From Acidobacteriota bacterium (GTDB taxonomy: Bacteria > Acidobacteriota > Blastocatellia > UBA7656): 64,000 nucleotides of DNA. Below the pieces are notes generated by a model. The model was given only the letters and a program-made list of their open reading frames with translations. It was not told where the DNA came from and made no database searches. Numbering within the stretch: the first letter of the stretch is position 1; each line of letters begins with the position of its first letter. Positions 1 through 64,000 of the stretch are shown here, piece by piece. Both the position numbers and the translations under genes were made by a program. The stretch covers positions 109,127-173,126 of the forward strand of contig JBBPIG010000008.1 in NCBI GenBank assembly GCA_038040445.1. The letters run 5' to 3'.

Positions 1-60
1 GGGGTGTGGTGTGTGTTTTTTTCGGGGGGGGGGCGGCGGTGGGGCCCCCCGAGGTTGGCC
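1..60. other. G-rich low-complexity edge sequence
   Basis: The first ~60 bases are runs of G, GT and GC with almost no other composition, unlike anything else in the window. An open frame runs through it into the first gene, but the translation is Gly/Pro/Ala-rich and lacks the lipoprotein signal that starts at 135. It is probably a contig-end sequencing or assembly artefact. Confidence 0.6.
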
Positions 61-134
61 CCGGCCCGGCGCTCGGTGCCGGCGCGGGGGCGGCCACGGA
101 GGGCCCGCCCCTACATGCTCAGAAAGGTGAGAAG

Positions 135-2099
135 ATGAGAAAACTTTGGGCATTCACATTGATCGCAGCGATGACGGCATGCACATCAACGAAGACGACG
201 GAACAGACAATGAACAACTCGGGTGACAACGAGCTCAAAAAGATTCACGACGCATACGTCGTTGAATTTCTGCGGCGCAACCCGACCGTCAACACCTACC
301 TTGGAGGCGCAGGGCTCGATCCCTCGCTGCGTGATGTCGACGGCACATTGCGCGATCACTCTGCGGCGGCGCTTGAAGCTGAAGACCGCTGGCTCGCAGA
401 AACGCAGAAGTCGTTCGAGAGCATCGACCCTAATACTCTTTCGGCAAACCTGCGAATAGACCGCGAAGTTGCGCTAGCTCAGATTCGGTTCCTGCTTCGT
501 CAGCATCAAGCGCGCCGCTATCAGGAGCGCGCGCTTGACACCTACACCGATGAGCCGTTCCGCGCGATCGACTGGCAGTTGCAGGGGATGACTCAGACTG
601 GCGAGAAGACTTATGGCACGGCGGACGAATGGTCGCTTGTTGCCAAACGCGTGAGCGCGATCCCTCGCTTTCTGGGCGTCGCAGAGGAACAGTTGCTGGC
701 TGGAATCAAGTCAAACAACACGCCTGATTTCCGAATGCTCACCCGGAACGGCATAAACACTTCCGAAGCCGACGAGAAGTACTTTGACGCGACGTTGCCG
801 AAGCTTGCCGAAGAAAGAATCGCCGGTACGCAGCGAGAAGAGTTACTGGCCCAAATTCGCAACGCCTCAAAAGAGGCGGCTGGAGCCTATCGAGCGTTGC
901 GGGACTTCGTAGCGAAGACCTTCTTTGACGACGTGGCTACGGCGAAGGTCAAGCCGCAATTCGCCGGCGATCGATTCGCGATGGGTGAAGCCGAGTACGA
1001 CTGGGCTCTCAAGAACAACTTCCGCATCGATAAGACCGCGGCTCAGCTCTACGAAGAGGCGTGGCCGATCGTCGAAGCGACGCAGAGAGAGATGATCGAA
1101 CTCGCGCGTGAGATCGGAAAGTCGCACGGTTGGACTCTTCCCGCGGAAGGCTCGGCTGCGGTGCGCGCGATTTTGGATGAGTTGTCGAAGGACTATCCGA
1201 AGTCCGATGCCGAGATGGTTTCGTGGTACCGGGATGCCGCGTTTCGCCTGGTTGAATATGCGCGCAAGACCGGAATCTTCGACGTGCCCGCCGACTACAA
1301 GCTCGAGGTCGTCGAGACGCCTGCGCCGTTGCGAGCTTCAATCGATGGCGCAGCCTACTATCCTGCTCCTCCGTTTAAGACCACCGGTGTCGGCCGCTTC
1401 TACGTGACGCCTACGGACAACGACCTCGCCGCGTTGAAGTCGAACAATCGCTCCGCGCTTGCCGACCTGTCCGCGCACGAAGGCTTTCCGGGCCACGACT
1501 GGTATTACAAAGTCATGACTCAGTACAAAGCTCAAATCGGCGCCGTGCGATGGCTCACGCCGGGGGCGGTCGAAGACTCGTCGTCGATGTGGGAAGACTC
1601 GATGCCGTCAGAAGGATGGGCGCTTTATTCCGAGGCGTTGATGGCTGAGCCTCAGCCGGGCGCTCCGCAGGGTTTCTACACTCCGGAAGAAAGGCTGTAT
1701 CAGTTGCAGGGCAAGCTCTACCGCGATCTGCGAGTTCGCGTAGACACGGGCATTCACACCGGCCGGATGAGCTACGACGACGCGGTCGATCTGTTCTCCC
1801 AGGTAGTCGATTTTCTTCCGGGCTCGTGCCGCGACGCCACGGCGACCGCGAAGGACGATAAGCGAGCGAGCTGCAAGTCGGCCGAGGGCGCGATCTTTCG
1901 CTATTCGAAGTGGCCGACTCAAGCGATCACCTATCGGCTGGGCAAAGACCAGATCTACGCGCTTCGAGAGGAAGCCGCAAAGCTTCTGGGAGATCGTTTC
2001 TCGGCCAAGACGTTTCATCTTCTTTTCATCAAGCAGGGAACAATCCCGGCCGGATACTTTCGCGATGAACTGCTGCGCGAGCTTCGTGAGTCGAAGTGA
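135..2099 (+). CDS. DUF885 family lipoprotein (putative metallohydrolase)
   Basis: A 654-residue protein. The frame is open from position 6, but ATG 135 is chosen because it begins a typical lipoprotein signal (MRKLWAFTLIAAMTAC, lipobox Cys at residue 16). The rest matches the DUF885 family: long helical stretches and the family motif HEGFPGH at about residues 448-454, probably part of a metal site. Members are often annotated as peptidase-like, but the substrate is not known to me. The lipobox suggests anchoring in the periplasm or outer membrane. It is the first gene of the window, and the low-complexity sequence upstream hides any promoter. The length is normal for the family, and no frameshift is seen. 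Confidence 0.85.
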   Translation: MRKLWAFTLIAAMTACTSTKTTEQTMNNSGDNELKKIHDAYVVEFLRRNPTVNTYLGGAGLDPSLRDVDGTLRDHSAAALEAEDRWLAETQKSFESIDPNTLSANLRIDREVALAQIRFLLRQHQARRYQERALDTYTDEPFRAIDWQLQGMTQTGEKTYGTADEWSLVAKRVSAIPRFLGVAEEQLLAGIKSNNTPDFRMLTRNGINTSEADEKYFDATLPKLAEERIAGTQREELLAQIRNASKEAAGAYRALRDFVAKTFFDDVATAKVKPQFAGDRFAMGEAEYDWALKNNFRIDKTAAQLYEEAWPIVEATQREMIELAREIGKSHGWTLPAEGSAAVRAILDELSKDYPKSDAEMVSWYRDAAFRLVEYARKTGIFDVPADYKLEVVETPAPLRASIDGAAYYPAPPFKTTGVGRFYVTPTDNDLAALKSNNRSALADLSAHEGFPGHDWYYKVMTQYKAQIGAVRWLTPGAVEDSSSMWEDSMPSEGWALYSEALMAEPQPGAPQGFYTPEERLYQLQGKLYRDLRVRVDTGIHTGRMSYDDAVDLFSQVVDFLPGSCRDATATAKDDKRASCKSAEGAIFRYSKWPTQAITYRLGKDQIYALREEAAKLLGDRFSAKTFHLLFIKQGTIPAGYFRDELLRELRESK

Positions 2100-2108
2100 A
2101 GAAGGAAT

Positions 2109-2238
2109 GCGTGAAACGTGATGCGTGACCGGATGAGGTCACCGAAGCGCGCATTCATGAGACTCTGTATGGTCACGCATCACGCATCACGCATCACGTT
2201 TCACGCATCACGTTTCACGCATCACGGATCACGCATCC
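2109..2238. repeat. Heptamer array with inverted partner arm (CATCACG type)
   Basis: The right arm (2171-2238) is about nine tandem 7-bp units, mostly CATCACG with TTTCACG and GATCACG variants. The left arm (2109-2130) is the reverse complement of part of it, so the two can pair as a 22-bp stem with extra heptamers looping out. The array ends one base before the ATG of the ABC exporter. The same architecture with a different heptamer recurs elsewhere in the window. Confidence 0.85.
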
Positions 2239-2239
2239 T

Positions 2240-4153
2240 ATGGGCATGCATTTCTCTTTCGGTCCGGCGCTTCCCGGCAACAAGCGGCCGACTCTCCAGG
2301 CGCGTTTCGCCGCGCTCGGCTACATCGCTCCATTGATCAAGCTCGTTTGGGAGACGCATCGCGGCTACACGATCGCGATGGCATTGCTGCGTCTGATGCG
2401 ATCCGCCATTCCGGTCGCTACGCTTTGGGTCGCGAAGCTGATAATCGACACGGTGGTTGCTTCGCGTGAATCATCTCCGGATTTCGCGAGGCTTTGGAAA
2501 CTCGTCGCTTTCGAAATCGTCATCATGACCACCGGCGATGTTCTTGCAAGAATGTCGTCGCTGGTTGAAAGTTTGCTGGGCGACCTGTTCTCAAACCATA
2601 CAAGCGTGCGATTGATGGAGCATGCTGCCACGCTCGACCTTTCGCACTTCGAAGACCCGGCATTCTACGATCATCTCGAACGCGCGCGGCGGCAGACAAC
2701 CGGCCGCATTGGGTTGCTGACCCAGCTTCTGACAATCGGGCAAGACGGCCTCACGTTGATATCGCTCGGCGCCGCGCTGATAGTGTACAGCCCCTGGCTT
2801 TTGCTGCTGCTTGCTATCGCAGTGCTGCCCAGCTTCTTTGGTGAGACTCACTTCGCTTCACTCGAGTATTCGATGCAGTTTCGCTGGACGCCCGAGCGCA
2901 GACAGCTCGACTATCTGCGTTATGTCGCAGCCAGCGACAAGACCGCGAAAGAGGTCCAACTCTTCGGGCTCTCTCACTGGCTGATAGAGCGGTTCCGCGC
3001 CCTCTCCGCGCGGTTTTATGACGAGAACAAAAAGCTTTCGATTCGCAAAGCGTACGTCAGCACGGCTCTGTCGTTGATAGGGACGCTTGGCTACTACAGC
3101 GCGTACGTAATCATACTGGCGCGTGCGGTGAACGGTGTGATCTCGATCGGCGAGCTGACCTTTATAGCGGGGTCGTTCGCGCGAAGTCGAGGATTGATCC
3201 AGGGACTGTTGATGGGCGCGGGCGGAATCTATCAACAGTGTCTCTACCTTAAGGACCTGTTCGATTTCTTTGATATGAAACCGTCGATCGCTTCTCCGCC
3301 CGGCGCGCCGCCGGTGCCGCGGCCCATCCGTGAAGGGTTCGTGTTCGAGGACATCGGCTTTCGCTATCCCGGGAGCGACGCGTGGGCGGTGCGGCATGTG
3401 AGCTTCACGTTGCGACCTGGTGAGCGCGTCGCGTTCGTGGGCGAAAACGGCGCCGGCAAGACCACGCTTACCAAGCTGCTCGCGCGGTTGTACGATCCAA
3501 CCGAAGGGCGACTTTTGTTGGACGGGGTCGATCTTCGAGAGTATGACATTCATTCGGTGCGGCGCGCGATCGGGGTGATCTTTCAAGACTTCGTAAAGTA
3601 CGATTTGCGTTTTGATGAGAACGTCGGCGTCGGCGAGATCGACGAAGTCCGCTCATATCTCGACCGGGCCAGCGCAAACGAAAAAGAACGCGACTCGATT
3701 GTAGCGGCTGACGGTAACGGCGAAGTGCCGGGCGCGATTGTTTCCGCCTCGGAGAAGTCGCAGGCCTCCTCGCTGCTGCCGCGATTCGCAAAAGGCTACA
3801 AACAGATGCTGGGCCGGCGTTTCGACGAGGGAGTCGAGCTTTCGGGCGGCGAATGGCAAAAGATTGCGCTTGCTCGCGCGTACATGCGCGACGCGCAGGT
3901 GCTGATTCTTGACGAGCCGACGGCTTCGCTTGATGCGCGAGCCGAGTACGAGGTCTTCATTCGGTTCTCGAAGCTGGTGGCGGGACGGATGGCGGTGATC
4001 ATTTCGCACCGCTTCTCGACGGTTAGGATGGCTGACAGGATCATCGTTCTTCAGAACGGAACTGTCGTCGAAGACGGATCTCACGAAGACTTAGTCGCAG
4101 CGAGCGGGTTGTACGCCGAGCTGTTCGCGTTGCAAGCGGAAGGGTATCGATAG
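2240..4153 (+). CDS. ABC exporter, fused membrane and ATPase domains
   Basis: A 637-residue half-transporter: about six membrane segments in residues 40-330, then a nucleotide-binding domain. Walker A GENGAGKTT is near residue 401, the signature LSGGEWQ near 534, and Walker B ends in LILDEPTASLD. Catalytic Glu and the H-loop His (ISHRFS) are present, so a homodimer could be active. An unusual feature is a stretch of roughly 35 extra residues between the Q-loop (IFQDFVKYDL) and the signature. The substrate cannot be read from the sequence. ATG 2240 directly follows a heptamer array and has no convincing ribosome binding site. A later start would cut into the N-terminal segment before the first membrane helix, so 2240 is kept with some doubt. 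Confidence 0.85.
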   Translation: MGMHFSFGPALPGNKRPTLQARFAALGYIAPLIKLVWETHRGYTIAMALLRLMRSAIPVATLWVAKLIIDTVVASRESSPDFARLWKLVAFEIVIMTTGDVLARMSSLVESLLGDLFSNHTSVRLMEHAATLDLSHFEDPAFYDHLERARRQTTGRIGLLTQLLTIGQDGLTLISLGAALIVYSPWLLLLLAIAVLPSFFGETHFASLEYSMQFRWTPERRQLDYLRYVAASDKTAKEVQLFGLSHWLIERFRALSARFYDENKKLSIRKAYVSTALSLIGTLGYYSAYVIILARAVNGVISIGELTFIAGSFARSRGLIQGLLMGAGGIYQQCLYLKDLFDFFDMKPSIASPPGAPPVPRPIREGFVFEDIGFRYPGSDAWAVRHVSFTLRPGERVAFVGENGAGKTTLTKLLARLYDPTEGRLLLDGVDLREYDIHSVRRAIGVIFQDFVKYDLRFDENVGVGEIDEVRSYLDRASANEKERDSIVAADGNGEVPGAIVSASEKSQASSLLPRFAKGYKQMLGRRFDEGVELSGGEWQKIALARAYMRDAQVLILDEPTASLDARAEYEVFIRFSKLVAGRMAVIISHRFSTVRMADRIIVLQNGTVVEDGSHEDLVAASGLYAELFALQAEGYR

Positions 4154-4167
4154 TGGGATGCACCGGG

Positions 4168-4938
4168 CTAACGCTGCGCGCGCGAGGGGGTTCGCTGAGT
4201 CAGGTGAGGAAGGAATTTGTTAAGCACCCGGTAGCCTAACAAGACCGCGACTGCCACGCCAAACAAGATTGGCTCTCGAGTATCCGCCTTCACAAGCATG
4301 TAGTAGTGAATCACGCCGCCGGCTGCTGACAGGTAAACAAGCCTGTGCAGCCGGTTCCATCGCTTGCCTCCCAGCCGCTTGATGCTCTTTTGAGTTGAAG
4401 TCAGCGCGAGGGGCACCAGCATCAGGAAGCTCGCCATGCCAACGGTGATGAAAGGGCGTTTGACGATGTCTTCGCCGATCGGCCCGAAGCCAAAAAACTT
4501 ATCGAACCAAACGTAGGTCAGCAGGTGAACGCAGCCGTAGAAGAACGCGTACAGCCCGAGCAGCCGTCGGAACTTGATCATCCATGGAAGGCCGAGCGCT
4601 TTGCGGAGCGGCGTCACCGCAAGCGAGAGTATCAAGAACAACAGCGTCAGAGCGCCGGTCGTGCGAGTTGCGAATTCCGTCGGGTTTGCGCCGAGGCGGT
4701 GGTGATACCAGTCCCACCCGAGCAGCGAGAGCGGCACCGCGCTGCTGATGAAAATCACGAGTTGTGCGAAGCGAGTATCGACGGAGGACGGACGACGGGC
4801 GACCGATGACGGGACGGACGACCGACGACCGATGCCGGACGCAGGAGGGCGGACGACTGACGACGGACGACTGACGACCGACGACGGGGACTCGGGTCGG
4901 TTGTCTTGGTTATCCTCTGGTCGTCGGTCCGCGGTCAT
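4168..4938 (-). CDS. msrQ: MsrQ heme-binding membrane subunit
   Basis: A 256-residue protein. From about residue 55 on it is a six-helix ferric-reductase-like membrane protein of the MsrQ (YedZ) family: the GLYAFFYGCVHLLTYVWFD helix with its conserved His, RLHRLVYLSAAGGVIHYY with two more His, and the usual length after the N-terminus. In E. coli it passes electrons from the quinone pool or flavin reductase to periplasmic MsrP. It lies 20 bp downstream of msrP on the same strand. Residues 2-53 are a low-complexity Arg/Pro/Ser/Val run encoded by a heptamer repeat array, which is not part of the family. No in-frame ATG, GTG or TTG lies between the array and the first helix, so the extension may really be translated or the start may be rebuilt. 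Confidence 0.9.
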   Translation of the reverse strand: MTADRRPEDNQDNRPESPSSVVSRPSSVVRPPASGIGRRSSVPSSVARRPSSVDTRFAQLVIFISSAVPLSLLGWDWYHHRLGANPTEFATRTTGALTLLFLILSLAVTPLRKALGLPWMIKFRRLLGLYAFFYGCVHLLTYVWFDKFFGFGPIGEDIVKRPFITVGMASFLMLVPLALTSTQKSIKRLGGKRWNRLHRLVYLSAAGGVIHYYMLVKADTREPILFGVAVAVLLGYRVLNKFLPHLTQRTPSRAQR

Positions 4939-4957
4939 CGGTCGGTCTTTGGTCGTC
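4780..4957. repeat. Heptamer array with inverted partner arm (GACGACC type)
   Basis: The left arm (about 4780-4890) is a run of degenerate 7-bp units such as GACGACC, GACGACT, GACGACG and GATGCCG. After a ~30-bp spacer the right arm (about 4920-4957) carries the complementary units (GTCGTCGGTC, GGTCATCGGTC). The right arm contains the msrQ start codon, and the left arm is read as msrQ residues 2-53. Confidence 0.8.
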
Positions 4958-4958
4958 T

Positions 4959-5930
4959 TCAGTAGTACTTCTTCAAATCCATCCCGCCGTAAAGCTGCGC
5001 GACCTGGTCACCGTAGCCGTTGAACATCAACGTGTCTCTCAAGCCGAACTCGCCGATGCGACGCTCGGCCTTTTGGCTCCAGCGCGGGTGGTCGCGGTTC
5101 GGATTCACATTCGAGTAGAAGCCGTACTCGCTCGGGCCCGCGATGTTCCAGGCCGTCGGTGGTTCATCTTCGACAAGCCTGATTCTCACGATCGACTTGA
5201 GTCCCTTGAAGCCATACTTCCACGGCACAACCAGTCTGAGCGGCGCGCCGTTTTGAGGCGGCAACGTTTCGCCGTACAGCCCGCTCGCGAGAATCGTCAG
5301 CGGGTGCATTGCTTCATCCAATCGCAGTCCTTCGATGTACGGCCAATCGAGAACGTCCGAGCTGAGGTTTGGCATCTGCTTCGGATCTGCGAGCGATTCA
5401 AAAGCGACGTACTTCGCTTGAGACAGCGGTTGCACTTCATCGAGCAGTTTCGCGAGCGGAAAGCCCACCCAGGGAATCACCATCGACCAGCGTTCGACGC
5501 AGCGATGACGATAGATGCGCTCTTCGGGCGGGCTGATCTTCAACAGATCGTCGATGTCAAAAACGCGCGGTTTGTTGACTAGACCTTCCACGGCCACCGT
5601 CCACGGACGAGTCACGAACCGTTTGGCCTTGCTCGCCACCTCGAGCTTGTCGGTCGAGAACTCGTAGAAGTTGTTGTAGTGGGTTATGTCTTCGTACGAG
5701 GTGTTTTTCTCATTGAGCGGAGGAGCCGTTTGCGGGGGCGCTTGGACATCGGCGATCTTTTCTCCCGCTTGAGTCTCTTCGCCGTGACTGGTGAAGTATC
5801 GATAGACAAGTCCGGTGGCGACTGCGCCGCCGGCAAGAGCTGCGCCGCGGATGAACATCCGGCGTTTTAGGTACAACTCCTTGCCGGTGATCTCGCTGCT
5901 CTTGATGTCGCCGGGTTTCTTGATCAACAT
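4959..5930 (-). CDS. msrP: MsrP periplasmic protein-methionine-sulfoxide reductase
   Basis: A 323-residue molybdoenzyme of the sulfite-oxidase fold. It has a twin-arginine signal ([14 protein letters not shown] at about residues 22-35) for export of the folded, cofactor-loaded protein. The molybdenum-ligating Cys is in RHRCVERW (Cys144), followed by the family pattern [13 protein letters not shown] and [15 protein letters not shown]. It reduces oxidised methionines in envelope proteins and takes electrons from MsrQ, encoded just downstream. Length and domain order are normal. ATG 5930 leaves a ~21-residue leader before the Tat motif, as in many homologues. Confidence 0.95.
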
Positions 5931-5942
5931 AGTCTCAAAATT

Positions 5943-6233
5943 CTAGCACCGTGAACTGAACCTCGACGCAGGGGAATCTATCGCTAGTGACCAAAATCGC
6001 GTCCTCCAGCGCCGCAACGCTCGCGAACCTATCTTGCGAAAAGCGAAACTTCCGCTGCCAAACGCGCTGATAGCCTGTTCCAAGGCGCGAATCTGGTCAC
6101 TGTCAATAATCGTCCTGCCATCAGATGCGATCGCCACGAACGCTCCCCGGTGCTTGCCTTCGAGATGCCTGCCAAACCTCTCGTAGAGTTCGTCGTCCTC
6201 ATCGGCGCGCCGGCGTAGTTCTTCCTGTTTCAT
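5943..6233 (-). CDS. Small DUF5678-like protein
   Basis: A 96-residue protein. Residues 13-75 match the DUF5678 pattern as I recall it: LYERFGRHLEGKHRGAFVAIASDGRTI, then GSGSFAFRKIG and a final RRWR. Family members usually stop near that RWR, so the last ~18 residues here look like an extension. In the +1 frame over the same bases another open stretch reads sensibly (RFASVAALEDAILVTSDRF...) and ends at 5938, which may mean a frameshift or a remnant of a neighbouring gene. Such small proteins often sit beside toxin-antitoxin or aspartic-protease genes. The function is unknown. Confidence 0.55.
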   Translation of the reverse strand: MKQEELRRRADEDDELYERFGRHLEGKHRGAFVAIASDGRTIIDSDQIRALEQAISAFGSGSFAFRKIGSRALRRWRTRFWSLAIDSPASRFSSRC

Positions 6234-6423
6234 TTAGACGTCCTTGAACTGAGAGTTGTGACTAGAAGTTTGAACATCGCTTCTGCTGTTACCGATATCC
6301 CGATTCGGCTCGATTCTATTCCCAGCTTGAGGGTTCAGGACATGGGAGGCTACTCTTGACCGAAGTAGTCCGAATCAACTCTCTTTACCAACTTCAAAGA
6401 CTGGAAATCAGGAATTGCCATAA

Positions 6424-6633
6424 TTAAGAGCGGCGCGCATTTGCAAGATCGCTATGCTCCCTAGATTCCATTGGCGATCCTGGACCGGCAGCTCCGCCAT
6501 TGGCGTCGGTCGTCTTGGTTGACGCAACGCGTTTCATCTTACCCAATTCGAGACACAACCTGCGCAACTGGGAGACTCGTTTCAGTCGAACTGTTACCGC
6601 CTCAGGCGACATATCAACTTTCATCTTGGCCAC
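6424..6633 (-). CDS. Small protein paired with nucleotidyltransferase
   Basis: A 69-residue protein whose start overlaps the last 20 bp of the upstream nucleotidyltransferase gene in another frame, a strong sign of translational coupling. The N-terminal half (MAKMKVDMSPEAVTVRLKRVSQLRRLCLELGK) is a basic amphipathic helix that could bind a partner protein or nucleic acid. The C-terminal half is Gly/Ser-rich and looks disordered. I do not recognise the family. Partner or antidote of the nucleotidyltransferase is an inference from the overlap only. Confidence 0.55.
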   Translation of the reverse strand: MAKMKVDMSPEAVTVRLKRVSQLRRLCLELGKMKRVASTKTTDANGGAAGPGSPMESREHSDLANARRS

Positions 6634-7081
6634 CCTTCAACCGCTCTATATCGTCCAAATCTTGACCGCTTCTACGGAACGACTTGAGTAAGATCAACCC
6701 CTCACGAGATACAACGAAAACACTCCCTTTGGGTGATGCCACTCTAATCCGATTGTTCCACGCGGCCGCAACCGCCGGTGTTACCAACAAGAAGTCGATC
6801 ATCAGCAAATCGCCATCGCTCGGATCGATCTTGGACAATCGTCGAATCTCGATCGCGCCCTTGTGGAAGGTCATCGGTTGCGCCTCTATAGTATAACCGA
6901 GACTGCGCACGAGTGACTTAGCTTCTTCCAGGCTCTCGCCGAGTATGAGCAAGTCGATATCGACCGTGGCGCGCGGGAGTCCGTGAACGGCCATCGCGAG
7001 TCCGCCGCACACAGCGTAATCTATCCCTCGCTCATCAAGAGCCGAGACTATCGATTTGAATTCTTCATAGAGATCAAACAT
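6614..7081 (-). CDS. Nucleotidyltransferase-fold protein (MNT/AbiEii-like)
   Basis: A 155-residue protein with the minimal nucleotidyltransferase core: YAVCGGLAMAVHGLPRATVDIDLLI at residues 22-46, where GG, the HG-x-R step and the DxD pair (DID) are the nucleotide and metal ligands, plus a later Asp in LMIDFLL. Proteins of this size and pattern are related to the MNT/AbiEii toxin group and DUF6036-type proteins. It overlaps a 69-residue downstream gene by 20 bp, so the two form a compact module. Substrate and toxicity are not shown by the sequence. Confidence 0.75.
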   Translation of the reverse strand: MFDLYEEFKSIVSALDERGIDYAVCGGLAMAVHGLPRATVDIDLLILGESLEEAKSLVRSLGYTIEAQPMTFHKGAIEIRRLSKIDPSDGDLLMIDFLLVTPAVAAAWNNRIRVASPKGSVFVVSREGLILLKSFRRSGQDLDDIERLKGGQDES

Positions 7082-7126
7082 GTTCAGGTTTCAGGATCGA
7101 GGCCAATGCAGACCTTGAGCTGCCTG

Positions 7127-7783
7127 TTACGATGCAATTCTGCTGCCCGACAATGTCGCTCTCAGCAAGTCCGCTGGCTCGTCTAGCGCCAGGTCGGGCG
7201 AAGTCTGAAGCAATTGTTCGCGGCTCGAGCCGCCCCACAACGCCGCCGCCGTTCGCGTTCCCGCCGCCCGCCCCATCATTATGTCAGCCGGGCTGTCGCC
7301 GATGACAAGCGTCGATCGAGGATCAGCTCCAAGACCGGCCATCGCGCGAATCACGCCGTCGGGTTCCGGCTTAGGGCTCTCGACATCGTCGCCCCACACC
7401 GCGAGACTTATGAGCCGCCGCAGTCCAATCATGTCCAGTTCCAGCTCGCCCGCGCGACGAGGCTTGAGCGATACGATCCCGACGCTCGCTCCCTGCTCGT
7501 TCAGCGACGACAGCAACTCTTCAATACCCTGATAGGCGATCAAGTGATGGTGATGCGTTGCGTAGTAGTGCTCTTCGAAACTCGCGTACATCTCGTCGAG
7601 CAGCTCCGCACCGTAGCGTCTGAGCACGTCGTGAGGAGGCACGTTCCAGAAATCGCTAAACTCGACGTCGTTGGGCAGGACTCCAGTGTGTCGCTCGATC
7701 GAATGAAGAAACGCCGCGCGATACGCGGGCTCGGAGTAAGCAAGCGTTCCGTCGAAGTCAAAGAGGAAGCAATCGAAATCCAT
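7127..7783 (-). CDS. HAD-family phosphatase (phosphoglycolate-phosphatase type)
   Basis: A 218-residue haloacid-dehalogenase hydrolase. Motif I FDFDGTLAYSEP is at about residues 8-19, motif II Ser at VGIVSLKPR, the Lys at SPKPEPDGV and the motif IV acid pair at VIGDSPADIMMG. The insert after motif I is the four-helix cap of subclass I, as in Gph/PGMB phosphatases, so a small phosphorylated metabolite is the likely substrate. It lies downstream of accA on the same strand, separated by a 125-bp palindromic repeat element that may uncouple the two transcripts. Confidence 0.85.
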   Translation of the reverse strand: MDFDCFLFDFDGTLAYSEPAYRAAFLHSIERHTGVLPNDVEFSDFWNVPPHDVLRRYGAELLDEMYASFEEHYYATHHHHLIAYQGIEELLSSLNEQGASVGIVSLKPRRAGELELDMIGLRRLISLAVWGDDVESPKPEPDGVIRAMAGLGADPRSTLVIGDSPADIMMGRAAGTRTAAALWGGSSREQLLQTSPDLALDEPADLLRATLSGSRIAS

Positions 7784-7787
7784 TGGG

Positions 7788-7912
7788 GTTGGGTTCAGGG
7801 TTCAGGGTTCAGGGTTCAGAGTTCAGAGTTCAGAGTTCAAGCTTTAGCTTGCAGGCCGCGAGTCAGCAACCTGAAGGTTGAACTCTGAACTCTGAACCCC
7901 GAACCCTCAACC
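7788..7912. repeat. Palindromic repeat with heptamer arms (GGGTTCA type), copy 1
   Basis: Seven phased units of GTTCAGG or GTTCAGA lead into a 63-bp core (7828-7890) bounded by GTTCAGAGTTCAA and its exact reverse complement. Complementary heptamers continue on the far side to 7912. The far end overlaps the accA stop codon. The 63-bp core recurs at 8857-8919 with only two differences. Confidence 0.9.
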
Positions 7913-8827
7913 GTGGGTCTGGTCCGTGCGCTCTTCGAACTCGCCCATCGTGCGGAACTTGTCGTAGCGCCGTGCGATGCGCTCCTCGCAACTGAGATCG
8001 CGCACCGACCGCAGCGCGTCCGAAAGAGACGCGTCCAGCAGACTGCCAGCTTCCTCGTGATTCATATGCGCGCCGCCCTCAGGCTCGGGGACGATCTTGT
8101 CGATCAATCCGAACTCGAGCAGGTCGGGCGCGGTCAATCGCAAAGCGTGGGCCGCTTCTTCTGCGTGTGCCTGATCGCGCCATAGTATCGCCGAGCAGGA
8201 TTCGGGCGAGATCACCGAATAGATCGAGTTCTCGAGCATCAACACCCGATCACCCAGCCCGATTGCGAGCGCGCCGCCTGACCCGCCTTCTCCGGTGACG
8301 GTCACTATCACCGGCACGCGCAGCCTCGCCATCTCGCGGAGGTTGTAAGCGATGGCTTCAGCCTGACCGCGCTCTTCGGCGTCGATGCCGGGATAAGCGC
8401 CGGGCGTGTCGATCAAACAGAATATCGGGCGCTGAAATTTCTCGGCGAACTTCATCGCGCGCAGCGCCTTGCGATAGCCTTCGGGTTTAGGCATGCCAAA
8501 GTTGCGGTGCTGGCGCTGTTTAGTCGTGCGGCCCTTCTGATGCCCAATAACCACGCAAGGATCGCCGTGGAAGTGGGCGAAGCCGGTGATCATCGCCGGG
8601 TCGTCGCCGAAGCGGCGGTCGCCGTGTATCTCGAAGAAATCCGTGAACAGCAGCCCGACATAGTCGAGCGTGTAAGGACGATTCGGATGGCGCGCGAGCT
8701 TCACCCGGTCCCAGGCGTCGGGTGTCCCGGGCTCGGCAGTAAGATTGGCCGCGCCGGACTCCTTGAGTCGACGATGGATCTCGTCGAGCGAGCCGACCGG
8801 GTCCATCTCCTTCTTTCGCTCTACCAT
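7907..8827 (-). CDS. accA: Acetyl-CoA carboxylase carboxyltransferase subunit alpha
   Basis: A 306-residue protein that matches AccA along its length. [27 protein letters not shown] is the family N-terminal signature, followed by the crotonase-fold region with [31 protein letters not shown], whose glycines form the oxyanion site. With AccD it transfers the carboxyl group from carboxy-biotin to acetyl-CoA, giving malonyl-CoA for fatty acid synthesis. accD is not in the window. The start could also be Met8. The gene is framed on both sides by near-identical 63-bp palindromes. Confidence 0.95.
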
Positions 8828-8836
8828 TTCAGTCTA

Positions 8837-8937
8837 GTTCAGGTTTAAGCTTTTTAGTTCAGAGTTCAAGCTTTAGCTTGCAGGCTGCGAGGCAGCAACC
8901 TGAAGGTTGAACTCTGAACGTTGAACTCTGAACCCTC
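8837..8937. repeat. Palindromic repeat with heptamer arms, copy 2
   Basis: The core 8857-8919 is 61/63 identical to 7828-7890. It has 13-bp perfect arms (GTTCAGAGTTCAA and reverse complement) and an inner stem CAGG-CTGC/GCAG-CCTG. A second copy of the right arm follows at 8921-8933. It lies just upstream of accA, between divergent accA and icd. Confidence 0.9.
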
Positions 8938-8964
8938 GTCTGCTGTTCATCTGAGCTTCGAATC

Positions 8965-8993
8965 TTGACACTGCTCTAGCACGGTTGTTACAT
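8965..8993 (+). promoter_or_regulatory. Candidate promoter for icd
   Basis: A perfect -35 hexamer TTGACA (8965-8970), a 17-bp spacer and a weak -10 TTACAT (8988-8993), placed about 42 bp before the icd start. The -10 matches consensus at only three positions, so this is a candidate. Confidence 0.4.
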
Positions 8994-9034
8994 TGCGGGC
9001 GCGTCGCACCGCGCTATCAGGAGGTTCGGAGCTA

Positions 9035-10420
9035 ATGGCGAGGTTCAATGGTATAGAAGTTCCCGCCGATGGTCAAAAGATTACGGTTGAGGGCATGAAG
9101 CTGAAGGTGCCCGACCGCCCCATCATTCCATTTATCGAGGGAGACGGCATCGGCCGCGACATCTGGCGCGCGTCGCAGCGAGTGTTCGACGCCGCAGTCG
9201 AGAAAGCTTACGGCGGCAGCCGCCGAATCGTCTGGTACGAGATATTTGCCGGCGAGAAGGCGTTCAAGATGTTCGGGGAGTGGCTGACCGATGACTCGGT
9301 CAAAGCGATCGCGGAGTTCGCCGTCGCAATCAAAGGCCCGCTGACCACTCCCGTGGGCGGAGGAATCCGCAGCTTGAACGTCACCCTTCGCCAGGTGTTG
9401 GACCTGTATGCTTGTGTGCGGCCGGTGCGCTATTTCACTGGAGTGCCCTCGCCGGTAAAGCATCCCGAAAACGTTGACGTGGTCATTTTTCGCGAGAACA
9501 CCGAGGACGTCTACGCCGGCGTCGAGTTCGCTTCCCAAACCGAGCGCGCGCGAGAGATCATTTCGCTGTTGAACGACAAGTACGGATACAAGGTGCGGCC
9601 GGACAGTGGCATCGGCATCAAGCCCATCTCGCCGACGGGAACAAAGCGGCTCGTGCGGCGCGCGATTCAATACGCGCTCGACTTCGATAAGCCCTCGGTG
9701 ACCCTGGTGCACAAAGGCAACATCATGAAGTTCACCGAGGGTGCGTTTCGCGATTGGGGCTACGATCTGGCGAAGGAAGAATTCAGGAACCAGATCGTCA
9801 CCGAGCGCGAGACCTGGATATTGGAAAACCGCGAAAAGAATGCTTCGCTCACCGAAGAAGAGAACGCGAGGATGATCGAACCGGGCTTCGATCAGATGTC
9901 GGAGAAGCAGCGCGCGGCGGCAGTAGAGGAAGTCAAGAACACCCTAGGCGCGATTTGGTCGACGCACGGAAACGGCGAATGGCGAACGAAGCCGCTGATC
10001 AAGGACCGTATCGCCGACTCGATATTCCAGCAGATCCTGATCCGGCCGGACGAGTACTCGATTCTGGCCACACCGAACCTGAATGGAGACTATCTATCGG
10101 ACGCGGCCGCTGCGCAGGTAGGCGGTCTGGGAATGGCTCCTGGGGCCAATATCGGGGATCGAGCCGCGGTATTCGAGGCGACTCATGGCACCGCGCCAAA
10201 GTACGCCGACAAGGACATGGTCAACCCTTCATCGGTCATATTGTCGGGCGGAATGATGTTCGAGCACATGGGCTGGCGCGAGGTGAGCGACCGGATCGTC
10301 GCTGCCCTGACGAAGACGATTCAGCAGAAGCGAGTGACCTACGATCTACATCGGCAGATGGAGGGCGCGACAAGGCTTAAGACGAGCGAGTTCGCGTCGG
10401 CGATCGTCGAGAATATGTAG
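9035..10420 (+). CDS. icd: NADP-dependent isocitrate dehydrogenase
   Basis: A 461-residue protein. Upstream in-frame codons exist, but ATG 9035 has a full AGGAGG ribosome site ten bases before it and the next residues fit the family. It oxidatively decarboxylates isocitrate to 2-oxoglutarate in the TCA cycle. Visible features are [12 protein letters not shown], the substrate loop [41 protein letters not shown] and the C-terminal [15 protein letters not shown] and [14 protein letters not shown]. It carries an insertion of about 50 residues around [16 protein letters not shown], as in the longer cyanobacterial-type enzymes, which explains the excess over the ~416-residue E. coli form. It is monocistronic, divergent from accA. 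Confidence 0.95.
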
Positions 10421-10526
10421 AACGCGAGCATTCTCTGCTTGATCGCGATCGGCAAACTTAAACCAACAGGCTTTCAGGCTGGTGATGAGAGGCGGACCAG
10501 CGAACACCGGACACTGGTTCGCAATC

Positions 10527-11087
10527 ATGGAAGACGCTACAAAGCAGAAGGTCGTCCCGGAGGATTGGGACGATTTCGTCAAGTTCATAAGCCAGCACCG
10601 CGATGATATAGCCCACGGTAGATATGACCTTCGAATCGAAAGGGATTGGGCGAGGGATCTCACCGGCGAAGACCAGCTGCTACTGATCGAGCACTGCCCA
10701 AGCTCGCGCCTTACCATTGCGTCGGCAACGAAATCAGTTGAAGTTTTGGACCGCCTCGCGCGCGATTCTTCAAGCGATGTCCGGGAAGAGGTAGCCGACA
10801 ACTCGCGAACCCCTGCAAGCACGCTCGATACTCTCTCGAGAGATTCAGTTCATGCCGTTCGCATGGCTGTGGCTGAGAGCGCAAATGTGTCGGAGGAGAA
10901 TCTGGAGAGACTTGCGAGCGACCCGGCCAATTACGTGCGATGGGGCGTTGCTCACAACGAGAAAACACGATCAAGCGTATTGGAGATGCTGGTCAAAGAT
11001 CCTGACTCTTACGTGAGCGACGAAGCGAAGAAGAACCCTAACGCTCCGAAGAGAGGCATTTGGTCTCGCCTGTTCGGGACACGTTAA
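10527..11087 (+). CDS. LRV/HEAT-like repeat protein
   Basis: A 186-residue protein from ATG 10527; an upstream in-frame ATG at 10482 would add 15 unconvincing residues. After a ~60-residue N-terminal part (PEDWDDFVKFISQHRDDIAHGRYDLR) it has four or more ~24-residue helical repeats of the form L..LA-D-sss-VR--VA-N--tp: LDRLARDSSSDVREEVADN, LDTLSRDSVHAVRMAVAES, LERLASDPANYVRWGVAHN and a last one ending at YVSDEAKKN. This is the variant leucine-rich repeat pattern, which forms a solenoid for protein contacts. There is no signal peptide, so it is probably cytoplasmic. It lies on the same strand as icd, 106 bp downstream. Confidence 0.65.
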   Translation: MEDATKQKVVPEDWDDFVKFISQHRDDIAHGRYDLRIERDWARDLTGEDQLLLIEHCPSSRLTIASATKSVEVLDRLARDSSSDVREEVADNSRTPASTLDTLSRDSVHAVRMAVAESANVSEENLERLASDPANYVRWGVAHNEKTRSSVLEMLVKDPDSYVSDEAKKNPNAPKRGIWSRLFGTR

Positions 11088-11146
11088 TGCCTGAACAGTT
11101 CGGGCCGGTTACAGGGAGGGTTAACAGGTTTAACAGGGCGCATTGA

Positions 11147-11704
11147 CAAACCATAGCTGCTCAAATAGACTTTCCCCGGCCTCGAATTGTAGTGATAGAT
11201 GTTGCCCAGCCGTTCACGGTTGAACTTGCCGAGTTTACCGCGTGACTGGAGCAACAAAGTCCGGATTCTTCGGTTGTACCCGTGTTTGCCGAAGCGACGC
11301 TTACGACCGGAACGTTGAGTGGCAACACGGCAACACTCGATCTGATCAACCCTCTGGCGCGCGTTAACGGATTCATCGGTCGCGATAACGATTTCGCGCC
11401 CTTTTACTTCGAAGCGCCCCAGGATTTAGGAAAGACGATACGAGACGGCATTGCCAACGGCACCATCCAGGAACTGTTCATGGTGCTGCGGCTTCCGACA
11501 ACCACTCCTTTTCCGGGCGTCAGCAACATCCCGCCGCTGATCGGCCTGGACGGTAGCGGATCGGCCACCGGCCTTCCGAACGATGTGCCGATTTTCGGCT
11601 TCTCGTATCTCTCAACTAATGGTGTCACCTTTAATAAGGTGGTGAACTTCAACTTCATGTTCTCGCTGATTCTCTCCGGCCCTGTGAACATCCCGGGGGA
11701 ATGA
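11147..11704 (+). pseudogene. Hypothetical gene interrupted by an in-frame TGA
   Basis: The intact part is a 140-codon frame from GTG 11282 to 11704. Its Gly/Asn/Phe-rich composition resembles a secreted beta-rich domain. The same frame stays open upstream back to 11147 except for one TGA at 11243-11245, and the segment before that stop also reads like protein (RIVVIDVAQPFTVELAEFTA). No ATG with a ribosome site is found before it. The simplest reading is a 5'-truncated gene with a nonsense mutation. I do not recognise the family. A terminator follows at 11820. Confidence 0.45.
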
Positions 11705-11819
11705 AGCGCTCGGAAAACGTTAGTAAGGTTCGAGTGAGCTGACCTTACGACCAGAAGCGGAGTTCCTTAGAACCTGTCGCGCTAAAGGCCAACACTTTTA
11801 GCCAACGGCAATAAGTTTA

Positions 11820-11853
11820 GCGGGCGAATGTAACAAATTCGCCCGCTTTTCTT
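11820..11853 (+). terminator. Rho-independent terminator
   Basis: A 10-bp perfect stem (GCGGGCGAAT with ATTCGCCCGC), a 7-base loop and then a T-rich tail TTTTCTT. It lies between the broken hypothetical gene and the FAD oxidoreductase gene, in the right orientation to end the upstream + strand transcript. Confidence 0.8.
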
Positions 11854-11989
11854 CTATAGCGGTGACGAATCGCTTTCTTGCCGAGCCGCCTGGTTCTCGA
11901 CTTATGACCAATGGAGCACTCGCCTGGCATTTTGGAGTGTAACCTATTGCCTTAGTCGAACGTGTTATCGTCAACGGGAGGCGAACACG

Positions 11990-13138
11990 ATGGAACCAGG
12001 CAATTATCAGAACGATGTCATTGTTATCGGCGGCGGCGTCGCCGGGCTCGCCACGGCAACTTACATCGTGCGGCAAGGCAAAAGCGTTCGCTTGCTGGAA
12101 CAGTCGCACGCGCTCGGCGGCCGCGCGCAGACCAAACAGCAAGAGGGATTTTATTTGAACATCGGGCCGCACGCGCTTTACCGGGGCGGGCGAGGCATCG
12201 AAGTCCTCCGCGAACTCGGTGTCGAGCCTCGCGGGAGAGTGCCTTCGGTTTCGGGCGCGTTCGCCGTCAAGGCCGGCGTGAAACACACTTTTCCAGCGGG
12301 CGCCGTATCGTTGCTCACGACAAGTTTGTTCGGGCTTTCGGCGAAGCTTGAAGCCGCGCGCTTGCTGGCATCGATCGGCAAGATCGATGGCAATCGGTTC
12401 ATGGGCATCAGCGTGCGCGAGTGGCTCGACCGGAACGTCTCACACCGAGAGGTCAAGGATTTCGTGCTTGCAGCGTTCCGCGTCGCGACTTACACAAATG
12501 CGCCGGAACTCATGAGCGCGGGCGCGGCGATCGACCAGTTGAAGAAGGCTCAGGACAAGAGCGTCCTTTACCTCGACGGTGGATGGCAGACGCTCGTCGA
12601 CGGCTTGCGCGAAGCCGCTGTGCGCTCAGGAGTCATCATCGAAACCGAAGCCAGGGTCGATGTTGTCACTCGCGACGCTACCGGCGCCGTGGACAGAGTG
12701 CGGCTCGCGGACGGCCGCGCGCTGAAAACTCCAATTGTTGTGATCGCGTCGAGTCCTTCGGTCGCTGCTTCGCTTGTGGAAAACGCCGACCGAACATCGA
12801 TGGCGCGATGGGCCGATCAAGCCGTTCCAGTAAGAGCTGCGTGTCTCGACGTAGGGCTCAGCCGTTTGCCTATACCGAAGGCGACGTTCGCGCTTGGCAT
12901 CGATCGCCCGCTCTATCTGTCCGTGCATTCGGCAGTGGCGCGGCTTGCACCCGACGGATGCGCGCTGATTCAGGTAGCCATGTATTTGCCGCCGGATCAC
13001 GCCGACTCGAAAGAATCAGTCGAGCGTGAGCTAGAAGGCTTGCTTGATTTGGTGCAGCCCCTTGCACGTCGCTCACTTCAGGACTGGGCCTTCCTCGCGT
13101 GCCGTCGCGACCCGCTAACGGCATCGCGTTGCGATTAA
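11990..13138 (+). CDS. FAD-dependent oxidoreductase, C-terminally truncated
   Basis: A 382-residue reading frame with ribosome site GGGAGG before ATG 11990. The N-terminus holds the FAD-binding Rossmann motif VIVIGGGVAGLATATYIVRQGKSVRLLEQS and then GGRAQT, as in phytoene-desaturase/amine-oxidase-like COG1233 proteins. Homology to that family seems to stop at about residue 355 (LEGLLDLVQP). The expected C-terminal part with the second FAD-contact motif (GDWVG type) is absent, and the last ~27 residues look unrelated. The next gene lacks its N-terminus, so a deletion probably joined two genes here. It is likely inactive. Substrate is unknown. Confidence 0.8.
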   Translation: MEPGNYQNDVIVIGGGVAGLATATYIVRQGKSVRLLEQSHALGGRAQTKQQEGFYLNIGPHALYRGGRGIEVLRELGVEPRGRVPSVSGAFAVKAGVKHTFPAGAVSLLTTSLFGLSAKLEAARLLASIGKIDGNRFMGISVREWLDRNVSHREVKDFVLAAFRVATYTNAPELMSAGAAIDQLKKAQDKSVLYLDGGWQTLVDGLREAAVRSGVIIETEARVDVVTRDATGAVDRVRLADGRALKTPIVVIASSPSVAASLVENADRTSMARWADQAVPVRAACLDVGLSRLPIPKATFALGIDRPLYLSVHSAVARLAPDGCALIQVAMYLPPDHADSKESVERELEGLLDLVQPLARRSLQDWAFLACRRDPLTASRCD

Positions 13139-13151
13139 CCTCAGCCGCGAC

Positions 13152-13880
13152 TTGCTTCGCCGAAGAAGACGACAGGGCTATATCGGTCCGTGGCTTCCGT
13201 CGCCGGTTCCGACGGACGAGGAGAGTCCGGCATCTTACGAGCCTCCTGCTCCAAGCGCGGACTCGCCCGCGGCGCGGTATGACTTGAAGGAAAGCATCTC
13301 GTTTGCTTTCTTACTGGCTCTCGAGGCGCTCACTCCAACCCAGCGGGCGGTGCTACTGCTACGGGATGTCTTTGACTACTCGACAAGCGAGACTGCCGAG
13401 GCGCTCGACAAGACGGAAGCGAATGTGAAGGTTCTGTTGCTGCGCGCTCGGCGCAAGATGCGCGAGTATGACGGCGGTCGAGTTGATCTGAGCCCTGCGC
13501 GACAGGACGCGACCCGCCGCGCGTTGGAACAGTTTCTGTTATACCTGGGCGCGCGCGACGCCGCGGGACTCGAGCGCCTGCTAGCCGAGGACGTCATTAG
13601 CCTCTCTGATGGCGGCGGCGAGGTTAGCGCCGCGCGTCAGCCGGTTCGCGGGCGAGACAAAGTGCTGCGGCTGATCCTCGGCCTTGCAGCGAAAAGCATT
13701 GCCGAACCACACGTCGAAGTTCGTGTGCTGAATGGCCTTCCGGCAATGCTTGTTGAGGACGTTCGCTCGATCACGACCGCTGCCACTCGCTACACAATTC
13801 ACATCGAGGTTGGGGACGACGGACGCATTCGCGGTTTGCACGCCGTGGTGGCGCCAGGCAAACTGACCGCAGTGAAATGA
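13152..13880 (+). CDS. SigJ-like ECF sigma factor, N-terminally truncated
   Basis: The open frame has 242 residues from a TTG. It begins inside sigma region 2 (the codons just upstream, in frame, read VAINLSRDLLRRRRRQGYIGPWLPSPVPTDEE). It continues through region 4 (ALTPTQRAVLLLRDVFDYSTSETAEALDKTEANVKVLLLRARRKM) and a SnoaL-like C-terminal domain (ALEQFLLYLGARDAAGLERLLAEDV...), the layout of the ECF41/SigJ group. About 60-90 N-terminal residues, including most of region 2, are missing and a stop codon lies just upstream in this frame. It is probably non-functional, joined by deletion and frameshift to the preceding FAD gene. Confidence 0.75.
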   Translation: MLRRRRRQGYIGPWLPSPVPTDEESPASYEPPAPSADSPAARYDLKESISFAFLLALEALTPTQRAVLLLRDVFDYSTSETAEALDKTEANVKVLLLRARRKMREYDGGRVDLSPARQDATRRALEQFLLYLGARDAAGLERLLAEDVISLSDGGGEVSAARQPVRGRDKVLRLILGLAAKSIAEPHVEVRVLNGLPAMLVEDVRSITTAATRYTIHIEVGDDGRIRGLHAVVAPGKLTAVK

Positions 13881-14043
13881 CGAGTCGGGCCTCGACGCCT
13901 GCGAACAGCATGGCCGACTCGTTCCTCGCTCCCCTCATCTGTTCAAAAGGAGATCCATTGCGACAAAGAGAATTTGGAACTAACCTTATGTTTCCGGATT
14001 TGAATGAACGGCAGCGGAGGCCGAAACAAGGAGCAGTGATGTT

Positions 14044-14682
14044 ATGAGGCGAAACCGACTAAACGTGTTGATTGCGATCATCGCAGTAATCCAGTTTGCT
14101 GCATCAGGCGTTGCCCAGCAGCCTGGCAAGCAGGAGCCACCGGCGCGGCCTCGTCAAGCGCGGCCGTCAACGAAGCCCCCGGCCGACCCCGTTGAAACGC
14201 CCGACACCGCGCCGCAGGCTCACGAGCCGGACGAAGCGATGCGCCGCGCGCTAACGAGTCTTTCCACTCAGCTGGGTTTGCTCACCGACGAACTGCAAAT
14301 GATGAGGCGCGAAACCGAGCGCAATTCGGCGATGATGGAGTTGCTACTCAACGAAGATCGGCTGGCGAAATTGGAAGACAAGATCCAGGATGCGGCCGAT
14401 CGCAAGGCTCAGTTGGATGCGCGCGAGCAGGAGCTTGGGCGGCGCATGCGAAACATCCAGGGAGAGTTATTGTTGCGCGGCGGCCTGCGTCGAGACGAGG
14501 CCGAGGCTGCCATACGCAGTGAGCTTCAGCGCGTGCTCGACGACGTTCACAATCAGCAAGCGGGCTATCAGCAACGCGTGGCCGATCTGAACGAACAGGC
14601 TGCGCGGCTCCGCGCCCGCGTTGAAAAACTGCGCCGGAAGGTGGAGCTATTGGACCGGAAGAGTGAGAAGGAAGAAAAGTGA
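14044..14682 (+). CDS. Exported coiled-coil protein
   Basis: A 212-residue protein with a Sec signal peptide (about residues 1-26, ending GVAQQ), a Pro-rich linker (residues 27-60) and then long uninterrupted heptad-rich helices to the end (residues 70-210). It is rich in Glu, Arg, Leu and Gln, typical of a periplasmic coiled coil. No catalytic motif is visible and I do not recognise a family. It is followed by a hairpin that can terminate transcription. Confidence 0.7.
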   Translation: MRRNRLNVLIAIIAVIQFAASGVAQQPGKQEPPARPRQARPSTKPPADPVETPDTAPQAHEPDEAMRRALTSLSTQLGLLTDELQMMRRETERNSAMMELLLNEDRLAKLEDKIQDAADRKAQLDAREQELGRRMRNIQGELLLRGGLRRDEAEAAIRSELQRVLDDVHNQQAGYQQRVADLNEQAARLRARVEKLRRKVELLDRKSEKEEK

Positions 14683-14710
14683 CAAAAGGCTTCAGCAGGA
14701 AAAAATATTA

Positions 14711-14743
14711 GCCGCCGATGACTCTCATCATCGGCGGCTTTAT
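14711..14743 (+). terminator. Hairpin terminator after coiled-coil gene
   Basis: An 11-bp perfect stem (GCCGCCGATGA with TCATCGGCGGC), a 6-base loop and a short T run, 28 bp after the stop codon. The short T tract lowers confidence. Confidence 0.65.
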
Positions 14744-14942
14744 GAGTTCTAACGTAGAGCCACGCCCCCTTGTGCCTCTACACTCGAACTTTGTACTGTC
14801 TGTCGCTTCTCTCAGTATTGCTGAAAGCTTCGATGCTGTCACAGTGGCCTGCTCGCCGTGTGACTTTGCTTTGAATGGAAGGCAGGGCCCCCGTCCTCCC
14901 TTCCATCCGCCGCATCAGTTCCGCATCCTGCAGTTGCTCTGA

Positions 14943-15407
14943 GCAGAAGAGGTTTCCATATCAAACTGTCGAATTGCTAGAACCGGGTGCTGGTTGAGCA
15001 ATGATTGTGCCAGCAGACCGGACGAGTTCATCGCGAAGACGTGATCCGCCTTTTGATTTCTCGATTAGCGCTCGAGCCTTCAGACGGAACTTTAGTAACT
15101 GGCAACATCGCTCCTGCTTTTGACTGACAAATTTCGGTAGCCGCGACTCCCAAAATGCGTCACCGGACATTTGGACAGATGCCCCAAAGCTGGATCAGTT
15201 CGGGGCACGGCCTTGAAAATCATCGCCGGCGATTGCAACAGGTCTCGCGATTTGGCACGAGGCCGGTGACAATGCGCGTACCATAAACTTCAGTGTGTGC
15301 GGCTCACAATAAAGTCTAGCTACCCCAGCTTCCAGTTGCGGCTTGCGATGCTTAACCGGATAATGACGGCTCGGTCTTTTTGATGACTAGAAACGAGAGG
15401 AGCAACC
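14943..15407. other. Gene-poor gap
   Basis: No convincing gene is seen in these ~465 bases. A minus-strand frame at 14961-15170 (69 codons) contains LRDELVRSAGTIIA, which faintly resembles the conserved helix of four-helix-bundle (S23-type) proteins, but it is short, ends oddly and has no ribosome site. It may be a remnant. Confidence 0.4.
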
Positions 15408-15863
15408 ATGAGCAGTTCCGATACCGAGCGCTTTGTTAGTAACTGGAACCGTATACACAAAGAGACATCGCGCGTACTAAGAGCCGCGCCCGACGACAAA
15501 CTCGAGTGGAGGCCCAAGGAAAACATGTTCACCTTGCGCGAGTTGATTGGCCACATACCGCAGGCGGAACTGGTTCTGGCGCGGTCGGCGCTTGCGGGTT
15601 CCACCCAGAAGCCGCCGTTTGATTTTTCAAATCGCAGCGGAAGTGAGATCGCCGGCATGTTCGATAGTCAACACGATGAACTGGTCAGCGAAGTGTCGAA
15701 GCTGACTGCTGAGCAGTTGAAAGAAGAGGTCGAGTTCCACGGCAGAACTCTGCGCCGTGGCGTGCTGTTGTGGTTCCTGACCGAGCATGAGATTCATCAC
15801 CGCGGCCAGTTGTTTACGTATTACCGGCTTGCGGACATCGAGCCGCCGAACTTGCATGAGTGA
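15408..15863 (+). CDS. DinB-family protein
   Basis: A 151-residue four-helix-bundle protein. The expected metal-binding histidines are visible: GHIPQAE at about residue 46 and EHEIHHRGQLFTYYRL at about 125-140, the hallmark of the DinB/YfiT superfamily. Members include thiol S-transferases and proteins of unknown function; none is implied here. A GAGAGGAG ribosome site lies about ten bases before ATG 15408. The stop overlaps the start of the next gene, so the two are translated together. Confidence 0.85.
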   Translation: MSSSDTERFVSNWNRIHKETSRVLRAAPDDKLEWRPKENMFTLRELIGHIPQAELVLARSALAGSTQKPPFDFSNRSGSEIAGMFDSQHDELVSEVSKLTAEQLKEEVEFHGRTLRRGVLLWFLTEHEIHHRGQLFTYYRLADIEPPNLHE

Positions 15864-16389
15864 AACCGCGAAGAAATCCGGACGGGGAGACGGGGCGGCG
15901 AGGCGACCGGGCCAGCCGGAGCGCGCCACCGCGCGATTCGATAGGGTCTTTGAGAGAATCTACCGGCTGGTGCTGCGAATTCCGCGCGGGCGGGTGATGA
16001 CCTACGGCCAGATCGCGCGCTTGCTTGAAGAGCGCTACAGCCCGAGGCTTGTTGGGTGGGCAATGCACGCGACTCCGCGCGATGAGCGCAACATCCCCTG
16101 GCATCGCGTCATCAATTCGCGTGGAGCTATCTCGACTGGCCGGGTCATCCTGCACGAGCCTGACCTTCAACGCTTGATGCTCGAAGCGGAAGGCGTTGTG
16201 TTCGACGCGCGCGGTCACTGTGATTTGAGCATTTATCTGTGGTCGCCACGGCAAAGAGCGGCGAGAGCCAGGCTCAAGGCAATGCGAAAAAGTAGACCTG
16301 GCGCGCGCGGAAAAGCGGCGGTTCAAGCGAGCGCCGTTCGGAAGACCACAAGGACGAATAAGAAAAAGGGTCGTACAAGAGAAAGATAG
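15856..16389 (+). CDS. atl: Alkyltransferase-like (ATL) DNA-repair protein
   Basis: A 177-residue protein related to the DNA-binding domain of O6-alkylguanine alkyltransferases: RIPRGRVMTYGQIARLL with the Tyr and Arg finger region, then VGWAMHATPRDERNIPWHRVINSRG. The active-site Cys of the PCHR motif is replaced by Trp (Trp82 in PWHR), which defines ATL proteins. These bind alkylated bases and flag them for nucleotide excision repair without transferring the alkyl group. ATG 15856 overlaps the DinB stop by 8 bp. The last ~45 residues are a Lys/Arg-rich tail (ending NKKKGRTRER), which is unusual for the ~100-residue ATL core and may add DNA affinity. Confidence 0.88.
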   Translation: MSETAKKSGRGDGAARRPGQPERATARFDRVFERIYRLVLRIPRGRVMTYGQIARLLEERYSPRLVGWAMHATPRDERNIPWHRVINSRGAISTGRVILHEPDLQRLMLEAEGVVFDARGHCDLSIYLWSPRQRAARARLKAMRKSRPGARGKAAVQASAVRKTTRTNKKKGRTRER

Positions 16390-16394
16390 GACTA

Positions 16395-16817
16395 ATGGAA
16401 CTCACTCCTGAGACACTGCGGCTGATACGTGAGAAGTTTGAGACCAATCACTTTCCGCGATCACTGGGAATCGAGCTCGATTCGATCGGGGCGGGAAGAG
16501 CCCGGTTGAGCCTAGAGGTCAAGCAGCAGCACTTGCAGCTTGCCGGCATAATGCACGGCGGCGCGATCGCGACGTTGATCGACACCGCGGTGGCATTCGC
16601 GATAGTCGGCGCGTCCGAACCCAACGCCCGCTTCACGACGATCGAAATGAAAGTGAACTACCTGAGCGCAATTCGCGAAGGCCGAATCGTCGCCGACGCG
16701 AGGTTGATCCGTGACGGCCGTCGAATCGTCGTCGCCGAATGCGACCTCTTCGATTCGAAGGGGCAACTCGCAGCGAAAGGCCTGGTGACTTATATGCGGC
16801 TTAGCGAAAGGAAGTAG
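16395..16817 (+). CDS. PaaI-like hotdog thioesterase
   Basis: A 140-residue single-hotdog protein of the PaaI/YbgC-type acyl-CoA thioesterase group. The key pattern is LAGIMHGGAIATLIDTAVAFAI at about residues 48-69, with HGG and the Asp of the catalytic region, followed by TTIEMKVNYLSAIREG. It starts 5 bp after the ATL stop, so DinB, ATL and this gene form one operon. The acyl-CoA substrate cannot be read from the sequence. Confidence 0.85.
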   Translation: MELTPETLRLIREKFETNHFPRSLGIELDSIGAGRARLSLEVKQQHLQLAGIMHGGAIATLIDTAVAFAIVGASEPNARFTTIEMKVNYLSAIREGRIVADARLIRDGRRIVVAECDLFDSKGQLAAKGLVTYMRLSERK

Positions 16818-16885
16818 CATAGCCTTTAGTCTGTGCGCGTCGTTCAGAACTGAGCTCTCGAAGATACAGGCTAAAGTCATGCTAC
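16814..16885. repeat. 72-bp inverted-repeat element
   Basis: The outer arms 16814-16834 and 16866-16885 are ~20-bp imperfect reverse complements (GTAGCAT...CTTTAG...CTGT) around a 31-bp loop. It starts inside the thioesterase stop-codon region and could act as an intergenic hairpin or be a small mobile repeat. Confidence 0.7.
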
Positions 16886-16997
16886 GTTGCTTTCGCCGCC
16901 AACTGGCGATGGCTACAATAGCTGAGTGGCGGGTGCGCTGCGGCCCGCCAATACTTTATTATGGGCCAACGCAGCTTCGAGGATCCGCAAGGTCGTT

Positions 16998-18800
16998 ATG
17001 ACTCCGCTTCGCAAGCTCCTAAGCTACTTCGTGCCGTACCGGCGAATGCTAGTGTTCGGCATATCGTGCGTCTTCATGACGAATGTCTTCAAACTCATCA
17101 CGCCTGGTTTTGTGGGCGATGCGATGGATGCCGTGAAGACCGGGATCGATGCGTTGAGCGCAGGGAATACCTTGGACCCGGGTATGCACGCGGTGGTCGA
17201 ACAAGGCGCGCGGGCGAATCTACTCGAATTAAGCGGGTTGATCGTGCTGGCCACGGTTGCGCAGGGCATTTTTCTGTTCACCCAGCGGCGCGTGCTGATA
17301 AATATGTCGCGGGACGTCGAGTACGACTTGCGTAACGATTTCTACGCGCATCTCCAAAAGCTCCCGTTCGAGTTTTATCAAACGCATCGAACAGGCGATT
17401 TGATGGCGCGCGCGACAAATGATCTTTCAGCGGTGCGAATGATAGTCGGCCCCGCGCTGATGTACTCGATGAACACGCTATTCGCGATGATACTCATCGT
17501 GCCGCGGATGGCGTCGATAAGCTGGCGGCTCACGCTGCTGGCTTTCCTCTCGATGCCGCTGGTGGCCGCGGCGACCAATTACTTCTCGAAGCGGATACAC
17601 GACCGGTTCGAAAAAGTGCAGGAGTACTTTGGCACGGTGTCCAACCGCGCGCAGGAATCGTTCGCGGGCGTGCGGGTGATCCGCGCTTACACGCAAGAGC
17701 AAGCCGAGATAGAGAGCTTCAAGCAGGTGAACCGCGAGTTCGTCAATCGCAATCTGAAGCTCATTCGTTTGTCGGGAATTTTTCATCCCATACTCCAACT
17801 CTTCATCGGGCTCGCCTTCATCGCGGTGCTGTGGTACGGCGGAAGCCTCGTCATCAGCGGCGCGATGAGAATTGGGCAGTTCGTGCAATTCACGTTGTAT
17901 CTCGGCTTGCTGGTCTGGCCGATGATCGCGCTCGGCTGGGTTATCAACATATTCCAGCGCGGCATGGCTTCGATGGGACGCATGCACCACATCATGTCGA
18001 TCGAGCCTGCGATCCGCGATACCGGAAATGCGTCCGGCGCCGAAGCAATCGAGGGCGGAATCGAGTTTCGCGACCTGACGTTCACCTACGGCGAGGCGGG
18101 TGAGCCCGCATTGAAAGGCGTCAATCTTAACATCGAGCCCGGTCAAACGGTCGCTTTCGTCGGAGCGGTTGGATCCGGCAAGTCGACAATGATGAATCTA
18201 GTCACCCGGCTCTTGGACGCCGAGCCGGGACAAGTGCTGATCGACGGGCGCCCGATCCGCGAGATACCGCTCGGAGTATTGCGCGCGTCGATAGGCTATG
18301 TGCCGCAGGAGACGTTCCTGTTCAGCGAAACCATATCCGAGAACATCGCCTTCGGAGTCGATAATGCCATGCCGGAAGAGATCGAGCGCGGGGCAACTGA
18401 AGCCGGAATCGCGGAGGACATACTGGAGTTCCCTGAAGGATTCGCCACGCTTGTGGGCGAGCGCGGCATAACGCTTTCAGGCGGACAGAAGCAGCGAACG
18501 GCGATTGCTCGGGCGTTGATACGCCGGCCGCGGATTCTAATTTTGGATGACGCGCTGTCGTCAGTGGACACTTACACCGAGGAAAAGATACTCGGACATC
18601 TTCGCCGGATCATGCGCGGGCGCACGAGCCTGATCGTGTCGCATCGAGTCTCGACGGTTAAGGACGCGGATTTGATCGTGGTGCTCGAAGACGGACGCAT
18701 AGCCGAACGCGGCACGCACGATTCGTTGATCGCGCGGGGCGGGCTTTATGCTGAGTTGTATGAGAAGCAGTTGCTGGAAGAAGAGCTGGCGGCGAGTTAA
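16998..18800 (+). CDS. ABC half-exporter with degenerate ATPase site
   Basis: A 600-residue protein from ATG 16998; the frame is open upstream, but the family N-terminus is [16 protein letters not shown]. Six membrane helices lie in residues 1-310, then Walker [11 protein letters not shown]-loop VPQETFLFS, signature [15 protein letters not shown] and Walker [12 protein letters not shown]. The residue after Walker B is Asp rather than the catalytic Glu, as in the inactive partner of heterodimeric exporters (TM287- or MdlA-like). The canonical partner is encoded at 19333. Together they should form one transporter with one degenerate and one consensus ATP site. Confidence 0.9.
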
Positions 18801-18897
18801 TCCGCCGTTATTGTGAACCGAGCCATGCACAAGAGAAAGCACACGGATGCGATTCCGGATCGCTAGAGCGATGACTACGCTCGAAAAGGGAGAACGT

Positions 18898-19320
18898 ATG
18901 GGGACATTCTATACGCGATGCAAAGTTGAGAACATTGTTGATCGCACGAAATCTGCGATTATTCCCAAGCTGTTGGTAGACACCGGCAGCGATTACACCT
19001 GGATTCCGGCGGCTGCTCTTGTAAAGCTCGACATCGACCGAGAGAAAAAAGACGTGACGTTTGTGATGGCCAACGGTCAGCAGATTACTCGCAGCGTCGG
19101 CTTTGCAATCATTCGACTGGACAAGGTCTTCACAGTTGACGAAGTTGTATTCGCCGAAAAAGGCGATCTGGCGATTCTGGGAGCCAGGACGCTCGAGGGG
19201 CTTAATCTCGCTGTAGACTCAAAACGTAAGAAGCTCGTCGTTGCGGGACCTTATCTTGCCGCGACATCAACTGGCCGGGTGCCGATTTCTCTATTGGTTC
19301 TTCGTCGAAAAAGTTCTTAG
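18898..19320 (+). CDS. Retropepsin-like (clan AA) aspartic protease
   Basis: A 140-residue protein; ATG 18898 begins the family-typical MGTFYTRCKVENIVD. The active-site motif is LLVDTGSDYTWIP (DTGS, about residues 28-31), with a single such motif, so it would work as a homodimer, like retroviral proteases. A second family element is LAILGARTLEGLNLAVD near residue 100. No signal peptide is seen. It sits between the two halves of a heterodimeric ABC exporter, with a 12-bp gap to the second half. The pairing may be fortuitous or may mean processing of the exported substrate. Confidence 0.85.
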   Translation: MGTFYTRCKVENIVDRTKSAIIPKLLVDTGSDYTWIPAAALVKLDIDREKKDVTFVMANGQQITRSVGFAIIRLDKVFTVDEVVFAEKGDLAILGARTLEGLNLAVDSKRKKLVVAGPYLAATSTGRVPISLLVLRRKSS

Positions 19321-19332
19321 GCTTTCTTAGAG

Positions 19333-21240
19333 ATGGCTGACCATCACGAAGAAGAAGTATTAGGCAAGGCCTACGACGCGCGGCTGATGCGCAGGCTGCT
19401 CAAGTACCTGTGGCCGTATAAGTGGCACGCCCTCACGTCGCTGGTGCTTACCATTCTTAGCGCGCCGCTGGTGCTCGCAGGGGCGCCGCTTACCAAGGCT
19501 GCCATTGATCTCTTTCTAGATCACCCTCCGAAAGATCAGTCGCAAGTCACAGGCTTTGCCGCCACGATCGTAAAAACGGCTCACTGGTTGGGATATGACA
19601 CTGCGCGCTGGTTTGGAGACGGGGCGAATCGTTACGAAGGACTCGCGTTCATAGCCATTCTCTTTCTCGTCGCAAATCTTGCCGCGTTCGCGGTTCAATA
19701 CACCCAGGCCATCGTGATGCAGACGATGGGGCAGTACATAATGTACGACCTGCGCAAACAGATCTTCGCGCACCTGCAGAAGCTGTCCGTGCAGTTCTAC
19801 GATCGCAACCCTGTTGGCCGGCTGATGACCCGGCTCACAACCGACGTCGATGCGCTCAACGAGATGTTCACTGCCGGGGTTATCGCGATCTTCGGGGATG
19901 TCGCGATGATCTTCTACATCGTCATCTGGATGTTCGAGGTCAACTGGCAATTGGCTCTGGTCTCGTTTGCGATCCTGCCATTGCTTGCAGTGCTGACTAC
20001 CTGGTTCCGGCTGGGCGCGCGCTCGTCATTCCGCGAAGTCCGAGTTAGGATCGCGCGTATCAACGCATTTCTGCAGGAGCACATCACCGGAATGCCCGTC
20101 GTCCAGTTGTTCAACCGCGAAGAAAAAGAGATGCGCAAGTTCGACGGCATCAATCAGGCGCATCGCAAAGCGAACATCGATACGATCTACTACTACGCTA
20201 TTTTTTATCCGGCGGTTGAGATCGTCGGAGCGCTCGGCATAGCGCTGATTATCTGGTACGGCGGCGGACAGGTGATTCGCGGGGTCGCGACGATCGGCAC
20301 GCTTGTGGCCTTCATCCAGCTCGCCCGGTCGTTCTACGAACCGATCTCCGACATCAGCGAGAAGTACAACATCCTGCAATCGGCGATGGCTTCATCGGAG
20401 CGGATCTTCAAGCTGCTCGACGAGCCGGTGACAATTGCCTCGCCCGAAAAGCCGGTCCGGATCGGCCGCGCGAGTGGCCGGATAGAATTCCGCAATGTCT
20501 GGTTCGCTTATAAAGACGAAGATTGGATTCTGAAAGACGTTTCGTTCACCGTCGAACCGGGCGAGCGTGTCGCGTTCGTGGGCCACACCGGAGCGGGCAA
20601 GACTACGATCACTAACCTGCTGCTGAGGTTTTATGACATTCAGCGCGGGCAGATACTGCTGGACGGCGTGGATGTGCGCGAGTTGGATCTTCAAGAGCTG
20701 CGCGCGAACTTCAGCATAGTTCTTCAGGATGTGTTTCTGTTTTCCGGGGACATCGCCACGAACATCCGGTTGGGCAACCGCTCGATAACGGACGATGGGC
20801 TGCGCGATGCGGCTCGCCAGGTTCACGCCGACACTTTCATACGGAGACTGCCCGAAGGATACGGCGCTGAACTGCGCGAGAGAGGGGCCGGGCTTTCCGT
20901 CGGCCAGAAGCAGCTCATCAGCTTCGCGCGCGCACTTGCGTTCGATCCTCGCGTGCTGATCCTGGACGAAGCGACAAGCTCGATAGATACCGAGACGGAA
21001 CTCCTTATCCGCGACGCGGTCGAGAGATTGATGGAGGGCCGCACATCGCTTGTGGTCGCGCATCGGCTTTCTACGATTCAATCGGTGGACAAGATCATCG
21101 TGATGCACAAAGGCGAGATACGCGAGACGGGCACGCATCAGGATTTGCTGGCGCAGCGCGGTCTCTACTGGCGGCTTTATCAGTTGCAGTTCTATCAGGA
21201 CTACAAGCGGACGTTCGCCGAGAGCGTGGCGGATGATTGA
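19333..21240 (+). CDS. ABC half-exporter with consensus ATPase site
   Basis: A 635-residue protein. Six membrane helices lie in about residues 20-340. Walker A is GHTGAGKTT, the Q-loop [11 protein letters not shown], Walker [12 protein letters not shown] with the catalytic Glu, and the H-loop VVAHRLST. The signature is LSVGQKQ rather than LSGGQ: Val for the first Gly, a typical deviation in the partner of a degenerate-site subunit. It completes the heterodimer with the gene at 16998 (MdlB/TM288-like role). It lies 12 bp after the aspartic protease gene. The exported substrate is unknown. Confidence 0.9.
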
Positions 21241-21291
21241 GATTGGTTCCAGAGCATTGTGACAGGCCGCCCCAGTCAGGGACCCATCTTT

Positions 21292-21846
21292 TTACCCACA
21301 GTTTCGGAACTTGTGTTTCATATGGAATACAACCTGTTTTTCTGTCTTTTCTATCTCGATTATGTCGAACGGTCTAGAGATCTTGCCTGTTACTATACAC
21401 CGTTTGCCGGGTGCAAACGCCTTTACGAAAACCTCAAGCGAACTTTCAGTTTCCACGAGTTCTTGGATTGAGATTTCGTAGCCACCGCTAGGTTGAGACC
21501 CCTGGAACACAGCTACGATTGTCCTACGGGTAAAATCAATTTCCGGCAAGGGCGGTTTTTCACCTGTGTTAGAGAAAATCTTCTCCCAGAGACTTTGCCA
21601 TTCAGTCTGGGTTTTTATCACGTAATTCTGCGCCTCCGCGTGACCGCTATCCGCGAGTTTCAGCACACCCAGAAAACAGATGGTGTCCGCTTCTGCCAGA
21701 GTTGGAGTAAGTGAGAGGGCCAGGCAAAGCAGTATTGTCGGAGCGCGGAACAATGTGTCGAGTGATTTCAAACCCGCGCCAGCCTTCGCGCGGTCTGAAC
21801 CGGTTGAGATCGACTGAGCTGCGGCCAAGTTTGCAAAGTGCTTCAT
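21292..21846 (-). CDS. Secreted PrcB-like domain protein
   Basis: A 184-residue protein. A hydrophobic segment at about residues 35-52 (TILLCLALSLTPTLAEA) looks like a signal peptide with an over-long N-terminus; no nearer ATG is seen. The mature part has the PrcB C-terminal pattern: VIKTQTEWQSLWEKIF, IDFTRRTIVAVFQGSQPSGGYEISI and a final short beta-strand region. PrcB is a partner of a Treponema surface protease complex; here a nearby secreted S8 protease makes a protease-related role possible but unproven. Confidence 0.65.
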   Translation of the reverse strand: MKHFANLAAAQSISTGSDRAKAGAGLKSLDTLFRAPTILLCLALSLTPTLAEADTICFLGVLKLADSGHAEAQNYVIKTQTEWQSLWEKIFSNTGEKPPLPEIDFTRRTIVAVFQGSQPSGGYEISIQELVETESSLEVFVKAFAPGKRCIVTGKISRPFDIIEIEKTEKQVVFHMKHKFRNCG

Positions 21847-21927
21847 GATGATACCTCCGAACTCTTGATTCTCTCGGGTCGCGTCTTACTTAGGAGTTAA
21901 TGTAACGCACGCGAAAACGGGATGACA

Positions 21928-23079
21928 CTATTTCGAGATCTTGGTTAAGGTAACGCACACACTATCAATATGGTATCTACGGTGTGGGTTCTGTTGTTTC
22001 ACAACTTCAGTTCCCCGGATGCCGATGACTACATACAGCACATCGCTTTTCTTTGATTTCACTTTGAAGGTGTAGTTCTTGTGCAGCCATCCCCAATAGC
22101 CGCTTGTCGTTTCCTCTTGATAAGCGGGAACCAAATCGTCCGCTGTTTCGGGACGCCTTCTCAACACGCCGGTTATGATCGTGAATCTGGGATTGCTGCC
22201 TCTATCCCCGGAGTTAAAACCGTACTCAACGGTTACCTTATACTTGCTTCCGCGCTCTACTAAGAACGGCCGCTCAATCCAGATTTTTCCTTTCTGATTC
22301 ACGTTGTTTATATCGAACTCTACTGCTGACGCTCCGTCTTCTGCGCCGAGCGCGAACGGCTGGATACGTGCAATGGACCAATCAATCGAGGAACTGCCGA
22401 AATCTAAGTCAGTCGCATTCGGCATCCATCCCTCCATATCATTCTCGAAGGAGAAGAATTCAGTCCCTTGGGGTTTCTTGGTAAGGCTAATGTGAACGTC
22501 GTCAATATAGTATGTCTTGCGCACTTCCCAATCTCCCCAGATGCCGATGACAACGTGTAGCATGCCCTGTTCGTCTGACCGCACGGCGAATTCATACGTC
22601 TTACGGAACCATCCGTATCCTGATTCGGAATCCGGTTTTCGAGTCGAATCCTTGAACGCAGGACCTAGATCGACTCTTGTCCTGGGGCTTTTTGCTAAAA
22701 CCCCTGTTATCACAGTAAAAGACGACGCTACGTCCGTCGACGGCTCATTAGAGGCAAGAGCATATTCCACATCGACATGATAAATCTGGTTAGGCTCTAC
22801 TGCGAAAGCCTTTTCGATCCAGATCTTTTCTGCGCCATTGGAATTAGCCAGGAAGAATTCTACCGATGTGCTACCCTTCTTGGCCTGATCCTGGCTTCGG
22901 GTAACCGACCATGCCAAGGGAGGGGCTCCCCATACGTCAGTCGCGTTCACGGACCACCCTTCAAAGTCATTTTCAAAGGAATATGACTCGGTTATTTCCA
23001 GTTGGACAGGGCTGGCACCGGTGGCTAGTACGCTCGGTGAAAACAGCAGAGCAATTAACAGGTAAACGACGCGCTTCAT
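21928..23079 (-). CDS. Secreted protein of two tandem beta-sandwich domains
   Basis: A 383-residue protein with a signal peptide (about residues 1-19) and two repeats of ~170 residues. Each begins SFEND-EGW--NATD, has S-A-A---VEF---N--KIWIE--F-VE, FT-ITGV--- and GW--K-Y-F-V, and ends VVIGI-G--- Y-ID-V-(I/V)-LTK. The motif resembles carbohydrate-binding or jelly-roll surface modules. No catalytic residues are visible. It is encoded downstream of the S8-LamG protease on the same strand. The clear internal duplication suggests tandem amplification of a binding module. Confidence 0.7.
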   Translation of the reverse strand: MKRVVYLLIALLFSPSVLATGASPVQLEITESYSFENDFEGWSVNATDVWGAPPLAWSVTRSQDQAKKGSTSVEFFLANSNGAEKIWIEKAFAVEPNQIYHVDVEYALASNEPSTDVASSFTVITGVLAKSPRTRVDLGPAFKDSTRKPDSESGYGWFRKTYEFAVRSDEQGMLHVVIGIWGDWEVRKTYYIDDVHISLTKKPQGTEFFSFENDMEGWMPNATDLDFGSSSIDWSIARIQPFALGAEDGASAVEFDINNVNQKGKIWIERPFLVERGSKYKVTVEYGFNSGDRGSNPRFTIITGVLRRRPETADDLVPAYQEETTSGYWGWLHKNYTFKVKSKKSDVLYVVIGIRGTEVVKQQNPHRRYHIDSVCVTLTKISK

Positions 23080-23111
23080 GATTAACCTCCCTTACTCTCA
23101 CAAGTGGATCG

Positions 23112-23146
23112 ACCGGCGCTACCGTGGAATACCCGGCAGCGCCGGT
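23112..23146. other. Intergenic stem-loop
   Basis: 9-bp inverted repeats ACCGGCGCT and AGCGCCGGT enclose 17 bases, between the S8 protease stop and the next gene on the minus strand. There is no T-rich tail, so a transcription pause or mRNA 3'-end stabiliser is as likely as a terminator. Confidence 0.45.
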
Positions 23147-23182
23147 TGAACATGACTAACGAAATGGTAACTCCTTTACATT

Positions 23183-25159
23183 CTAAGGGACACTACTTGA
23201 GAAGGCAGCTCCCCCAACGAGTGTGCCATTGTGGATATCGGCGCAGTCCCTCGCATTCTGCCTGTCGAATCTCCACAGCCCCTTGGTGTCCACAACACCA
23301 GTCAATTTGTGCTGAGTCGCGAAACCGGCGGTGTAGATGGCCCTGGCCGTTACCCTCACCTCATCAATCAACCCGTTGAGGAAATACGTCCCTTCCGGTG
23401 ACACACCAATCTTAAGATTGCTCGTTCCTGCTTGAGGTGCATATGTCACTGAAACAGGCGGAGCATCAGACATACCCTGAACATAGATCTTCAACTGGCT
23501 ACCATCGAACACGCCTGCAACATGGTACCAGGTGCCGATTGTGAGAACTGTGCTGCTCGTGATGAAGCTATATTCAACGGCGTTCTTGAAGGTGAAAAAC
23601 CTCACCTTGCCGCTAGGCATCACTCGAAGCCCATAGCCGCCGTCATTTGTGCCCGCGCCAGCCGAAGGGTTGTACCTCTCGACTATGGCCTGCCGAACGG
23701 TGTTGCCGTTCAGCTTGACCCAGGCTTCTACAGTGACCGGCCCGGTTATATCCAGCGACACCCCTAGACCGGCATTAGGTACGTCGACGTATGCACTCGT
23801 TCCGTTCAGCGACAAAGAATAGTAGGTTGGAGCGGGCCAGGACAGCGGCGTGAAGAGTAGCTTGTTTGTTGTGTTCGGACCCGGATTACCCACTACGGGA
23901 TTGCCTAGGCTGGTAATGACGTCACTAACAGTTGACGGACATGCTGTTGGGTCCGTTTGCAAGTAGCGTGCAACAGCGCCCGCTACGTGAGGAGAGGAGG
24001 CCGATGTGGCGCCGAACTCAGGGTCTGCTCCTGTATCGCTGAAGGGTGATGCGCCGGGAGTTTTTACGCCGGGGGCGAAAAGGTCAAGGACAGAGCCGAA
24101 GTTGGAAAACGATGCACGCTGATCTGAGACTGGATCAGCACCGGGCGTATCGTTACCCGTCGCACCGACAGTTATTGCCTGTGTGACCCTCGCTGGCGAG
24201 ACAGGCAGGAGATCTAGATTAACGTTAGAATTCTTGGCGGCGACCACATGGGTTACACCGCCAGCAATGGATCTCCTAACTGCCTTGTCGAGAGCTTGAG
24301 AGGGCCCACTGTCCTGTGTGGTTCCGACGCTTTGGTTGGCTACCGCGGGCCCCATATGGCTGGGGTTATTGGTGTGGTCATTCGTCACCCAATCGATTCC
24401 CGCTATCCAATTTGAATTGACACAGTTGAAAAAAGAGTCGCAGACGCGAACATTGTAGATCGTTACGCTTTTGGCGACACCATACGTGTTTCCACCGAGG
24501 ATACTAGCCACTGATGTGCCGTGCCCGGCGCCATCGGTTCCGTTTCCTATGCAGTTGCCATTGCCGTCTCTAACAGTACAATCGGCACCAAGCGAAGCGC
24601 GCCCACCAAAATCGTTGTGGCTAATTCGAACTCCCGTATCAATGACGTAGGCATTCACGCCCATGCCCGTTTCGCTATAAGTGTATGTCTGATCAAGCGG
24701 AAAGGCGGCAAGGGAGCCGCTTTGGTCTATACGATCAAGACCCCACGGCGGGTTGGTTTGCGTGGTCCCGACCGTAGCTACACCATCCTCTTCTATGAAC
24801 TCAACTCGCGGATCCAAGCTGAGGGCAATGGCTGCCCCCTCGGACATCCGTGCCGAAAACCCTCTGAGGGCGTAGCGATAGATATGTCCGATGCTTCCGC
24901 CGGTGGTACGAAGCATTTCGTCCGCTCGCGAGGCGACGTCGGAGCTGGGAAGGTCGTCGTTGAGGACGACAATATATTGATTGGGAATCGGTCTCCCGAT
25001 TCTGTGGAACTTAGCGGTCGCCGATTGACCTTGGGCGCGAACCCCGGTCGTTGATATCGACGACATCATCAGCAATGCACCACACAGCAGAAGAATAACG
25101 ATGCATCGCACAGCCAGGACTCCATTGCGAGACCACTTTGCATTTTGTAGACTAAACAT
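23183..25159 (-). CDS. Secreted S8 subtilisin-like protease with LamG domain
   Basis: A 658-residue protein from ATG 25159, which has AGGAG eight bases before it; a GTG nine bases upstream is less likely. Order: signal peptide (~45 residues), I9 inhibitor propeptide (QYIVVLNDDLPSSDV ... FIEEDGVAT), and an S8 catalytic domain with Asp in YVIDTGVRISHNDF, His in GAGHGTSVASI and Ser in GATSASSPHVAGA (proteinase K-like order). A C-terminal ~220-residue LamG/concanavalin-like domain follows (LSLNGTSAYVDVPN ... TVEAWVKL ... LIDEVRV). The enzyme should be secreted, self-activate, and use the lectin-like domain for substrate or surface binding. Confidence 0.92.
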   Translation of the reverse strand: MFSLQNAKWSRNGVLAVRCIVILLLCGALLMMSSISTTGVRAQGQSATAKFHRIGRPIPNQYIVVLNDDLPSSDVASRADEMLRTTGGSIGHIYRYALRGFSARMSEGAAIALSLDPRVEFIEEDGVATVGTTQTNPPWGLDRIDQSGSLAAFPLDQTYTYSETGMGVNAYVIDTGVRISHNDFGGRASLGADCTVRDGNGNCIGNGTDGAGHGTSVASILGGNTYGVAKSVTIYNVRVCDSFFNCVNSNWIAGIDWVTNDHTNNPSHMGPAVANQSVGTTQDSGPSQALDKAVRRSIAGGVTHVVAAKNSNVNLDLLPVSPARVTQAITVGATGNDTPGADPVSDQRASFSNFGSVLDLFAPGVKTPGASPFSDTGADPEFGATSASSPHVAGAVARYLQTDPTACPSTVSDVITSLGNPVVGNPGPNTTNKLLFTPLSWPAPTYYSLSLNGTSAYVDVPNAGLGVSLDITGPVTVEAWVKLNGNTVRQAIVERYNPSAGAGTNDGGYGLRVMPSGKVRFFTFKNAVEYSFITSSTVLTIGTWYHVAGVFDGSQLKIYVQGMSDAPPVSVTYAPQAGTSNLKIGVSPEGTYFLNGLIDEVRVTARAIYTAGFATQHKLTGVVDTKGLWRFDRQNARDCADIHNGTLVGGAAFSSSVP

Positions 25160-25168
25160 ACAGCACAC

Positions 25169-25589
25169 TCCTTTTATCGGGTCTGTGTTGAGGGCAAGAC
25201 AGACTTCGGCCGCCTAAGCTTGGAGCTGTCTTGCCTGTTAATTTTTGGGCAATCCGAAAATCTCATTGCCCTACCCTTCGTCAGTTGTTCTGAGACACGT
25301 GAGGTGTAATCAGGGCGCTCCTGGTCTAACCTTCTGCTATTGATCGTTTCACGGGATGGGAGACCCAGGACGCGGTAACGGGCTACTTGAACGGTTAATA
25401 GTTGTCGCTGAAATTAGTTGCTCGTTCCGCAGCACCCAACAGACGTGAAAATACTATCACACAACCACTCTCAGTCAACCGCCGCTAAGGGAAAAGAACA
25501 AAGGGTCCGCGATGCCGTGCTTATCAATCGCGTTCCATCCGCGCGGTTGGACCGGCAATACTGAATCGCTAAGAGGTCTTAAGCATGAT
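25169..25589. other. Gap upstream of the S8 protease gene
   Basis: No gene is seen on either strand. Apart from the candidate promoter, the sequence is AT-richer than its surroundings and shows no clear repeat. Confidence 0.5.
25451..25478 (-). promoter_or_regulatory. Candidate promoter for the S8 protease gene
   Basis: On the minus strand, -35 TTGACT (25478-25473), a 16-bp spacer and -10 TAGTAT (25456-25451). It lies about 290 bp upstream of the protease start within the 430-bp gap before comEC's 3' end, implying a long leader if used. Confidence 0.45.
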
Positions 25590-28388
25590 TCATTCTCTGT
25601 GCGTCCGGATATCGAGAGTCGAGCCATCAGTCTCCAGTGTCACCATTCCGTCATGACCGGTTTGATATAGTTTTACATTACGAGTGAGGTAACGGTTAAC
25701 AACTGCCGGGTGCGGGTGGCCGAAGCGGCTCCGCTCGCCAACCGAGATCACCCCGTATCGAGGATGAACCGCGTTTATGAAGGCTTCGGTTGAAGAGGTC
25801 CGTGAGCCGTGATGCGGGACTTTCAACACATCCGCCGCCAGAATCACACCGGAGGCGACAAGCGAGTCTTCGGCGGCTCGCTCTATGTCGCCTGCCAGCA
25901 ATATGGATACGGAGCCGTAGACGAGCCGCAACACAACTGAATCATCATTGCCCGAAGTCTCGGGCCAGCTACTTGCGGGTAGTGGCCACAGCACCTCGAT
26001 CGTTACACCATCGATCTGAAAGTGTTCGCCCGCGCTGACCCTGGACAAAACAATGCCACGCTGACGTGCCGCTTCCGCAAACCGGTCGTACTCCGAGTCA
26101 GCCGTCGGCACGTGACCCACGATGGCTTGACCAATCTGGAGATTCCGAACCACGTCTCTGAGACCGCCGACGTGATCCGCGTGCGCGTGCGTTGCAAGCA
26201 CATAGTCGACTCGCGTCCGGCCCAGCGACCAGATGAACCGCGACACGACAGCTTCGCCAATCGAAAATGCATTGTCCGCGAAATTTTCGTCCTCCTCAGT
26301 TTCAGCCGTTGCGCCCCCCTTCTGACTTTGATCTCGTCTCTCGAAACGAAGTTCGCCGCCACCGTCAACGAGCATTGACTTGCCGTGAGGAAAAACCACC
26401 AGCGCAGAATCTCCCTGACCAACGTCCAGGAAGTGAACAGTCAGTTTTCCGTTTGCCTGATTGACGGCTGGCCTGATAACGGCGATCAGAGCCGATGTCA
26501 TAGCGAGCGCGCAGAACAGCGACGGGACGATTCGGAGACCGGCCGGCGCGGCTCGTCTGGTTGCTGTTTGCTTTCTTACCGCAGCGCGGTCTTTTAGGGA
26601 GCGGTCGATGGTTCGCACTTGATCCACCGGATGCCATTGATCTATCAACGCGACGAGCATCGCGAGCGGCGCGAAGTACAGTGCGTAGATGATCGAATCC
26701 CAGCCTTCATAGTGCGCCACCCTGAACGTCGCCATCGGAATATCCGAAAAAGGCGCGATCGAGTTGACCAGCAAGTAGTGCGCGGCATACACCACTCGTC
26801 CGAGTTGCGCCCCAATCCAAGCGCTGAGCGCGCCGGCGGCAATCGCTCCAAGCGCTGTGAGCATCAACACGCCAGTCAAGAGTCCAGCCACTATGTTCAG
26901 CAACACCCCGACCGGCGCAATGCGATTGAAGTAGAGCGCCATCAGCGGCAGCGTCGCGAGCTGGATGGCCGCGGATGTGATCGCCAGCAGTACGATACCC
27001 CTGATTATTCCCTGCACGCGCAATAGTCCCAGCAAGCGCGCTGCGCCGGCTTTCTCGAGCCGGTAGCGAATGGGTGATCGTCGCATCTCTTCGTTGAACG
27101 CGCGATCATCCCAAAAGAGAGTCTCCGCGAAATACCTTACGGCTGGCGAGCAGGACGGCGGGTGCGGGGTGTGTGAACCAGGACGCCACTGTCCTATTTC
27201 CCGGAGCTTCTCCGCCAGCGGCAGCCCGAGGCCTACTATCGCGGCGACAGCGATAAAACTCAATTGAAACGCAGGATCATTCACCAGAGCCGGTTCCAGG
27301 GCGAGCATGATGAAAGCCGCCAGCGCAACAGTGTTGATTGAGGCTGAGCGCCGGAAAAGGAGCGGCCCCATCAAACCGATCGTTATCATCGCCGTCGCCC
27401 GGCTGACAGGCGCCGCCAGCCCGACCATAATCGCATACGCCCACAGGACGACGAGACAAACGATAACTCGCGCGGTTCTACGCCGTTTGAGCGTTGAGCG
27501 GCCCCCCAACAGCACCCACGCTATGATGCCGATGTGCATACCGGAGATCGACAGAGTGTGAAAGGTCGAGGCTTCGCGAAGACGCTCCGAAGCTGCTGGC
27601 TCGAGAAAATACCGATTGCCAACGAGCATGGCCTTCAGCGTCCCGGCTACTCGACGATTAAATCTCGAATCGAGCGCGGCCATTGTTCTAAGGCGCAGGT
27701 GGTAAAGAATAGCGAGCACCCGGCTTGCGCGGGCGTCGCCAATCCGCTCGATTAGAAGCGGACTCTTTATCACCCCTTTGAGGTCGTAACCTTGACGCTC
27801 GAGGAAGGCGTTGAAGTCGGGCGATCCTGGATTGGCGTACGAGCGCGCGCGCTCAAGCCTTACCAGCACCCGGACGCGGGAGCCGTAGTCAAGAGCGAGG
27901 CGTTCGAATTCGCTCTGCGATTCACCGCTAGCTGTCGAGAGGATCAGCCGCGCGCGGCCGGCGGCGGCCATCGCGTCGCCGTGAACGCGAATCTCTTGCG
28001 CGTCCAGGTCCAGGTAGTAAGCACCCGGCGCAGGCTCGGGTGGCGCAGCCAGAGTGCCGGTCAACTCAACCGGATCATCGGGGCTTATGACCTTTGACTC
28101 AAAGAGGCGGTCCAGCCTTGCTGCCGTGTGGCTTGTTCGTTCGGCGAGTGAGAGCAGAGCGCCGCCGAAAGCGAAACCGATCATCAGGGCTACGCCGGCC
28201 GAGGTTTCTTTCTTGCTGAGTACAAGCTTGATCGACGCAGCGGCAAAAAAGAGCGTTGACGCGGTGACGATCAATCGCGGGGGCTCGAGACATCGGTCAA
28301 CAAGAATGCCAACCACAAGCGCAGCCGTCAGGTACAAGAACGGCTGGCATCGGGGAGTTAGCGTTGATCTGAAGAAGACCTGGGACAT
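25590..28388 (-). CDS. comEC: ComEC/Rec2 DNA-uptake channel
   Basis: A 932-residue protein from ATG 28388; an ATG 27 bases upstream is possible. Order: two to three N-terminal membrane helices and an OB-like DUF4131 region (about residues 20-230), the polytopic Competence domain (about 240-560, with HTLSISGMHIGI near the start), and a C-terminal metallo-beta-lactamase-like domain (HFLDVGQGDSALVVFPHGKSMLVDGGGE, ATHAHADHVGG, VPHHGSRTSS). ComEC carries single-stranded DNA across the inner membrane in natural transformation; the C-terminal domain is a presumed nuclease. All three parts are complete. It is large for the family (usually 700-850) owing to inserts in the membrane domain. Confidence 0.93.
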   Translation of the reverse strand: MSQVFFRSTLTPRCQPFLYLTAALVVGILVDRCLEPPRLIVTASTLFFAAASIKLVLSKKETSAGVALMIGFAFGGALLSLAERTSHTAARLDRLFESKVISPDDPVELTGTLAAPPEPAPGAYYLDLDAQEIRVHGDAMAAAGRARLILSTASGESQSEFERLALDYGSRVRVLVRLERARSYANPGSPDFNAFLERQGYDLKGVIKSPLLIERIGDARASRVLAILYHLRLRTMAALDSRFNRRVAGTLKAMLVGNRYFLEPAASERLREASTFHTLSISGMHIGIIAWVLLGGRSTLKRRRTARVIVCLVVLWAYAIMVGLAAPVSRATAMITIGLMGPLLFRRSASINTVALAAFIMLALEPALVNDPAFQLSFIAVAAIVGLGLPLAEKLREIGQWRPGSHTPHPPSCSPAVRYFAETLFWDDRAFNEEMRRSPIRYRLEKAGAARLLGLLRVQGIIRGIVLLAITSAAIQLATLPLMALYFNRIAPVGVLLNIVAGLLTGVLMLTALGAIAAGALSAWIGAQLGRVVYAAHYLLVNSIAPFSDIPMATFRVAHYEGWDSIIYALYFAPLAMLVALIDQWHPVDQVRTIDRSLKDRAAVRKQTATRRAAPAGLRIVPSLFCALAMTSALIAVIRPAVNQANGKLTVHFLDVGQGDSALVVFPHGKSMLVDGGGELRFERRDQSQKGGATAETEEDENFADNAFSIGEAVVSRFIWSLGRTRVDYVLATHAHADHVGGLRDVVRNLQIGQAIVGHVPTADSEYDRFAEAARQRGIVLSRVSAGEHFQIDGVTIEVLWPLPASSWPETSGNDDSVVLRLVYGSVSILLAGDIERAAEDSLVASGVILAADVLKVPHHGSRTSSTEAFINAVHPRYGVISVGERSRFGHPHPAVVNRYLTRNVKLYQTGHDGMVTLETDGSTLDIRTHRE

Positions 28389-28507
28389 AACACAACCATG
28401 TAGCGGTTGATACACGGATTGAAGCCCGTGTTACCCAGGTTCAACATTGATAATCCGGAGCGCAATTCGCGATCGCTTGAATCCCGCGAGGTCTATTTCC
28501 GATCAGG

Positions 28508-28549
28508 AATCACGGTTCACGCATCAATCATCACGCATCACTGTTCAGT
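28508..28549. repeat. Single-arm degenerate heptamer array
   Basis: Six phased 7-bp units (AATCACG, GTTCACG, CATCAAT, CATCACG, CATCACT, GTTCAGT). The units match those at 2171-2238. No complementary arm is visible nearby, unlike most of the other loci. Confidence 0.65.
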
Positions 28550-28584
28550 TGACAACGGCGCGGGCGCGGCTCGATGATTCGGTT

Positions 28585-28959
28585 ATGAGCTCCGGACCGG
28601 ATGACCTTCAGAAGAAGGTTTTTGAACTCGCCAAAGCCACTGAATGCCCTGAAGAATCGTTTTTGATGAGGCGGTTGTCCCTCGACGACGCGGATCAGGT
28701 GCAGTCAGTCATCGATGGGCTCATGCTCTCGCTTATCAGCTTCTGCTATCACCGGCATCCGCGCGGCGAGAACGTTCACGAGGTGATGGAGAAACTGGAT
28801 CACGTCCAGCCCGGTTCAACTGAAGCTTCCGAGCTCGAGCGGCGAGCGGACGACGCTGCCGCGCTTCAGATACCATTCATCGTCACGCTCAATCAGCTTG
28901 TCGAGGATTACTACCACATCAGGCGGAGATTGGAAGCAAGGCTGCGAACTGAAGAATAG
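28585..28959 (+). CDS. Small helical protein of unknown function
   Basis: A 124-residue protein from ATG 28585; the open frame extends upstream through the heptamer array but that part is low-complexity. The sequence is acidic and all-helical (DLQKKVFELAKATECPEESFLMRRLSLDDADQV ... VEDYYHIRRRLEARLR). No signal peptide, membrane segment or catalytic motif is seen and I do not recognise it. It is divergent from comEC. Confidence 0.6.
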   Translation: MSSGPDDLQKKVFELAKATECPEESFLMRRLSLDDADQVQSVIDGLMLSLISFCYHRHPRGENVHEVMEKLDHVQPGSTEASELERRADDAAALQIPFIVTLNQLVEDYYHIRRRLEARLRTEE

Positions 28960-29092
28960 CAGCAACTGCCGCGCTCGTGTTTAACCCTTCCGGTAACCCT
29001 TCGTAGAACCACCGCGGCTTCACGCCAATGGCCCGCCCGCGAAGCGCACTGCCTTGCAGAGGCTAAGATATCCTTTGCGATCCAGTTCGATA

Positions 29093-29127
29093 ATAAAAAC
29101 CGGGCGCTGTCTTGACGACAGCGCCCG
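29093..29127 (-). terminator. Rho-independent terminator for the TonB receptor gene
   Basis: An 11-bp perfect stem (29101-29111 with 29117-29127, CGGGCGCTGTC and its complement), a 5-base loop and, reading the minus strand, a GTTTTTATT tail. It lies 29 bp beyond the receptor's stop codon. Confidence 0.85.
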
Positions 29128-29155
29128 ATTGGCAGGTTGCACATGCGGCTTCGAG

Positions 29156-32100
29156 TTAGAACTCGATGCGGCCCACAAGCTGGACTATGCGCGGGTTGGT
29201 CGCCAGGCTGGTTACGCGGCCAAAGTTCGTGCTGTTAATGTTCAGACCGCCGAACTGGCTCACGAAGAAATTCGCGCGGTTGCCGACGTTGAAGGCCTCG
29301 AGGCGAATCTGCACCTTGAGGTTCTCTTTGATCGGGACGTTCTTGGTGATGGACGCGTCCCAGTTAAAGATCACCGGGCCGTTTATGAAGGCCCGCTCAA
29401 GGCTGCCGGTCTGCCCCGGCGCGACGTTGAAGAAGACCTGTCCGGCGAACGTTGGCTGGCCGAAGCCTTCCGCGCCGCGGCCCGTGCCGGTGCAGGTGTC
29501 GAGGTTGAAGTTGATTACTGACGGGTCAATGAAGAAGACGCCGCACTTGGTCTTGCGGATGCCAATCAGCTTCTTGATCTGGTCCTTGTTGAGCGAGGTA
29601 AATGGCGTCTGACGGCCGGAAAACGCGACGCGGTTCAAGGTGCCACGCGGATCGACGATGGTGATCGGCGCGCCGCTCGCCCAGCGAATTAAGTTGTTGA
29701 CCTGGAAACCGCCAAACACCCGGTCAATCACCCCGCCTTTGTTCAGGAACGGTTTCCCCTTGCCGAACGGCAGTTCGTACACAGCCGCCAGATTGAGGAC
29801 ATGCGTCTGATCGTAGTCGGCGCGCGAGTACTCGAGCTCCGGCGAGAAGATATCTAGCACCGAATCGACCCGCGTCTGCGCCGTGCCGCCGGCATCAGTC
29901 AGCGTCTTCTGGAAGGTATAGTTCGCTTGCACGAACAGACCGTGGCTGAAGCGATGGCGGATCTCCGTCTGTAAGGAGTTGTAGTTGTACCGCGCATCGT
30001 TGGTCAGCAGCCGGGACTGCAAAATATTGGGGTTCGGCTGGAAGACCACCGTGCCGGTCAGGTTGTTAACAATGTAGGTCGCTGCCAGATCGCCAGGCGT
30101 ACCCGCCGTCAGGCTGTTGAGAATCGTCGCGTTGGTCAGGCCGCCGTTGGTCCCGCTCAACAGGCCGAGCTTCGGGAAGACCGTCAACTGCTGGCTGCCC
30201 GCAACGTTCGCGTTGAAGGCCGCGCTCAACGGAATGCTCGAGTTGGTAGCGCGAGCCGCCGTTGCGAGCAACAGATTCGAGCGCGCGCGATTGAAGTCGG
30301 CCAGGAAGCCGTTGTTGAAGATGTCCAGTTGGTTGTAGTCCTTGGCCCGCAGGAGATTGGTGCTGCGGCTGCCAACATAGCGAACCTCGATAGCCGTCTG
30401 CCAGCCGATTTCGCGCTGAATGCCGAAATTGTACTCCTGCGCCCGCGGCACCTTTATGTTGGGATCAATGGCTTCGGCAGCGCCTTGCCGCCCGGCCAGC
30501 AAATTGTTATCAAGAAAGGTCCGCGGCACTTTGAGCGTCGGGGCAATGAAACTAGGTAACGCCGAGAAGCGCGCGTTGAGTTGTGCGGTGTTAGTAATCG
30601 GATTGAGCGCGCTGGCTTGCGAAATCAGACCGGCATTGGACCCTAAGGCCGCGTCCGCGCCGCGCACGAACTCGTCGTTGACGTAGCTCTCGCGGTAGCC
30701 GCCGCGCAGCACTGTCCGGCCGTTGCCCGGTAGCAGGTAGCCCAACCACTTGTTCTTCAACTCCGGCGAATAGGCGAAGCTGAAGACGGGGGCGAAGTTG
30801 TTCTTGTCGACTTTGAAGAACTTCGTGCGCTTGCTGTCGCCCGCGTTGGCGCCAACGAAATCAATCGTGGCATTCGGATTGAGAATAGCCGTCAAGGGAT
30901 CCGTTCCCGCCGGAATGACCGGCTCCAGCGCCAGGCCGCTCGCCTCGCGAATCGAGGTGAACAACTCGTAGCGCAGGCCGAGGTTTAACGTGAGTTGCGG
31001 GGTCACCCGCCACGAATCGGAAAAGTAGCCAGAGTAGTTCTCGTAGTTCAACTGCCGCTCCGGCACCTCACCTTTCACCAGACCCGAAGACGGGCTGTTG
31101 GCGGCATAGGTCACGTTGGCGGTGCTGATGATGCCCCCCAGCAATGCCAGCAAGCTATTGGCCGTCGCCAACTGCGCCGTGCTGATGCCGCCAAGCGACG
31201 TGAATTGCGCCTGGTTCAACTGCGGCGTGTTCGCGTTGGTTCCAAGGTTAAAGGTCGGTATAGTTGACTGTGAGAAGGCAGGCGGGCCGAAGGGATTCAC
31301 TCGGAAGAGTTGCCCCTGTATGCCGAAACGCAGCCCGTGCGCTCCCCTGATCAGCACGGCATTGTCTTGAAAATTGGTGATGACCGTGTTGCGGCCCTGC
31401 GCCTCAAAATTGACTTCCGTGTTGCTCACCAGCGTCGGGGCGATGAAAAACCCCGGTAAATCCAAAAGCCGCCCGAACGCTGGGTTGCTCTTCTGGTAGC
31501 CGCCGCGCACTTCGTTGGTGAACCTCGAACTCAGATTGAGGCGATAGGCGAGCGACAAAAACGGCGTGTGCGCATCCTGGTTGCTGGTCGGGCTCGGCGT
31601 AAAGCCTCCGGGGCCGATCTGATCCACGTCCGGCCGCAACAGGTTTTCCTTGCGGTAGCCGTAAACGCCGTTGATTGTTTGATTCGAGCTGATCTCGTAG
31701 TCCATGCGGACCGAGTAACTATCCAGATCCTGATTCTGCAGGCGATTGACCCGAAAGCCGGTGGTGTTGAGTTGATCGCCGGCCTCGGTCGTATTGCCGC
31801 CGACCGGCAGCAGGTCGAGGATGCGGCTCTTAATGACCGGATCTAGCGAAACCCCTGCGAGCTGAAGAATGTTGACAGTTTGCTTTGCCCCGGCGTTGTT
31901 GAGGAATGTAAACACCCCGTTGAAGGCATTGGGCAGCAGCGTCGTGCGCAGGGTCGACGTGGCGCTGCGCTGCCGCGTTGCCTGATAGCCGAAGAAGAAG
32001 AAGAGCTTCTCCCTCTTGATCGGCCCCGAGACGGTGCCGCCGTACTGATTGCGGTTCAGAAACGCTATCGGTACGTTCGGTTTGCCGGTCGCGGCAATAT

Positions 32101-32926
32101 TGCCCGCCGCGTTGTTGAAGAAGCTGTTGGCCGCCAGAAACGAGTTGCGGTTGTAGATGTAGCCCGCACCGTGAAACTGATTTGCGCCGCGCGGGGTCAC
32201 CAGTTGAATCTGCGAGGAGCCGTAGCCCAACTCAGCGCCGGCGTTTTGGGTGGTGATGGTGATCTCGCCGATGTCGTCAACGTTCGGGCGGTCGGGAACG
32301 AAATCAACGGCATTCGAGCGAATGAAGTTGTCCTGCACGTTTATGCCGTCACGCGTTATGTTGGTAAAGGACGACCGCTGCCCGTTGACGGCGGTGGTCT
32401 GCGCGCCGTTAGACGACACGCCTGCCTGTCCCTGGATCAAGCTTATGGGATTGCGCCCGTTGAGCGGTAGTTCGCGGACTTCTTTCATGCTGATCGTATT
32501 GCTCAATTCCCCCGAGGTGGCATTGAGCAGTTCGGCGCCGGCGGTGACGGTCACCTGTTCCTGCACGCCACCCACTTCGAGCGCCACGCTCAAGGAGTAC
32601 TCTCGGCCGACGTCGATCTTCACCTCCGTCGCCGTGTAGGTCTTAAATCCCTGCTGTGTGACCTTCACCGTGTAGGTGCCGAAGTCCAGTTGCGGGAGGG
32701 CGAACGTGCCTCCCTCGCCCGTGACCACGGTTTTCTCTCTTCCGGTCGCGTTGTCTGTGACCACCACAGTCGCGCCGGCAACCACGGCCCCAGTGTTGTT
32801 GGTGACGGTGCCGACGAGGCGACCGGTGTTGGAGCCTTGCGCTGCCAATGCTGCTGGGGAAAGGCTGCTGAGGGAGCCGAGCGCCAGCAACAGGGACATG
32901 GCGTGTACGAAAGTTCTCTTGATCAT
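29156..32926 (-). CDS. Oar-like TonB-dependent receptor
   Basis: A 1,256-residue outer-membrane protein. Signal peptide (about residues 1-29), then a carboxypeptidase-regulatory-like Ig-fold domain (GRLVGTVTNNTGAVVAGATVVVT, about 33-120), a plug domain (VKEVRELPLNGRNPISLIQGQAG and the ITITTQNAGAELGYG segment), and a long 22-strand barrel rich in aromatic/Asn strands ending in VGRIEF with a terminal Phe. This size and the regulatory domain are typical of the expanded Acidobacteriota family of such receptors; substrates are probably oligosaccharides, peptides or other large nutrients. No partner SusD gene is present. No ribosome site stands out before ATG 32926. Confidence 0.92.
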   Translation of the reverse strand: MIKRTFVHAMSLLLALGSLSSLSPAALAAQGSNTGRLVGTVTNNTGAVVAGATVVVTDNATGREKTVVTGEGGTFALPQLDFGTYTVKVTQQGFKTYTATEVKIDVGREYSLSVALEVGGVQEQVTVTAGAELLNATSGELSNTISMKEVRELPLNGRNPISLIQGQAGVSSNGAQTTAVNGQRSSFTNITRDGINVQDNFIRSNAVDFVPDRPNVDDIGEITITTQNAGAELGYGSSQIQLVTPRGANQFHGAGYIYNRNSFLAANSFFNNAAGNIAATGKPNVPIAFLNRNQYGGTVSGPIKREKLFFFFGYQATRQRSATSTLRTTLLPNAFNGVFTFLNNAGAKQTVNILQLAGVSLDPVIKSRILDLLPVGGNTTEAGDQLNTTGFRVNRLQNQDLDSYSVRMDYEISSNQTINGVYGYRKENLLRPDVDQIGPGGFTPSPTSNQDAHTPFLSLAYRLNLSSRFTNEVRGGYQKSNPAFGRLLDLPGFFIAPTLVSNTEVNFEAQGRNTVITNFQDNAVLIRGAHGLRFGIQGQLFRVNPFGPPAFSQSTIPTFNLGTNANTPQLNQAQFTSLGGISTAQLATANSLLALLGGIISTANVTYAANSPSSGLVKGEVPERQLNYENYSGYFSDSWRVTPQLTLNLGLRYELFTSIREASGLALEPVIPAGTDPLTAILNPNATIDFVGANAGDSKRTKFFKVDKNNFAPVFSFAYSPELKNKWLGYLLPGNGRTVLRGGYRESYVNDEFVRGADAALGSNAGLISQASALNPITNTAQLNARFSALPSFIAPTLKVPRTFLDNNLLAGRQGAAEAIDPNIKVPRAQEYNFGIQREIGWQTAIEVRYVGSRSTNLLRAKDYNQLDIFNNGFLADFNRARSNLLLATAARATNSSIPLSAAFNANVAGSQQLTVFPKLGLLSGTNGGLTNATILNSLTAGTPGDLAATYIVNNLTGTVVFQPNPNILQSRLLTNDARYNYNSLQTEIRHRFSHGLFVQANYTFQKTLTDAGGTAQTRVDSVLDIFSPELEYSRADYDQTHVLNLAAVYELPFGKGKPFLNKGGVIDRVFGGFQVNNLIRWASGAPITIVDPRGTLNRVAFSGRQTPFTSLNKDQIKKLIGIRKTKCGVFFIDPSVINFNLDTCTGTGRGAEGFGQPTFAGQVFFNVAPGQTGSLERAFINGPVIFNWDASITKNVPIKENLKVQIRLEAFNVGNRANFFVSQFGGLNINSTNFGRVTSLATNPRIVQLVGRIEF

Positions 32927-33461
32927 TATCTATCCTCCTCGATCTGTCGTGCCCGGCGGTGCCGCCACAGGGCATTCGTGAAATTGGAACTTCGGGTCGT
33001 GATCCTTTCTGACGGATTGGTCGAAACTAGTTGAAACTAGTAAGGAACTGAAGAGTCGAATACGGCAAAGTCTATGCCGTCTGTCCATCCCGATTAAGCT
33101 GTTTAATCGCAATAGTTAAAATTGCGCGCCTAGCCTCGGTTTCCAAAAATTTGAAGGCTTCTATGAAAAAATGGATATGGTGCCCGCGTCCATGTCTTTG
33201 TGACAGATGGAGTGCTCCTTTTCCTAAGTGAAGTGCGCCCCTAACTGGCAGCGGAGCGTGGAGAATTTGCGATAGCCAAAAAGCTTAATCGTAGCACCGA
33301 TGCACTATCGGCTCGAGTGCGACTGTAATCCTCGCGACTATCTGCGCAATACCCCGCGGGTTCGTCGGGAATGACTTTCGACTATGTCATCAGCACCGTT
33401 CCCGTGCATGCGGAAGTGCCCTCACCAGGCCTGAATCTTCTGCCCGCGCAATGCAATGACG
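32927..33461. other. Receptor upstream region
   Basis: No gene is supported on either strand. Small symmetric sites are visible: GATTAA-GCTGT-TTAATC near 33093, ACGGCA...TGCCGT near 33062, and a direct repeat GAAACTAGTT near 33028. Any of them could be operator-like, but no promoter could be assigned. Confidence 0.4.
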
Positions 33462-33839
33462 CTATTCTTCGGCCTCATCGCCTTCGTCCGTTGCCGCGTC
33501 GCCTGGCGACAGGCCTTTTATCTCGGCAGAGATTTCCGCGCGCCTGGCCTTCGCGAGCTTCATTATCTGGGACAGGTGCTTACGCGCGCGGCGCGCGGCA
33601 GCCTTGTTTCCCTTTTGACGACAGACCATATTCTCGGCGGCGAACCGTCCCACCTCTACCAGAAGCTGGCCGGTGGTCGAGCCCTGAATGCGCCGATCAA
33701 ACAACCGGCGTTCGCGTCCGGTGCGACGCTCGGGCGAGCCAGGCGGCGGGCCGAGGTCTTGCTTCCGTCGCTCTTCCCTTCTATGGTCCTCATCGGTGCG
33801 GCGTTCTTTCTCGGTCAGGTTGAAATCGTCGTCTGCCAT
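33462..33839 (-). CDS. Highly charged protein of unknown function
   Basis: A 125-residue protein from the second ATG (33839), which has GGAG six bases before it. The first half is Arg/Glu/Asp-rich (EKERRTDEDHRREERRKQD ... ERRTGRERRLFDRR), and the second half is basic and helical (RQKGNKAAARRARKHLSQIMKLAKARRAEIS) with an acidic tail. Probably cytoplasmic, possibly nucleic-acid or membrane-surface binding. A frame of similar length lies opposite (33456-33860) but has a less protein-like composition. Not recognised. Confidence 0.45.
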   Translation of the reverse strand: MADDDFNLTEKERRTDEDHRREERRKQDLGPPPGSPERRTGRERRLFDRRIQGSTTGQLLVEVGRFAAENMVCRQKGNKAAARRARKHLSQIMKLAKARRAEISAEIKGLSPGDAATDEGDEAEE

Positions 33840-33978
33840 CTCATTCTCCACAGCGAGTAGTGTTTACTCCTGCCGGCTGGTTCGGGTGAGTCATCCGATA
33901 ACCGCTTGACCTTGGGGACCAGAAGCGTCCCGCAGCACGGGCTAGTCTATCACAGAGCGCGATGGTTGCAAGCGTATA

Positions 33979-34066
33979 GTCATTGGTCATTGGTCATTCG
34001 TCATTAGTCATTGGTCTCTTGAACGACCTCAACTGGCCAATGACAATGACCACTGACGACTGACCA
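33979..34066. repeat. Heptamer array with inverted partner arm (GTCATTG type)
   Basis: Six phased units (33979-34020: GTCATTG x2, GTCATTC, GTCATTA, GTCATTG, GTCTCTT), a ~15-bp spacer and the complementary arm (about 34035-34066: CCAATGAC, AATGAC, CACTGAC, GACTGAC). It ends directly at the recN stop codon and could fold behind the recN message. Confidence 0.85.
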
Positions 34067-35767
34067 TCATGTCTTGAGCATTTCCCGAGCGTGGCGGCGC
34101 GCGCTTTCGGTGATCTCGGCGCCGGTGAGCATGCGGGCAATCTCTTCTATCCGGCCGCGCCGGTCGAGTCTATCGGCGCTGATCTCCGTCCGGCCGGCAA
34201 TCGCTTCCTTGCGCACAAGAAGATGCGAGTCCGCGAATCGAGCGATCTGCGGTTGATGAGTAACGCAAAAAACCTGGTTGGTTTCGGAAAGCTTCTTGAG
34301 CTTGGCGCCAACCGCCTCGCTGACGCGCCCGCCGATGCCGCTGTCGATTTCGTCGAACACGATCGTGCGAGGGAACTCGGAAGCGCCGGCGACCGTCTTA
34401 AGCACGAGCATCAAGCGGGACGCTTCTCCTCCGGATGCGACGCGCGCCAGCGGCCGAACCGTCTCGCCGACGTTGGCCGAAAAGTAGAACTCCACTCGAT
34501 CGATGCCGGTTGCGGTAAATGAAGCTGAGGCGTCGTCGCCGTCCAATTCCATATCCGAGGGTATTGTGATCTGAACTTGGAAGCGGGCATCCTCCATTGC
34601 TACTTCTGCTAGCCCGCCTTCGACGGCGCGCTCGAATTTCTTTGCCGCGCGCGTGCGCTCCTTATGAAGCTTCACAGCGCACGAGACGTAAGCGGCGCGC
34701 GCCACGGCGAGGTCTGCCCCTAGTTCCTCCTGCCGTTCATCCGATTGCTCGATTTTTCGCAGGCGGTCTTGAGAACGCGCCAGGTGCTCGAGCGTGCTTT
34801 CGATCGAGCCGCCATACTTGCGCTTCAAACGAGACAGCTCGGCAAGCCGATTCTCAATTTCTTCAAGGCGCGCCGGAGAGAACTCCAGCTTGTCGGCGAA
34901 GTCGCGGAGCGAAAAAGCAAGGTCCTCCAGCAGCGCGCGCGCGGTCTCGAGTCCTTCGAGATATTCGCGAAAGCTCGACTCGTAACCCGCAAGCTCCTCG
35001 ATTCGCCTCGCCGTCTGTTGTATGCGCGTCATAGCCGAATCGCTGTCTTCATAGGTGAGGCCAAAGCTCTCGGCGCAAAGTGTCGTCAGCTTCTCGACGT
35101 TGTTGAGCCGCCGCCGTTCCTCTTCGAGTTGTTCATCCTCGCCCACTACCGGCCCCGTTCGCTCGAGTTCATCGATCTGAAATCGAAGAATGTCGATTAG
35201 CTGAAGCTTCTCGGCCGCTTCCTTGCTGTGCGCCTCAAGCTCACGCTTGACCAAAGACCAGCGTTTGTAGCAAGCGGCCACATCATCCTTCAACGCCGTC
35301 ACGCCGGCGAATGCGTCGAGCAGCTCCAGGTGGGTGTTCGTGTCAAACAACGTTTGCTGATCGCCCTGCCCGTGTATATCGACAAGAAATGGCCGCAGCT
35401 CGCGAAGCAGCGACTGAGTCGCGAGTTGATGATTGATAAGTATCTTGTTTCTGCCGCTAGCCGCAAGCTCGCGCCTGATGATGATCTCGGTGTCGTCGGC
35501 GCCATCGGCTTCAATGCCCGCATTGCGCAGCAGTTCCTCGAGCTCTTGGTTGCGCCCGACTAAAAACAACCCCTCGATGAACCCGCGGTCGCTGCCTGAT
35601 TTGAGGAAATCCGGCGTGAATCGTCCACCAATGAGAACGCCGAGGGCATCGACGATGATGGACTTGCCCGACCCGGTCTCGCCGGTGAGCAGATTGAGGC
35701 CCCGGTCGAACTCGACAGTCAACTCATCGATCAACGCAATCTTAGAGATGTTGAGGAATGTCAGCAT
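34067..35767 (-). CDS. recN: DNA repair protein RecN
   Basis: A 566-residue SMC-like ATPase from ATG 35767; the longer frame upstream adds an Arg/Gly-rich leader not found in the family. The N-terminus is canonical (MLTFLNISKIALIDELTVEFDRGLNLLTGETGSGKS, Walker A GETGSGKS). Two coiled-coil arms follow (about 165-365), then the signature region VASGGEASRLMLVLK and Walker B IVFDEIDSGIGG near the C-terminus, ending with CVTHQPQIA. RecN acts early in double-strand-break repair, holding DNA ends together for RecA. It is preceded by gmhB on the same strand. Confidence 0.95.
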   Translation of the reverse strand: MLTFLNISKIALIDELTVEFDRGLNLLTGETGSGKSIIVDALGVLIGGRFTPDFLKSGSDRGFIEGLFLVGRNQELEELLRNAGIEADGADDTEIIIRRELAASGRNKILINHQLATQSLLRELRPFLVDIHGQGDQQTLFDTNTHLELLDAFAGVTALKDDVAACYKRWSLVKRELEAHSKEAAEKLQLIDILRFQIDELERTGPVVGEDEQLEEERRRLNNVEKLTTLCAESFGLTYEDSDSAMTRIQQTARRIEELAGYESSFREYLEGLETARALLEDLAFSLRDFADKLEFSPARLEEIENRLAELSRLKRKYGGSIESTLEHLARSQDRLRKIEQSDERQEELGADLAVARAAYVSCAVKLHKERTRAAKKFERAVEGGLAEVAMEDARFQVQITIPSDMELDGDDASASFTATGIDRVEFYFSANVGETVRPLARVASGGEASRLMLVLKTVAGASEFPRTIVFDEIDSGIGGRVSEAVGAKLKKLSETNQVFCVTHQPQIARFADSHLLVRKEAIAGRTEISADRLDRRGRIEEIARMLTGAEITESARRHAREMLKT

Positions 35768-35893
35768 TGAAGAAATTGTACGGGTGGCCCTTCGTGGCCG
35801 CCCGCCGCCGCCGCGAAGAGCCGCTCGCTCTATCAATGAGTGGTGCCCAGATCCACCCCAAACAAGCGCTCGAGCCGGATGGCGCTCGCAAAC

Positions 35894-36487
35894 TTAGCTT
35901 CGCATACCTTCGCTGTCAAGGATCTGCTTAACTGCGTCCAGCAAGTTCTCGGCTTCAAACTCCGGGTTACATGGCCAGCGGTCGGGATGCGCAAAGGTCT
36001 CGCGACCGTAGCCTGTCATCACCAGCGCCGCGCGCGCCGAAACGTTTTCCGCAAGTTTGATATCGCTGGCCTTGTCTCCGATAACAAAGGAACGCGCGAG
36101 GTCAATGTTGTGCTCGCGCGATGCAGCATCGAGCATACCGGTTCGAGGTTTTCGGCACTCGCAGTCGAGGCGATAACGCGCATTTCCAACTTCGGGATGA
36201 TGAGGACAATAGTAAACCGCATCTATTCGCGCCCCGTCGCCGGCAAGCTCTTCGATCATTCGCGAATGAATCTTGTTCAGGGCTTCTTCCGTGTACAAGC
36301 CGCGCGCGATGCCGGATTGGTTGGTTATGACAATCGTTTTGAGCCTGGACCTATTGATCGCGCGCACGGCTTCAGCGGCCCAGGGGTAGAGAATCAACTG
36401 ATCGGGTGTCGACACGTATCCGGTGTCTTCGTTGAGCGTGCCGTCGCGGTCGAGAAATATAGCGCCTGAGAATTGCGGATCATTCAA
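35894..36487 (-). CDS. gmhB: D-glycero-D-manno-heptose-1,7-bisphosphate 7-phosphatase
   Basis: A HAD phosphatase of the GmhB/HisB-N type (~197 residues). The open frame starts at 36562, but its first ~25 codons lie in a heptamer repeat array (RNPQSAIRNPQ), so TTG 36487 (LNDPQFSGAIFLDRDGTLNEDTGYV) is the more likely start. Motifs are DxDGT in FLDRDGTLNED, VITNQSGIARG, the zinc-binding set CPHH ... CECRKP, and VIGDKASDIKLA. It removes the 7-phosphate in ADP-heptose synthesis for lipopolysaccharide, consistent with a Gram-negative envelope. No other heptose gene is in the window. Confidence 0.88.
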   Translation of the reverse strand: MNDPQFSGAIFLDRDGTLNEDTGYVSTPDQLILYPWAAEAVRAINRSRLKTIVITNQSGIARGLYTEEALNKIHSRMIEELAGDGARIDAVYYCPHHPEVGNARYRLDCECRKPRTGMLDAASREHNIDLARSFVIGDKASDIKLAENVSARAALVMTGYGRETFAHPDRWPCNPEFEAENLLDAVKQILDSEGMRS

Positions 36488-36563
36488 TTGCGGATTGCGG
36501 ATTGCGGATTGCGGATTGCGGGCCACTGGGCGAATCTTAGTTCCGCACCCTGCAATCCGCAAT
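36472..36563. repeat. Heptamer array with inverted partner arm (ATTGCGG type)
   Basis: Five perfect tandem ATTGCGG units (36487-36521), a stray unit at 36472, a ~30-bp spacer and the reverse-complement arm at about 36552-36563. It lies between the toroid-protein gene's stop and gmhB, and it overwrites the region where the gmhB start would be expected. Confidence 0.85.
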
Positions 36564-36568
36564 CGCGT

Positions 36569-37732
36569 TCAGTAGAGCGCTTTAGCGATGCCTACCAGCG
36601 ATGAGATATTGTGCTGCACAAAATCGATGCGGATCTTCATCGACGTCAGCCCTTCACGAAATCCACCGGCCGCGCGCCGCGGGTTTGGCAGAGACGTGCT
36701 GTTGCGAACGCTAAACTGCTGCGCAAGCTGAAACGACGCGCAGGCTTTTAGCGAGCCTGCTATCTTCGCCGCGCGAGAGTCGCCGGTAGAGCGCGCAACG
36801 CGGTAGGCCGCGACCAGACCTTCAGCTCTGGCTGCGGCCGGCGTCGCTCGGGGCGGGCCCGGTCCAAACCCACCCGAATAACCTGCCGGGTCGCTTTCTG
36901 AGTACTGATCAGCGATCATCGCCTCGGCGAGAGCGATCGAGTGCTCGGCGTACTTCTTTTCACGACCGATGTTGTACAGGGCTTCAAGCGCCTGCATAAG
37001 CCACGCATCCGGAGGCAACGCTCCCAACATGCGCTGCGACTCGATCAGATAGTCAGCTCCGCGCCGCGCGCAATCGAGCAGCCGCTTATCGCCATTCGAT
37101 CTGTAGAAAAGAATCAACCCGAGTATCGCCTCACCCGGATAGTACAGCGATGCTATACCTTCGGGGTCGCCTGTTCGAAGCCGATAGCGCGACTCAAAGG
37201 ATCCATCCCGGCGTTGCATCGCAAGGATAAGATTGGCCAGGCGAGCCGCGCTCTTACGATCCGCCGTTTTTCGATCGAGCTCGATCTGCTTTGCAAGCGC
37301 GGCCAGCGCCAACCCGTTCGCTCCAAGCTTCGCTTTGCCGTCGTAGTCCAGCACGTAGGCAGCTTCTCCGGACCGCACTGATTTAAGCCGGGTCTTTAGG
37401 AAAGTTATAGCCCGCCGCGACGATTCGAGATAACGACCGTCGCGCGTCGCCGCGTAGAGGTCGAGCAGAGACAATGCCGTACCGGCGTGCCTGACGATGT
37501 TGTACCTTCGCGATTCGAAGCGGTCTTGAGCTGGGTCGTAGTAATAATGAAAGCTCCCGTCGCGCCTCTGCATTCGGATAAGATAATCACCGCCCGCCCG
37601 AGCTGCAGCTATCAGTTGCCCGCGATTCAGTTCAGGTGCGTACGCGCTGCTGAGGGACGCGTTGGCAGCTCCTGAAGCATTTGAGAGCAGGATGACCGCG
37701 AGCAGGAACGATTTTTGTAGAACGATTCGCAT
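36569..37732 (-). CDS. Secreted alpha/alpha-toroid protein (terpene-cyclase/epimerase-like fold)
   Basis: A 387-residue protein with a signal peptide (about residues 1-25). The body consists of repeated helix pairs with QRRDGSF (twice: MQRRDGSFHYYYD and MQRRDGSFESRYR), RHAGTALSLLDLYAATRDGRYLESSRRAITFLK and YPGEAILGLILFYR, the pattern of (alpha/alpha)6 toroids found in squalene cyclase-like and D-glucuronyl C5-epimerase-like proteins. No known catalytic set is visible, so a carbohydrate-modifying or binding role is inference. Its start lies upstream of gmhB on the same strand. Confidence 0.65.
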   Translation of the reverse strand: MRIVLQKSFLLAVILLSNASGAANASLSSAYAPELNRGQLIAAARAGGDYLIRMQRRDGSFHYYYDPAQDRFESRRYNIVRHAGTALSLLDLYAATRDGRYLESSRRAITFLKTRLKSVRSGEAAYVLDYDGKAKLGANGLALAALAKQIELDRKTADRKSAARLANLILAMQRRDGSFESRYRLRTGDPEGIASLYYPGEAILGLILFYRSNGDKRLLDCARRGADYLIESQRMLGALPPDAWLMQALEALYNIGREKKYAEHSIALAEAMIADQYSESDPAGYSGGFGPGPPRATPAAARAEGLVAAYRVARSTGDSRAAKIAGSLKACASFQLAQQFSVRNSTSLPNPRRAAGGFREGLTSMKIRIDFVQHNISSLVGIAKALY

Positions 37733-37996
37733 CGACTAAAAGATTTAACATAACAGCACAAAGTCACAAAAGTGAGATTGATGCGCGGGGCCCGGAGAGT
37801 TTGTGGGTTCGTTGAGTTGATCTATGACGAGATGGATTAGTGGTCGGTTCGGTTAGAACACAGCGCTGGGCTAGAGATGGAAGTAGGAATGCGGATTCGC
37901 TTCCGCCTGTTCAAGAGCGAACATCGGGCCACAAACTAGAAAGGCTGCCGGCTCATTGGAGCGGGCAGCCTTTTCGTCTGATCTCGGCTTTCTAAT
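37733..37996. other. Intergenic gap with hairpin
   Basis: No gene is seen. The only structured part is the terminator-like hairpin at 37941-37972. Confidence 0.5.
37934..37972 (-). terminator. Terminator after ECF sigma gene
   Basis: A 9-bp stem AAGGCTGCC with GGCAGCCTT (37941-37949 and 37964-37972), plus an inner GCTC/GAGC pairing. The minus-strand tail reads TTTCTAGTTTG. It is 25 bp past the sigma-factor stop. A TTTT run on the other side means it may work in both directions. Confidence 0.65.
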
Positions 37997-38569
37997 TCAC
38001 GCTGCTTGCGCGCGCTGCAGCAGAAGACGGCGCAGCTTCAATCTGGCTTTGTGCAACTGCGACTTCGAGGTGCCGGCGCTGCATCCGAGCAACCTGGCTA
38101 TCTCCTCGTGCTCGTAGCCCTCAACATCGTGCAGCACGAATACGGTGCGATAGCCGTTCGGCAGTTGTGCGATCGCGGCCTCAAGGCCGATCCGATCGAC
38201 GATCGGCATGGCTTCGGGGTTAATTGTCTCGGGGTCGATCGAGTCGGGCATCTCGCCGTCGTCGGTAGTCAGTTCCGAGCGAACCGATCGCTTGCGAAAA
38301 TGCATAAGGACCTGGTTTACAGTCAGCCGATGAAGCCAGGTCGTGAATGCCGCTTCTCCGCGGAACGAACCGATCTTCCGATGGAGTTGAATGAATACCT
38401 CTTGAGTCAGATCCTCGGCCTCGGCCATGTTGCCCGTCATCCTCAGGCATATCGAATAGACTCGTCTGTAGTGTTTGCGGTACAGGTCTTCGAACCCGCT
38501 CATCGCATCGCCGGCCAATGCTGCGTTAAGCCCTGCGTCCGATTGAATCGATATTGCGTTGCTTGCCAT
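37997..38569 (-). CDS. ECF-type RNA polymerase sigma factor (RpoE-like)
   Basis: A 190-residue protein from ATG 38569, which has a GGAGGAA ribosome site; the frame is open for 56 more codons upstream without family similarity. Region 2 is [58 protein letters not shown], and region 4 is [52 protein letters not shown]. Both are intact. No anti-sigma factor gene follows, so its control is not visible here. Target promoters are unknown. Confidence 0.92.
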
Positions 38570-38811
38570 CAGTCGTTCCTCCGAGTGTCCGCTCAACTTC
38601 GTAACTCCTAGAGCTGGTCGGTAGTAAGGTAGAGCGACTGACGTGCCATCTGCGCACTGTCGGCATCGCGCCGAAGAACCCTCGTGTTTATCGGGTTTAT
38701 CTAAGCCATGGGCTATCCTCGGAGCACTGACTGGCAATGGCTTTAGCTGTGGTTATCGTGTGGGGTCACCCCAAATAGTATGCGCGGGCATGAGCAAAGG
38801 ACAGGCTGGAC

Positions 38812-39279
38812 TCAGGAGCTTGAGGGTGCCTGGAATCGACGGGCAAGCAGCTCTGCGATGCTTGCCAACAATGATTCGTCCGCCTGGGTAAAGGCGTTTT
38901 CGAGGTCGCTGTCGATGTCTATCTGACCGATAATCTCTATCCCGTCTCGGATAAGCACGACGATTTCCGAGCGCGTCTCGACGCTGCAGGCGAGATAGTT
39001 ATCAAGCCGGGTAACGTCGCCGATAATCTGATTCGCGCCCTCGGCCACCGCAACGCCGCACACCCCGATTCCAATCGGGATGTGGGTATGCTCGGTGGGC
39101 TTGCCAATGTAGTTGTGCAGGACAAGCGTGTCGCCTTCGATCAGGTATATTCCCACCCAGTTGTAATGCTCGCGCTCCTGTTTGAGGATCCTTACCGTAG
39201 ATTGAAGCACTTCATCGCGCGATGCCGGGGAGTTAACCACCACTTCAACAAGGCTCGCGATCTCGTCAGCGGTCTTCAT
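38812..39279 (-). CDS. GAF-domain protein, probable free-methionine-(R)-sulfoxide reductase type
   Basis: A 155-residue single GAF domain. The order YNWVGIYLIEGDTLVLHNYIG, then IPIGIGVCGVAVAEG, LACSVETRSEIVVLIRDG and IIGQIDIDSD matches the fRMsr (MsrC) pattern. Cys in GVCG and LACS correspond to two of the three redox cysteines of the E. coli enzyme; the third (before IP) seems to be replaced (HTHIP). It may reduce free methionine-R-sulfoxide with a two-Cys mechanism, or be a non-catalytic GAF protein. It precedes the sigma gene on the same strand, with 240 bp between. Confidence 0.75.
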   Translation of the reverse strand: MKTADEIASLVEVVVNSPASRDEVLQSTVRILKQEREHYNWVGIYLIEGDTLVLHNYIGKPTEHTHIPIGIGVCGVAVAEGANQIIGDVTRLDNYLACSVETRSEIVVLIRDGIEIIGQIDIDSDLENAFTQADESLLASIAELLARRFQAPSSS

Positions 39280-39532
39280 CGATTCACAGGACTCCCGTTC
39301 CTTGGTTATTAACTAAGTCACTCAGAATAGGACGCCCGGACTATCGAACGCAAGACACGCTGCGAGTTGGCTACGCTAGAGTTGACCGGCACAACACCCA
39401 GGGTTTGCACTTTCGTTGAGTTCGAGCAGTCATCTTGATAGACTGCCCCCTAAACGCACATGAGAACAGAACGCAGGCGGTCTGGCTGGCAAAACCGGTT
39501 CTTGAATACAGCCTCTGAGTCGCAGCAGGGTG

Positions 39533-40354
39533 ATGATCGAAACAATCGCTACAGCCGATAGCAACCGCGAGCTCGCGCCTGGCTATCGACTTCTTACGCT
39601 GGATCTCAAAGAGGACGTCCCGGTGCGCGCCGGGCAATTTGCGATGCTGAAACCGCACGCTTCGCTTGAGCCTCTGCTGAGACGCGCGCTCGCGGTCTAC
39701 CGAGTTCACAGCCCGCGTCGCATCAGCTTTTTGTATCAGGTCTTAGGGCGTGGCACCGAGGCGCTGGCGCGCGTAGAAAACGGCGGCGCGGTCGAAGCGC
39801 TCCTTCCGCTCGGCAATAGCTGGCCGGACGCAATCGGAGCCAATCAACGGGTGATCGTTGTCGCGGGAGGCATCGGCTCTGCCTCGGTCTTCATGTTGTG
39901 CGAAAAACTCGCGAGCACTGGAGTCGATACCCAATTGCTATTCGGCGCCAGGAGCGAGCCCACGGCCATCGGGTGCGGCCTCGAAGACTTCCGTGCTCTT
40001 GGCCTTCCGCTCACGCTCACTACAGACGACGGCAGCCTCGGTGAACAAGGCTTTGTTACCGGAGCGCTGGAACGCGAGCTTCTCCGGAGCGGCCGCCCGC
40101 GCTCGACGATCTACGCCTGCGGGCCTTGGGTGATGATGAAGCGAGTCGCCGAGATAGCTGTTCAGTTTGAAGCCCGCTGCTTTGTTTCGCTCGAAGCGCC
40201 CATGGGCTGCGGCTTCGGCGTGTGCGTGGGCTGCGTAGTCGCCGTTAAAACAAGAGGAACGAACGAATACGGTTCATATAAGCGCGTTTGCACTGACGGC
40301 TCAATATTCCCGGCTGAATCGATTAGATGGGAAGTGGATCCGATCGCCCACTAA
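39533..40354 (+). CDS. pyrK: Dihydroorotate dehydrogenase B electron-transfer subunit
   Basis: A 273-residue ferredoxin-reductase-like protein; ATG 39533 (or GTG 39530). The N-terminal FAD-binding barrel has PVRAGQFAMLKP and PLLRRALAVY, the NAD-binding half has VAGGIGSASVFML and YACGPWVMMKR, and the C-terminal 2Fe-2S loop has Cys in MGCGFGVCVGCVV plus RVCTDG (four Cys). PyrK passes electrons from PyrD's FMN to NAD+. It lies 53 bp upstream of pyrD on the same strand. This pairing means the class 1B enzyme is used for UMP synthesis. Confidence 0.93.
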   Translation: MIETIATADSNRELAPGYRLLTLDLKEDVPVRAGQFAMLKPHASLEPLLRRALAVYRVHSPRRISFLYQVLGRGTEALARVENGGAVEALLPLGNSWPDAIGANQRVIVVAGGIGSASVFMLCEKLASTGVDTQLLFGARSEPTAIGCGLEDFRALGLPLTLTTDDGSLGEQGFVTGALERELLRSGRPRSTIYACGPWVMMKRVAEIAVQFEARCFVSLEAPMGCGFGVCVGCVVAVKTRGTNEYGSYKRVCTDGSIFPAESIRWEVDPIAH

Positions 40355-40407
40355 CAATCTCGATGCGGGTTCAGGACTAGCGATCTCATTTCGAGCATAC
40401 AGCAAAC

Positions 40408-41337
40408 ATGGCAGACGGAACTAACAACGATCCGAGGCTCGCAGTCGAGATCTCTGGCATCCGTTTCAACAACCCGGTGATTGGAGCATCCGGCACTTTC
40501 GGATACGGGCTTGAGTTCGCGGACCTCATAGATTTGAACAGGCTTGGCGGCTTCGCTACCAAAGGGCTTTCAGCGCGCCCGCTGCCCGGCAACCCGCCTC
40601 CTCGAATCGTTGAAACGCACGGCGGTATGTTGAACGCGATCGGTCTTCAGAACATCGGTGCGCGCGCGTTCGTCGAAGAAAAGCTTCCCCTGCTTGCGCG
40701 TTACGACACGCGAATCATTGCAAACGTGTTCGGCTATTCGGACGACGAATACATCGAAGCCATCACGATCCTGAACGACGGCGACGGTATCGCAGCCTAT
40801 GAGCTGAACATATCGTGCCCTAACGTAAAGGAAGGCGGCATCGTGATCGGCAATTCGCCCACCGCAGCAGCGCGGCTCACTGAGAAAGCAAAGCTGGCGT
40901 CCTCTCGACCGCTCATAGTCAAGCTATCTCCAAACGTTACTGATATCGCCATACTGGCCCGTGCGATCGTCGACGCCGGAGCAGACTGTATTTCGTTGAT
41001 TAACACAATCGTAGGGATGTCGATCGATGTGAACACACGGAAACCGCGGTTGAGCTACGGCACGGGTGGGCTGTCAGGCCCGGCTATTCGCCCGATCGCA
41101 GTTCGCATGGTTCACGAAGTAGCGAGAGCCGTTGACGTGCCGCTAATCGGCATCGGCGGCATAGCCTCTGCCGCCGACGCGCTTGAATTCATTATCGCCG
41201 GCGCAACCGCGATTCAGATCGGAACAGCCAACTACTATGACCCCACAGTCACGATGAAGGTGATTGACGGCCTTACAGCACACTGCGAAAGTCACCACAT
41301 CGCAACGATCAAAGGCCTGATCGGCTCGCTAGAATAG
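40408..41337 (+). CDS. pyrD: Dihydroorotate dehydrogenase B catalytic subunit
   Basis: A 309-residue FMN TIM-barrel enzyme oxidising dihydroorotate to orotate. Features are [41 protein letters not shown] with the catalytic Cys of class 1 enzymes, [19 protein letters not shown], and the phosphate-binding [32 protein letters not shown]. It matches the 1B type, in agreement with pyrK just upstream. Length is normal. Confidence 0.95.
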
Positions 41338-41369
41338 GGGTGCCTTAACTCAGCGGTACGCGACAAATC

Positions 41370-41398
41370 TTGACTTCGCATTCCGCTCGGCGTATAAC
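41370..41398 (+). promoter_or_regulatory. Candidate sigma-70 promoter
   Basis: -35 TTGACT (41370-41375), a 17-bp spacer and -10 TATAAC (41393-41398), five of six matches in each hexamer. It lies 145 bp before the bactofilin start and after pyrD, so the bactofilin gene can be read separately from the pyr genes. Confidence 0.65.
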
Positions 41399-41542
41399 CT
41401 GTCTGCCCCGATTCTAAAACAAGCGAGCAGGTACTATCGCAGATCGCAGACAGCGACTTCTTAAACTTCGGGGCTTCCTCACGCCAGAGAGTCAATTGCA
41501 GTAATGAGGTTCTTGCGAGCAAATAAAACGGGGATAGATAGA

Positions 41543-41968
41543 ATGAAATTAGTCAAAGGTGAACCCAACGAGTCAGATTTCGGATGGATAGGTCGCGGGA
41601 TCGAAGTTAAGGGCGACATAGCATTCGCTGATCGGCTTCAAGTCGATGGTAATGTTACGGGCAAGCTGAAATCCGACAGCGGAACTCTCATAGTAGGCGA
41701 GTCGGGCCGGCTCGATGCGCAAATCGACGTCGGCGTTTGCGTAGTTCACGGAGAGCTTCACGGCAACCTAGTCGCGCGGTCCAAAGTCGAGATTCGCAGG
41801 ACCGGTCGCGTTCACGGAGACGTGGTTACGCCAGTGCTGCTAGTCGAAGAGGGCGCGGTGTTCAACGGGGCAATCAGGATGACCCAGGAAACCGGCGCCC
41901 GTCTGCTCGAAGAAGTCCGGCCGAGTGATGTTGACGCTGAGGGCCGCCGGCAAGCAAGCGGCGCATAA
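41543..41968 (+). CDS. Bactofilin-family polymer-forming protein
   Basis: A 141-residue protein; ATG 41543 follows GGGGATAG, and an ATG 13 codons upstream lacks a good site. The core is the right-handed beta-helix: EVKGDIAFADRLQVDGNVTGKL, GTLIVGESGRLDAQIDVGVCVVHGELHGNLVARSKVEIRRTGRVHGDVVTPVLLVEEGAVFNGAIRM. Bactofilins assemble into nucleotide-free filaments that shape the cell or position wall enzymes. No peptidase M23 partner is next to it; it sits alone between pyrD and pyrF. Confidence 0.9.
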   Translation: MKLVKGEPNESDFGWIGRGIEVKGDIAFADRLQVDGNVTGKLKSDSGTLIVGESGRLDAQIDVGVCVVHGELHGNLVARSKVEIRRTGRVHGDVVTPVLLVEEGAVFNGAIRMTQETGARLLEEVRPSDVDAEGRRQASGA

Positions 41969-42014
41969 ATCATCTTAAGGTAGTCCTCTCCCTCGCGTTG
42001 AACTCCGAAAGACA

Positions 42015-42244
42015 GCGGTAGTGTCCTAATCTTGTGTTGGCCGACCAGGACACTATCAAGCGACCGCGTATTTGGACTGCGGTGGCGTCTTTGCGTTGCC
42101 ACCGCTTTCTGTCGTTTCGTGGGCGATAACCAAAAGCGGCGGCAACGCACAAAGGCCGCCGCAGTCCAAATATTCCGTCGCCCGTAATCGGGTCGTGCGC
42201 CCAGGCCACCTGCAAATATCAACACAAGATTAGGACACTACCGC
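42015..42244. mobile_element. 230-bp MITE-like element with 25-bp perfect terminal inverted repeats
   Basis: Termini 42015-42039 and 42220-42244 are exact reverse complements over 25 bp (beginning GCGGTAGTGTCCTAAT). Inside, TATTTGGACTGCGG and its complement CCGCAGTCCAAATA, and TTGCCACCGCTTT with AAAGCGGCGGCAA, make nested arms. The left end also has a local hairpin TAGTGTCCT/AGGACACTA. There is no open frame of note, so it would need a transposase in trans. No clear target duplication is visible. A degenerate copy of the left end lies at 61625. Confidence 0.85.
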
Positions 42245-42358
42245 CCCGGCTTGAATCGAGTTCTTCTCGCCGCTATATTCGAAACTGGCGATGATGATTT
42301 GTAGTATTCAAGAGAGAGCGACGATCGAGGCGGCTCATTAACCCTTTCCGAGGAAGCG

Positions 42359-43108
42359 ATGCTACCGGCGACGACAACCACCCCAATCCCCTCGAGCGTC
42401 AAGGACCAGCTCATCGTCGCGCTGGATGTGCCGGATCGCGACAGCGCGTTGCGGCTGGTCGAACGGCTGAGCGGCGCCGTCGGGATGTTCAAGATCGGGA
42501 GCCAGCTCTTCACCGCCGAAGGCCCACAGCTCGTGCGCGAGATTGTAACTGCCGGAGAGCGCGTGTTTCTTGACCTCAAGTTTCACGACATACCCAACAC
42601 TGTAGCCGGCGCGGTTGAATCTGCGGCTCGGCTCGGGGTCTCAATACTAAACGTGCACACCCTGGGCGGGTCGGAGATGATGCGCGCGGCCGCACACGCG
42701 GTCGGCGATCGCGGCTTGCTATGGATCACCCGGCCAGCAGTGCTCGGCGTAACGGTTCTCACGAGCATGGACAAATCCGATCTTTCCGACGTCGGGATCA
42801 CGCCGGACTTGAGCTCCGAAGTTGTACGCCTGGCCGCCCTCGCGCAGGATTCAGGATTGGACGGCATAGTCGCGTCGCCACATGAGATTCGCCTGATCCG
42901 CGAGCGCATCACAGCAGAGCGGTTCATCATACTTACACCTGGCATACGTCCGGCGTGGTCGGCGAAGGCCGACCAGAAGCGCATCGCAACTCCTGCCCAC
43001 GCGATACGCGACGGCGCCGACTTTATCGTCGTCGGACGCGCCATCACCGACAGCGCCGACCCGCGCGCCGCCGCCGAACTAATCCTTGAAGAGATCAATG
43101 CCGAGTAG
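42359..43108 (+). CDS. pyrF: Orotidine-5'-phosphate decarboxylase
   Basis: A 249-residue TIM-barrel enzyme making UMP. The family pattern is complete: LIVALDVPDRDSALRLVERL, MFKIGSQLF, catalytic FLDLKFHDIPNT (Asp-Lys-Asp), GLDGIVASPHEI, LTPGIRP and IVVGRAITDSADPRAAA. A GAGGAA ribosome site lies close to ATG 42359. It is separated from pyrD by the bactofilin gene and the 230-bp element, so the original pyr cluster may have been split. Confidence 0.94.
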   Translation: MLPATTTTPIPSSVKDQLIVALDVPDRDSALRLVERLSGAVGMFKIGSQLFTAEGPQLVREIVTAGERVFLDLKFHDIPNTVAGAVESAARLGVSILNVHTLGGSEMMRAAAHAVGDRGLLWITRPAVLGVTVLTSMDKSDLSDVGITPDLSSEVVRLAALAQDSGLDGIVASPHEIRLIRERITAERFIILTPGIRPAWSAKADQKRIATPAHAIRDGADFIVVGRAITDSADPRAAAELILEEINAE

Positions 43109-43135
43109 CCGATTCGGCAGCAACCCCAGCAATCA

Positions 43136-43873
43136 ATGATAAGCCAGGCGCCGCCGCAGTATCGAGTCGAAGGCTCGGGCCCCCTGTTAATCTACATCGC
43201 CGGCCTGGATGGTACGGGCCAGCTCTTCTTCAAGCAGATTCCGCCGCTCACGCGCTCCCGTCGCGTAGTAACGTTTCGATCTCGCGAAGGCGGCCGATTC
43301 ACGTATGAGGATTTGACCGATGATCTGGCTGCGATCATCCGGGACCTTGGAGAAAAGCAAGCGACGATACTGGGAGAATCTTTTGGCGGGACCGTCGCGC
43401 TCAGCTTTGCGTTGCGCTATCCACAGATGGTCGAAAGGCTGGTGGTGATCAATTCGTTTCCGCGCTTTCGGAACCGGTTCACGATCAAGCTCGGCGCGAT
43501 GCTGGCCTCAGGCTTGCCGTTTCGGTTGCTTTGGCCGGTGCGGCGAGCGGCGAACACTCTGGGCTTGCTTGTAGATGAAGTGAGCCGCGAAGATCGACGC
43601 ATCTTCTGGAAAGCGATCCGAACAGTCAGCGGCGAAGCTTACGCGCGGCGCCTTCATCTCATCGCTGAACTCGATCTCGAGGACCGCCTCTCCGAAATTC
43701 GATCGCCCGCGCTGTTCATCGCCGGCGATCGAGACCTGCTGATTCCATCCGTCAAAGAAGCGCACGCGATGGCCGCGCGAATGCCCAACGCAACAGTGAA
43801 GGTGATAAGAGGTGCAGGCCACGCATGTTTGCTGGGCAATCGAGTCCGCCTCGCCGAGCTACTCGCGGAGTAG
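43136..43873 (+). CDS. Alpha/beta hydrolase
   Basis: A 245-residue serine hydrolase. The nucleophile elbow is ILGESFGGTVAL (Ser in GESFG, near residue 84), the acid is in LFIAGDRDLLIP, and the His in IRGAGHACLLGN. The oxyanion region is LIYIAGLDGTGQLFF. Substrate is unknown. It starts 27 bp after pyrF on the same strand. Confidence 0.85.
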   Translation: MISQAPPQYRVEGSGPLLIYIAGLDGTGQLFFKQIPPLTRSRRVVTFRSREGGRFTYEDLTDDLAAIIRDLGEKQATILGESFGGTVALSFALRYPQMVERLVVINSFPRFRNRFTIKLGAMLASGLPFRLLWPVRRAANTLGLLVDEVSREDRRIFWKAIRTVSGEAYARRLHLIAELDLEDRLSEIRSPALFIAGDRDLLIPSVKEAHAMAARMPNATVKVIRGAGHACLLGNRVRLAELLAE

Positions 43874-43949
43874 TTACCTCTCGTCTGCGGGACGCTGCCA
43901 CTACGAGCCGTCTTCTGCTTAGGTGAGTCGAGTGCGGTCCACACAAATC

Positions 43950-45845
43950 TCAAGGCTGTTTTGGCGAATGGCGCAACAGATACTTCTTTCTAAGTTCTTT
44001 TCTGACGTACATCAGAAACCGGCCAGTTGATCCGATCGCTTTGTACTCGCTCATTACCCCTTCCAGCTCGGGATACTTGAGAATAGCGAGATCCCCATTG
44101 AAGAAGCCGATTTCGTCGACTATGTACTTGGGCTGAGTCTCTTCAAGATCGCGCGCAAGCTGAACGCGCGCTTTGGCGGTGGCTGCTTCGTCAAGGAGTG
44201 AACGGTAGTCATCGCCGAAGTAGTGAACATCAGCGGGGACTCCCGTAAGCGGCTGTGTGCTCAAGTATTGAGAAGCCGGAAGCAGCCCCGACCAAAAATA
44301 AATCTCAGGCCGGTACCCCCAAACGAAAACATAGTCCGCGGGCCCGTCTACTGCGCGAGTACGCGGGCCGCCGGCACGAATCGCTTCGAGCCCGAGGTGG
44401 TCCGCGGCAGCGGCGCCATCGGGAAGGTCCCTCACTACGGCGGCCACCATTCGTTCTTCGCGATCGCGGACACTGTGATACCAGGTCGCGTTTGCCGCGC
44501 TGGTGGTTCCCCGCGCCCAATCAACTGCGAGTAGTACGCCGCGGCCGTGAAATCTAACGAGGGTGAATATGAATCCGATGAGGAGCAGTGCGATCGCAGC
44601 TCTTCGAAGGGTCCTGCCCCGAGTGCTCAGGGACGACAGGATACCCGTCAGTCCCCGTGCGCCTATCAGGCATAGGCTGGGCAAAGTCTGGAGGAAATAG
44701 TGAGCATAGAAGCGCCCGCCAACCATCACTCCTGCGAACGATACCGCGAACCAAATAAGCAGCAGCACGTCTGCCCGGAATATGCGCACAACTCTGAAAC
44801 TAGCTCCTGCAGCCTCATCTGTGCCACCGCTGTGATCCCGCATCTGGCGAGCCACGGTCACGCTGACGAAAACAAGCCCGATCAAAAGAGTGTCGTTGAG
44901 CGCCAGATAGTTCAATCCGCTATTCATTGCAGACACGGCGATCTTGCCCGCGGAATAGTATCTGCCGTAGCGCGCGCCCCAGTCCCAAACATACGTCCAG
45001 TAAGCTGACAGCGAGCGTGTAGCCGCAATGTAAGCCAGGAACGGGAGCGAGCTGGCGAGGAGACCAGCCGCAGCAAGCACAAACAAACGCGATCCGGCGA
45101 GCGTCCCACCGAATTCTTTGCTGACAGCCTCGATCGCCCTTGCGGCCGGTTGTGCCGTTACGGTTTTTGCTGATCGTTTTGAATCGGCTAAGTTCCATCT
45201 TCTTGACATGAAAAGGACCGCGGCGAAGAAGATGAGGTCGAATATTGCTTTGGGGTTTACTTGAAAAGCTACGCCCACCAGCGCTCCGCCTGTCAGCGCT
45301 AGCCAGTCTTTACTCGATCGGTTGCGATTTGCATCGCGCGCATCCAAGCCGGATCGGACCAGGAGATAAGCCCCGGCCGAATAAGGCATCACCATTAGGA
45401 AGTCCGTGCTGAGCATTTGTAGATGTGGGTAGGTGGTGCTGAACACTGCAAACATCGCGGCAGCAAGCAACCCGACACGCTTGTTGTAGAGCCGCGAACC
45501 GAACAGGTAAAGCACTCCCGAGATCGCCACGGAATATGCAATTGTGAACAGGCGAATAGTCAGGATGTGCGCGCCGAAAATCCAAAACAGCAGCGCGTAG
45601 ACGAACGGAAGCACCGGCGGCTTATCAAAGTAGATCGCGCTATAAAGCGCCTTGCCGCGCAACATCTCCTCTCCCACCGTGAACCACAGCCCGTCGTCCT
45701 CATAGAGATGACCCGCATAGAAGATCCGCAAGATGAAGCCGACCGCTGCAATGATCACAAACAGTTTCAGAACTGTTGCGCGCGTAACGCGGTCCTGCTC
45801 GTCGGTCAGTTCATTCTGCTGATCGGCGAGTCCTGCGTTTATCAT
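43950..45845 (-). CDS. GT39-like membrane glycosyltransferase
   Basis: A 631-residue integral membrane protein with ~10-12 hydrophobic helices in the first 480 residues and a C-terminal soluble domain. The N-terminal loop LYEDDGLWFTVGEEMLRGKALYSAIYFDKPPVLPFVYAL has the acidic residues and the PP step typical of the ArnT/PMT superfamily (glycosyltransferase family 39), which use polyprenyl-phosphate sugars. The acceptor is unknown. It lies 25 bp downstream of ttcA on the same strand. Confidence 0.83.
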   Translation of the reverse strand: MINAGLADQQNELTDEQDRVTRATVLKLFVIIAAVGFILRIFYAGHLYEDDGLWFTVGEEMLRGKALYSAIYFDKPPVLPFVYALLFWIFGAHILTIRLFTIAYSVAISGVLYLFGSRLYNKRVGLLAAAMFAVFSTTYPHLQMLSTDFLMVMPYSAGAYLLVRSGLDARDANRNRSSKDWLALTGGALVGVAFQVNPKAIFDLIFFAAVLFMSRRWNLADSKRSAKTVTAQPAARAIEAVSKEFGGTLAGSRLFVLAAAGLLASSLPFLAYIAATRSLSAYWTYVWDWGARYGRYYSAGKIAVSAMNSGLNYLALNDTLLIGLVFVSVTVARQMRDHSGGTDEAAGASFRVVRIFRADVLLLIWFAVSFAGVMVGGRFYAHYFLQTLPSLCLIGARGLTGILSSLSTRGRTLRRAAIALLLIGFIFTLVRFHGRGVLLAVDWARGTTSAANATWYHSVRDREERMVAAVVRDLPDGAAAADHLGLEAIRAGGPRTRAVDGPADYVFVWGYRPEIYFWSGLLPASQYLSTQPLTGVPADVHYFGDDYRSLLDEAATAKARVQLARDLEETQPKYIVDEIGFFNGDLAILKYPELEGVMSEYKAIGSTGRFLMYVRKELRKKYLLRHSPKQP

Positions 45846-45870
45846 CGGGAGAATTGAGCGCGTAGTCGGA

Positions 45871-46758
45871 TCAGAGGGCGTTGAGAGTCACCGGCGCAAG
45901 CGTCGCAGCAGGCGGGTCGCTATGCGCGCTGAGCACACCATCGAGTTCATCGGCGAGATCAGCTCTAACGGCGGACAACGACTCGAAGTCAAAAAGCTGC
46001 CTGTCCAGCAACTGCGAAGGCCTGACGTTGGCGAGCGCCTTCAGCATCGAGTTCCGCACTTCAAGAATCTCACACTGAAGTTCGTCGATCAGCCGCTTTA
46101 CTCGCTTGCGTTTTAGGTTCTCCTGCGAACCGCACAGATCGCAAGGAATGATCGGATACTGTTGGGTTTCGGCGAACGCTGCGACATCGGACTCCCAGCA
46201 ATAGGCGAGCGGACGGATGACCATGTTGCGTCCGTCATCGCTTCGAAGAGCCGGCGGCATCGCTTTCAGGGAGCCGCTGAAGAACAGATTGAGCAGGAAT
46301 GTTTCCAGGATGTCGTCCGCGTGATGACCCAGGGCGATCTTCGTGCAGCCTTCTTCGACCGCCGCGTTGTAGAGAATCCCGCGACGCAGCCGCGAGCACA
46401 GAGCGCAAGTCGTCTTGCCTTCAGGCACGACCGATTTCACGATTGAATGAGTGTCGCGCTCGATGATCCGAAACGGGACACCCTGTGCCTTTAAGTATTC
46501 TGGCAAGATGTACTCGGGGAAGCCGGGCTGTTTTTGATCGAGGTTCACCGCAAGCAAATCGAATCTGACCGGCGCGCGGCGCCGGAGGTCTGATAGCAAC
46601 GCGAGAAGCGTGTAGCTGTCCTTTCCGCCGCTTAGGCAAATCATCACGCGGTCGCCGTCTTCGATCATGTTGAAGTCGGCGATGGCGCGGCCGACTCCAC
46701 GAAGCAGCTTTTGCTCGAGCTTCTCAGTTTTGTTTTGTACGTTGGTCTTTGACATCAA
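45871..46758 (-). CDS. ttcA: tRNA 2-thiocytidine biosynthesis protein TtcA
   Basis: A 295-residue PP-loop ATPase. The PP-loop [12 protein letters not shown] is near residue 45, [12 protein letters not shown] near 140 supplies two Cys and [15 protein letters not shown] another pair that bind the iron-sulfur cluster, and [17 protein letters not shown] is the family middle motif. It thiolates C32 in certain tRNAs. Met1 and Met2 are adjacent, and either may start. The final ~40 residues are variable. Confidence 0.92.
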
Positions 46759-46821
46759 GGAAGGTTGATACTAGCATAGCGACGCTAGCGCCTGCCAAGA
46801 ACAGCCCGGCTTATCACAGTT

Positions 46822-47055
46822 ATGATGCCTTGTCCGATTAGAGTTGAATGTTACGCCGGCACGCGCGCCGAAGAGTCGCCAAGGCGAATCCGTTTCAACT
46901 GGCGCGAGCACGTCGTGGCTCTCGTGCTAGCCGAGTCCGTCGAGGAATCGCTCTCGTCGCGTCAACAAACGCGGCGTTACAAGCTCCTGACTGACGAGGG
47001 GTTGGTGCTTGAAGTTGTCCGCACGAGTGACGGTTCCTGGTACCTTGTGTCGTAG
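46822..47055 (+). CDS. DUF6504-like small protein
   Basis: A 77-residue protein. IRVECYAGTRAEESPRRIRFNWREHVV and the C-terminal YKLLTDEGLVLEVVRTSDGSWYLVS follow the DUF6504 pattern as I recall it (small beta-rich proteins, sometimes next to DNA polymerase genes). No function is known to me. It is divergent from ttcA and convergent with pyk, 17 bp from the pyk stop. Confidence 0.7.
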   Translation: MMPCPIRVECYAGTRAEESPRRIRFNWREHVVALVLAESVEESLSSRQQTRRYKLLTDEGLVLEVVRTSDGSWYLVS

Positions 47056-47072
47056 CGGGATGCTTGCGACTC

Positions 47073-48536
47073 TCATTGCCCCTCATCGTCGGCTGGGGCG
47101 GCTGGGGTTGTCAGTTCTCCGACGCAATGGATCTTCATCGACAACGAGATTACCGCGTCGCTCAACCGGCCTGCCATTACGATGACTGTCTCGCCGCGCT
47201 CGGCTAGCTCGAGATCGAGTAGCGCGCGGTCCGCGAGCGGCAACAAGCCATTCACTACCGAGTTGACGCCGTCGAGCACACAAGGCTCGACTCCCCAGTT
47301 GACCGAGAGCTGGCGGCGGATCTGCTCGGTGGGCGCAAGCGCGATTATTCGTTGGCTCGGTCGAAGCGCGGCGATGTGCCGGCCCATATTCCCGCTCTGA
47401 GTGATTACGACAATCGAACGGCAGCCCACTTCGTCGGCAGCGCGGACCGCGGCCTCGGCGATCGCCCGTCCGTAAGAACCGGTTTGCCGGTCGAACACAG
47501 ACTGCCTCATCAGCTCTCTCGCGGGGACATCCATCTCTTCCGTCGAGCGAATGATCCGGTCCATCATAGTCACCGCGTCGACAGGGAACCGGCCCACTGC
47601 GGTTTCGCCCGAAAGCATCACGGCATCCGAGCCATCTAGGACCGCGTTTGAGACGTCTGACGCTTCGGCGCGAGTGGGCCTCGGGTTGTCGATCATCGAC
47701 TGAAGCATCTGCGTCGCAGTGATGCTGAGCTTTTGAGCGATCAAACAATCGCGAAGGATTTTCTTCTGCAGCACCGGCACGCGTTCAGGCGAAGTCTCCA
47801 CCGCGAGGTCTCCGCGAGCGACCATCACGCCGTCCACGACGTCCAGGATGTTTGCGAAGTCGTCGACAGCTTCCGGCTTTTCGATCTTGGCGATCAGCCG
47901 CGCGTTTCCGCCGAACTGTTTGATCAGCTCACGCGCGCGGCGGCAGTCATCCGCGCTGCGGACGAAGGACTGGGCAACGAGATCGACTCCCCGTTCAATT
48001 CCGAATTGTAGATCGGCTATGTCCTTTTCGGTGATCGAGGGAATCGAAACTCGAGCGCCGGGCAAATTGATGCCCTTGTGATCGTACAGGACGCCGCCGT
48101 GAATCACGCGCGCAGTGACTTCGTTTGGTGTGGTGTCGATGACTTGAAGCTCGATCTGGCCATCGTCGATGAGAATGCGGTCGCCTTGATGAACGTCGCG
48201 AGCCAGAAGCTGATAGTTGGTCGAGAAGCGGGTGGCGTCGCCCTCGATCTCTTCGCTGATGATTCGAACCTCGGCGCCGTCCTCGAGAAGAGCGTTGCCG
48301 TTGCGAAGCTTGCCCGTGCGAATCTTCGGGCCGGAGATGTCGAGCATCGCCGCTACTGGTTTCTCGAGTTGATCGGCAACGCGTCGAATGCGAGCGATGA
48401 TCTCGCCGTGATGCTCTCGCTCGCCGTGGGACATGTTGATGCGAGCGACATCCATCCCGGCGAGCATCAGTTCTCGGAGCCGTGCTTCCGAATCGCATGC
48501 CGGACCGATTGTCGCGACTATTTTCGCTCGACGCAT
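47073..48536 (-). CDS. pyk: Pyruvate kinase
   Basis: A 487-residue glycolytic enzyme making pyruvate and ATP from phosphoenolpyruvate. AKIVATIGPACDSEARLRELMLAGMDVARINMSHG opens it; LIAKIEKPEAV carries the catalytic Lys, followed by VMVARGDLAVE, ATQMLQSMIDNPRPTRAEASDVSNAVLDGSDAVMLSGETAVGRFPVDAV and a complete C-terminal allosteric domain. There is a B domain of normal size. A 13-bp inverted-repeat element separates it from the upstream tlpA-like gene. Confidence 0.95.
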   Translation of the reverse strand: MRRAKIVATIGPACDSEARLRELMLAGMDVARINMSHGEREHHGEIIARIRRVADQLEKPVAAMLDISGPKIRTGKLRNGNALLEDGAEVRIISEEIEGDATRFSTNYQLLARDVHQGDRILIDDGQIELQVIDTTPNEVTARVIHGGVLYDHKGINLPGARVSIPSITEKDIADLQFGIERGVDLVAQSFVRSADDCRRARELIKQFGGNARLIAKIEKPEAVDDFANILDVVDGVMVARGDLAVETSPERVPVLQKKILRDCLIAQKLSITATQMLQSMIDNPRPTRAEASDVSNAVLDGSDAVMLSGETAVGRFPVDAVTMMDRIIRSTEEMDVPARELMRQSVFDRQTGSYGRAIAEAAVRAADEVGCRSIVVITQSGNMGRHIAALRPSQRIIALAPTEQIRRQLSVNWGVEPCVLDGVNSVVNGLLPLADRALLDLELAERGETVIVMAGRLSDAVISLSMKIHCVGELTTPAAPADDEGQ

Positions 48537-48553
48537 AAGACGTGTAAGGGCGA

Positions 48554-48635
48554 CCTGGGAGCGCAGCCTCTTTCCGATGACGGCTATTCTCTTCCTCGTG
48601 AAGGCCAGGCAGGCAGGGATGCCTGCGCTCCCAGG
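48554..48635. repeat. 82-bp inverted-repeat element
   Basis: 13-bp perfect ends CCTGGGAGCGCAG and CTGCGCTCCCAGG, with an inner GCAGGCA/TGCCTGC hairpin near the right end. It fills the gap between pyk and the TlpA gene. The form resembles short dispersed palindromes of other GC-rich genomes. Confidence 0.75.
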
Positions 48636-48636
48636 G

Positions 48637-49251
48637 TTATGACCCAGCCAGCGCTTGATTCACCGCTTCATCCAGCTCTTTTCCGTGCGACTGGCTGTAG
48701 CCACTCAGGTGCTTGATCAAGCGGCCGTCACGGCCGAATACCAGCGTCTGCGGGATCGTATCGTCTTCGGTGCCCAGGTAAGAGGTGAACATTTCTTCTG
48801 TGGCCAGACCTACCGTGTAGGTTATGCCGTAGTTGTCGATGAACTTGCGAATGTCCTGAGGCGAAGATCTGCCTCGATCGTCTATGTGCAAGCCGATGAC
48901 CTCAAGCCCGCGGTCACGATTCTCCCTCGCTAACCGTGCGAGCTGAGGAGTCTCAAGCCGGCACGGAGCACACCACGTCGCCCAGAAGTCCATCACCAAC
49001 ACCTTGCCGCGATAATCCGAGAGCTTGATCGTCCGGCCATCGACCGTGCGCACGTCGAAGTCAGCAAGCACGATCTTCGATGCGGGATTTGAAACTGAAG
49101 TGCCCGGAAGCACCACCATCGAGTCGGCCTTCTCATCGGGATGAGCAGTCAGCAGGGTGTAGCCGATCGTCGCTATCAGAACAACCACGACTAAGGTGGC
49201 AATAATACGACCCGGTGTCCATAGAGTGGGTTGCGTGTTGCTCTCAGCCAT
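48637..49251 (-). CDS. TlpA-family thioredoxin-like protein, membrane-anchored
   Basis: A 204-residue protein from ATG 49251, which has GGAGG just upstream; the longer frame adds an Arg-rich leader. One N-terminal membrane helix (about residues 15-35) places the thioredoxin fold in the periplasm. The redox motif is FWATWCAPCRLETPQL (WCAPC, near residue 95), typical of TlpA/ResA reductases for cytochrome c maturation or protein disulfides. The cis-Pro region is IPQTLVFGRDG. It is encoded downstream of yacG, 44 bp apart. Confidence 0.88.
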   Translation of the reverse strand: MAESNTQPTLWTPGRIIATLVVVVLIATIGYTLLTAHPDEKADSMVVLPGTSVSNPASKIVLADFDVRTVDGRTIKLSDYRGKVLVMDFWATWCAPCRLETPQLARLARENRDRGLEVIGLHIDDRGRSSPQDIRKFIDNYGITYTVGLATEEMFTSYLGTEDDTIPQTLVFGRDGRLIKHLSGYSQSHGKELDEAVNQALAGS

Positions 49252-49295
49252 CACTACCTCCAGAGATCGCCGTGGGGGGACGTGAAGTCGGATTC

Positions 49296-49502
49296 TCAAT
49301 CCTGCTGCAGTTGCTCGGTATCTTCGGAAACGTCTCTCAGCGGGATCGAGACGCTGTACTCCTCGCCAGCCCACCTGCCCAGGTCGATGACGCGGCACCG
49401 CTCGGAGCAAAAGGGCCGGTCGGGATTGTCATGCCATTTGGTCGGCTTTCCGCAGATTGGGCACTTCATATTCAAATCCATCGTTTGGTTTGCCTCGGGC
49501 AT
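49296..49502 (-). CDS. yacG: DNA gyrase inhibitor YacG-like zinc protein
   Basis: A 68-residue protein from ATG 49502 (MPEANQTMDLNMK). The zinc ligands are CPICGKPTKW and FCSERCRVIDLGRWAGEEYSV: C-x2-C and C-x3-C, the exact YacG pattern. In E. coli YacG binds GyrB and blocks its DNA binding. A longer frame upstream looks unrelated to the family. Confidence 0.85.
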   Translation of the reverse strand: MPEANQTMDLNMKCPICGKPTKWHDNPDRPFCSERCRVIDLGRWAGEEYSVSIPLRDVSEDTEQLQQD

Positions 49503-49529
49503 GATACTACGAAGCAGGCCGACTGCTGA

Positions 49530-49581
49530 ACAGCAAAGACGCCGAGCACGCGAGAAAGGAGTTCCCACGTACTCGGCGTCT
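49530..49581 (-). terminator. Candidate terminator after DPP-IV gene
   Basis: A 10-bp perfect stem AGACGCCGAG with CTCGGCGTCT (49537-49546 and 49572-49581). The loop is long (25 bases) and the minus-strand tail is TTGCTGTTC. It lies 20 bp past the DPP-IV stop. The long loop lowers confidence. Confidence 0.5.
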
Positions 49582-49600
49582 ATGTGGCTTTGCCTGAGTT

Positions 49601-51736
49601 CTAACGCTGCGTCGAGTTTGTAACCATAGCGCCCGAACGCGCGGGTTCGTTCATCACCAGGTTCTCGATGAAGAACTCCATCATCCGGTCAGGGCGAAGA
49701 CCCGAGTGACCCAGATCTGGACCCACCTGCACCTCGAAGCTCTTACCCGCTTTTTGCAAAGCTTGAATGAGCTGCATCGCGTTGTTCGGGTGCACGTTGT
49801 TATCAGCCGTGCCGTAGTAAATCATCAATCGGCCCTTCAGCTTGTCCGCGAAGTTGATCGCGTTGCCAGCTTCGTAGCCTTCCTTGTTCTCCTGAGGAAT
49901 CCACATGTATCGCTCAGTATAGATCGTGTCGTAGTGATACCACGAAGTCGGCGGCGATGAAGCCGACGCAGCTTGAAACACATCGGGATAACGCAAGATC
50001 GCAAGCGCCGAAGCGTAGCCGCCATAAGATGTGCCAAAGATGCCTACGCGGTTCTTGTCAACATAAGGTCTCTCGCGCAGCGCTTTCACTCCGGCGGCCT
50101 GATCGTCGATCTCGGGCACGCCCAGTTTCAAGTAGATCGCGTCGAGAAACCGCTTTCCGCGTCCCGCGGCGCTTCGCGAATCAAGCGTGGCGTAGAGGAA
50201 TCCATATTCAGTCAGGGTGCTTGGGAGAGTAAATGTCTCGCGCGCGCCGTTCGTCGCAGGACCGGCATACACGCTGACCAGCAGCGGATACTTCTTACTT
50301 GGATCAAAGTTCGACGGAAAGTGCAGCAGTCCGTGCAGCTCAGTCGCGCCGTCGGCGGCTTTGTACTTGATCAACTCGACGCGCTTCAGACCGAGCTGGT
50401 CGAACTTGGCCGTATCGCTCTTTGCAAGCTCGGCAACCAGTTTGCCGTCCCCGTCCATCAAGCGCGTCGCCGGTGGCGTATCGTGCGTTTGAGCCACGTC
50501 GATGAAGTGCCGGCCGTCAGGCGCAACGTCTACAGTGTGGTTGAAGGCCGGATCCGTCAGGCGCTTGTCACCTTTGCCATCAAGCCCGACGCGATGAAGC
50601 TGAAGCTTCATATGATTGTCGCCGTCGCGAGCCATGTAGTAGAGCAGCCCGGCCCCCTCATCGAGCTTAACAATCGCGCCCACTTCAAACTGGTGATTAG
50701 TAAGAGGCGTTATCAGCTTTCCGCTCAGATCGTAGAGGTAGAAGTTTTTCCAACCGTTGCGCTCGGATTCCCAGATGAACCGCTTGCCGTCTTTTAAAAA
50801 CTTCATCGGTGGGTGATTCTCGGTCCAACTCGCCGGCCACTCTTCGCGAACGATGACGCGGCACTTGCCGGTCTCGGGACTCGCAGCCGTGAACTCCATT
50901 ATGTTCTGACGGCGGTTTGTTCTGTTGAATAGCAGCTCGCTGCTGTCCGGCGACCACTGCACGTTATAGGCGTAATGTCCGACGACCGAGTTATCAAACG
51001 GTTTGCCGTCTCGGATGTCGAGCTTCACAGTCTTCTTCGTATCGACGTCGTAGATCAGCAAGTCCGCGATCGGATTGTTCACACCCGCCTTCGGATAGGC
51101 TTCGACGTCCATCTTGCTTTGAAGCTTGGTTTGATCGAGCTGCAGGAAGTAATCCGGCACCGGGCTCTCATCGAAACGATAGAAGGCGATCTTCTTGCTG
51201 TTGGGCGACCACCACATCGCCGTTACCTGATCGAGCTCTTCGCCGTAGACCCAGCTCCCGGTGCCGTACTTGGTGCGGGCCTTCTCGTTGCCATCGATTG
51301 TGATCGCCAATTCGCCGGAGAGTGCGTCGCTCAACCAGAGATTGCGATCGCGATAGAAGGCTTTGAACTTCTTGTCGGGCGATTCAGCCGAAGAATACTG
51401 CCGCCCGCGCTCGGGTCCGCCCGCCCGTCTGCGACCGCTAGGTCTCTCGGCATCGGGAGGCGCCAGTCCGGCTTCGGTGGCCGCGCGAGTAGCGATGTCA
51501 TAGCGGTAGGTCTTGCCGTCTTTGTAATAGTCGAGAGCCTTTCCGTCATCCTGCCATTTGACGTTCAAAGCTGCGAGCTTGACCGAGCCGGGAATTTCTT
51601 TGGACATCTTCTGGTACTGGTCGTACCCGGGCATCGTCTTGAGACGATCCTGCGCGCGCGAAGTTATCGGCAAGATCCCGAGCGTCAGCAGCAGCGCAGC
51701 AACAACACCGTGACAGAGGGTTCTGTTCTTGATCAT
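49601..51736 (-). CDS. Secreted S9 dipeptidyl-peptidase IV
   Basis: A 711-residue protein with a signal peptide (about 1-29), an N-terminal eight-bladed propeller (residues ~60-450) and a C-terminal alpha/beta-hydrolase domain. The triad is Ser in FGTSYGGYASALAI, Asp in YYGTADNNVHPNN and His in VGPDLGHSG. The conserved Glu pair is in YGEELDQVTAMWWSPNSKK (in DPP-IV the double Glu binds the substrate amino group). It releases N-terminal X-Pro dipeptides. With the other peptidases and the POT transporter nearby it fits a peptide-feeding role. Confidence 0.92.
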   Translation of the reverse strand: MIKNRTLCHGVVAALLLTLGILPITSRAQDRLKTMPGYDQYQKMSKEIPGSVKLAALNVKWQDDGKALDYYKDGKTYRYDIATRAATEAGLAPPDAERPSGRRRAGGPERGRQYSSAESPDKKFKAFYRDRNLWLSDALSGELAITIDGNEKARTKYGTGSWVYGEELDQVTAMWWSPNSKKIAFYRFDESPVPDYFLQLDQTKLQSKMDVEAYPKAGVNNPIADLLIYDVDTKKTVKLDIRDGKPFDNSVVGHYAYNVQWSPDSSELLFNRTNRRQNIMEFTAASPETGKCRVIVREEWPASWTENHPPMKFLKDGKRFIWESERNGWKNFYLYDLSGKLITPLTNHQFEVGAIVKLDEGAGLLYYMARDGDNHMKLQLHRVGLDGKGDKRLTDPAFNHTVDVAPDGRHFIDVAQTHDTPPATRLMDGDGKLVAELAKSDTAKFDQLGLKRVELIKYKAADGATELHGLLHFPSNFDPSKKYPLLVSVYAGPATNGARETFTLPSTLTEYGFLYATLDSRSAAGRGKRFLDAIYLKLGVPEIDDQAAGVKALRERPYVDKNRVGIFGTSYGGYASALAILRYPDVFQAASASSPPTSWYHYDTIYTERYMWIPQENKEGYEAGNAINFADKLKGRLMIYYGTADNNVHPNNAMQLIQALQKAGKSFEVQVGPDLGHSGLRPDRMMEFFIENLVMNEPARSGAMVTNSTQR

Positions 51737-51808
51737 CCAAGTCTCCTTCTATGAAGTGCCTAATGGCTGACTATATCGATCACAGTCGATGCGTCCGCTG
51801 GGGACGAG

Positions 51809-52060
51809 TCAGGCGGCTTGACGCGACTTCGCCAACTCGTGCAGCGTCTCTGGGGCGATGTCGGCTCCATTGGGCCACGTTACTGTACCACCCTCGAGGA
51901 AGAACCTCTCGAAATAATGAACATCCTTTAGGGGCTCGAATACAGGCCCCTCCAGCCATTGCGCAAAGTCGATGGTTTCCTCAACTCCGTCGTTGAACGT
52001 AAGTTTTATCAAGTACCCGCCGCGGTACTCGGCTTCAATCACTGTCGGCAGAAACTCCAT
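51809..52060 (-). CDS. DUF2442 family protein
   Basis: An 83-residue protein with the DUF2442 pattern: VIEAEYRGGYLIKLTFNDGVEETIDFAQWLEGPVFEPLKDVHYFERFFLEGGTVTWPNGADIAPETL. A GGAGG ribosome site precedes ATG 52060. Such proteins usually sit next to DUF4160 genes in toxin-antitoxin-like pairs; here the upstream neighbour is instead a decayed XRE regulator. Function is unknown. Confidence 0.85.
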   Translation of the reverse strand: MEFLPTVIEAEYRGGYLIKLTFNDGVEETIDFAQWLEGPVFEPLKDVHYFERFFLEGGTVTWPNGADIAPETLHELAKSRQAA

Positions 52061-52069
52061 AGCGCCTCC

Positions 52070-52270
52070 TCACTCTAGCGGATCGATTTTCTCAAGGCGT
52101 GGCTCGTTGCTTTTGGATGTGCCCATCTGAGAAGCGAGCATTTCGCTCGCAACTTCGTATTCAACGGCGAGCGCTCGATAGGACTCTTGAAAACCGCTGC
52201 GCCTTTTTGCTTTTCTGAGAAAGGCTTTGTGGTCATGCCGGATGGGTTTGTATTTGGTTTCAGCCGTGAA
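52070..52270 (-). pseudogene. Remnant of an XRE-type antitoxin
   Basis: An open stretch of ~66 codons without a usable start. It reads KPIRHDHKAFLRKAKRRSGF, then ESYRALAVEYEVASEMLASQMGTSKS...PRLE. The first part and the MGTSKS--RLE piece match XRE antitoxins of the HigA type, but the middle (the first HTH helices, usually ~14 residues between LA and QMGT) is gone. This looks like a decayed antitoxin with an internal deletion. It ends two bases before the DUF2442 ribosome site. Confidence 0.6.
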
Positions 52271-52545
52271 TCAGATAGTCGCTCAATCTTTGCAGAAGGC
52301 GATTGTGACGTTCAGAGGAAATCGAACCAATTGAACCGAGCATTCAGTCCGCTTCCAACAAAGTCTGCGTCTGCCGGAGAGATTACTTCATCGAAGTCTT
52401 TGACGGCGTGGCGCAGTTGCGTACTCACACCGCAAACAAGCATATCCCGAAAAGGCGGCATCGCGCGCAAGATAATTGCTGGACGATCCTTGACCACTCC
52501 GTTAGCTTGTGGCATTGCCACGATGACTACATCACCTTCCTGCAT
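52260..52545 (-). pseudogene. PemK/MazF toxin gene with internal deletion and frameshift
   Basis: ATG 52545 starts a PemK/MazF fold (EGDVVIVAMPQANGVVKDRPAIILR ... CGVSTQLRHAVKDFDEVI), but the frame leaves the family after GSGL and stops at 52312. In the next frame, from about 52340, LGSIGSISSERHNRLLQRLSDYLIHG continues the family C-terminus to a stop at 52260. About 16-20 residues (the strand and loop before the LGSIG region) appear to be deleted, giving a frameshift. The RNase should be inactive. The antitoxin gene upstream is intact and overlaps by 14 bp. Confidence 0.75.
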
Positions 52546-52771
52546 ATTCGGCGTTCGCTTCCTTGATCTGGTCGCGTGAGTACTCGGGCTCATCATCACC
52601 GTAAGCCCGCGCTAGACTCTCTAAGGCAAGCCACGACCAAGCTTCGCGTTCTTCGTCGGAAGCGCGCGGCACCACAGTGACAATCAGTTCCGTGTTTGGT
52701 TCAAGCTCAAACGGCTCGTCCAGGACGATCAGCTTGCCGTCAAAATGAGCACGTAGAGTTACGGTTTCCAT
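52532..52771 (-). CDS. Antitoxin partner of the PemK/MazF gene
   Basis: A 79-residue protein. Its N-terminus (METVTLRAHFDGKLIVLDEPFELEPNTELIVTVVP) is an AbrB/DUF104-like swapped-hairpin DNA-binding strand set, followed by an acidic helical tail (SDEEREAWSWLALESLARAYGDDEPEYSRDQIKEANAEY) of the type that neutralises a toxin. Overlap of 14 bp with the toxin gene supports the pair. With the toxin broken, this gene may be kept as a repressor or be on the way to loss. Confidence 0.75.
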   Translation of the reverse strand: METVTLRAHFDGKLIVLDEPFELEPNTELIVTVVPRASDEEREAWSWLALESLARAYGDDEPEYSRDQIKEANAEYAGR

Positions 52772-52819
52772 TTCCCCAACCCCTCCGAGAAGAGTTCTAC
52801 AATCCTGTTATTTCGTACT

Positions 52820-53025
52820 TCATTTTCCCGCACAACCCAACCTTGCGGCAAGATCCAGAGCCGCTAGCACGCCCTCTAGGGTGAGGCGGCCGTGGGCCTC
52901 CAGTATTTGATCAATGGTTCCCCAGCCGCAAGCTTCTCAAGGATGAGTTCGACCGTGATGCGTGTACCGGCAACAACGGGTTTACCCATCATGATCGATG
53001 GAACGGATTGCAAATAGTCTCTCGC
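52820..53025 (-). pseudogene. DUF433 antitoxin-like gene with frameshift
   Basis: Two frames together give a DUF433 protein. The first piece (from about 53025) reads SVPSIMMGKPVVAGTRITVELILEKLAAGEP, and the second (about 52910-52820) reads IDQILEAHGRLTLEGVLAALDLAARLGCAG then stop. The switch lies near 52910-52922. The usual family order is exactly this (GKPVI-GTRI---L-L--L--G---E-I----P-L----I-AAL-YA). No good start codon is seen in the first frame. DUF433 proteins accompany PIN-like toxins; none is present here. Confidence 0.65.
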
Positions 53026-53170
53026 TCATGCCATTACCCGCTGCATTATACAGGCGAGTGTGCGCACAAGACTACGCAGCGTCGGCTGCGGCCTCCCACC
53101 CGAACTGCACGCGAACCGCACTTACCGGTCCGCTGTTCGCCCGAGTCTAGACTTGTTGCCCAGCTATGGG

Positions 53171-53725
53171 TTATGCGGGGCGGGCGTTGGCGAACATCGC
53201 ATACCCACTGATTGCCTTAGCCACTACGCGAGGCAGTTCCTTCTCCAACGCCGCCGATTTATCATGATACTTGGCGAGTTCGGCGGCAGTCTCCGGTTTC
53301 CCGGAAACATAGCGCAGTCCCGCGTCGCCGATCGCAGCATCCATCTCGATGGCTTGTTCCACCAGTCGTGCTAAGTCAGCGTAGACTCTCTGATCCATTC
53401 CGGCGATCACCGCGTGTAGACCAGTGATCCGCGGCAGCAACGCATGAATCTCCTCATCGTACTGGTCGATTCGTTTCTGAGTTAAGCGTGATGGCCCATA
53501 TCGGGCTAACCAACAAAGCCAGCACATCGAGTGCGAGGCCTTTGCAAGGTCCGTCGCCAACTCCTTCACAGCAGAGCGTATGTCATTTGCGAAGGCGTCC
53601 GATAGCCCGCGGAGCCATTTCTCGCGCTCCAACCGAGCTTGACGCTGACTGTTGAGCAACGCCCCGCCGACCACTGCCAAAGCGCCAATCAGTGCACCGA
53701 GCACCGGATAAAAAGCAGGCTCCAT
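53171..53725 (-). CDS. Membrane-anchored helical protein
   Basis: A 184-residue protein from ATG 53725. One N-terminal membrane helix (residues ~5-25, PVLGALIGALAVVGGALLN) is followed by ~155 mostly helical residues (EREKWLRGLSDAFANDIRSAVKELATDLAKAS ...). The pattern of one helix followed by a cytoplasmic coiled region is common in uncharacterised proteins. No family is recognised. Confidence 0.55.
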   Translation of the reverse strand: MEPAFYPVLGALIGALAVVGGALLNSQRQARLEREKWLRGLSDAFANDIRSAVKELATDLAKASHSMCWLCWLARYGPSRLTQKRIDQYDEEIHALLPRITGLHAVIAGMDQRVYADLARLVEQAIEMDAAIGDAGLRYVSGKPETAAELAKYHDKSAALEKELPRVVAKAISGYAMFANARPA

Positions 53726-53798
53726 TGAGTGTTTCAACCTCCATTTTCTTCGCCGACCAACTGCCTCAGTCACACAAAACCATTCGCAATAGTCGCTC

Positions 53799-55439
53799 CT
53801 ATTGAGGCAAGCTCCGACTCGCTGCCCTCAATTCGCTCATCGCCTTGTAGATCGGATGAACCTTGCCCTCTCCGAGATAGGCATCCAGGAAGTTCCAAGT
53901 CGTCAGCCCATCATCACTCTCAGGCTCCAGCAAGTAAGCCGCGAGCGTGCCCAGCGGTTGAGCCGCGCGAACGATGATCGAGCCTGCGGCAAATGTCATC
54001 GTCTCTTTTTGGTAGTGACCAGTGAGCGTCACTGCAGTGTGACCCTGGAATGCTCGACCGGCCTTCTTCACGCTGTCAATCACGAAGCTCTCGACTTCAG
54101 TCGTCAGCGGCGACGTCATCTCTTCGACTGCGATGCCGTGCTGAAGCAGCTTCTCGATCACCGCGCGAGTTCCGTCTTCGCGGCGGAAGATGTAAGCGCG
54201 GGCGGTCGGAACGCTGCGCTTCGCCGCGAACAGTCCGAAGTCCTGCATCGCAACCTTCGTGAACTTGTCTTCGAGCATCACCGTCATATCGCGGCCCGAA
54301 CGCGGGTTCTTTACCTTGGTCACTTCGCCGACCAGAATCTCGACGGGTTTGGGAAGCGGTTTCAGTTCGTACTCGACGCCCATCTGAAAAGGCGGACCGT
54401 TCAGGCCTCGACGAATCGTGTCGAGATCAACTTGATTGGCGAGCTGCACGAACTCAGAGCCGTGCGTCGCAGAGTACTTGAGAATCTTTTCGACAAAGGC
54501 TTCGGTCACTTCGACGCGGCGGCGAAAGTCGAGATAGCTGTAAGCTTCAGACAAGATCGTCAGCCGATTGCGAAACCCAACATAGTTCTGCCCGATGCGC
54601 GGCTGGTGCGTGAACGCTTCCCATCTTCGCTTGTCGGGCTCGCCGGGTTTGGGCGCCTCGCCTTCGAAGTTGCCGTAGTAGTAAGTTCGAAACTTGTGCT
54701 GCGCGAGCATGGCTTTGGTTATCGCCGGCATCATCTTCTCGCGATGATAAGCGATGATTCGCGGATCGATCGCCGGGTTGAGCGGGATCGAATAGGTCAG
54801 ATGATATCCGTGATACGAGCCGTTGGTCGTGTGCAGATCGACGGTCAGATGCGGGTCCCAGCGATTGAACAGCCGAACCATCGATTGAGCTTCGGGGGAC
54901 TCCAGCTTCATGTAGTCGCGATTAAGGTCCAACCCCTTCGCGTTCTCGCGCACGCCGACGCCTCCTAGCGGGCCGTTCTGAGCCGTGCGATTCATCACGT
55001 TGATCTTCTCGTTGCCGTCCGCATTGTAGATCGGCGCGATAAGGATGATCAGCTTGTCCAGAAGCGAGCGCATCTCGCCGAGCACGATTCGCCGTGCCAG
55101 GTGTTGCATCGCCTCTTTGCCTTCGACTTCACCGGCATGGATGTTAGCGAACACGAAGACGATCGGCTTGCCCGAAGCTCTCGCCTCGCGCGGCTGGGAA
55201 ATCGGCGGATCGCTGAGGATGACAAGCGGCAGCGCTCGCCCTTCGACTGAATGGCCGAAGGTCTCGATGCGCACGAGCGGGCTTCGCGTCTGGAGCTCAC
55301 CGAAGAAGCGCAACACATCATCGTAGCGGCTGGTCTCTTCGTAGTTGGTGAGTTCGGCGCGGGATTTCAAAGTGTTGTCCTGGCCTAGCGACATAGTGCT
55401 GAGCAGCGAGATGGCTGCAATAACGTTGACGGTCCTCAT
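53799..55439 (-). CDS. Secreted M14-family zinc carboxypeptidase
   Basis: A 546-residue protein with a signal peptide (about 1-20). The zinc ligands are His and Glu of [13 protein letters not shown] (HxxE) and the later His in [16 protein letters not shown]. The catalytic Glu is in [20 protein letters not shown]. The N-terminal ~330 residues are the M14 fold; a C-terminal beta-rich ~200-residue part follows. It should remove C-terminal residues from peptides in the periplasm or outside. Its start is divergent from nothing: the S9 gene upstream is on the same strand, 218 bp away. Confidence 0.9.
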
Positions 55440-55567
55440 AACGATATCACGGTATCGGCCAATCAGTTGCGTTCAACCAACTTGGTCTTGCGTCTGGTTG
55501 ACTTCGGATTGAGTCCAGCTTGATATCGCAGAATGCGACATCAAGTCAGCACTCTCGGGTGCAATGT

Positions 55568-55592
55568 TTGAGGTCACAAATTGTGACCTCAA
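55568..55592. promoter_or_regulatory. 25-bp palindrome in the M14/S9 gap
   Basis: 12-bp perfect arms TTGAGGTCACAA and TTGTGACCTCAA around one central base. Directly after it, GAGGTGCCA-GAT-TGGCGTCTC is a second imperfect palindrome with a similar beginning. The size fits a dimeric regulator site. It lies between the S9 stop and the M14 start, in the region that should contain the M14 promoter. Confidence 0.5.
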
Positions 55593-55657
55593 TTTTGAGG
55601 TGCCAGATTGGCGTCTCAAAGACTCAGCCTCTTCGTTGGTTAGTCGAGCGCCTGAAG

Positions 55658-58237
55658 TCAGCGCTTCAAGTTTGTTTCAAACAGCTTGAATATCCGCTTG
55701 TACTCATCGGCCCAGCTCGTCGGTTCAACGAAGCCGTGGTCTTCAACCGGAAACACCGCAAGCTCCCAGTTTGTCTTGCGTAGCTCGATCAATCGCTGCA
55801 CCAGTCGCACCGTGTCTTGAAAGTGCACGTTCACATCAACCATCCCGTGACAGATCAACAGCGCGCCTTTCAAACCTTGAGCAAAGTAGATCGGCGATGA
55901 CTGCTTGTAAGCCTCGGCGTCCTTCTGCGGCACATTAAGTATGTTCGACGTGTAGCCGTGGTTGTAGTGCGCCCAGTCGGTGACCGGACGAAGCGCCGCG
56001 CCAGCCGCGAACACATCAGGCTGAGTGAACAGCGCCATCAGCGTGATAAACCCGCCGTAGCTGCCGCCGTATAGTCCTATCTTCTTCGCGTCAACGCCCT
56101 GCTCGCTGACGAGCCAACGCGCGGCATCGACCTGATCGTCGAGGTCTTTGCCGCCCATGTGACGATAAATCGCCGTGCGCCAATCGCGGCCGTAGCCCGA
56201 CGATGCGCGGTAGTCTACGTCCATCACCGTGAAGCCGTTCTCCATCAGCAGGTGATGGAACATGTATTCCCGATAGTAGCTCGCCCAGTAGCGATGCACG
56301 TTCTGCGCGTAGCCGGCGCCGTGAACGAATATCACCGCCGGCCCGCCTTTCTTGAAGGTCTTCGGCTTGTACAATCGCGCGTAGACTTCGGCGCCGTCGC
56401 GCGCTTTGAACGTCACGATCGGCGGTTCGATCCAGCCGTAATTCCAGAACTCAGGCGCCGGTGACGACGTGACCTTCAGCGCTTGCGATCCGGGCTTGTT
56501 CTCCTGAATGTAAAGCTCCGGCGGTTTGTTGCTGTAGGAGTAGATCAATGCCAGCAACTTCTCATCCGGCGAAACAAATGATTGATTGCTGCCGGGCATT
56601 GAAGTGATCTTCGTGCGCTCGCCGCCGTCCGCAGGCATTGAGTAGAGGTGACGTTCGCCGGGATGAACTTCGCTGCTCGTCAGGATGAAACGGCTCTTGT
56701 CATCGGACATCTGAACGCCGGTGACTTCCCACTTGCCCGAAGTGAGTTGCTTCGGCTCGCCGCCTTCGTAGGCGACTGTGTACAGGTGCGCGTAGCCTGT
56801 TCGCTCGGATTGAAAGTAGATGCTCTTGTTGTCCTTCATCCAACCTAGCGTGAACGCACCGGGCCCGCCGATCCACGCGTCGTCGTGCGCGGCGGCTATC
56901 ACGCGCGTCTTGCCGGTTGCAGGATCCAGCGCGAGCACCCATCGATCTTTGTTGTCGGCCGCGCGAGCCATCAAGACAGCCTTGGTTCCGTCTTCCGACC
57001 AGATCGGCTGCGAGACCTGGGCGTCCCTTTCTCGCGGCTCGTTCGTGCGGCGTTCGCCTTGACCGCCGCGCGCGCCGCCTTGCTGCTCGCGGTTTTCGCC
57101 GTCGCGCTGGTCAGTTGCGGTCCGCTCAGTTCGAGACTCGGTGCTGGCGGCCAGCGCTTGCTTCTGTCCGTGGTCGACCCACTTCACTTCACCGTTATCG
57201 ACGGCAACAATCGCGAGCCGCGAACGATTCTGCATATCGCCGACCTTCGACCGGCTGCCGATGTCCTCGGTGTAAGAGGTCTCGGTGACGTAGTTCGGAA
57301 CTATCGTGTTCTTTGCGCCGTCACCCAGCTCGTTCACGGTGACGAAAACAGACTTCTCATCTGGCGCGAGCTGGAGGTTCACCGCGGTCTGGCGCGCTGT
57401 AAGCTGAAACGGCTTTCGCGGGCGCTCGCGTTTGCGCTTCTCTTCGTCCTGTTCGCGCTTCTCAGCGCGGCGCTTGATCACATCGAGCAGGTCGCGCTCC
57501 TCTTTCTTCAAATACTCCTGGCTGTCGGTCCCTTTCTGTTGCGCGGCAGTGTCGCGCTGGGCAGCCTGGCCGCCGCCTTGTCCTCTGCCCTGGCCTTGTC
57601 CAAACCCGCCGCCGACGCCGGCAACTGGGAGCGGGGCCGCGGCGCCTCCGGTTGTGATGTCGGTCATTTGCACAAGCGAGCCCGTCTCGAGCGACATCAC
57701 GTAGAGATTGTTAGCGCGTGTGAAATAGACGTGCTTCTGGCCGCGTGTGAAGTGAGCGTTCGACTCCGCGTCGTTGGTGGCGGTAATCTGCCGCCGCTGG
57801 TTTGCGGCGTTGTCGTAGACGAACACATCGCCGCTGTCGACGAAGAGTGTGAGCTTCTTGTCTTTCGACAACTCGCCGTTGACTGGAGGCGCTTTCCTGG
57901 CTTCTTCTTCGCTGAGCTTTTTCAAACCGCTGCCGTCGCGATTGACGACGTAGGTATCGAAGTCCTTCTCACGCGGCTCGACTGCCTGCTTCCACTGAAA
58001 AAAGATGCGCTGGCTGTCCGGCGACCAGTGAACGGCGCGGGGTTCGTTGCCGACAAGGCCAGGCCCTCGCATGATGTTGTCGATGGTAAGCGCGAACTTG
58101 CCGTTCGCGGAACCGCCGTTGGCCGGCGAGCCCGGACCTTTTTGCCGGGCAACAGCAGGAGCGATCTGCGCTGCGATGAGGAAAAGAATTAAGCAAAGAA
58201 TCGTACTCCGCTTGCAGCGTCCTTCAGAATTATCCAT
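55658..58237 (-). CDS. Secreted S9 prolyl-oligopeptidase-type peptidase
   Basis: An 859-residue protein from ATG 58237, which has GGAGGG just upstream; the longer frame has no signal. A signal peptide (~30 residues), a long seven- or eight-bladed propeller (residues ~40-590) and an alpha/beta-hydrolase domain follow. The triad is Ser in GLYGGSYGGFITL, Asp in CHGMVDVNVHFQD and His in PVEDHGFVEP. Two low-complexity inserts lie in the propeller: GGGFGQGQGRGQGGGQ near residue 210 and a charged Arg/Glu/Gln run near 380. It is a close functional relative of the DPP-IV encoded 6 kb away, but of the S9A/S9C type. Confidence 0.9.
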   Translation of the reverse strand: MDNSEGRCKRSTILCLILFLIAAQIAPAVARQKGPGSPANGGSANGKFALTIDNIMRGPGLVGNEPRAVHWSPDSQRIFFQWKQAVEPREKDFDTYVVNRDGSGLKKLSEEEARKAPPVNGELSKDKKLTLFVDSGDVFVYDNAANQRRQITATNDAESNAHFTRGQKHVYFTRANNLYVMSLETGSLVQMTDITTGGAAAPLPVAGVGGGFGQGQGRGQGGGQAAQRDTAAQQKGTDSQEYLKKEERDLLDVIKRRAEKREQDEEKRKRERPRKPFQLTARQTAVNLQLAPDEKSVFVTVNELGDGAKNTIVPNYVTETSYTEDIGSRSKVGDMQNRSRLAIVAVDNGEVKWVDHGQKQALAASTESRTERTATDQRDGENREQQGGARGGQGERRTNEPRERDAQVSQPIWSEDGTKAVLMARAADNKDRWVLALDPATGKTRVIAAAHDDAWIGGPGAFTLGWMKDNKSIYFQSERTGYAHLYTVAYEGGEPKQLTSGKWEVTGVQMSDDKSRFILTSSEVHPGERHLYSMPADGGERTKITSMPGSNQSFVSPDEKLLALIYSYSNKPPELYIQENKPGSQALKVTSSPAPEFWNYGWIEPPIVTFKARDGAEVYARLYKPKTFKKGGPAVIFVHGAGYAQNVHRYWASYYREYMFHHLLMENGFTVMDVDYRASSGYGRDWRTAIYRHMGGKDLDDQVDAARWLVSEQGVDAKKIGLYGGSYGGFITLMALFTQPDVFAAGAALRPVTDWAHYNHGYTSNILNVPQKDAEAYKQSSPIYFAQGLKGALLICHGMVDVNVHFQDTVRLVQRLIELRKTNWELAVFPVEDHGFVEPTSWADEYKRIFKLFETNLKR

Positions 58238-58483
58238 GAGCCCTCCAAGATCTTGAGCGGTTTTATACCTGAATCGTCGAGCCCCGAACGGGGTTTGTAT
58301 CATAGCCCAGCAGCTTCAGCGGCGGGAAGAGGGGTGCTGCAACGGCACGCGTCCCGTAGATGATTGGAACCATGCTTTCAGACGTCCTACGGGCAGACGT
58401 CCTACGAGACTCCCGTCAATTTTATTGCCTGAATCCGGGTCCGTGACCGCTGGGCCGTTGTCGTCTGACCCGGCGCGACGCGA

Positions 58484-60292
58484 TCAAACTCCCGGCATGG
58501 CTTTTTTAAGCGGTTTCAGAAGCAGCGTCAAAACGACCGCCATCACCAGCGCCATTGTGCCGAGGATGATGAAGAACGATGACTGCCTCCAGATGGACCA
58601 GTAGACGCCGATTGCCGTCAGCTTGTTGCCGATTGCCGTAGCGACGAACCAGCCGCCCATCATCAAGCCGCGGACACGGAGCGGCGCGACCTTGGATACG
58701 AGCGACAAGCCCATCGGCGACAGCATCAATTCGCCAAGAGAAATCACGGCGTAGGCCAGGATCAGCCAGAACGGCGAGACAACGAACAGATATCCTCCCA
58801 TCATAATCGCTGGTATAGACCCATCAGCCAGGTTGCCACCGACAGCTTTCCGAATTGCATCAGTGAGCTTTTCCTGAGCGGTAAAGGTTTTGTTTTTGTA
58901 GCCACGCATTTTCTCTAGAACATCGTCTGGCACACCTTCAACCTTCAATGTTTGTATCGCGGTCTCAAGTGCGGCAGCAAATCTACCGTCTCCAGAAATC
59001 TCTCCACTCTCAATCTTCCCATCTTTCAGTTTCTTCCAAACATCATCGGGCAAACCGTCGGCTTTCAGGTCATACTTGATGGTTTCAAAAGCCGCGCTGA
59101 ATGATTTGTCGGCGCTGAATTTCTTTTCGTTGACGATGAACTTATCTTCGGCGTTTTTGCGGGTCTTAAGTTTTTCCAAAACGTCCGGCGACACACCGTT
59201 GGCGCGCAGCGAATCCATCACACGTTCATTCACGCGAAATGAGCCTTCGGCAATCATCGCCGGGGTAACCTCTTTGGCTTCGCCTAGCTGTGCCCCAGCG
59301 TAGAGGATTAAGAACGATAGCCCTGTCAGCGTCATCCCGATCGCCATCTTCGTCGGCGTCGAAGGCTCTTTGCCTTTGTTGTCGAGCCACTTCCAAAACC
59401 ACACCAGCGGGAAGGTCAGCGTCACGATCCAGAATGGGTTGATGGCGTTGGAAATCGTCCCCGTAACGTCCCAGTCAGTGTTGTCATTCGCCCAGTACGT
59501 CAGCGTAGAGCCGTTCTGGTGGAAGACCATCCAGAAGACGATGACGATGAGGAAGATAACAATCAAAGCGCCGATGCGCCGACCGTCGGAGACCTTCTCC
59601 ATCTCTCCGCCGCGCCCAACCGTGGGCAGTGACTTGCCGCTCTTCCTGGCTTCGATTACCGCCGGGTCTTCGACTATGTTTTTGAATTTCCAGAGGATCG
59701 ACACTGAAATGACCATCCCGAAAGCAGCAACCGCGAACGCGGGGTGGAAGCCCCAGCGCGCTTTAACGACTTCCATCACGACCGGGGCTGCGAATGCGCC
59801 GACGTTGATGCCCATGTAGAAGATGTTGTAGGCGCGGTCCTTCAGGTGGCTGCCTTCGGGGTAGAGATTGCCGACCATCGTCGAGACGTTCGGCTTGAAG
59901 AACCCGTTGCCGATGACTAGACAGGTAAGCGCCGCGTAAACAGCCCAGAGCGACGGAACCGAAAGCAGCCCGTGTCCTGCCATAAAGAAGAAGCCGCCAA
60001 TCATAACGGCTTTTCGATAGCCTAAGACTTTGTCGGCGAGCCAGCCGCCTATGAGCGGGCTCGCGTAAACGAACATCAGATAGTTTGAATAGAGACTTGT
60101 CGCTTGCGCGGGAGTCCAGCTAAAGCCGTCTTTGGAGTCCTGCATGTACAGCGTGAACAGCGCGAGCATCGAATAGAAACTAAAGCGCTCCCACATCTCG
60201 GTCGCGAATAGCGCGTAAAGCCCTTTAGGGTGTTTGTCGAGGTCACCAGTCGGAGCAGTGATGACATCCTGTGCGTGGGTTCTGACAGCCAT
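58484..60292 (-). CDS. POT/PTR-family proton-coupled peptide transporter with a large soluble insert
   Basis: A 602-residue major-facilitator protein. The family signature is at the start, ATEMWERFSFYSMLALFTLYM (E-x-x-ERF-Y), and GNGFFKPNVSTMVGNLY follows in helix 4-5. POT proteins import di- and tripeptides with protons. A stretch from about residue 338 to 498, between two late helices, is not membrane and is not usual for the family: it is Lys/Asp/Glu-rich and contains three related units with LKADGLPDDVWKKLKDGK-like sequence. The last helices (YLFVVSPFWLILAYAVISLGELMLSPMG) resume the family. Confidence 0.9.
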   Translation of the reverse strand: MAVRTHAQDVITAPTGDLDKHPKGLYALFATEMWERFSFYSMLALFTLYMQDSKDGFSWTPAQATSLYSNYLMFVYASPLIGGWLADKVLGYRKAVMIGGFFFMAGHGLLSVPSLWAVYAALTCLVIGNGFFKPNVSTMVGNLYPEGSHLKDRAYNIFYMGINVGAFAAPVVMEVVKARWGFHPAFAVAAFGMVISVSILWKFKNIVEDPAVIEARKSGKSLPTVGRGGEMEKVSDGRRIGALIVIFLIVIVFWMVFHQNGSTLTYWANDNTDWDVTGTISNAINPFWIVTLTFPLVWFWKWLDNKGKEPSTPTKMAIGMTLTGLSFLILYAGAQLGEAKEVTPAMIAEGSFRVNERVMDSLRANGVSPDVLEKLKTRKNAEDKFIVNEKKFSADKSFSAAFETIKYDLKADGLPDDVWKKLKDGKIESGEISGDGRFAAALETAIQTLKVEGVPDDVLEKMRGYKNKTFTAQEKLTDAIRKAVGGNLADGSIPAIMMGGYLFVVSPFWLILAYAVISLGELMLSPMGLSLVSKVAPLRVRGLMMGGWFVATAIGNKLTAIGVYWSIWRQSSFFIILGTMALVMAVVLTLLLKPLKKAMPGV

Positions 60293-60648
60293 AGTTGAGA
60301 AGGCTCCTTATTCAGATTTCGTCAGCAGGATCGCGGAACACTCATCCGCAAGTGAGAGCCTTGGAGCAGCTCTCAGAGAATCAAAGGCAGTTCGAGAGCA
60401 TTGATCTTACATGACCGCGGCGGGGCCGACAACTATTTGAGCACGAACTGCCTGGCGGCGGTTATGAACAGCCGCCTGGCGGCTCAAACGACATCGCCTC
60501 ATCGAAAAGGTCCTCACGTGAAGCTTAGGTCTATCTCTCGTGGGCGCCGCCTTTCGTCAACTTGGCAACCAACTGGGCATTGGCTAGACTGGCGACGTTA
60601 TTGTCACTTCGCGAAAGGACCCTGTGAAGCAGGAGCAGCTTCCATGAT

Positions 60649-61545
60649 ATGGCAGGCGAGCGGCTTATGTTCGAATGGGACGTTCAAAATCGGCGCTTCC
60701 ATATCCGAGATGTCGAGCGCGAGGCTGAACATCACGCCATCGAAGATCTCCAGAAGGAAGCGTGGGGATTCAGCGATCTGGACATAGTGCCGGCGGCTAC
60801 GCTGATTGCAACGCAGCATGCAGGCGGCCTAGTGCTCGGCGCGTTCGCAGGCGGCTTGATGATCGGGTTCGCTTACGCGTTTCCTGCTTTTGAAGAAGGC
60901 CGCACTTCGATGCATTCGCACATGCTTGCGGTCAAACCGGAGTACCGCAACTTTCACGCGGGCTTCTACTTGAAGCTTGCGCAGCGCGAGCGCGTGCTTG
61001 AAAGAGGACTCGACGAAATCACGTGGACGTTTGACCCGCTTCAAAGCTTGAACGCGCACTTGAACTTCGCGAAGCTCGGCGTGGTGTCGCGGCGTTACAT
61101 GGTGAACTTCTACGGGGAACAAACGTCGAGTCCTTTGCATAGCGGCTTCGGCACGGACCGGCTGTGGGTGAGATGGCTGTTGAACAGCGACCGGGTGAAG
61201 CAGTGCGTCTCGCGCACGGCGTCGCACCGCGCGGCTCAGGTTGCCACCGATAGTGTTGCCGTCATTCGATCGGCGCTGATCTACAGCGACGGCTCACGCC
61301 CGCTGCTCGGGGATTTCAAGGGCAATCTCTCCGCTGACCGATGCACGATCGAGATACCTCACAACATAAACGCGCTCAAAGAACGTGAACCGAAGCTGGG
61401 AATTGAATGGCGAGAAGCAACTCGCGCTGCTTTCCTGGCGGCGATCGAAGCGGGCTTCTTGGCCGACAATTTCGTGCGAATCGAAGGCGAGGACGGCCCG
61501 CGATGGTTCTATTCGCTGAGTAAGCAGTCCAGCCCTGAACGTTGA
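60649..61545 (+). CDS. GNAT-superfamily-like protein (COG3375 type)
   Basis: A 298-residue protein. It has an N-terminal acyltransferase-like region (LQKEAWGFSDLDIVPAATLIATQHAGGLVLGAFAGGLMIGFAYAF, HSHMLAVKPEYRNFHAGFYLKLAQRERVLERGLDEITWTFDPLQSLNAHLNFAKLGVVSRRYMVNFYG), the pattern of the predicted COG3375 acetyltransferases. The C-terminal ~110 residues are specific to this family. The Met at 60670 is an alternative start. Substrate is unknown. Confidence 0.82.
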   Translation: MAGERLMFEWDVQNRRFHIRDVEREAEHHAIEDLQKEAWGFSDLDIVPAATLIATQHAGGLVLGAFAGGLMIGFAYAFPAFEEGRTSMHSHMLAVKPEYRNFHAGFYLKLAQRERVLERGLDEITWTFDPLQSLNAHLNFAKLGVVSRRYMVNFYGEQTSSPLHSGFGTDRLWVRWLLNSDRVKQCVSRTASHRAAQVATDSVAVIRSALIYSDGSRPLLGDFKGNLSADRCTIEIPHNINALKEREPKLGIEWREATRAAFLAAIEAGFLADNFVRIEGEDGPRWFYSLSKQSSPER

Positions 61546-61624
61546 ATTCTGCTAACAGATCTCTGAAGTCGCGGTTCACCGGTTTGATCCCCCTGCCAGG
61601 CAAGACACAAAATAGTAAGGTCCC

Positions 61625-61660
61625 AGTGTCTAATCTCGTGTTGGTCGACTAACTAGACTC
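61625..61660. mobile_element. Degenerate end of the 230-bp MITE family
   Basis: AGTGTCTAATCTCGTGTTGG matches the left end of the element at 42015 (AGTGTCCTAATCTTGTGTTGG) with one deletion and one substitution, and continues GTCGAC where the element has GCCGAC. No other part of the element is seen nearby. It reads as an eroded remnant or a solo end, 48 bp before the next gene. Confidence 0.65.
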
Positions 61661-61707
61661 CATGCAACCTTGGCGGTTCACTTCACGCACGGATAGAATC
61701 TTTTCAG

Positions 61708-62952
61708 ATGCGGAGGATATTCATTGATCGCTCAGGTCTGAAGGCTTTCGCGATCATCTTTCTGCTCCCCTTTCTTACGCCAGCCCAGTCCAATCCCAAA
61801 TCGGAAAGCGCACCTCAGACCAGGCAGGAAAGAAAAGACGAAGCGAAACAGAAGGCCGGCCGCCCAGATCGAGCCGCGCGCACGGAAGCGGGCGCGGCCT
61901 CGACCTCACGCTTGGCGCTCCCGTTCAAGCGCGCGTGGCAGTATTTGACCGAGAGCGCATCGACGCTTGCGCCTTCGGTCGACGAAGAGCGCATCTATCT
62001 GCCGCTTGCAGGCGGACGTGTCATTTGTCTGGATCGCGGCAGCGGATCTTTGCTGTGGACGAGCGAACCCGGCGGAATCGTCGGAGTGCCGGTTGCCGTT
62101 GGCGAGAATTCCGTCTACATCGCAACGCGCAAGGTCGCCGACGATGGATCAGAAGCGGGCGGATCGCTGCGCGCGGTGGACAAAGCTACCGGTCTGACGG
62201 TGTGGGTGAAAGACTATCCGCGGCCTTTCGCCTCGCCTCTCGAGCCGGGCGGCAATCGGATTTATGCCGGGAGTTCGGATGGATCGTTCTACGCGCTCGC
62301 CTCAACCAGCGGGGATGTGATCTGGAAGGTTGAGACTCAAGACATTGTTCACGGCCGGGCCCGTATCACCGATCGCGCGATCTATTTCGGAAGCGACGAC
62401 GGCGCGCTGCGCGCGGTAGACCCGGTCAACGGGCAGATGATTTGGAAGTATCAAGCGGTTGGCAAAATCATCGGTCAGCCCGCGGTCGATGCGCGCGACA
62501 TCTACTTTGGTTCGGGGGACGGCTACATCACTTCGGCCGATTGTCTGACAGGCAAGCTCAAATGGCGTTCGCGAACCGGGGCTGCCGTCGAAGCGTCGCC
62601 GGTGCTGGCCGGCGGCCGCGTGCTTGTAGCGTCGTTCGACAACTTCGTTTACGCGTTGTCACGTTCAAACGGGGACCGAATCTGGAAGCGGCGTCTCGAA
62701 AACCGCATCGCTTCTGCTCCGATAGTAGAAGGAGACGCGAGCCTGGTTGCTCCGCTCCGAGGCGAATACGTTGCCGTGTTCCTGAATTCCGACGGCCGCC
62801 GTGTAAACCTCTACCAACTCGAAAAGGACTTCGAGATCGTTGCCGATCCTGTCTTCTCGGGCGATACGCTGGTGCTCGCGACGGATAAGGGCCTCGTCGT
62901 CGCCAGGACCACTCGATCGGCCGACATCCCGCCGAGTGCCGTCAAGAAATAA
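61708..62952 (+). CDS. Secreted PQQ-like beta-propeller protein (BamB-like)
   Basis: A 414-residue protein with a signal peptide (about 1-27, no lipobox). The mature part has at least seven repeats of the PQQ/quinoprotein-propeller type: GRVICLDRGSGSLLWTSEPGG, GSLRAVDKATGLTVWVKDYP, GSFYALASTSGDVIWKVET, GALRAVDPVNGQMIWKYQA, GYITSADCLTGKLKWRSRTG and NFVYALSRSNGDRIWKRRLE. BamB of the outer-membrane assembly machine has this fold but is a lipoprotein; here a structural or sugar-binding propeller role is equally possible. Confidence 0.85.
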   Translation: MRRIFIDRSGLKAFAIIFLLPFLTPAQSNPKSESAPQTRQERKDEAKQKAGRPDRAARTEAGAASTSRLALPFKRAWQYLTESASTLAPSVDEERIYLPLAGGRVICLDRGSGSLLWTSEPGGIVGVPVAVGENSVYIATRKVADDGSEAGGSLRAVDKATGLTVWVKDYPRPFASPLEPGGNRIYAGSSDGSFYALASTSGDVIWKVETQDIVHGRARITDRAIYFGSDDGALRAVDPVNGQMIWKYQAVGKIIGQPAVDARDIYFGSGDGYITSADCLTGKLKWRSRTGAAVEASPVLAGGRVLVASFDNFVYALSRSNGDRIWKRRLENRIASAPIVEGDASLVAPLRGEYVAVFLNSDGRRVNLYQLEKDFEIVADPVFSGDTLVLATDKGLVVARTTRSADIPPSAVKK

Positions 62953-63386
62953 CAGTCTAAAAAGAGATCGCCGCCGCGCTGATGAAAAGGTGGATACAAC
63001 CCTGATCAACAGCGCAGCGGCGACGCGTGGGAACTAATAGTGGGAGCTTTAGTCCGAAGGAGCCTGAGGGCGACAGAACAACTCGATGTACTGCTTTATG
63101 ATTGCGAATGGCGGGGGCAGCCGTTCTATTATCAATCGGCGTTCCACAAATGACGTAGTCATCAGTTCGGCAGAATCGCGTTCCGTATAAAGGAGAAATC
63201 ACAATCAGGCTGGCATGGTCGGGTAAGACCGGAGGCGCGTTCAACCAGAATGAAAGAGGCATTTCAACTGCATTGCGCGATACTGACCGAGTGATCAACG
63301 GGAAATAGGAGGCGAAAATGTCACTCCCGAAGAGCGATGACAACCATTGTCATCTTCGCGTACCACCACCTGTCACTCAAATGTGA
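62953..63386 (+). other. Gap with an amber-split small open frame
   Basis: No recognisable gene. From 63159 to 63386 a single frame is open apart from one TAG at about 63306-63308. It reads GEITIRLAWSGKTGGAFNQ..., then VINGK-stop-EAKMSLPKSDDNHCHLRVPPPVTQM. The second part (63318-63386, 22 codons) has a strong AGGAGG eight bases before its ATG and ends exactly where the aminotransferase gene's stop lies on the other strand. A ribosome site AAAGGAG at 63189 also precedes the first part, but with no ATG. It may be a remnant or a peptide gene pair. Confidence 0.4.
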
Positions 63387-64000
63387 TCAAGCTTTCCCAT
63401 GCGCCTTAGCGTTCTGAAAGACGCGGCACATCCGCTCGACGCCATCGGCGATCGCTTCCGGTGTCTCCCTGGAATATGCAAGCCGCAATGTGTTCGCGCC
63501 GCTGCCATCGACGAAGAAAGGCTGGCCGGGCACGTAGGCGACTCCGCTGTCGATCGCCTCGGGCAGCAACGCCGTCGCATTGGTTCCAGCAGCAAGCTCC
63601 ATCAGAATGAAAAACCCGCCGGCCGGTCTGGTCCAGCGCGATCCGGCTGGCGCGAAACGATCGAGCGCTTCGAGCATCGCTGCGCAGCGAACCTGATAAA
63701 ACGTGCGAAGCGCGGGCAACCGCCGCTCGATCAGCCCCTCGCGTATGGCCTCGATGACAATCGCTTGATCGAGCATGCTCGACGAGAGATCGGCGCCTTC
63801 CTTGGCTAGCTCGACCTTCGCGGCAAGCTCTTCAGGCGCGCGCAACCACGCGGTTCGCAAGCCCGGCGCGAGCGTTTTTGAAAAAGTGCCCAGATAAACG
63901 ACGCGGTCCGGGCATAGCGCCGCCAACGGCATTAGCCGCGAAGCGTCTTCAGTGAAGGAGAGATCGAAGTAGGCGTCGTCTTCGATTATCAACAGATCGT
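63387..64000 (-). CDS. PLP-dependent aminotransferase, 5' part beyond the window
   Basis: The C-terminal ~203 residues of a class I/II aminotransferase (MocR/LysN-like). IIEDDAYFDLSF carries the PLP pyridine-binding Asp and the Tyr, YLGTFSKTLAPGLRTAW carries the Schiff-base Lys, and the C-terminal domain with RPAGGFFILMEL and LRLAYSRETPEAIADGV (the Arg binding the substrate carboxylate) is complete. The frame is open to the window's right edge, so the N-terminal half is outside. Substrate cannot be told. Confidence 0.88.
   Translation of the reverse strand, partial: DLLIIEDDAYFDLSFTEDASRLMPLAALCPDRVVYLGTFSKTLAPGLRTAWLRAPEELAAKVELAKEGADLSSSMLDQAIVIEAIREGLIERRLPALRTFYQVRCAAMLEALDRFAPAGSRWTRPAGGFFILMELAAGTNATALLPEAIDSGVAYVPGQPFFVDGSGANTLRLAYSRETPEAIADGVERMCRVFQNAKAHGKA

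Follow-up and report, generated by a model that had tools for sequence, protein, structure and literature searches.

Probable overrun of the msrQ start codon by an inverted heptamer array in a member of the Acidobacteriota

In the 64,000-nt stretch of Acidobacteriota DNA (class Blastocatellia) analyzed here (the window), an inverted heptamer array occupies the spacer between msrP and msrQ and extends into the msrQ frame, where it has probably produced a 53-residue N-terminal extension of MsrQ by overrunning the gene's original start codon. Taken in full, from growth of the array to a translated tail, this explanation is assigned a probability of roughly 0.78.

The msrP-msrQ locus and the starts of its relatives

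Beyond the array, the window's MsrQ, the heme-binding subunit of the MsrPQ system, matches the family model NF003831 over residues 55-245 (profile search, E 2.5e-50; 170.9 bits relative to a cut-off of 130) and shares 60-88% core identity with its family relatives. It carries H138, H198 and H211, which are invariant in 34 MsrQ sequences, lie in the membrane core and are presumably heme ligands. No stop codon or frameshift occurs in the 203 core codons, and the pairwise dN/dS relative to the closest congener (G001, with 88% identity to the window's msrQ) is 0.089 for the whole core and 0.081 for its first 40 codons; the msrQ core is still under purifying selection. At 93 of 105 msrQ loci, msrP precedes msrQ in the same orientation, and in the window the two genes likewise adjoin on the minus strand (Table 1).

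Read on the msrQ strand, the 5' arm of the array begins directly after the msrP stop, the array as a whole fills 173 nt from that stop to msrQ codon 52, and the 3' arm terminates at codon 54, GAT (4779-4777). Tandem Repeats Finder reports a period-7 array at 4779-4887 with 15.9 copies, 74% matches and a score of 99; the lag-7 score of the spacer is 28.5, and the best of lags 5, 6, 8, 9 and 10 reaches 5. RNA fold prediction gives the spacer a z of -2.7, with equally good folding in 2 of 200 shuffles, and places the msrQ ATG in the stem. By eye, no Shine-Dalgarno-like motif precedes the ATG at 4938, nor does one precede the congener's ATG. The original prediction had the msrQ frame beginning within an arm of the array, and its ATG indeed sits in the 5' arm as a variant unit, GATGACC. 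The accompanying claim that residues 2-53 are a low-complexity translation of the array was right for most of them, which are encoded by heptamers, while residues ~8-18 derive from the unrepeated loop.

The 53 codons of the extension encode 9 Arg and 21 Ser+Pro, for a net charge of +4, and AlphaFold2 predicts no secondary structure for residues 1-50 (block-mean pLDDT 49-63). Codon-usage log-odds per codon are -0.05 in the extension versus 0.30 in the msrQ core; such usage, like that of non-coding DNA, is what recently recruited sequence would show, but untranslated sequence would show it too. A gain or loss of 7 or 14 nt in the array ends the msrQ frame early, at 58-148 aa, and a 21-nt loss keeps it open (249 aa). 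Removing or duplicating a single unit would shift the ATG out of frame. Phase-variable contingency loci combine near-perfect repeats with a frame that is switched by unit number; in msrQ the frame depends on unit number, and the array units are only 74% matched.

Table 1. Coordinates of the msrQ locus in the window and of the other genes judged to include array-coded residues
Feature	Position	Strand	Remarks
msrP	4959..5930	(-)	upstream partner of msrQ; NCBIfam NF003767, E 3.6e-137
msrQ, whole frame	4168-4938	(-)	256 aa
msrQ conserved core, 203 codons + stop	4168..4779	(-)	NCBIfam NF003831, identity, dN/dS
msrQ array-coded 5' extension, codons 1-53	4780..4938	(-)	translation, composition, absence from 104 relatives
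ATG start of the extended msrQ frame	4936..4938	(-)	inside 5' arm, 20 nt past msrP stop
Usual msrQ start place	4783..4785	(-)	TCC in window, ATG in congener
GTG codon 61 of msrQ, rival start	4756..4758	(-)	next ATG/GTG/TTG of frame; inside helix 1
5' arm of inverted heptamer array	~4919..4958	(-)	GACGACC/GACCGAC-type units
Loop between arms, non-heptameric	~4886..4918	(-)	
3' arm of inverted heptamer array	~4780..4885	(-)	GTCGTCC-type units; TRF period 7
prmA	L131:7042-7983 (C21)		codons 2-24 mostly CAATCGG-type array
SCO1-family gene	C1:38580-39554 (L132:18580-19554)		starts GTG1/13/23, then GTG119
Membrane mannosyltransferase-like gene			starts GTG1/ATG5, then ATG72
Lipoprotein-like gene	C2:366945-367472 (L169:6945-7472)		leader from inverted AAAAGGC-like array
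Secreted 447-aa protein	C2:322792-324135 (L167:2792-4135)		leader from inverted AAAAGGC-like array

In a search of the class, 112 of 162 genomes yielded an MsrQ match, in a few cases a weak one resembling other ferric-reductase-like proteins. The window's locus and 108 others were inspected; the N-terminus was covered in 105, and the remaining entries (L017, L054, L252 and L257; 4 of 109) were left out. When the start sites of these genes were compared, with codon 1 defined as the place of the congener's ATG, an ATG, GTG or TTG was found at codons -8 to +4 in 104 of 104 relatives, 66 of them starting exactly at codon 1, and the window alone was without one. Specifically, the congener reads ATG AAA GAT ACT CGC TTC and the window TCC GTC GAT ACT CGC TTC, and the exact flanks common to the two are TGAAGA, at the end of msrP, and GATACTCGCTTCGC, within msrQ. 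In the window's own frame, the candidate starts over codons 1-62 are ATG1, ATC36, GTG61 and ATT62; as predicted, the stretch from codon 1 to the first helix offers no further ATG, GTG or TTG.

The extension is present in none of the 104 relatives with a covered N-terminus, array-free relatives included, which rules out a shared ancestral trait. The original prediction would have fallen if close relatives lacking the array had shown the same extension, and this comparison did not refute it. Since an MKDTRF-like MsrQ start is frequent in other families as well, the window's array-coded start, a state known from one genome, is most simply read as the derived condition. A plain gene-caller artefact was suspected first, because most arrays near gene starts precede a usable start; it is ruled out by the lack of any start until codon 61 in msrQ and until codon 64 in PrmA.

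The msrP-msrQ spacer is a hotspot of inverted heptamer arrays, and of potential mRNA hairpins, across the class. Among 93 loci, 47 spacers (the window's included) measure at least 60 nt, 31 measure 0-59 nt, and at 15 loci the genes overlap. Of the 47 long spacers, 26 scored 10 or more at lag 7 versus one for five other lags together, and 21 versus none scored 13 or more; folding was at least 3 s.d. better than that of first-order shuffles in 23 of the 47. The units include GTCGTCC (window), TGATGCG (congener), GTCCGTT (G006) and CAGTAGT (G003). With arrays present in many spacers and units differing between genomes, it follows that arrays appear, vanish and swap units at this site, and only in the window has one swallowed the start. 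The suggestion that msrQ gained its extension when the array formed must accordingly be amended: the extension is array-derived, but array formation as such was not the event, because several relatives have spacer arrays (of other units) and no extension; the event was the overrun and loss of the start.

Proposed course of events and rival explanations

Under the preferred explanation, the msrQ-proximal arm would have grown or been rewritten in the window's lineage until ATG AAA was replaced. The upstream frame would have remained readable up to an ATG in the opposite arm, because GTCGTCC and its complement are stop-free in every frame. The new ATG would be a mutated unit, GACGACC having become GATGACC 20 bases past the msrP stop, and it may be used through re-initiation after msrP. 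As judged from sequence, the array-coded extension is probably translated, and MsrQ would thus have gained a disordered, Arg/Ser/Pro-rich tail of 53 residues, presumably cytoplasmic and tolerated before an intact membrane domain.

The rival that survives best, although it is unlikely, is initiation at GTG61, which would leave the array untranslated and trim about nine residues from the usual length of MsrQ. GTG is a permitted start codon, assigned at 5 of 105 msrQ loci (TTG at 7 of 105), and the codon usage of the extension is not gene-like. Such a start, however, would delete residues 54-60, including position 57, occupied by Phe in 64 of the 68 relatives compared, together with the N-terminal nine residues of helix 1; this helix spans residues 52-78 (AlphaFold2, 34 sequences) and so draws on residues upstream of GTG61. 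Codons 54-59 are moreover conserved at the protein level, encoding residues identical to the congener's with two synonymous changes, and codon 60 encodes Leu in the window versus Phe in the congener. The same logic applied to PrmA would have to place initiation at codon 64, within the domain. Because codons 54-60 are conserved and helix 1 is intact, the non-standard initiation that the original prediction had offered as a second option is a weaker choice than the upstream ATG.

It is less probable still that msrQ is an incipient pseudogene, its start destroyed by the array and little or no protein made. The usual start is gone and the predicted RNA structure covers the new ATG, but the 203 core codons are intact with a dN/dS of 0.089, although a loss of very recent date would not yet show. 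Finally, an assembly or consensus error that removed the real ATG from the repetitive hairpin region is hardly credible: such arrays are difficult to assemble and the state comes from a single genome, but the array edges abut exact shared flanks, the msrQ frame is unbroken, and other genes and other genomes have comparable array-coded N-termini.

Heptamer arrays and N-termini elsewhere in the genome and class

A repeat scan covering 1.664 Mb (25% of the genome) identified 166 period-7 segments and 3-11 for each of the periods 5, 6 and 8-11; in first-order Markov controls, period 7 gave ~4 and the other periods 0-28. Although called genes make up 84% of the sequence, 139 of the 166 segments are intergenic. 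Where neighboring segments with related units lie within 150 bp of each other, 42 pairs are inverted and 4 direct. The 53 distinct units among the 166 arrays rule out a single mobile repeat family of the REP/MITE or RPE type, as does, further, the difference in unit between orthologous msrPQ spacers. Period-14/21 repeats deep within genes were set aside, as they resemble the ordinary repeats of coding sequence. A single unit type seems to be regionally clustered, with 16 of 36 genome-wide GTCGTCNGTCGTCNGTC pattern matches falling within 37 kb (C4:77877-114626).

The window contains several additional arrays. A TCACGCA array lies at 2173-2237, with the ATG of an ABC transporter gene (2240) 3 bp beyond its end, and inverted heptamer arrays are found at 7791-7912, between a HAD-like gene and an accA-like gene, and at 8835-8933, immediately upstream of that accA-like gene (the names of these two genes assigned by eye). 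The HAD-hydrolase-like gene at 35894-36562 (GmhB-like by eye) has its likely start at TTG codon 26, the very end of an ATTGCGG array, and is possibly a second start shift within the window.

Within the 1.664 Mb, an array lies near the 5' end of 89 of 1,220 called genes, and in 52 of the 89 it falls in or just before the open frame, the start mostly following within ~10 codons. We judge that at least six genes must include array-coded residues under any common start, barring one within the array or core: msrQ, prmA, the SCO1-family gene, the membrane mannosyltransferase-like gene, the lipoprotein-like gene and the gene for the secreted 447-aa protein. In prmA, the frame runs from the array into the conserved core without an intervening start; the next one after the array, GTG64, is well within the Pfam PrmA match (27-312), and in four PrmA relatives of the family the start falls at codons 16-26, just before the conserved W27. 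The array-coded extensions of msrQ and prmA appear to be real. The secreted protein, for which there is no Pfam match, has the alternative starts TTG31 and TTG42, the latter inside the array. Array leaders are also present in the congener for the mannosyltransferase-like gene, SCO1 and the secreted protein, and the congener's SCO1 leader unit (L201) is unlike that of the window's genome. Two further candidates were dropped: C1:417729-418166 is an over-called ORF with a likely real ATG at codon 74, and C2:246590-247936 has a usable ATG29.

Several of these leaders resemble export signals. The apparent signal peptide of SCO1, NFFLFPFAFCLLSCLPVFAQ, is a translation of TTTTTCC/TTTTGCC heptamers, and the secreted and lipoprotein-like genes have leaders of the FAFCLLPFAF- and LLLLPFAFLLFTSC-type. 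In all three, basic residues come from the 5' arm (AAAAGGC-like: KGKRQKA) and a hydrophobic stretch from the 3' arm (GCCTTTT-like: FAFCLLP), and the leaders are, judged by eye, putative signal peptides. Because complementary codons are opposite in hydropathy, a purine-rich 5' arm would supply the basic n-region and a pyrimidine-rich 3' arm the hydrophobic h-region; the hydropathies of unit and complement correlate at -0.71 over heptamers that are stop-free on both strands and at -0.82 in the 42 genomic inverted pairs. A single hairpin array could therefore serve as a ready-made export signal, e.g., KGKRQKA...FAFCLLP, and arrays that overrun a start would be readable at once because most heptamers are stop-free in all frames (69% of all heptamers, 75% of array orientations).

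SCO1 was examined at 32 loci, drawn mainly from the top scorers among 151 matching genomes and thus neither random nor phylogenetically independent. In the in-frame stretch of up to 120 nt that precedes the core, 15 of the 32 scored 10 or more at lag 7, and 2 of 32 did so at other lags. In the window's own genome, the same score was reached at 22 of 1,220 gene starts and in 1 of 1,025 gene interiors. Repeated array-coded SCO1 leaders across the class are a strong lead that still falls short of an established result, because the relatives are non-independent and the sample is one of best matches. It is tempting to suggest, at slightly less than even odds, that inverted heptamer arrays may be a recurrent source of N-termini in the class, particularly of signal peptides, with the msrQ tail as a cytoplasmic variant.

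Significance and comparison with known systems

The passage from non-coding sequence to protein is usually studied through whole new genes. The msrQ locus would offer a visible route in which an intergenic repeat hairpin overgrows a start and becomes an N-terminus, the earlier state being kept in the congener. If the signal-peptide part is true, it would provide a simple mechanical origin for export signals together with a large natural data set. For annotation, gene callers will often over-extend genes into arrays in such genomes.

A literature search on heptamer repeats in Acidobacteria found no paper. Among the titles listed for heptanucleotides at start codons, N-terminal extensions and signal peptides, none describes the loss or replacement of a start codon by a heptamer array or array-coded signal peptides. 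Rickettsia palindromic elements are a defined repeat family inserted in frame in genes, where they add new protein sequence; the arrays described here are likewise palindromic repeats that become protein, but their unit is locus-specific and the start codon is replaced. In the P6b stem of the cyanobacterial tRNA-Leu intron, growth occurs by heptanucleotides, and the repeat classes differ between lineages; the paired heptamer arms are similar, but that stem belongs to a non-coding RNA, whereas the present arrays are read as protein.

Heptamer arrays, their intergenic bias, their inverted pairs and their occasional reading at protein ends are already in print (consulted parts of PMC4679880 and PMC4692102), as is repeat growth that makes disordered protein regions (consulted part of PMC9879509). 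The TAACTGA arrays of marine Beggiatoaceae, as described in part of MacGregor 2015 (PMC4679880), are mostly intergenic and often lie just upstream of starts, with a few read within ORFs, mostly at protein ends, and they resemble the present arrays in these respects. They differ in having one dominant unit, as opposed to 53 units in 166 arrays, and in being nearly all direct with a single inverted case, as opposed to 42 inverted and 4 direct pairs; the consulted part of that account has no displaced start codon or signal peptide (PMC4679880). The GGGAATC repeats of Xanthomonas and Nostoc, in the part of the source consulted, likewise lie between genes and often form close inverted pairs, 70 and 75 of them in two Xanthomonas genomes, and so share both traits with the arrays described here, but they consist of one G-quadruplex-type unit, unlike the many units here (PMC4692102). 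Finally, the tandem repeats of Borgs, as portrayed in part of the source, create disordered protein regions with units that vary between loci, and the likeness lies in growth that adds disordered protein sequence from locus-specific units; Borg in-ORF repeats, however, are direct and all have unit lengths divisible by three, whereas the unit here is 7 and the arrays are read through all frames, lengthening the gene upstream (PMC9879509).

Follow-up and report, generated by a model that had tools for sequence, protein, structure and literature searches.

Between a bactofilin gene (ending at 41968) and pyrF (starting at 42359), a 64,000-nucleotide stretch of an Acidobacteriota genome (hereinafter the window; G000:C8:109127-173126 of a 6.75-Mb host assembly in 72 contigs) contains a long inverted repeat, placed there by a first-pass annotation that took it for a MITE. 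The question is whether this sequence is a mobile element or a hairpin conserved in place and, if mobile, what moved it. As annotated, the 25 nt at 42015-42039 are the exact reverse complement (100%) of those at 42220-42244; by our own arithmetic, a perfect inverted pair of this length within about 300 bp is expected by chance about 1e-8 times per 64 kb, and a 20-mer of the terminal repeat had zero chance matches in 100 shuffles. The annotated length of 230 bp, however, does not hold. About 22 near-complete copies in the host genome share the same boundaries, and their comparison sets the element at 226 bp (42017-42242, plus strand; G000:C8:151143-151368), with perfectly paired 23-bp terminal inverted repeats (TIRs), the left one, GGTAGTGTCCTAATCTTGTGTTG, at 42017-42039 (plus strand) and the right one at 42220-42242 (minus strand); the outermost GC/GC pair, two bases on each side, is chance flank.

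Internally, the left arm (42017-42057, plus strand) consists of the TIR and an internal stretch (AGGACACTA) that repeats part of the end in inverted orientation, and matches approximately 41-bp mini-forms or solo ends elsewhere in the genome (L166, L168, L169). It is followed by a central palindrome of about 100 bp, ATTTGGACTGCGG...CCGCAGTCCAAAT (42070-42171), and a right subterminal spacer delimited by the copy alignment (42172-42219, plus strand). The nested arms that had been noted inside the element are real (42060-42108 and 42133-42181, 49 nt, 84%) but belong to a separate repeat family. No convincing gene was found within the 226 bp, only chance ORFs that cross the element, and the partial second copy reported at 61625 exists but is only a decayed left end (61625-61651, plus strand) of the same family or of an approximately 41-bp mini-form, and differs from AGTGTCCTAATCTTGTGTTGGTCGACTA by one deletion and one substitution. 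MITEs are short (less than about 600 bp), lack a transposase gene, and carry TIRs in multiple dispersed copies; all of this applies to the 226-bp element, with its perfect 23-bp TIRs and about 22 near-complete copies.

A genome search with the terminal repeat, the first of the checks proposed in the first-pass annotation, yielded many further copies: 58 TIR sites at no more than 3 mismatches, compared with 4 for the reversed control. Among the near-complete copies, 15 are 93-100% identical, several are 83-87% identical and some are partial; solo or approximately 41-bp ends and fragments are also present, and several host contigs terminate within a copy. Within the main group, individual copies depart from the consensus by about 1-6%, for the most part through private changes, and in our reading of the copy alignment the loop is inverted relative to the arms in four copies (L016, L017, L019, L022). 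Target duplications of 8 bp flank most two-ended copies, with 8/8 matches in 13 of 21 and 7/8 in 4 more (17/21 at 7/8 or better), where the chance of a match of at least 7/8 is about 4 × 10−4 per copy by our own arithmetic. Shorter derivatives have them as well (a 92-bp form, L030, with CAAGTTCA; a 62-bp form, L164, with 7/8). The four copies without a target duplication are L010, L017, L019 and the window copy itself, whose flanks, AAGACAGC and GCCCCGGC, agree at 3/8; the missing duplications may have been lost through recombination between copies or through flank change. Across some empty sites long reading frames are restored; at this GC content, frames often arise by chance.

The pyr locus was also compared in relatives. 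In G001, the sole congener compared, the order pyrD-bactofilin-pyrF is retained (84-85% amino-acid identity) and the element is absent: bactofilin and pyrF are separated by about 110 bp in which no TIR occurs, compared with 390 bp in the window. A bactofilin gene also lies near pyrF in G004, G005 and G002, where the printed gap sequences contain no TIR; the gaps are too diverged for base-level placement of the insertion. These results bear on the possibility of a conserved RNA or DNA hairpin, such as a regulatory structure, transcription terminator or attenuator of pyrF, that is not mobile at all. The location upstream of a pyrimidine gene, the very stable predicted fold (−137.8 kcal/mol, z = −12.8 compared with shuffles) and two weak terminator-like matches on the minus strand agree with such a role, but it is contradicted by the presence of the element at more than 20 sites with target duplications and by the empty site in the congener; a single copy conserved in place, which the first-pass annotation had named as the observation that would point to an RNA structure, is not what is seen. 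Among the 15 main copies, moreover, paired and unpaired columns change alike (80 substitutions in 176 paired columns vs. 26 in 48 unpaired columns), about 50 pairs are broken compared with 1 double compensation, and an Rfam search gave no match. On the substitution pattern and the lack of an Rfam match, structural RNA was rejected, and a conserved hairpin is, in our estimate, extremely improbable. Since paired and unpaired columns change alike and broken pairs far outnumber compensated ones, the stem is a legacy of inverted-repeat ancestry, with no visible maintenance once a copy has inserted.

The element is thus identified as a MITE by its multi-copy dispersal, fixed ends, 8-bp duplications, congener empty site, and the occurrence in its class of IS1-family elements with near-identical ends. 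The last of these came from a search for transposases with matching ends. No transposase-bearing element with the MITE TIR was found in the window, in line with the earlier annotation, or genome-wide within 3 TIR mismatches; the ends are shared with autonomous elements in other genomes of the class, and every such element found belongs to the IS1 family. Three elements chosen from inverted end pairs alone, regardless of transposase, each enclose an IS1-type transposase and have a perfect 8-bp duplication: L123 (3544 bp, GTCTGAGA), L124 (5180 bp, GGAATTCC) and L125 (4760 bp, AAAAAGGG). Compared with the MITE TIR, their ends agree at 19 to 21 of 22 positions, those of L124 at 21/22 and 20/22. 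Four further complete elements (L179, 2613 bp; L186, 3115 bp; L192, 2397 bp; L204, 1604 bp) were obtained without use of the MITE sequence, by a profile search of the class for the transposase followed by identification of 8-bp direct repeats and inverted ends, and match the TIR at 11 to 19 of 22 positions.

The transposases of L123-L125 and of a Planctomycetales locus (L121) are 319-344 aa long and have an N-terminal Cys motif. All four score above the Pfam DDE_Tnp_IS1 cut-off and three of the four above that of the IS1/IS1595 zinc-finger domain; with NCBIfam transpos_IS1 the scores are 78-104 bits, one of the four exceeding the cut-off of 100. This single-ORF zinc-finger IS1 type presumably resembles the ISMhu11 subgroup. 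All of L123-L125 also carry passenger genes: L124 and L125 encode N6/N4 DNA methylases that have Mrr-like domains, L125 also an HTH protein, and L123 an AAA ATPase.

Like these IS1-family elements, the MITE has ends that begin with GGTAGTG, in accord with the GGnnnTG rule of IS1-family-derived elements (PMC6807381), and an 8-bp target duplication, within the 8-9 bp characteristic of the family. Likewise, a TIR starting with GGTGGTGTTTC is carried by IS elements that are closest to ISAba3, of the IS1 family, and an insert bounded by these elements has 8-bp duplications (PMC6382973). Neither trait is exclusive, and the MITE could in principle belong to another family that makes 8-bp duplications (IS6, ISL3, IS66, IS1595 or IS256): duplications of this length are common to several families, and GGnnnTG ends, recorded for IS1, are also found in many IS6/IS26-family elements, some with 8-bp duplications (PMC6807381). 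All three elements picked by their ends alone, however, encode an IS1-type transposase, and no gene-bearing element of any family with the MITE ends was found in the host genome; we consider another family improbable. The four elements from the profile search are no test of this alternative because they were sought around IS1-type transposases.

Taken together, the element is very probably a MITE moved in trans by an IS1-family transposase, the latter being the likely mover judging by the ends. An IS1-family (DDE) transposase, of the same type as in the elements of the class, would bind the GGTAGTGTCC... ends of the gene-less element in trans and make 8-bp staggered cuts at the target, producing the 8-bp duplications. 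Smaller forms could have arisen by internal deletion; in particular, the inner AGGACACTA recurs in direct orientation at the right terminus (AGGACACTACC), and slippage between the two would leave an approximately 41-bp element.

Unlike L123-L125, the MITE has no transposase gene, and it has only the ends in common with them. Among the autonomous elements encountered, none has subterminal sequence in common with the MITE, and none could be recognised as its direct parent. A search of the host genome with a 4-sequence transposase profile found no intact autonomous element with the MITE ends; besides fragments, the relatives detected are a 240-aa remnant on C5, which has a single end-like sequence at a distance of 1.3 kb, and a 280-aa frame on C14, for which no ends could be recognised. 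Since these are only decayed or lack ends, the MITE family is probably inactive now; the 72-contig assembly leaves room for a broken-up autonomous copy.

The body of the element appears to have a different history. The core palindrome ATTTGGACTGCGG...CCGCAGTCCAAAT occurs on its own in the host genome (L158, L159, L213) and in the congener (L061), with pairing retained in the altered stem of L159, and its half-site is widespread. More generally, a family of approximately 100-bp palindromes, TTTGGACTGCGG...CCGCAGTCCAAA, occupies dozens of host sites (e.g. the same three loci), with half-site variants TATGGACTGCGGCGGC and TTTGGACTGCGCCGCC and no known mover. The element is therefore composite, its central hairpin belonging to a separate dispersed family; a short end-pair element would have acquired one of the dispersed hairpin repeats of the genome, which suggests a route whereby such a repeat gains mobility by lying between transposase ends.

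A core of this kind raises the possibility that a RAYT (Y1 HUH) transposase spread the entire element, which would then be a palindrome of the REP/BIME kind. The central hairpin does occur alone, as REP/BIME repeats do, and the host encodes Y1 transposases, with stretches of the Y1 (HUH) domain adjacent in pairs at G000:C3:210307-211085 and C4:67876-68655. The TIRs and 8-bp duplications of the whole element are, however, not products of HUH transposition, and no close match to the core motif was found near the Y1 loci examined in the host genome, so that a RAYT origin is not supported even for the core. Applied to the whole element, this explanation is highly unlikely; it may hold for the core alone. 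The likeness to REP/BIME (PMC3733652) is that of a dispersed palindrome; the core here differs in being about 100 bp long and in not being found beside Y1/RAYT genes, and the whole element in its TIRs and duplications.

The IS1-type MITE is genuine but ordinary, an individually new element of a known kind. A 187-nt Microcystis MITE is likewise a gene-less stem-loop, with about 30 copies, 8-nt duplications and ends that match an IS family, but its ends are GGCTCTTCG and it is attributed to an ISL3 transposase rather than IS1 (PMC11448079). MITEAba12 is also a non-autonomous, IS-derived bacterial MITE, from a different host group; the comparison is at the level of general type (PMC6382973). The present case is a clear one, with several kinds of evidence, from a little-studied phylum, and it names the likely transposase.

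Beyond the host, named records matching the exact 19-bp end pattern are from Acidobacteria (including Blastocatellia, Pyrinomonadaceae and Chloracidobacterium MAGs) and one Planctomycetales MAG, and 32 of the 162 Blastocatellia genomes searched contain the ends. The element was not found in PLSDB plasmids at blastn sensitivity, nor the 19-bp pattern in IMG/VR contigs. In G002, from another genus of the same family, two small elements have similar ends, L127:6241-6415 (175 bp, duplication 8/8) and L131:1134-1325 (192 bp, duplication 7/8).

The common ends also indicate that the class has larger cargo elements, up to 10.7 kb, that lack a transposase; these are the most unusual by-product of this analysis. 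A 10.7-kb element (L132:471-11156; G134:C58) is bounded by identical IS1-type ends of 24 bp and by a perfect 8-bp duplication (CGATAAAA); it contains genes for a chromate transporter, ChrB, MFS and ABC-transporter proteins and a Crp-type regulator, and tblastn detected no IS1 transposase in it. A 663-bp element (L135:3200-3862; G068:C1) has IS1-type ends, the duplication CACCTGTC and a single DUF6438 gene, without a transposase. One IS1-type end (GGTAGTGTCC...) could, a proposition on which we are evenly divided, serve a graded set moved in trans in Blastocatellia: hairpins of 41-226 bp with an absorbed REP-like repeat, a one-gene cassette of about 0.66 kb and the 10.7-kb transposase-less chromate-transport element, besides IS1-family transposons with DNA methylase genes. 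If so, IS1 would act generally as a mover of cargo in Blastocatellia. At another locus (L081:4348-4671; G005:C124), 324 bp between matching ends, without a duplication, contain an ORF of 70 aa that may represent a captured piece of a gene.
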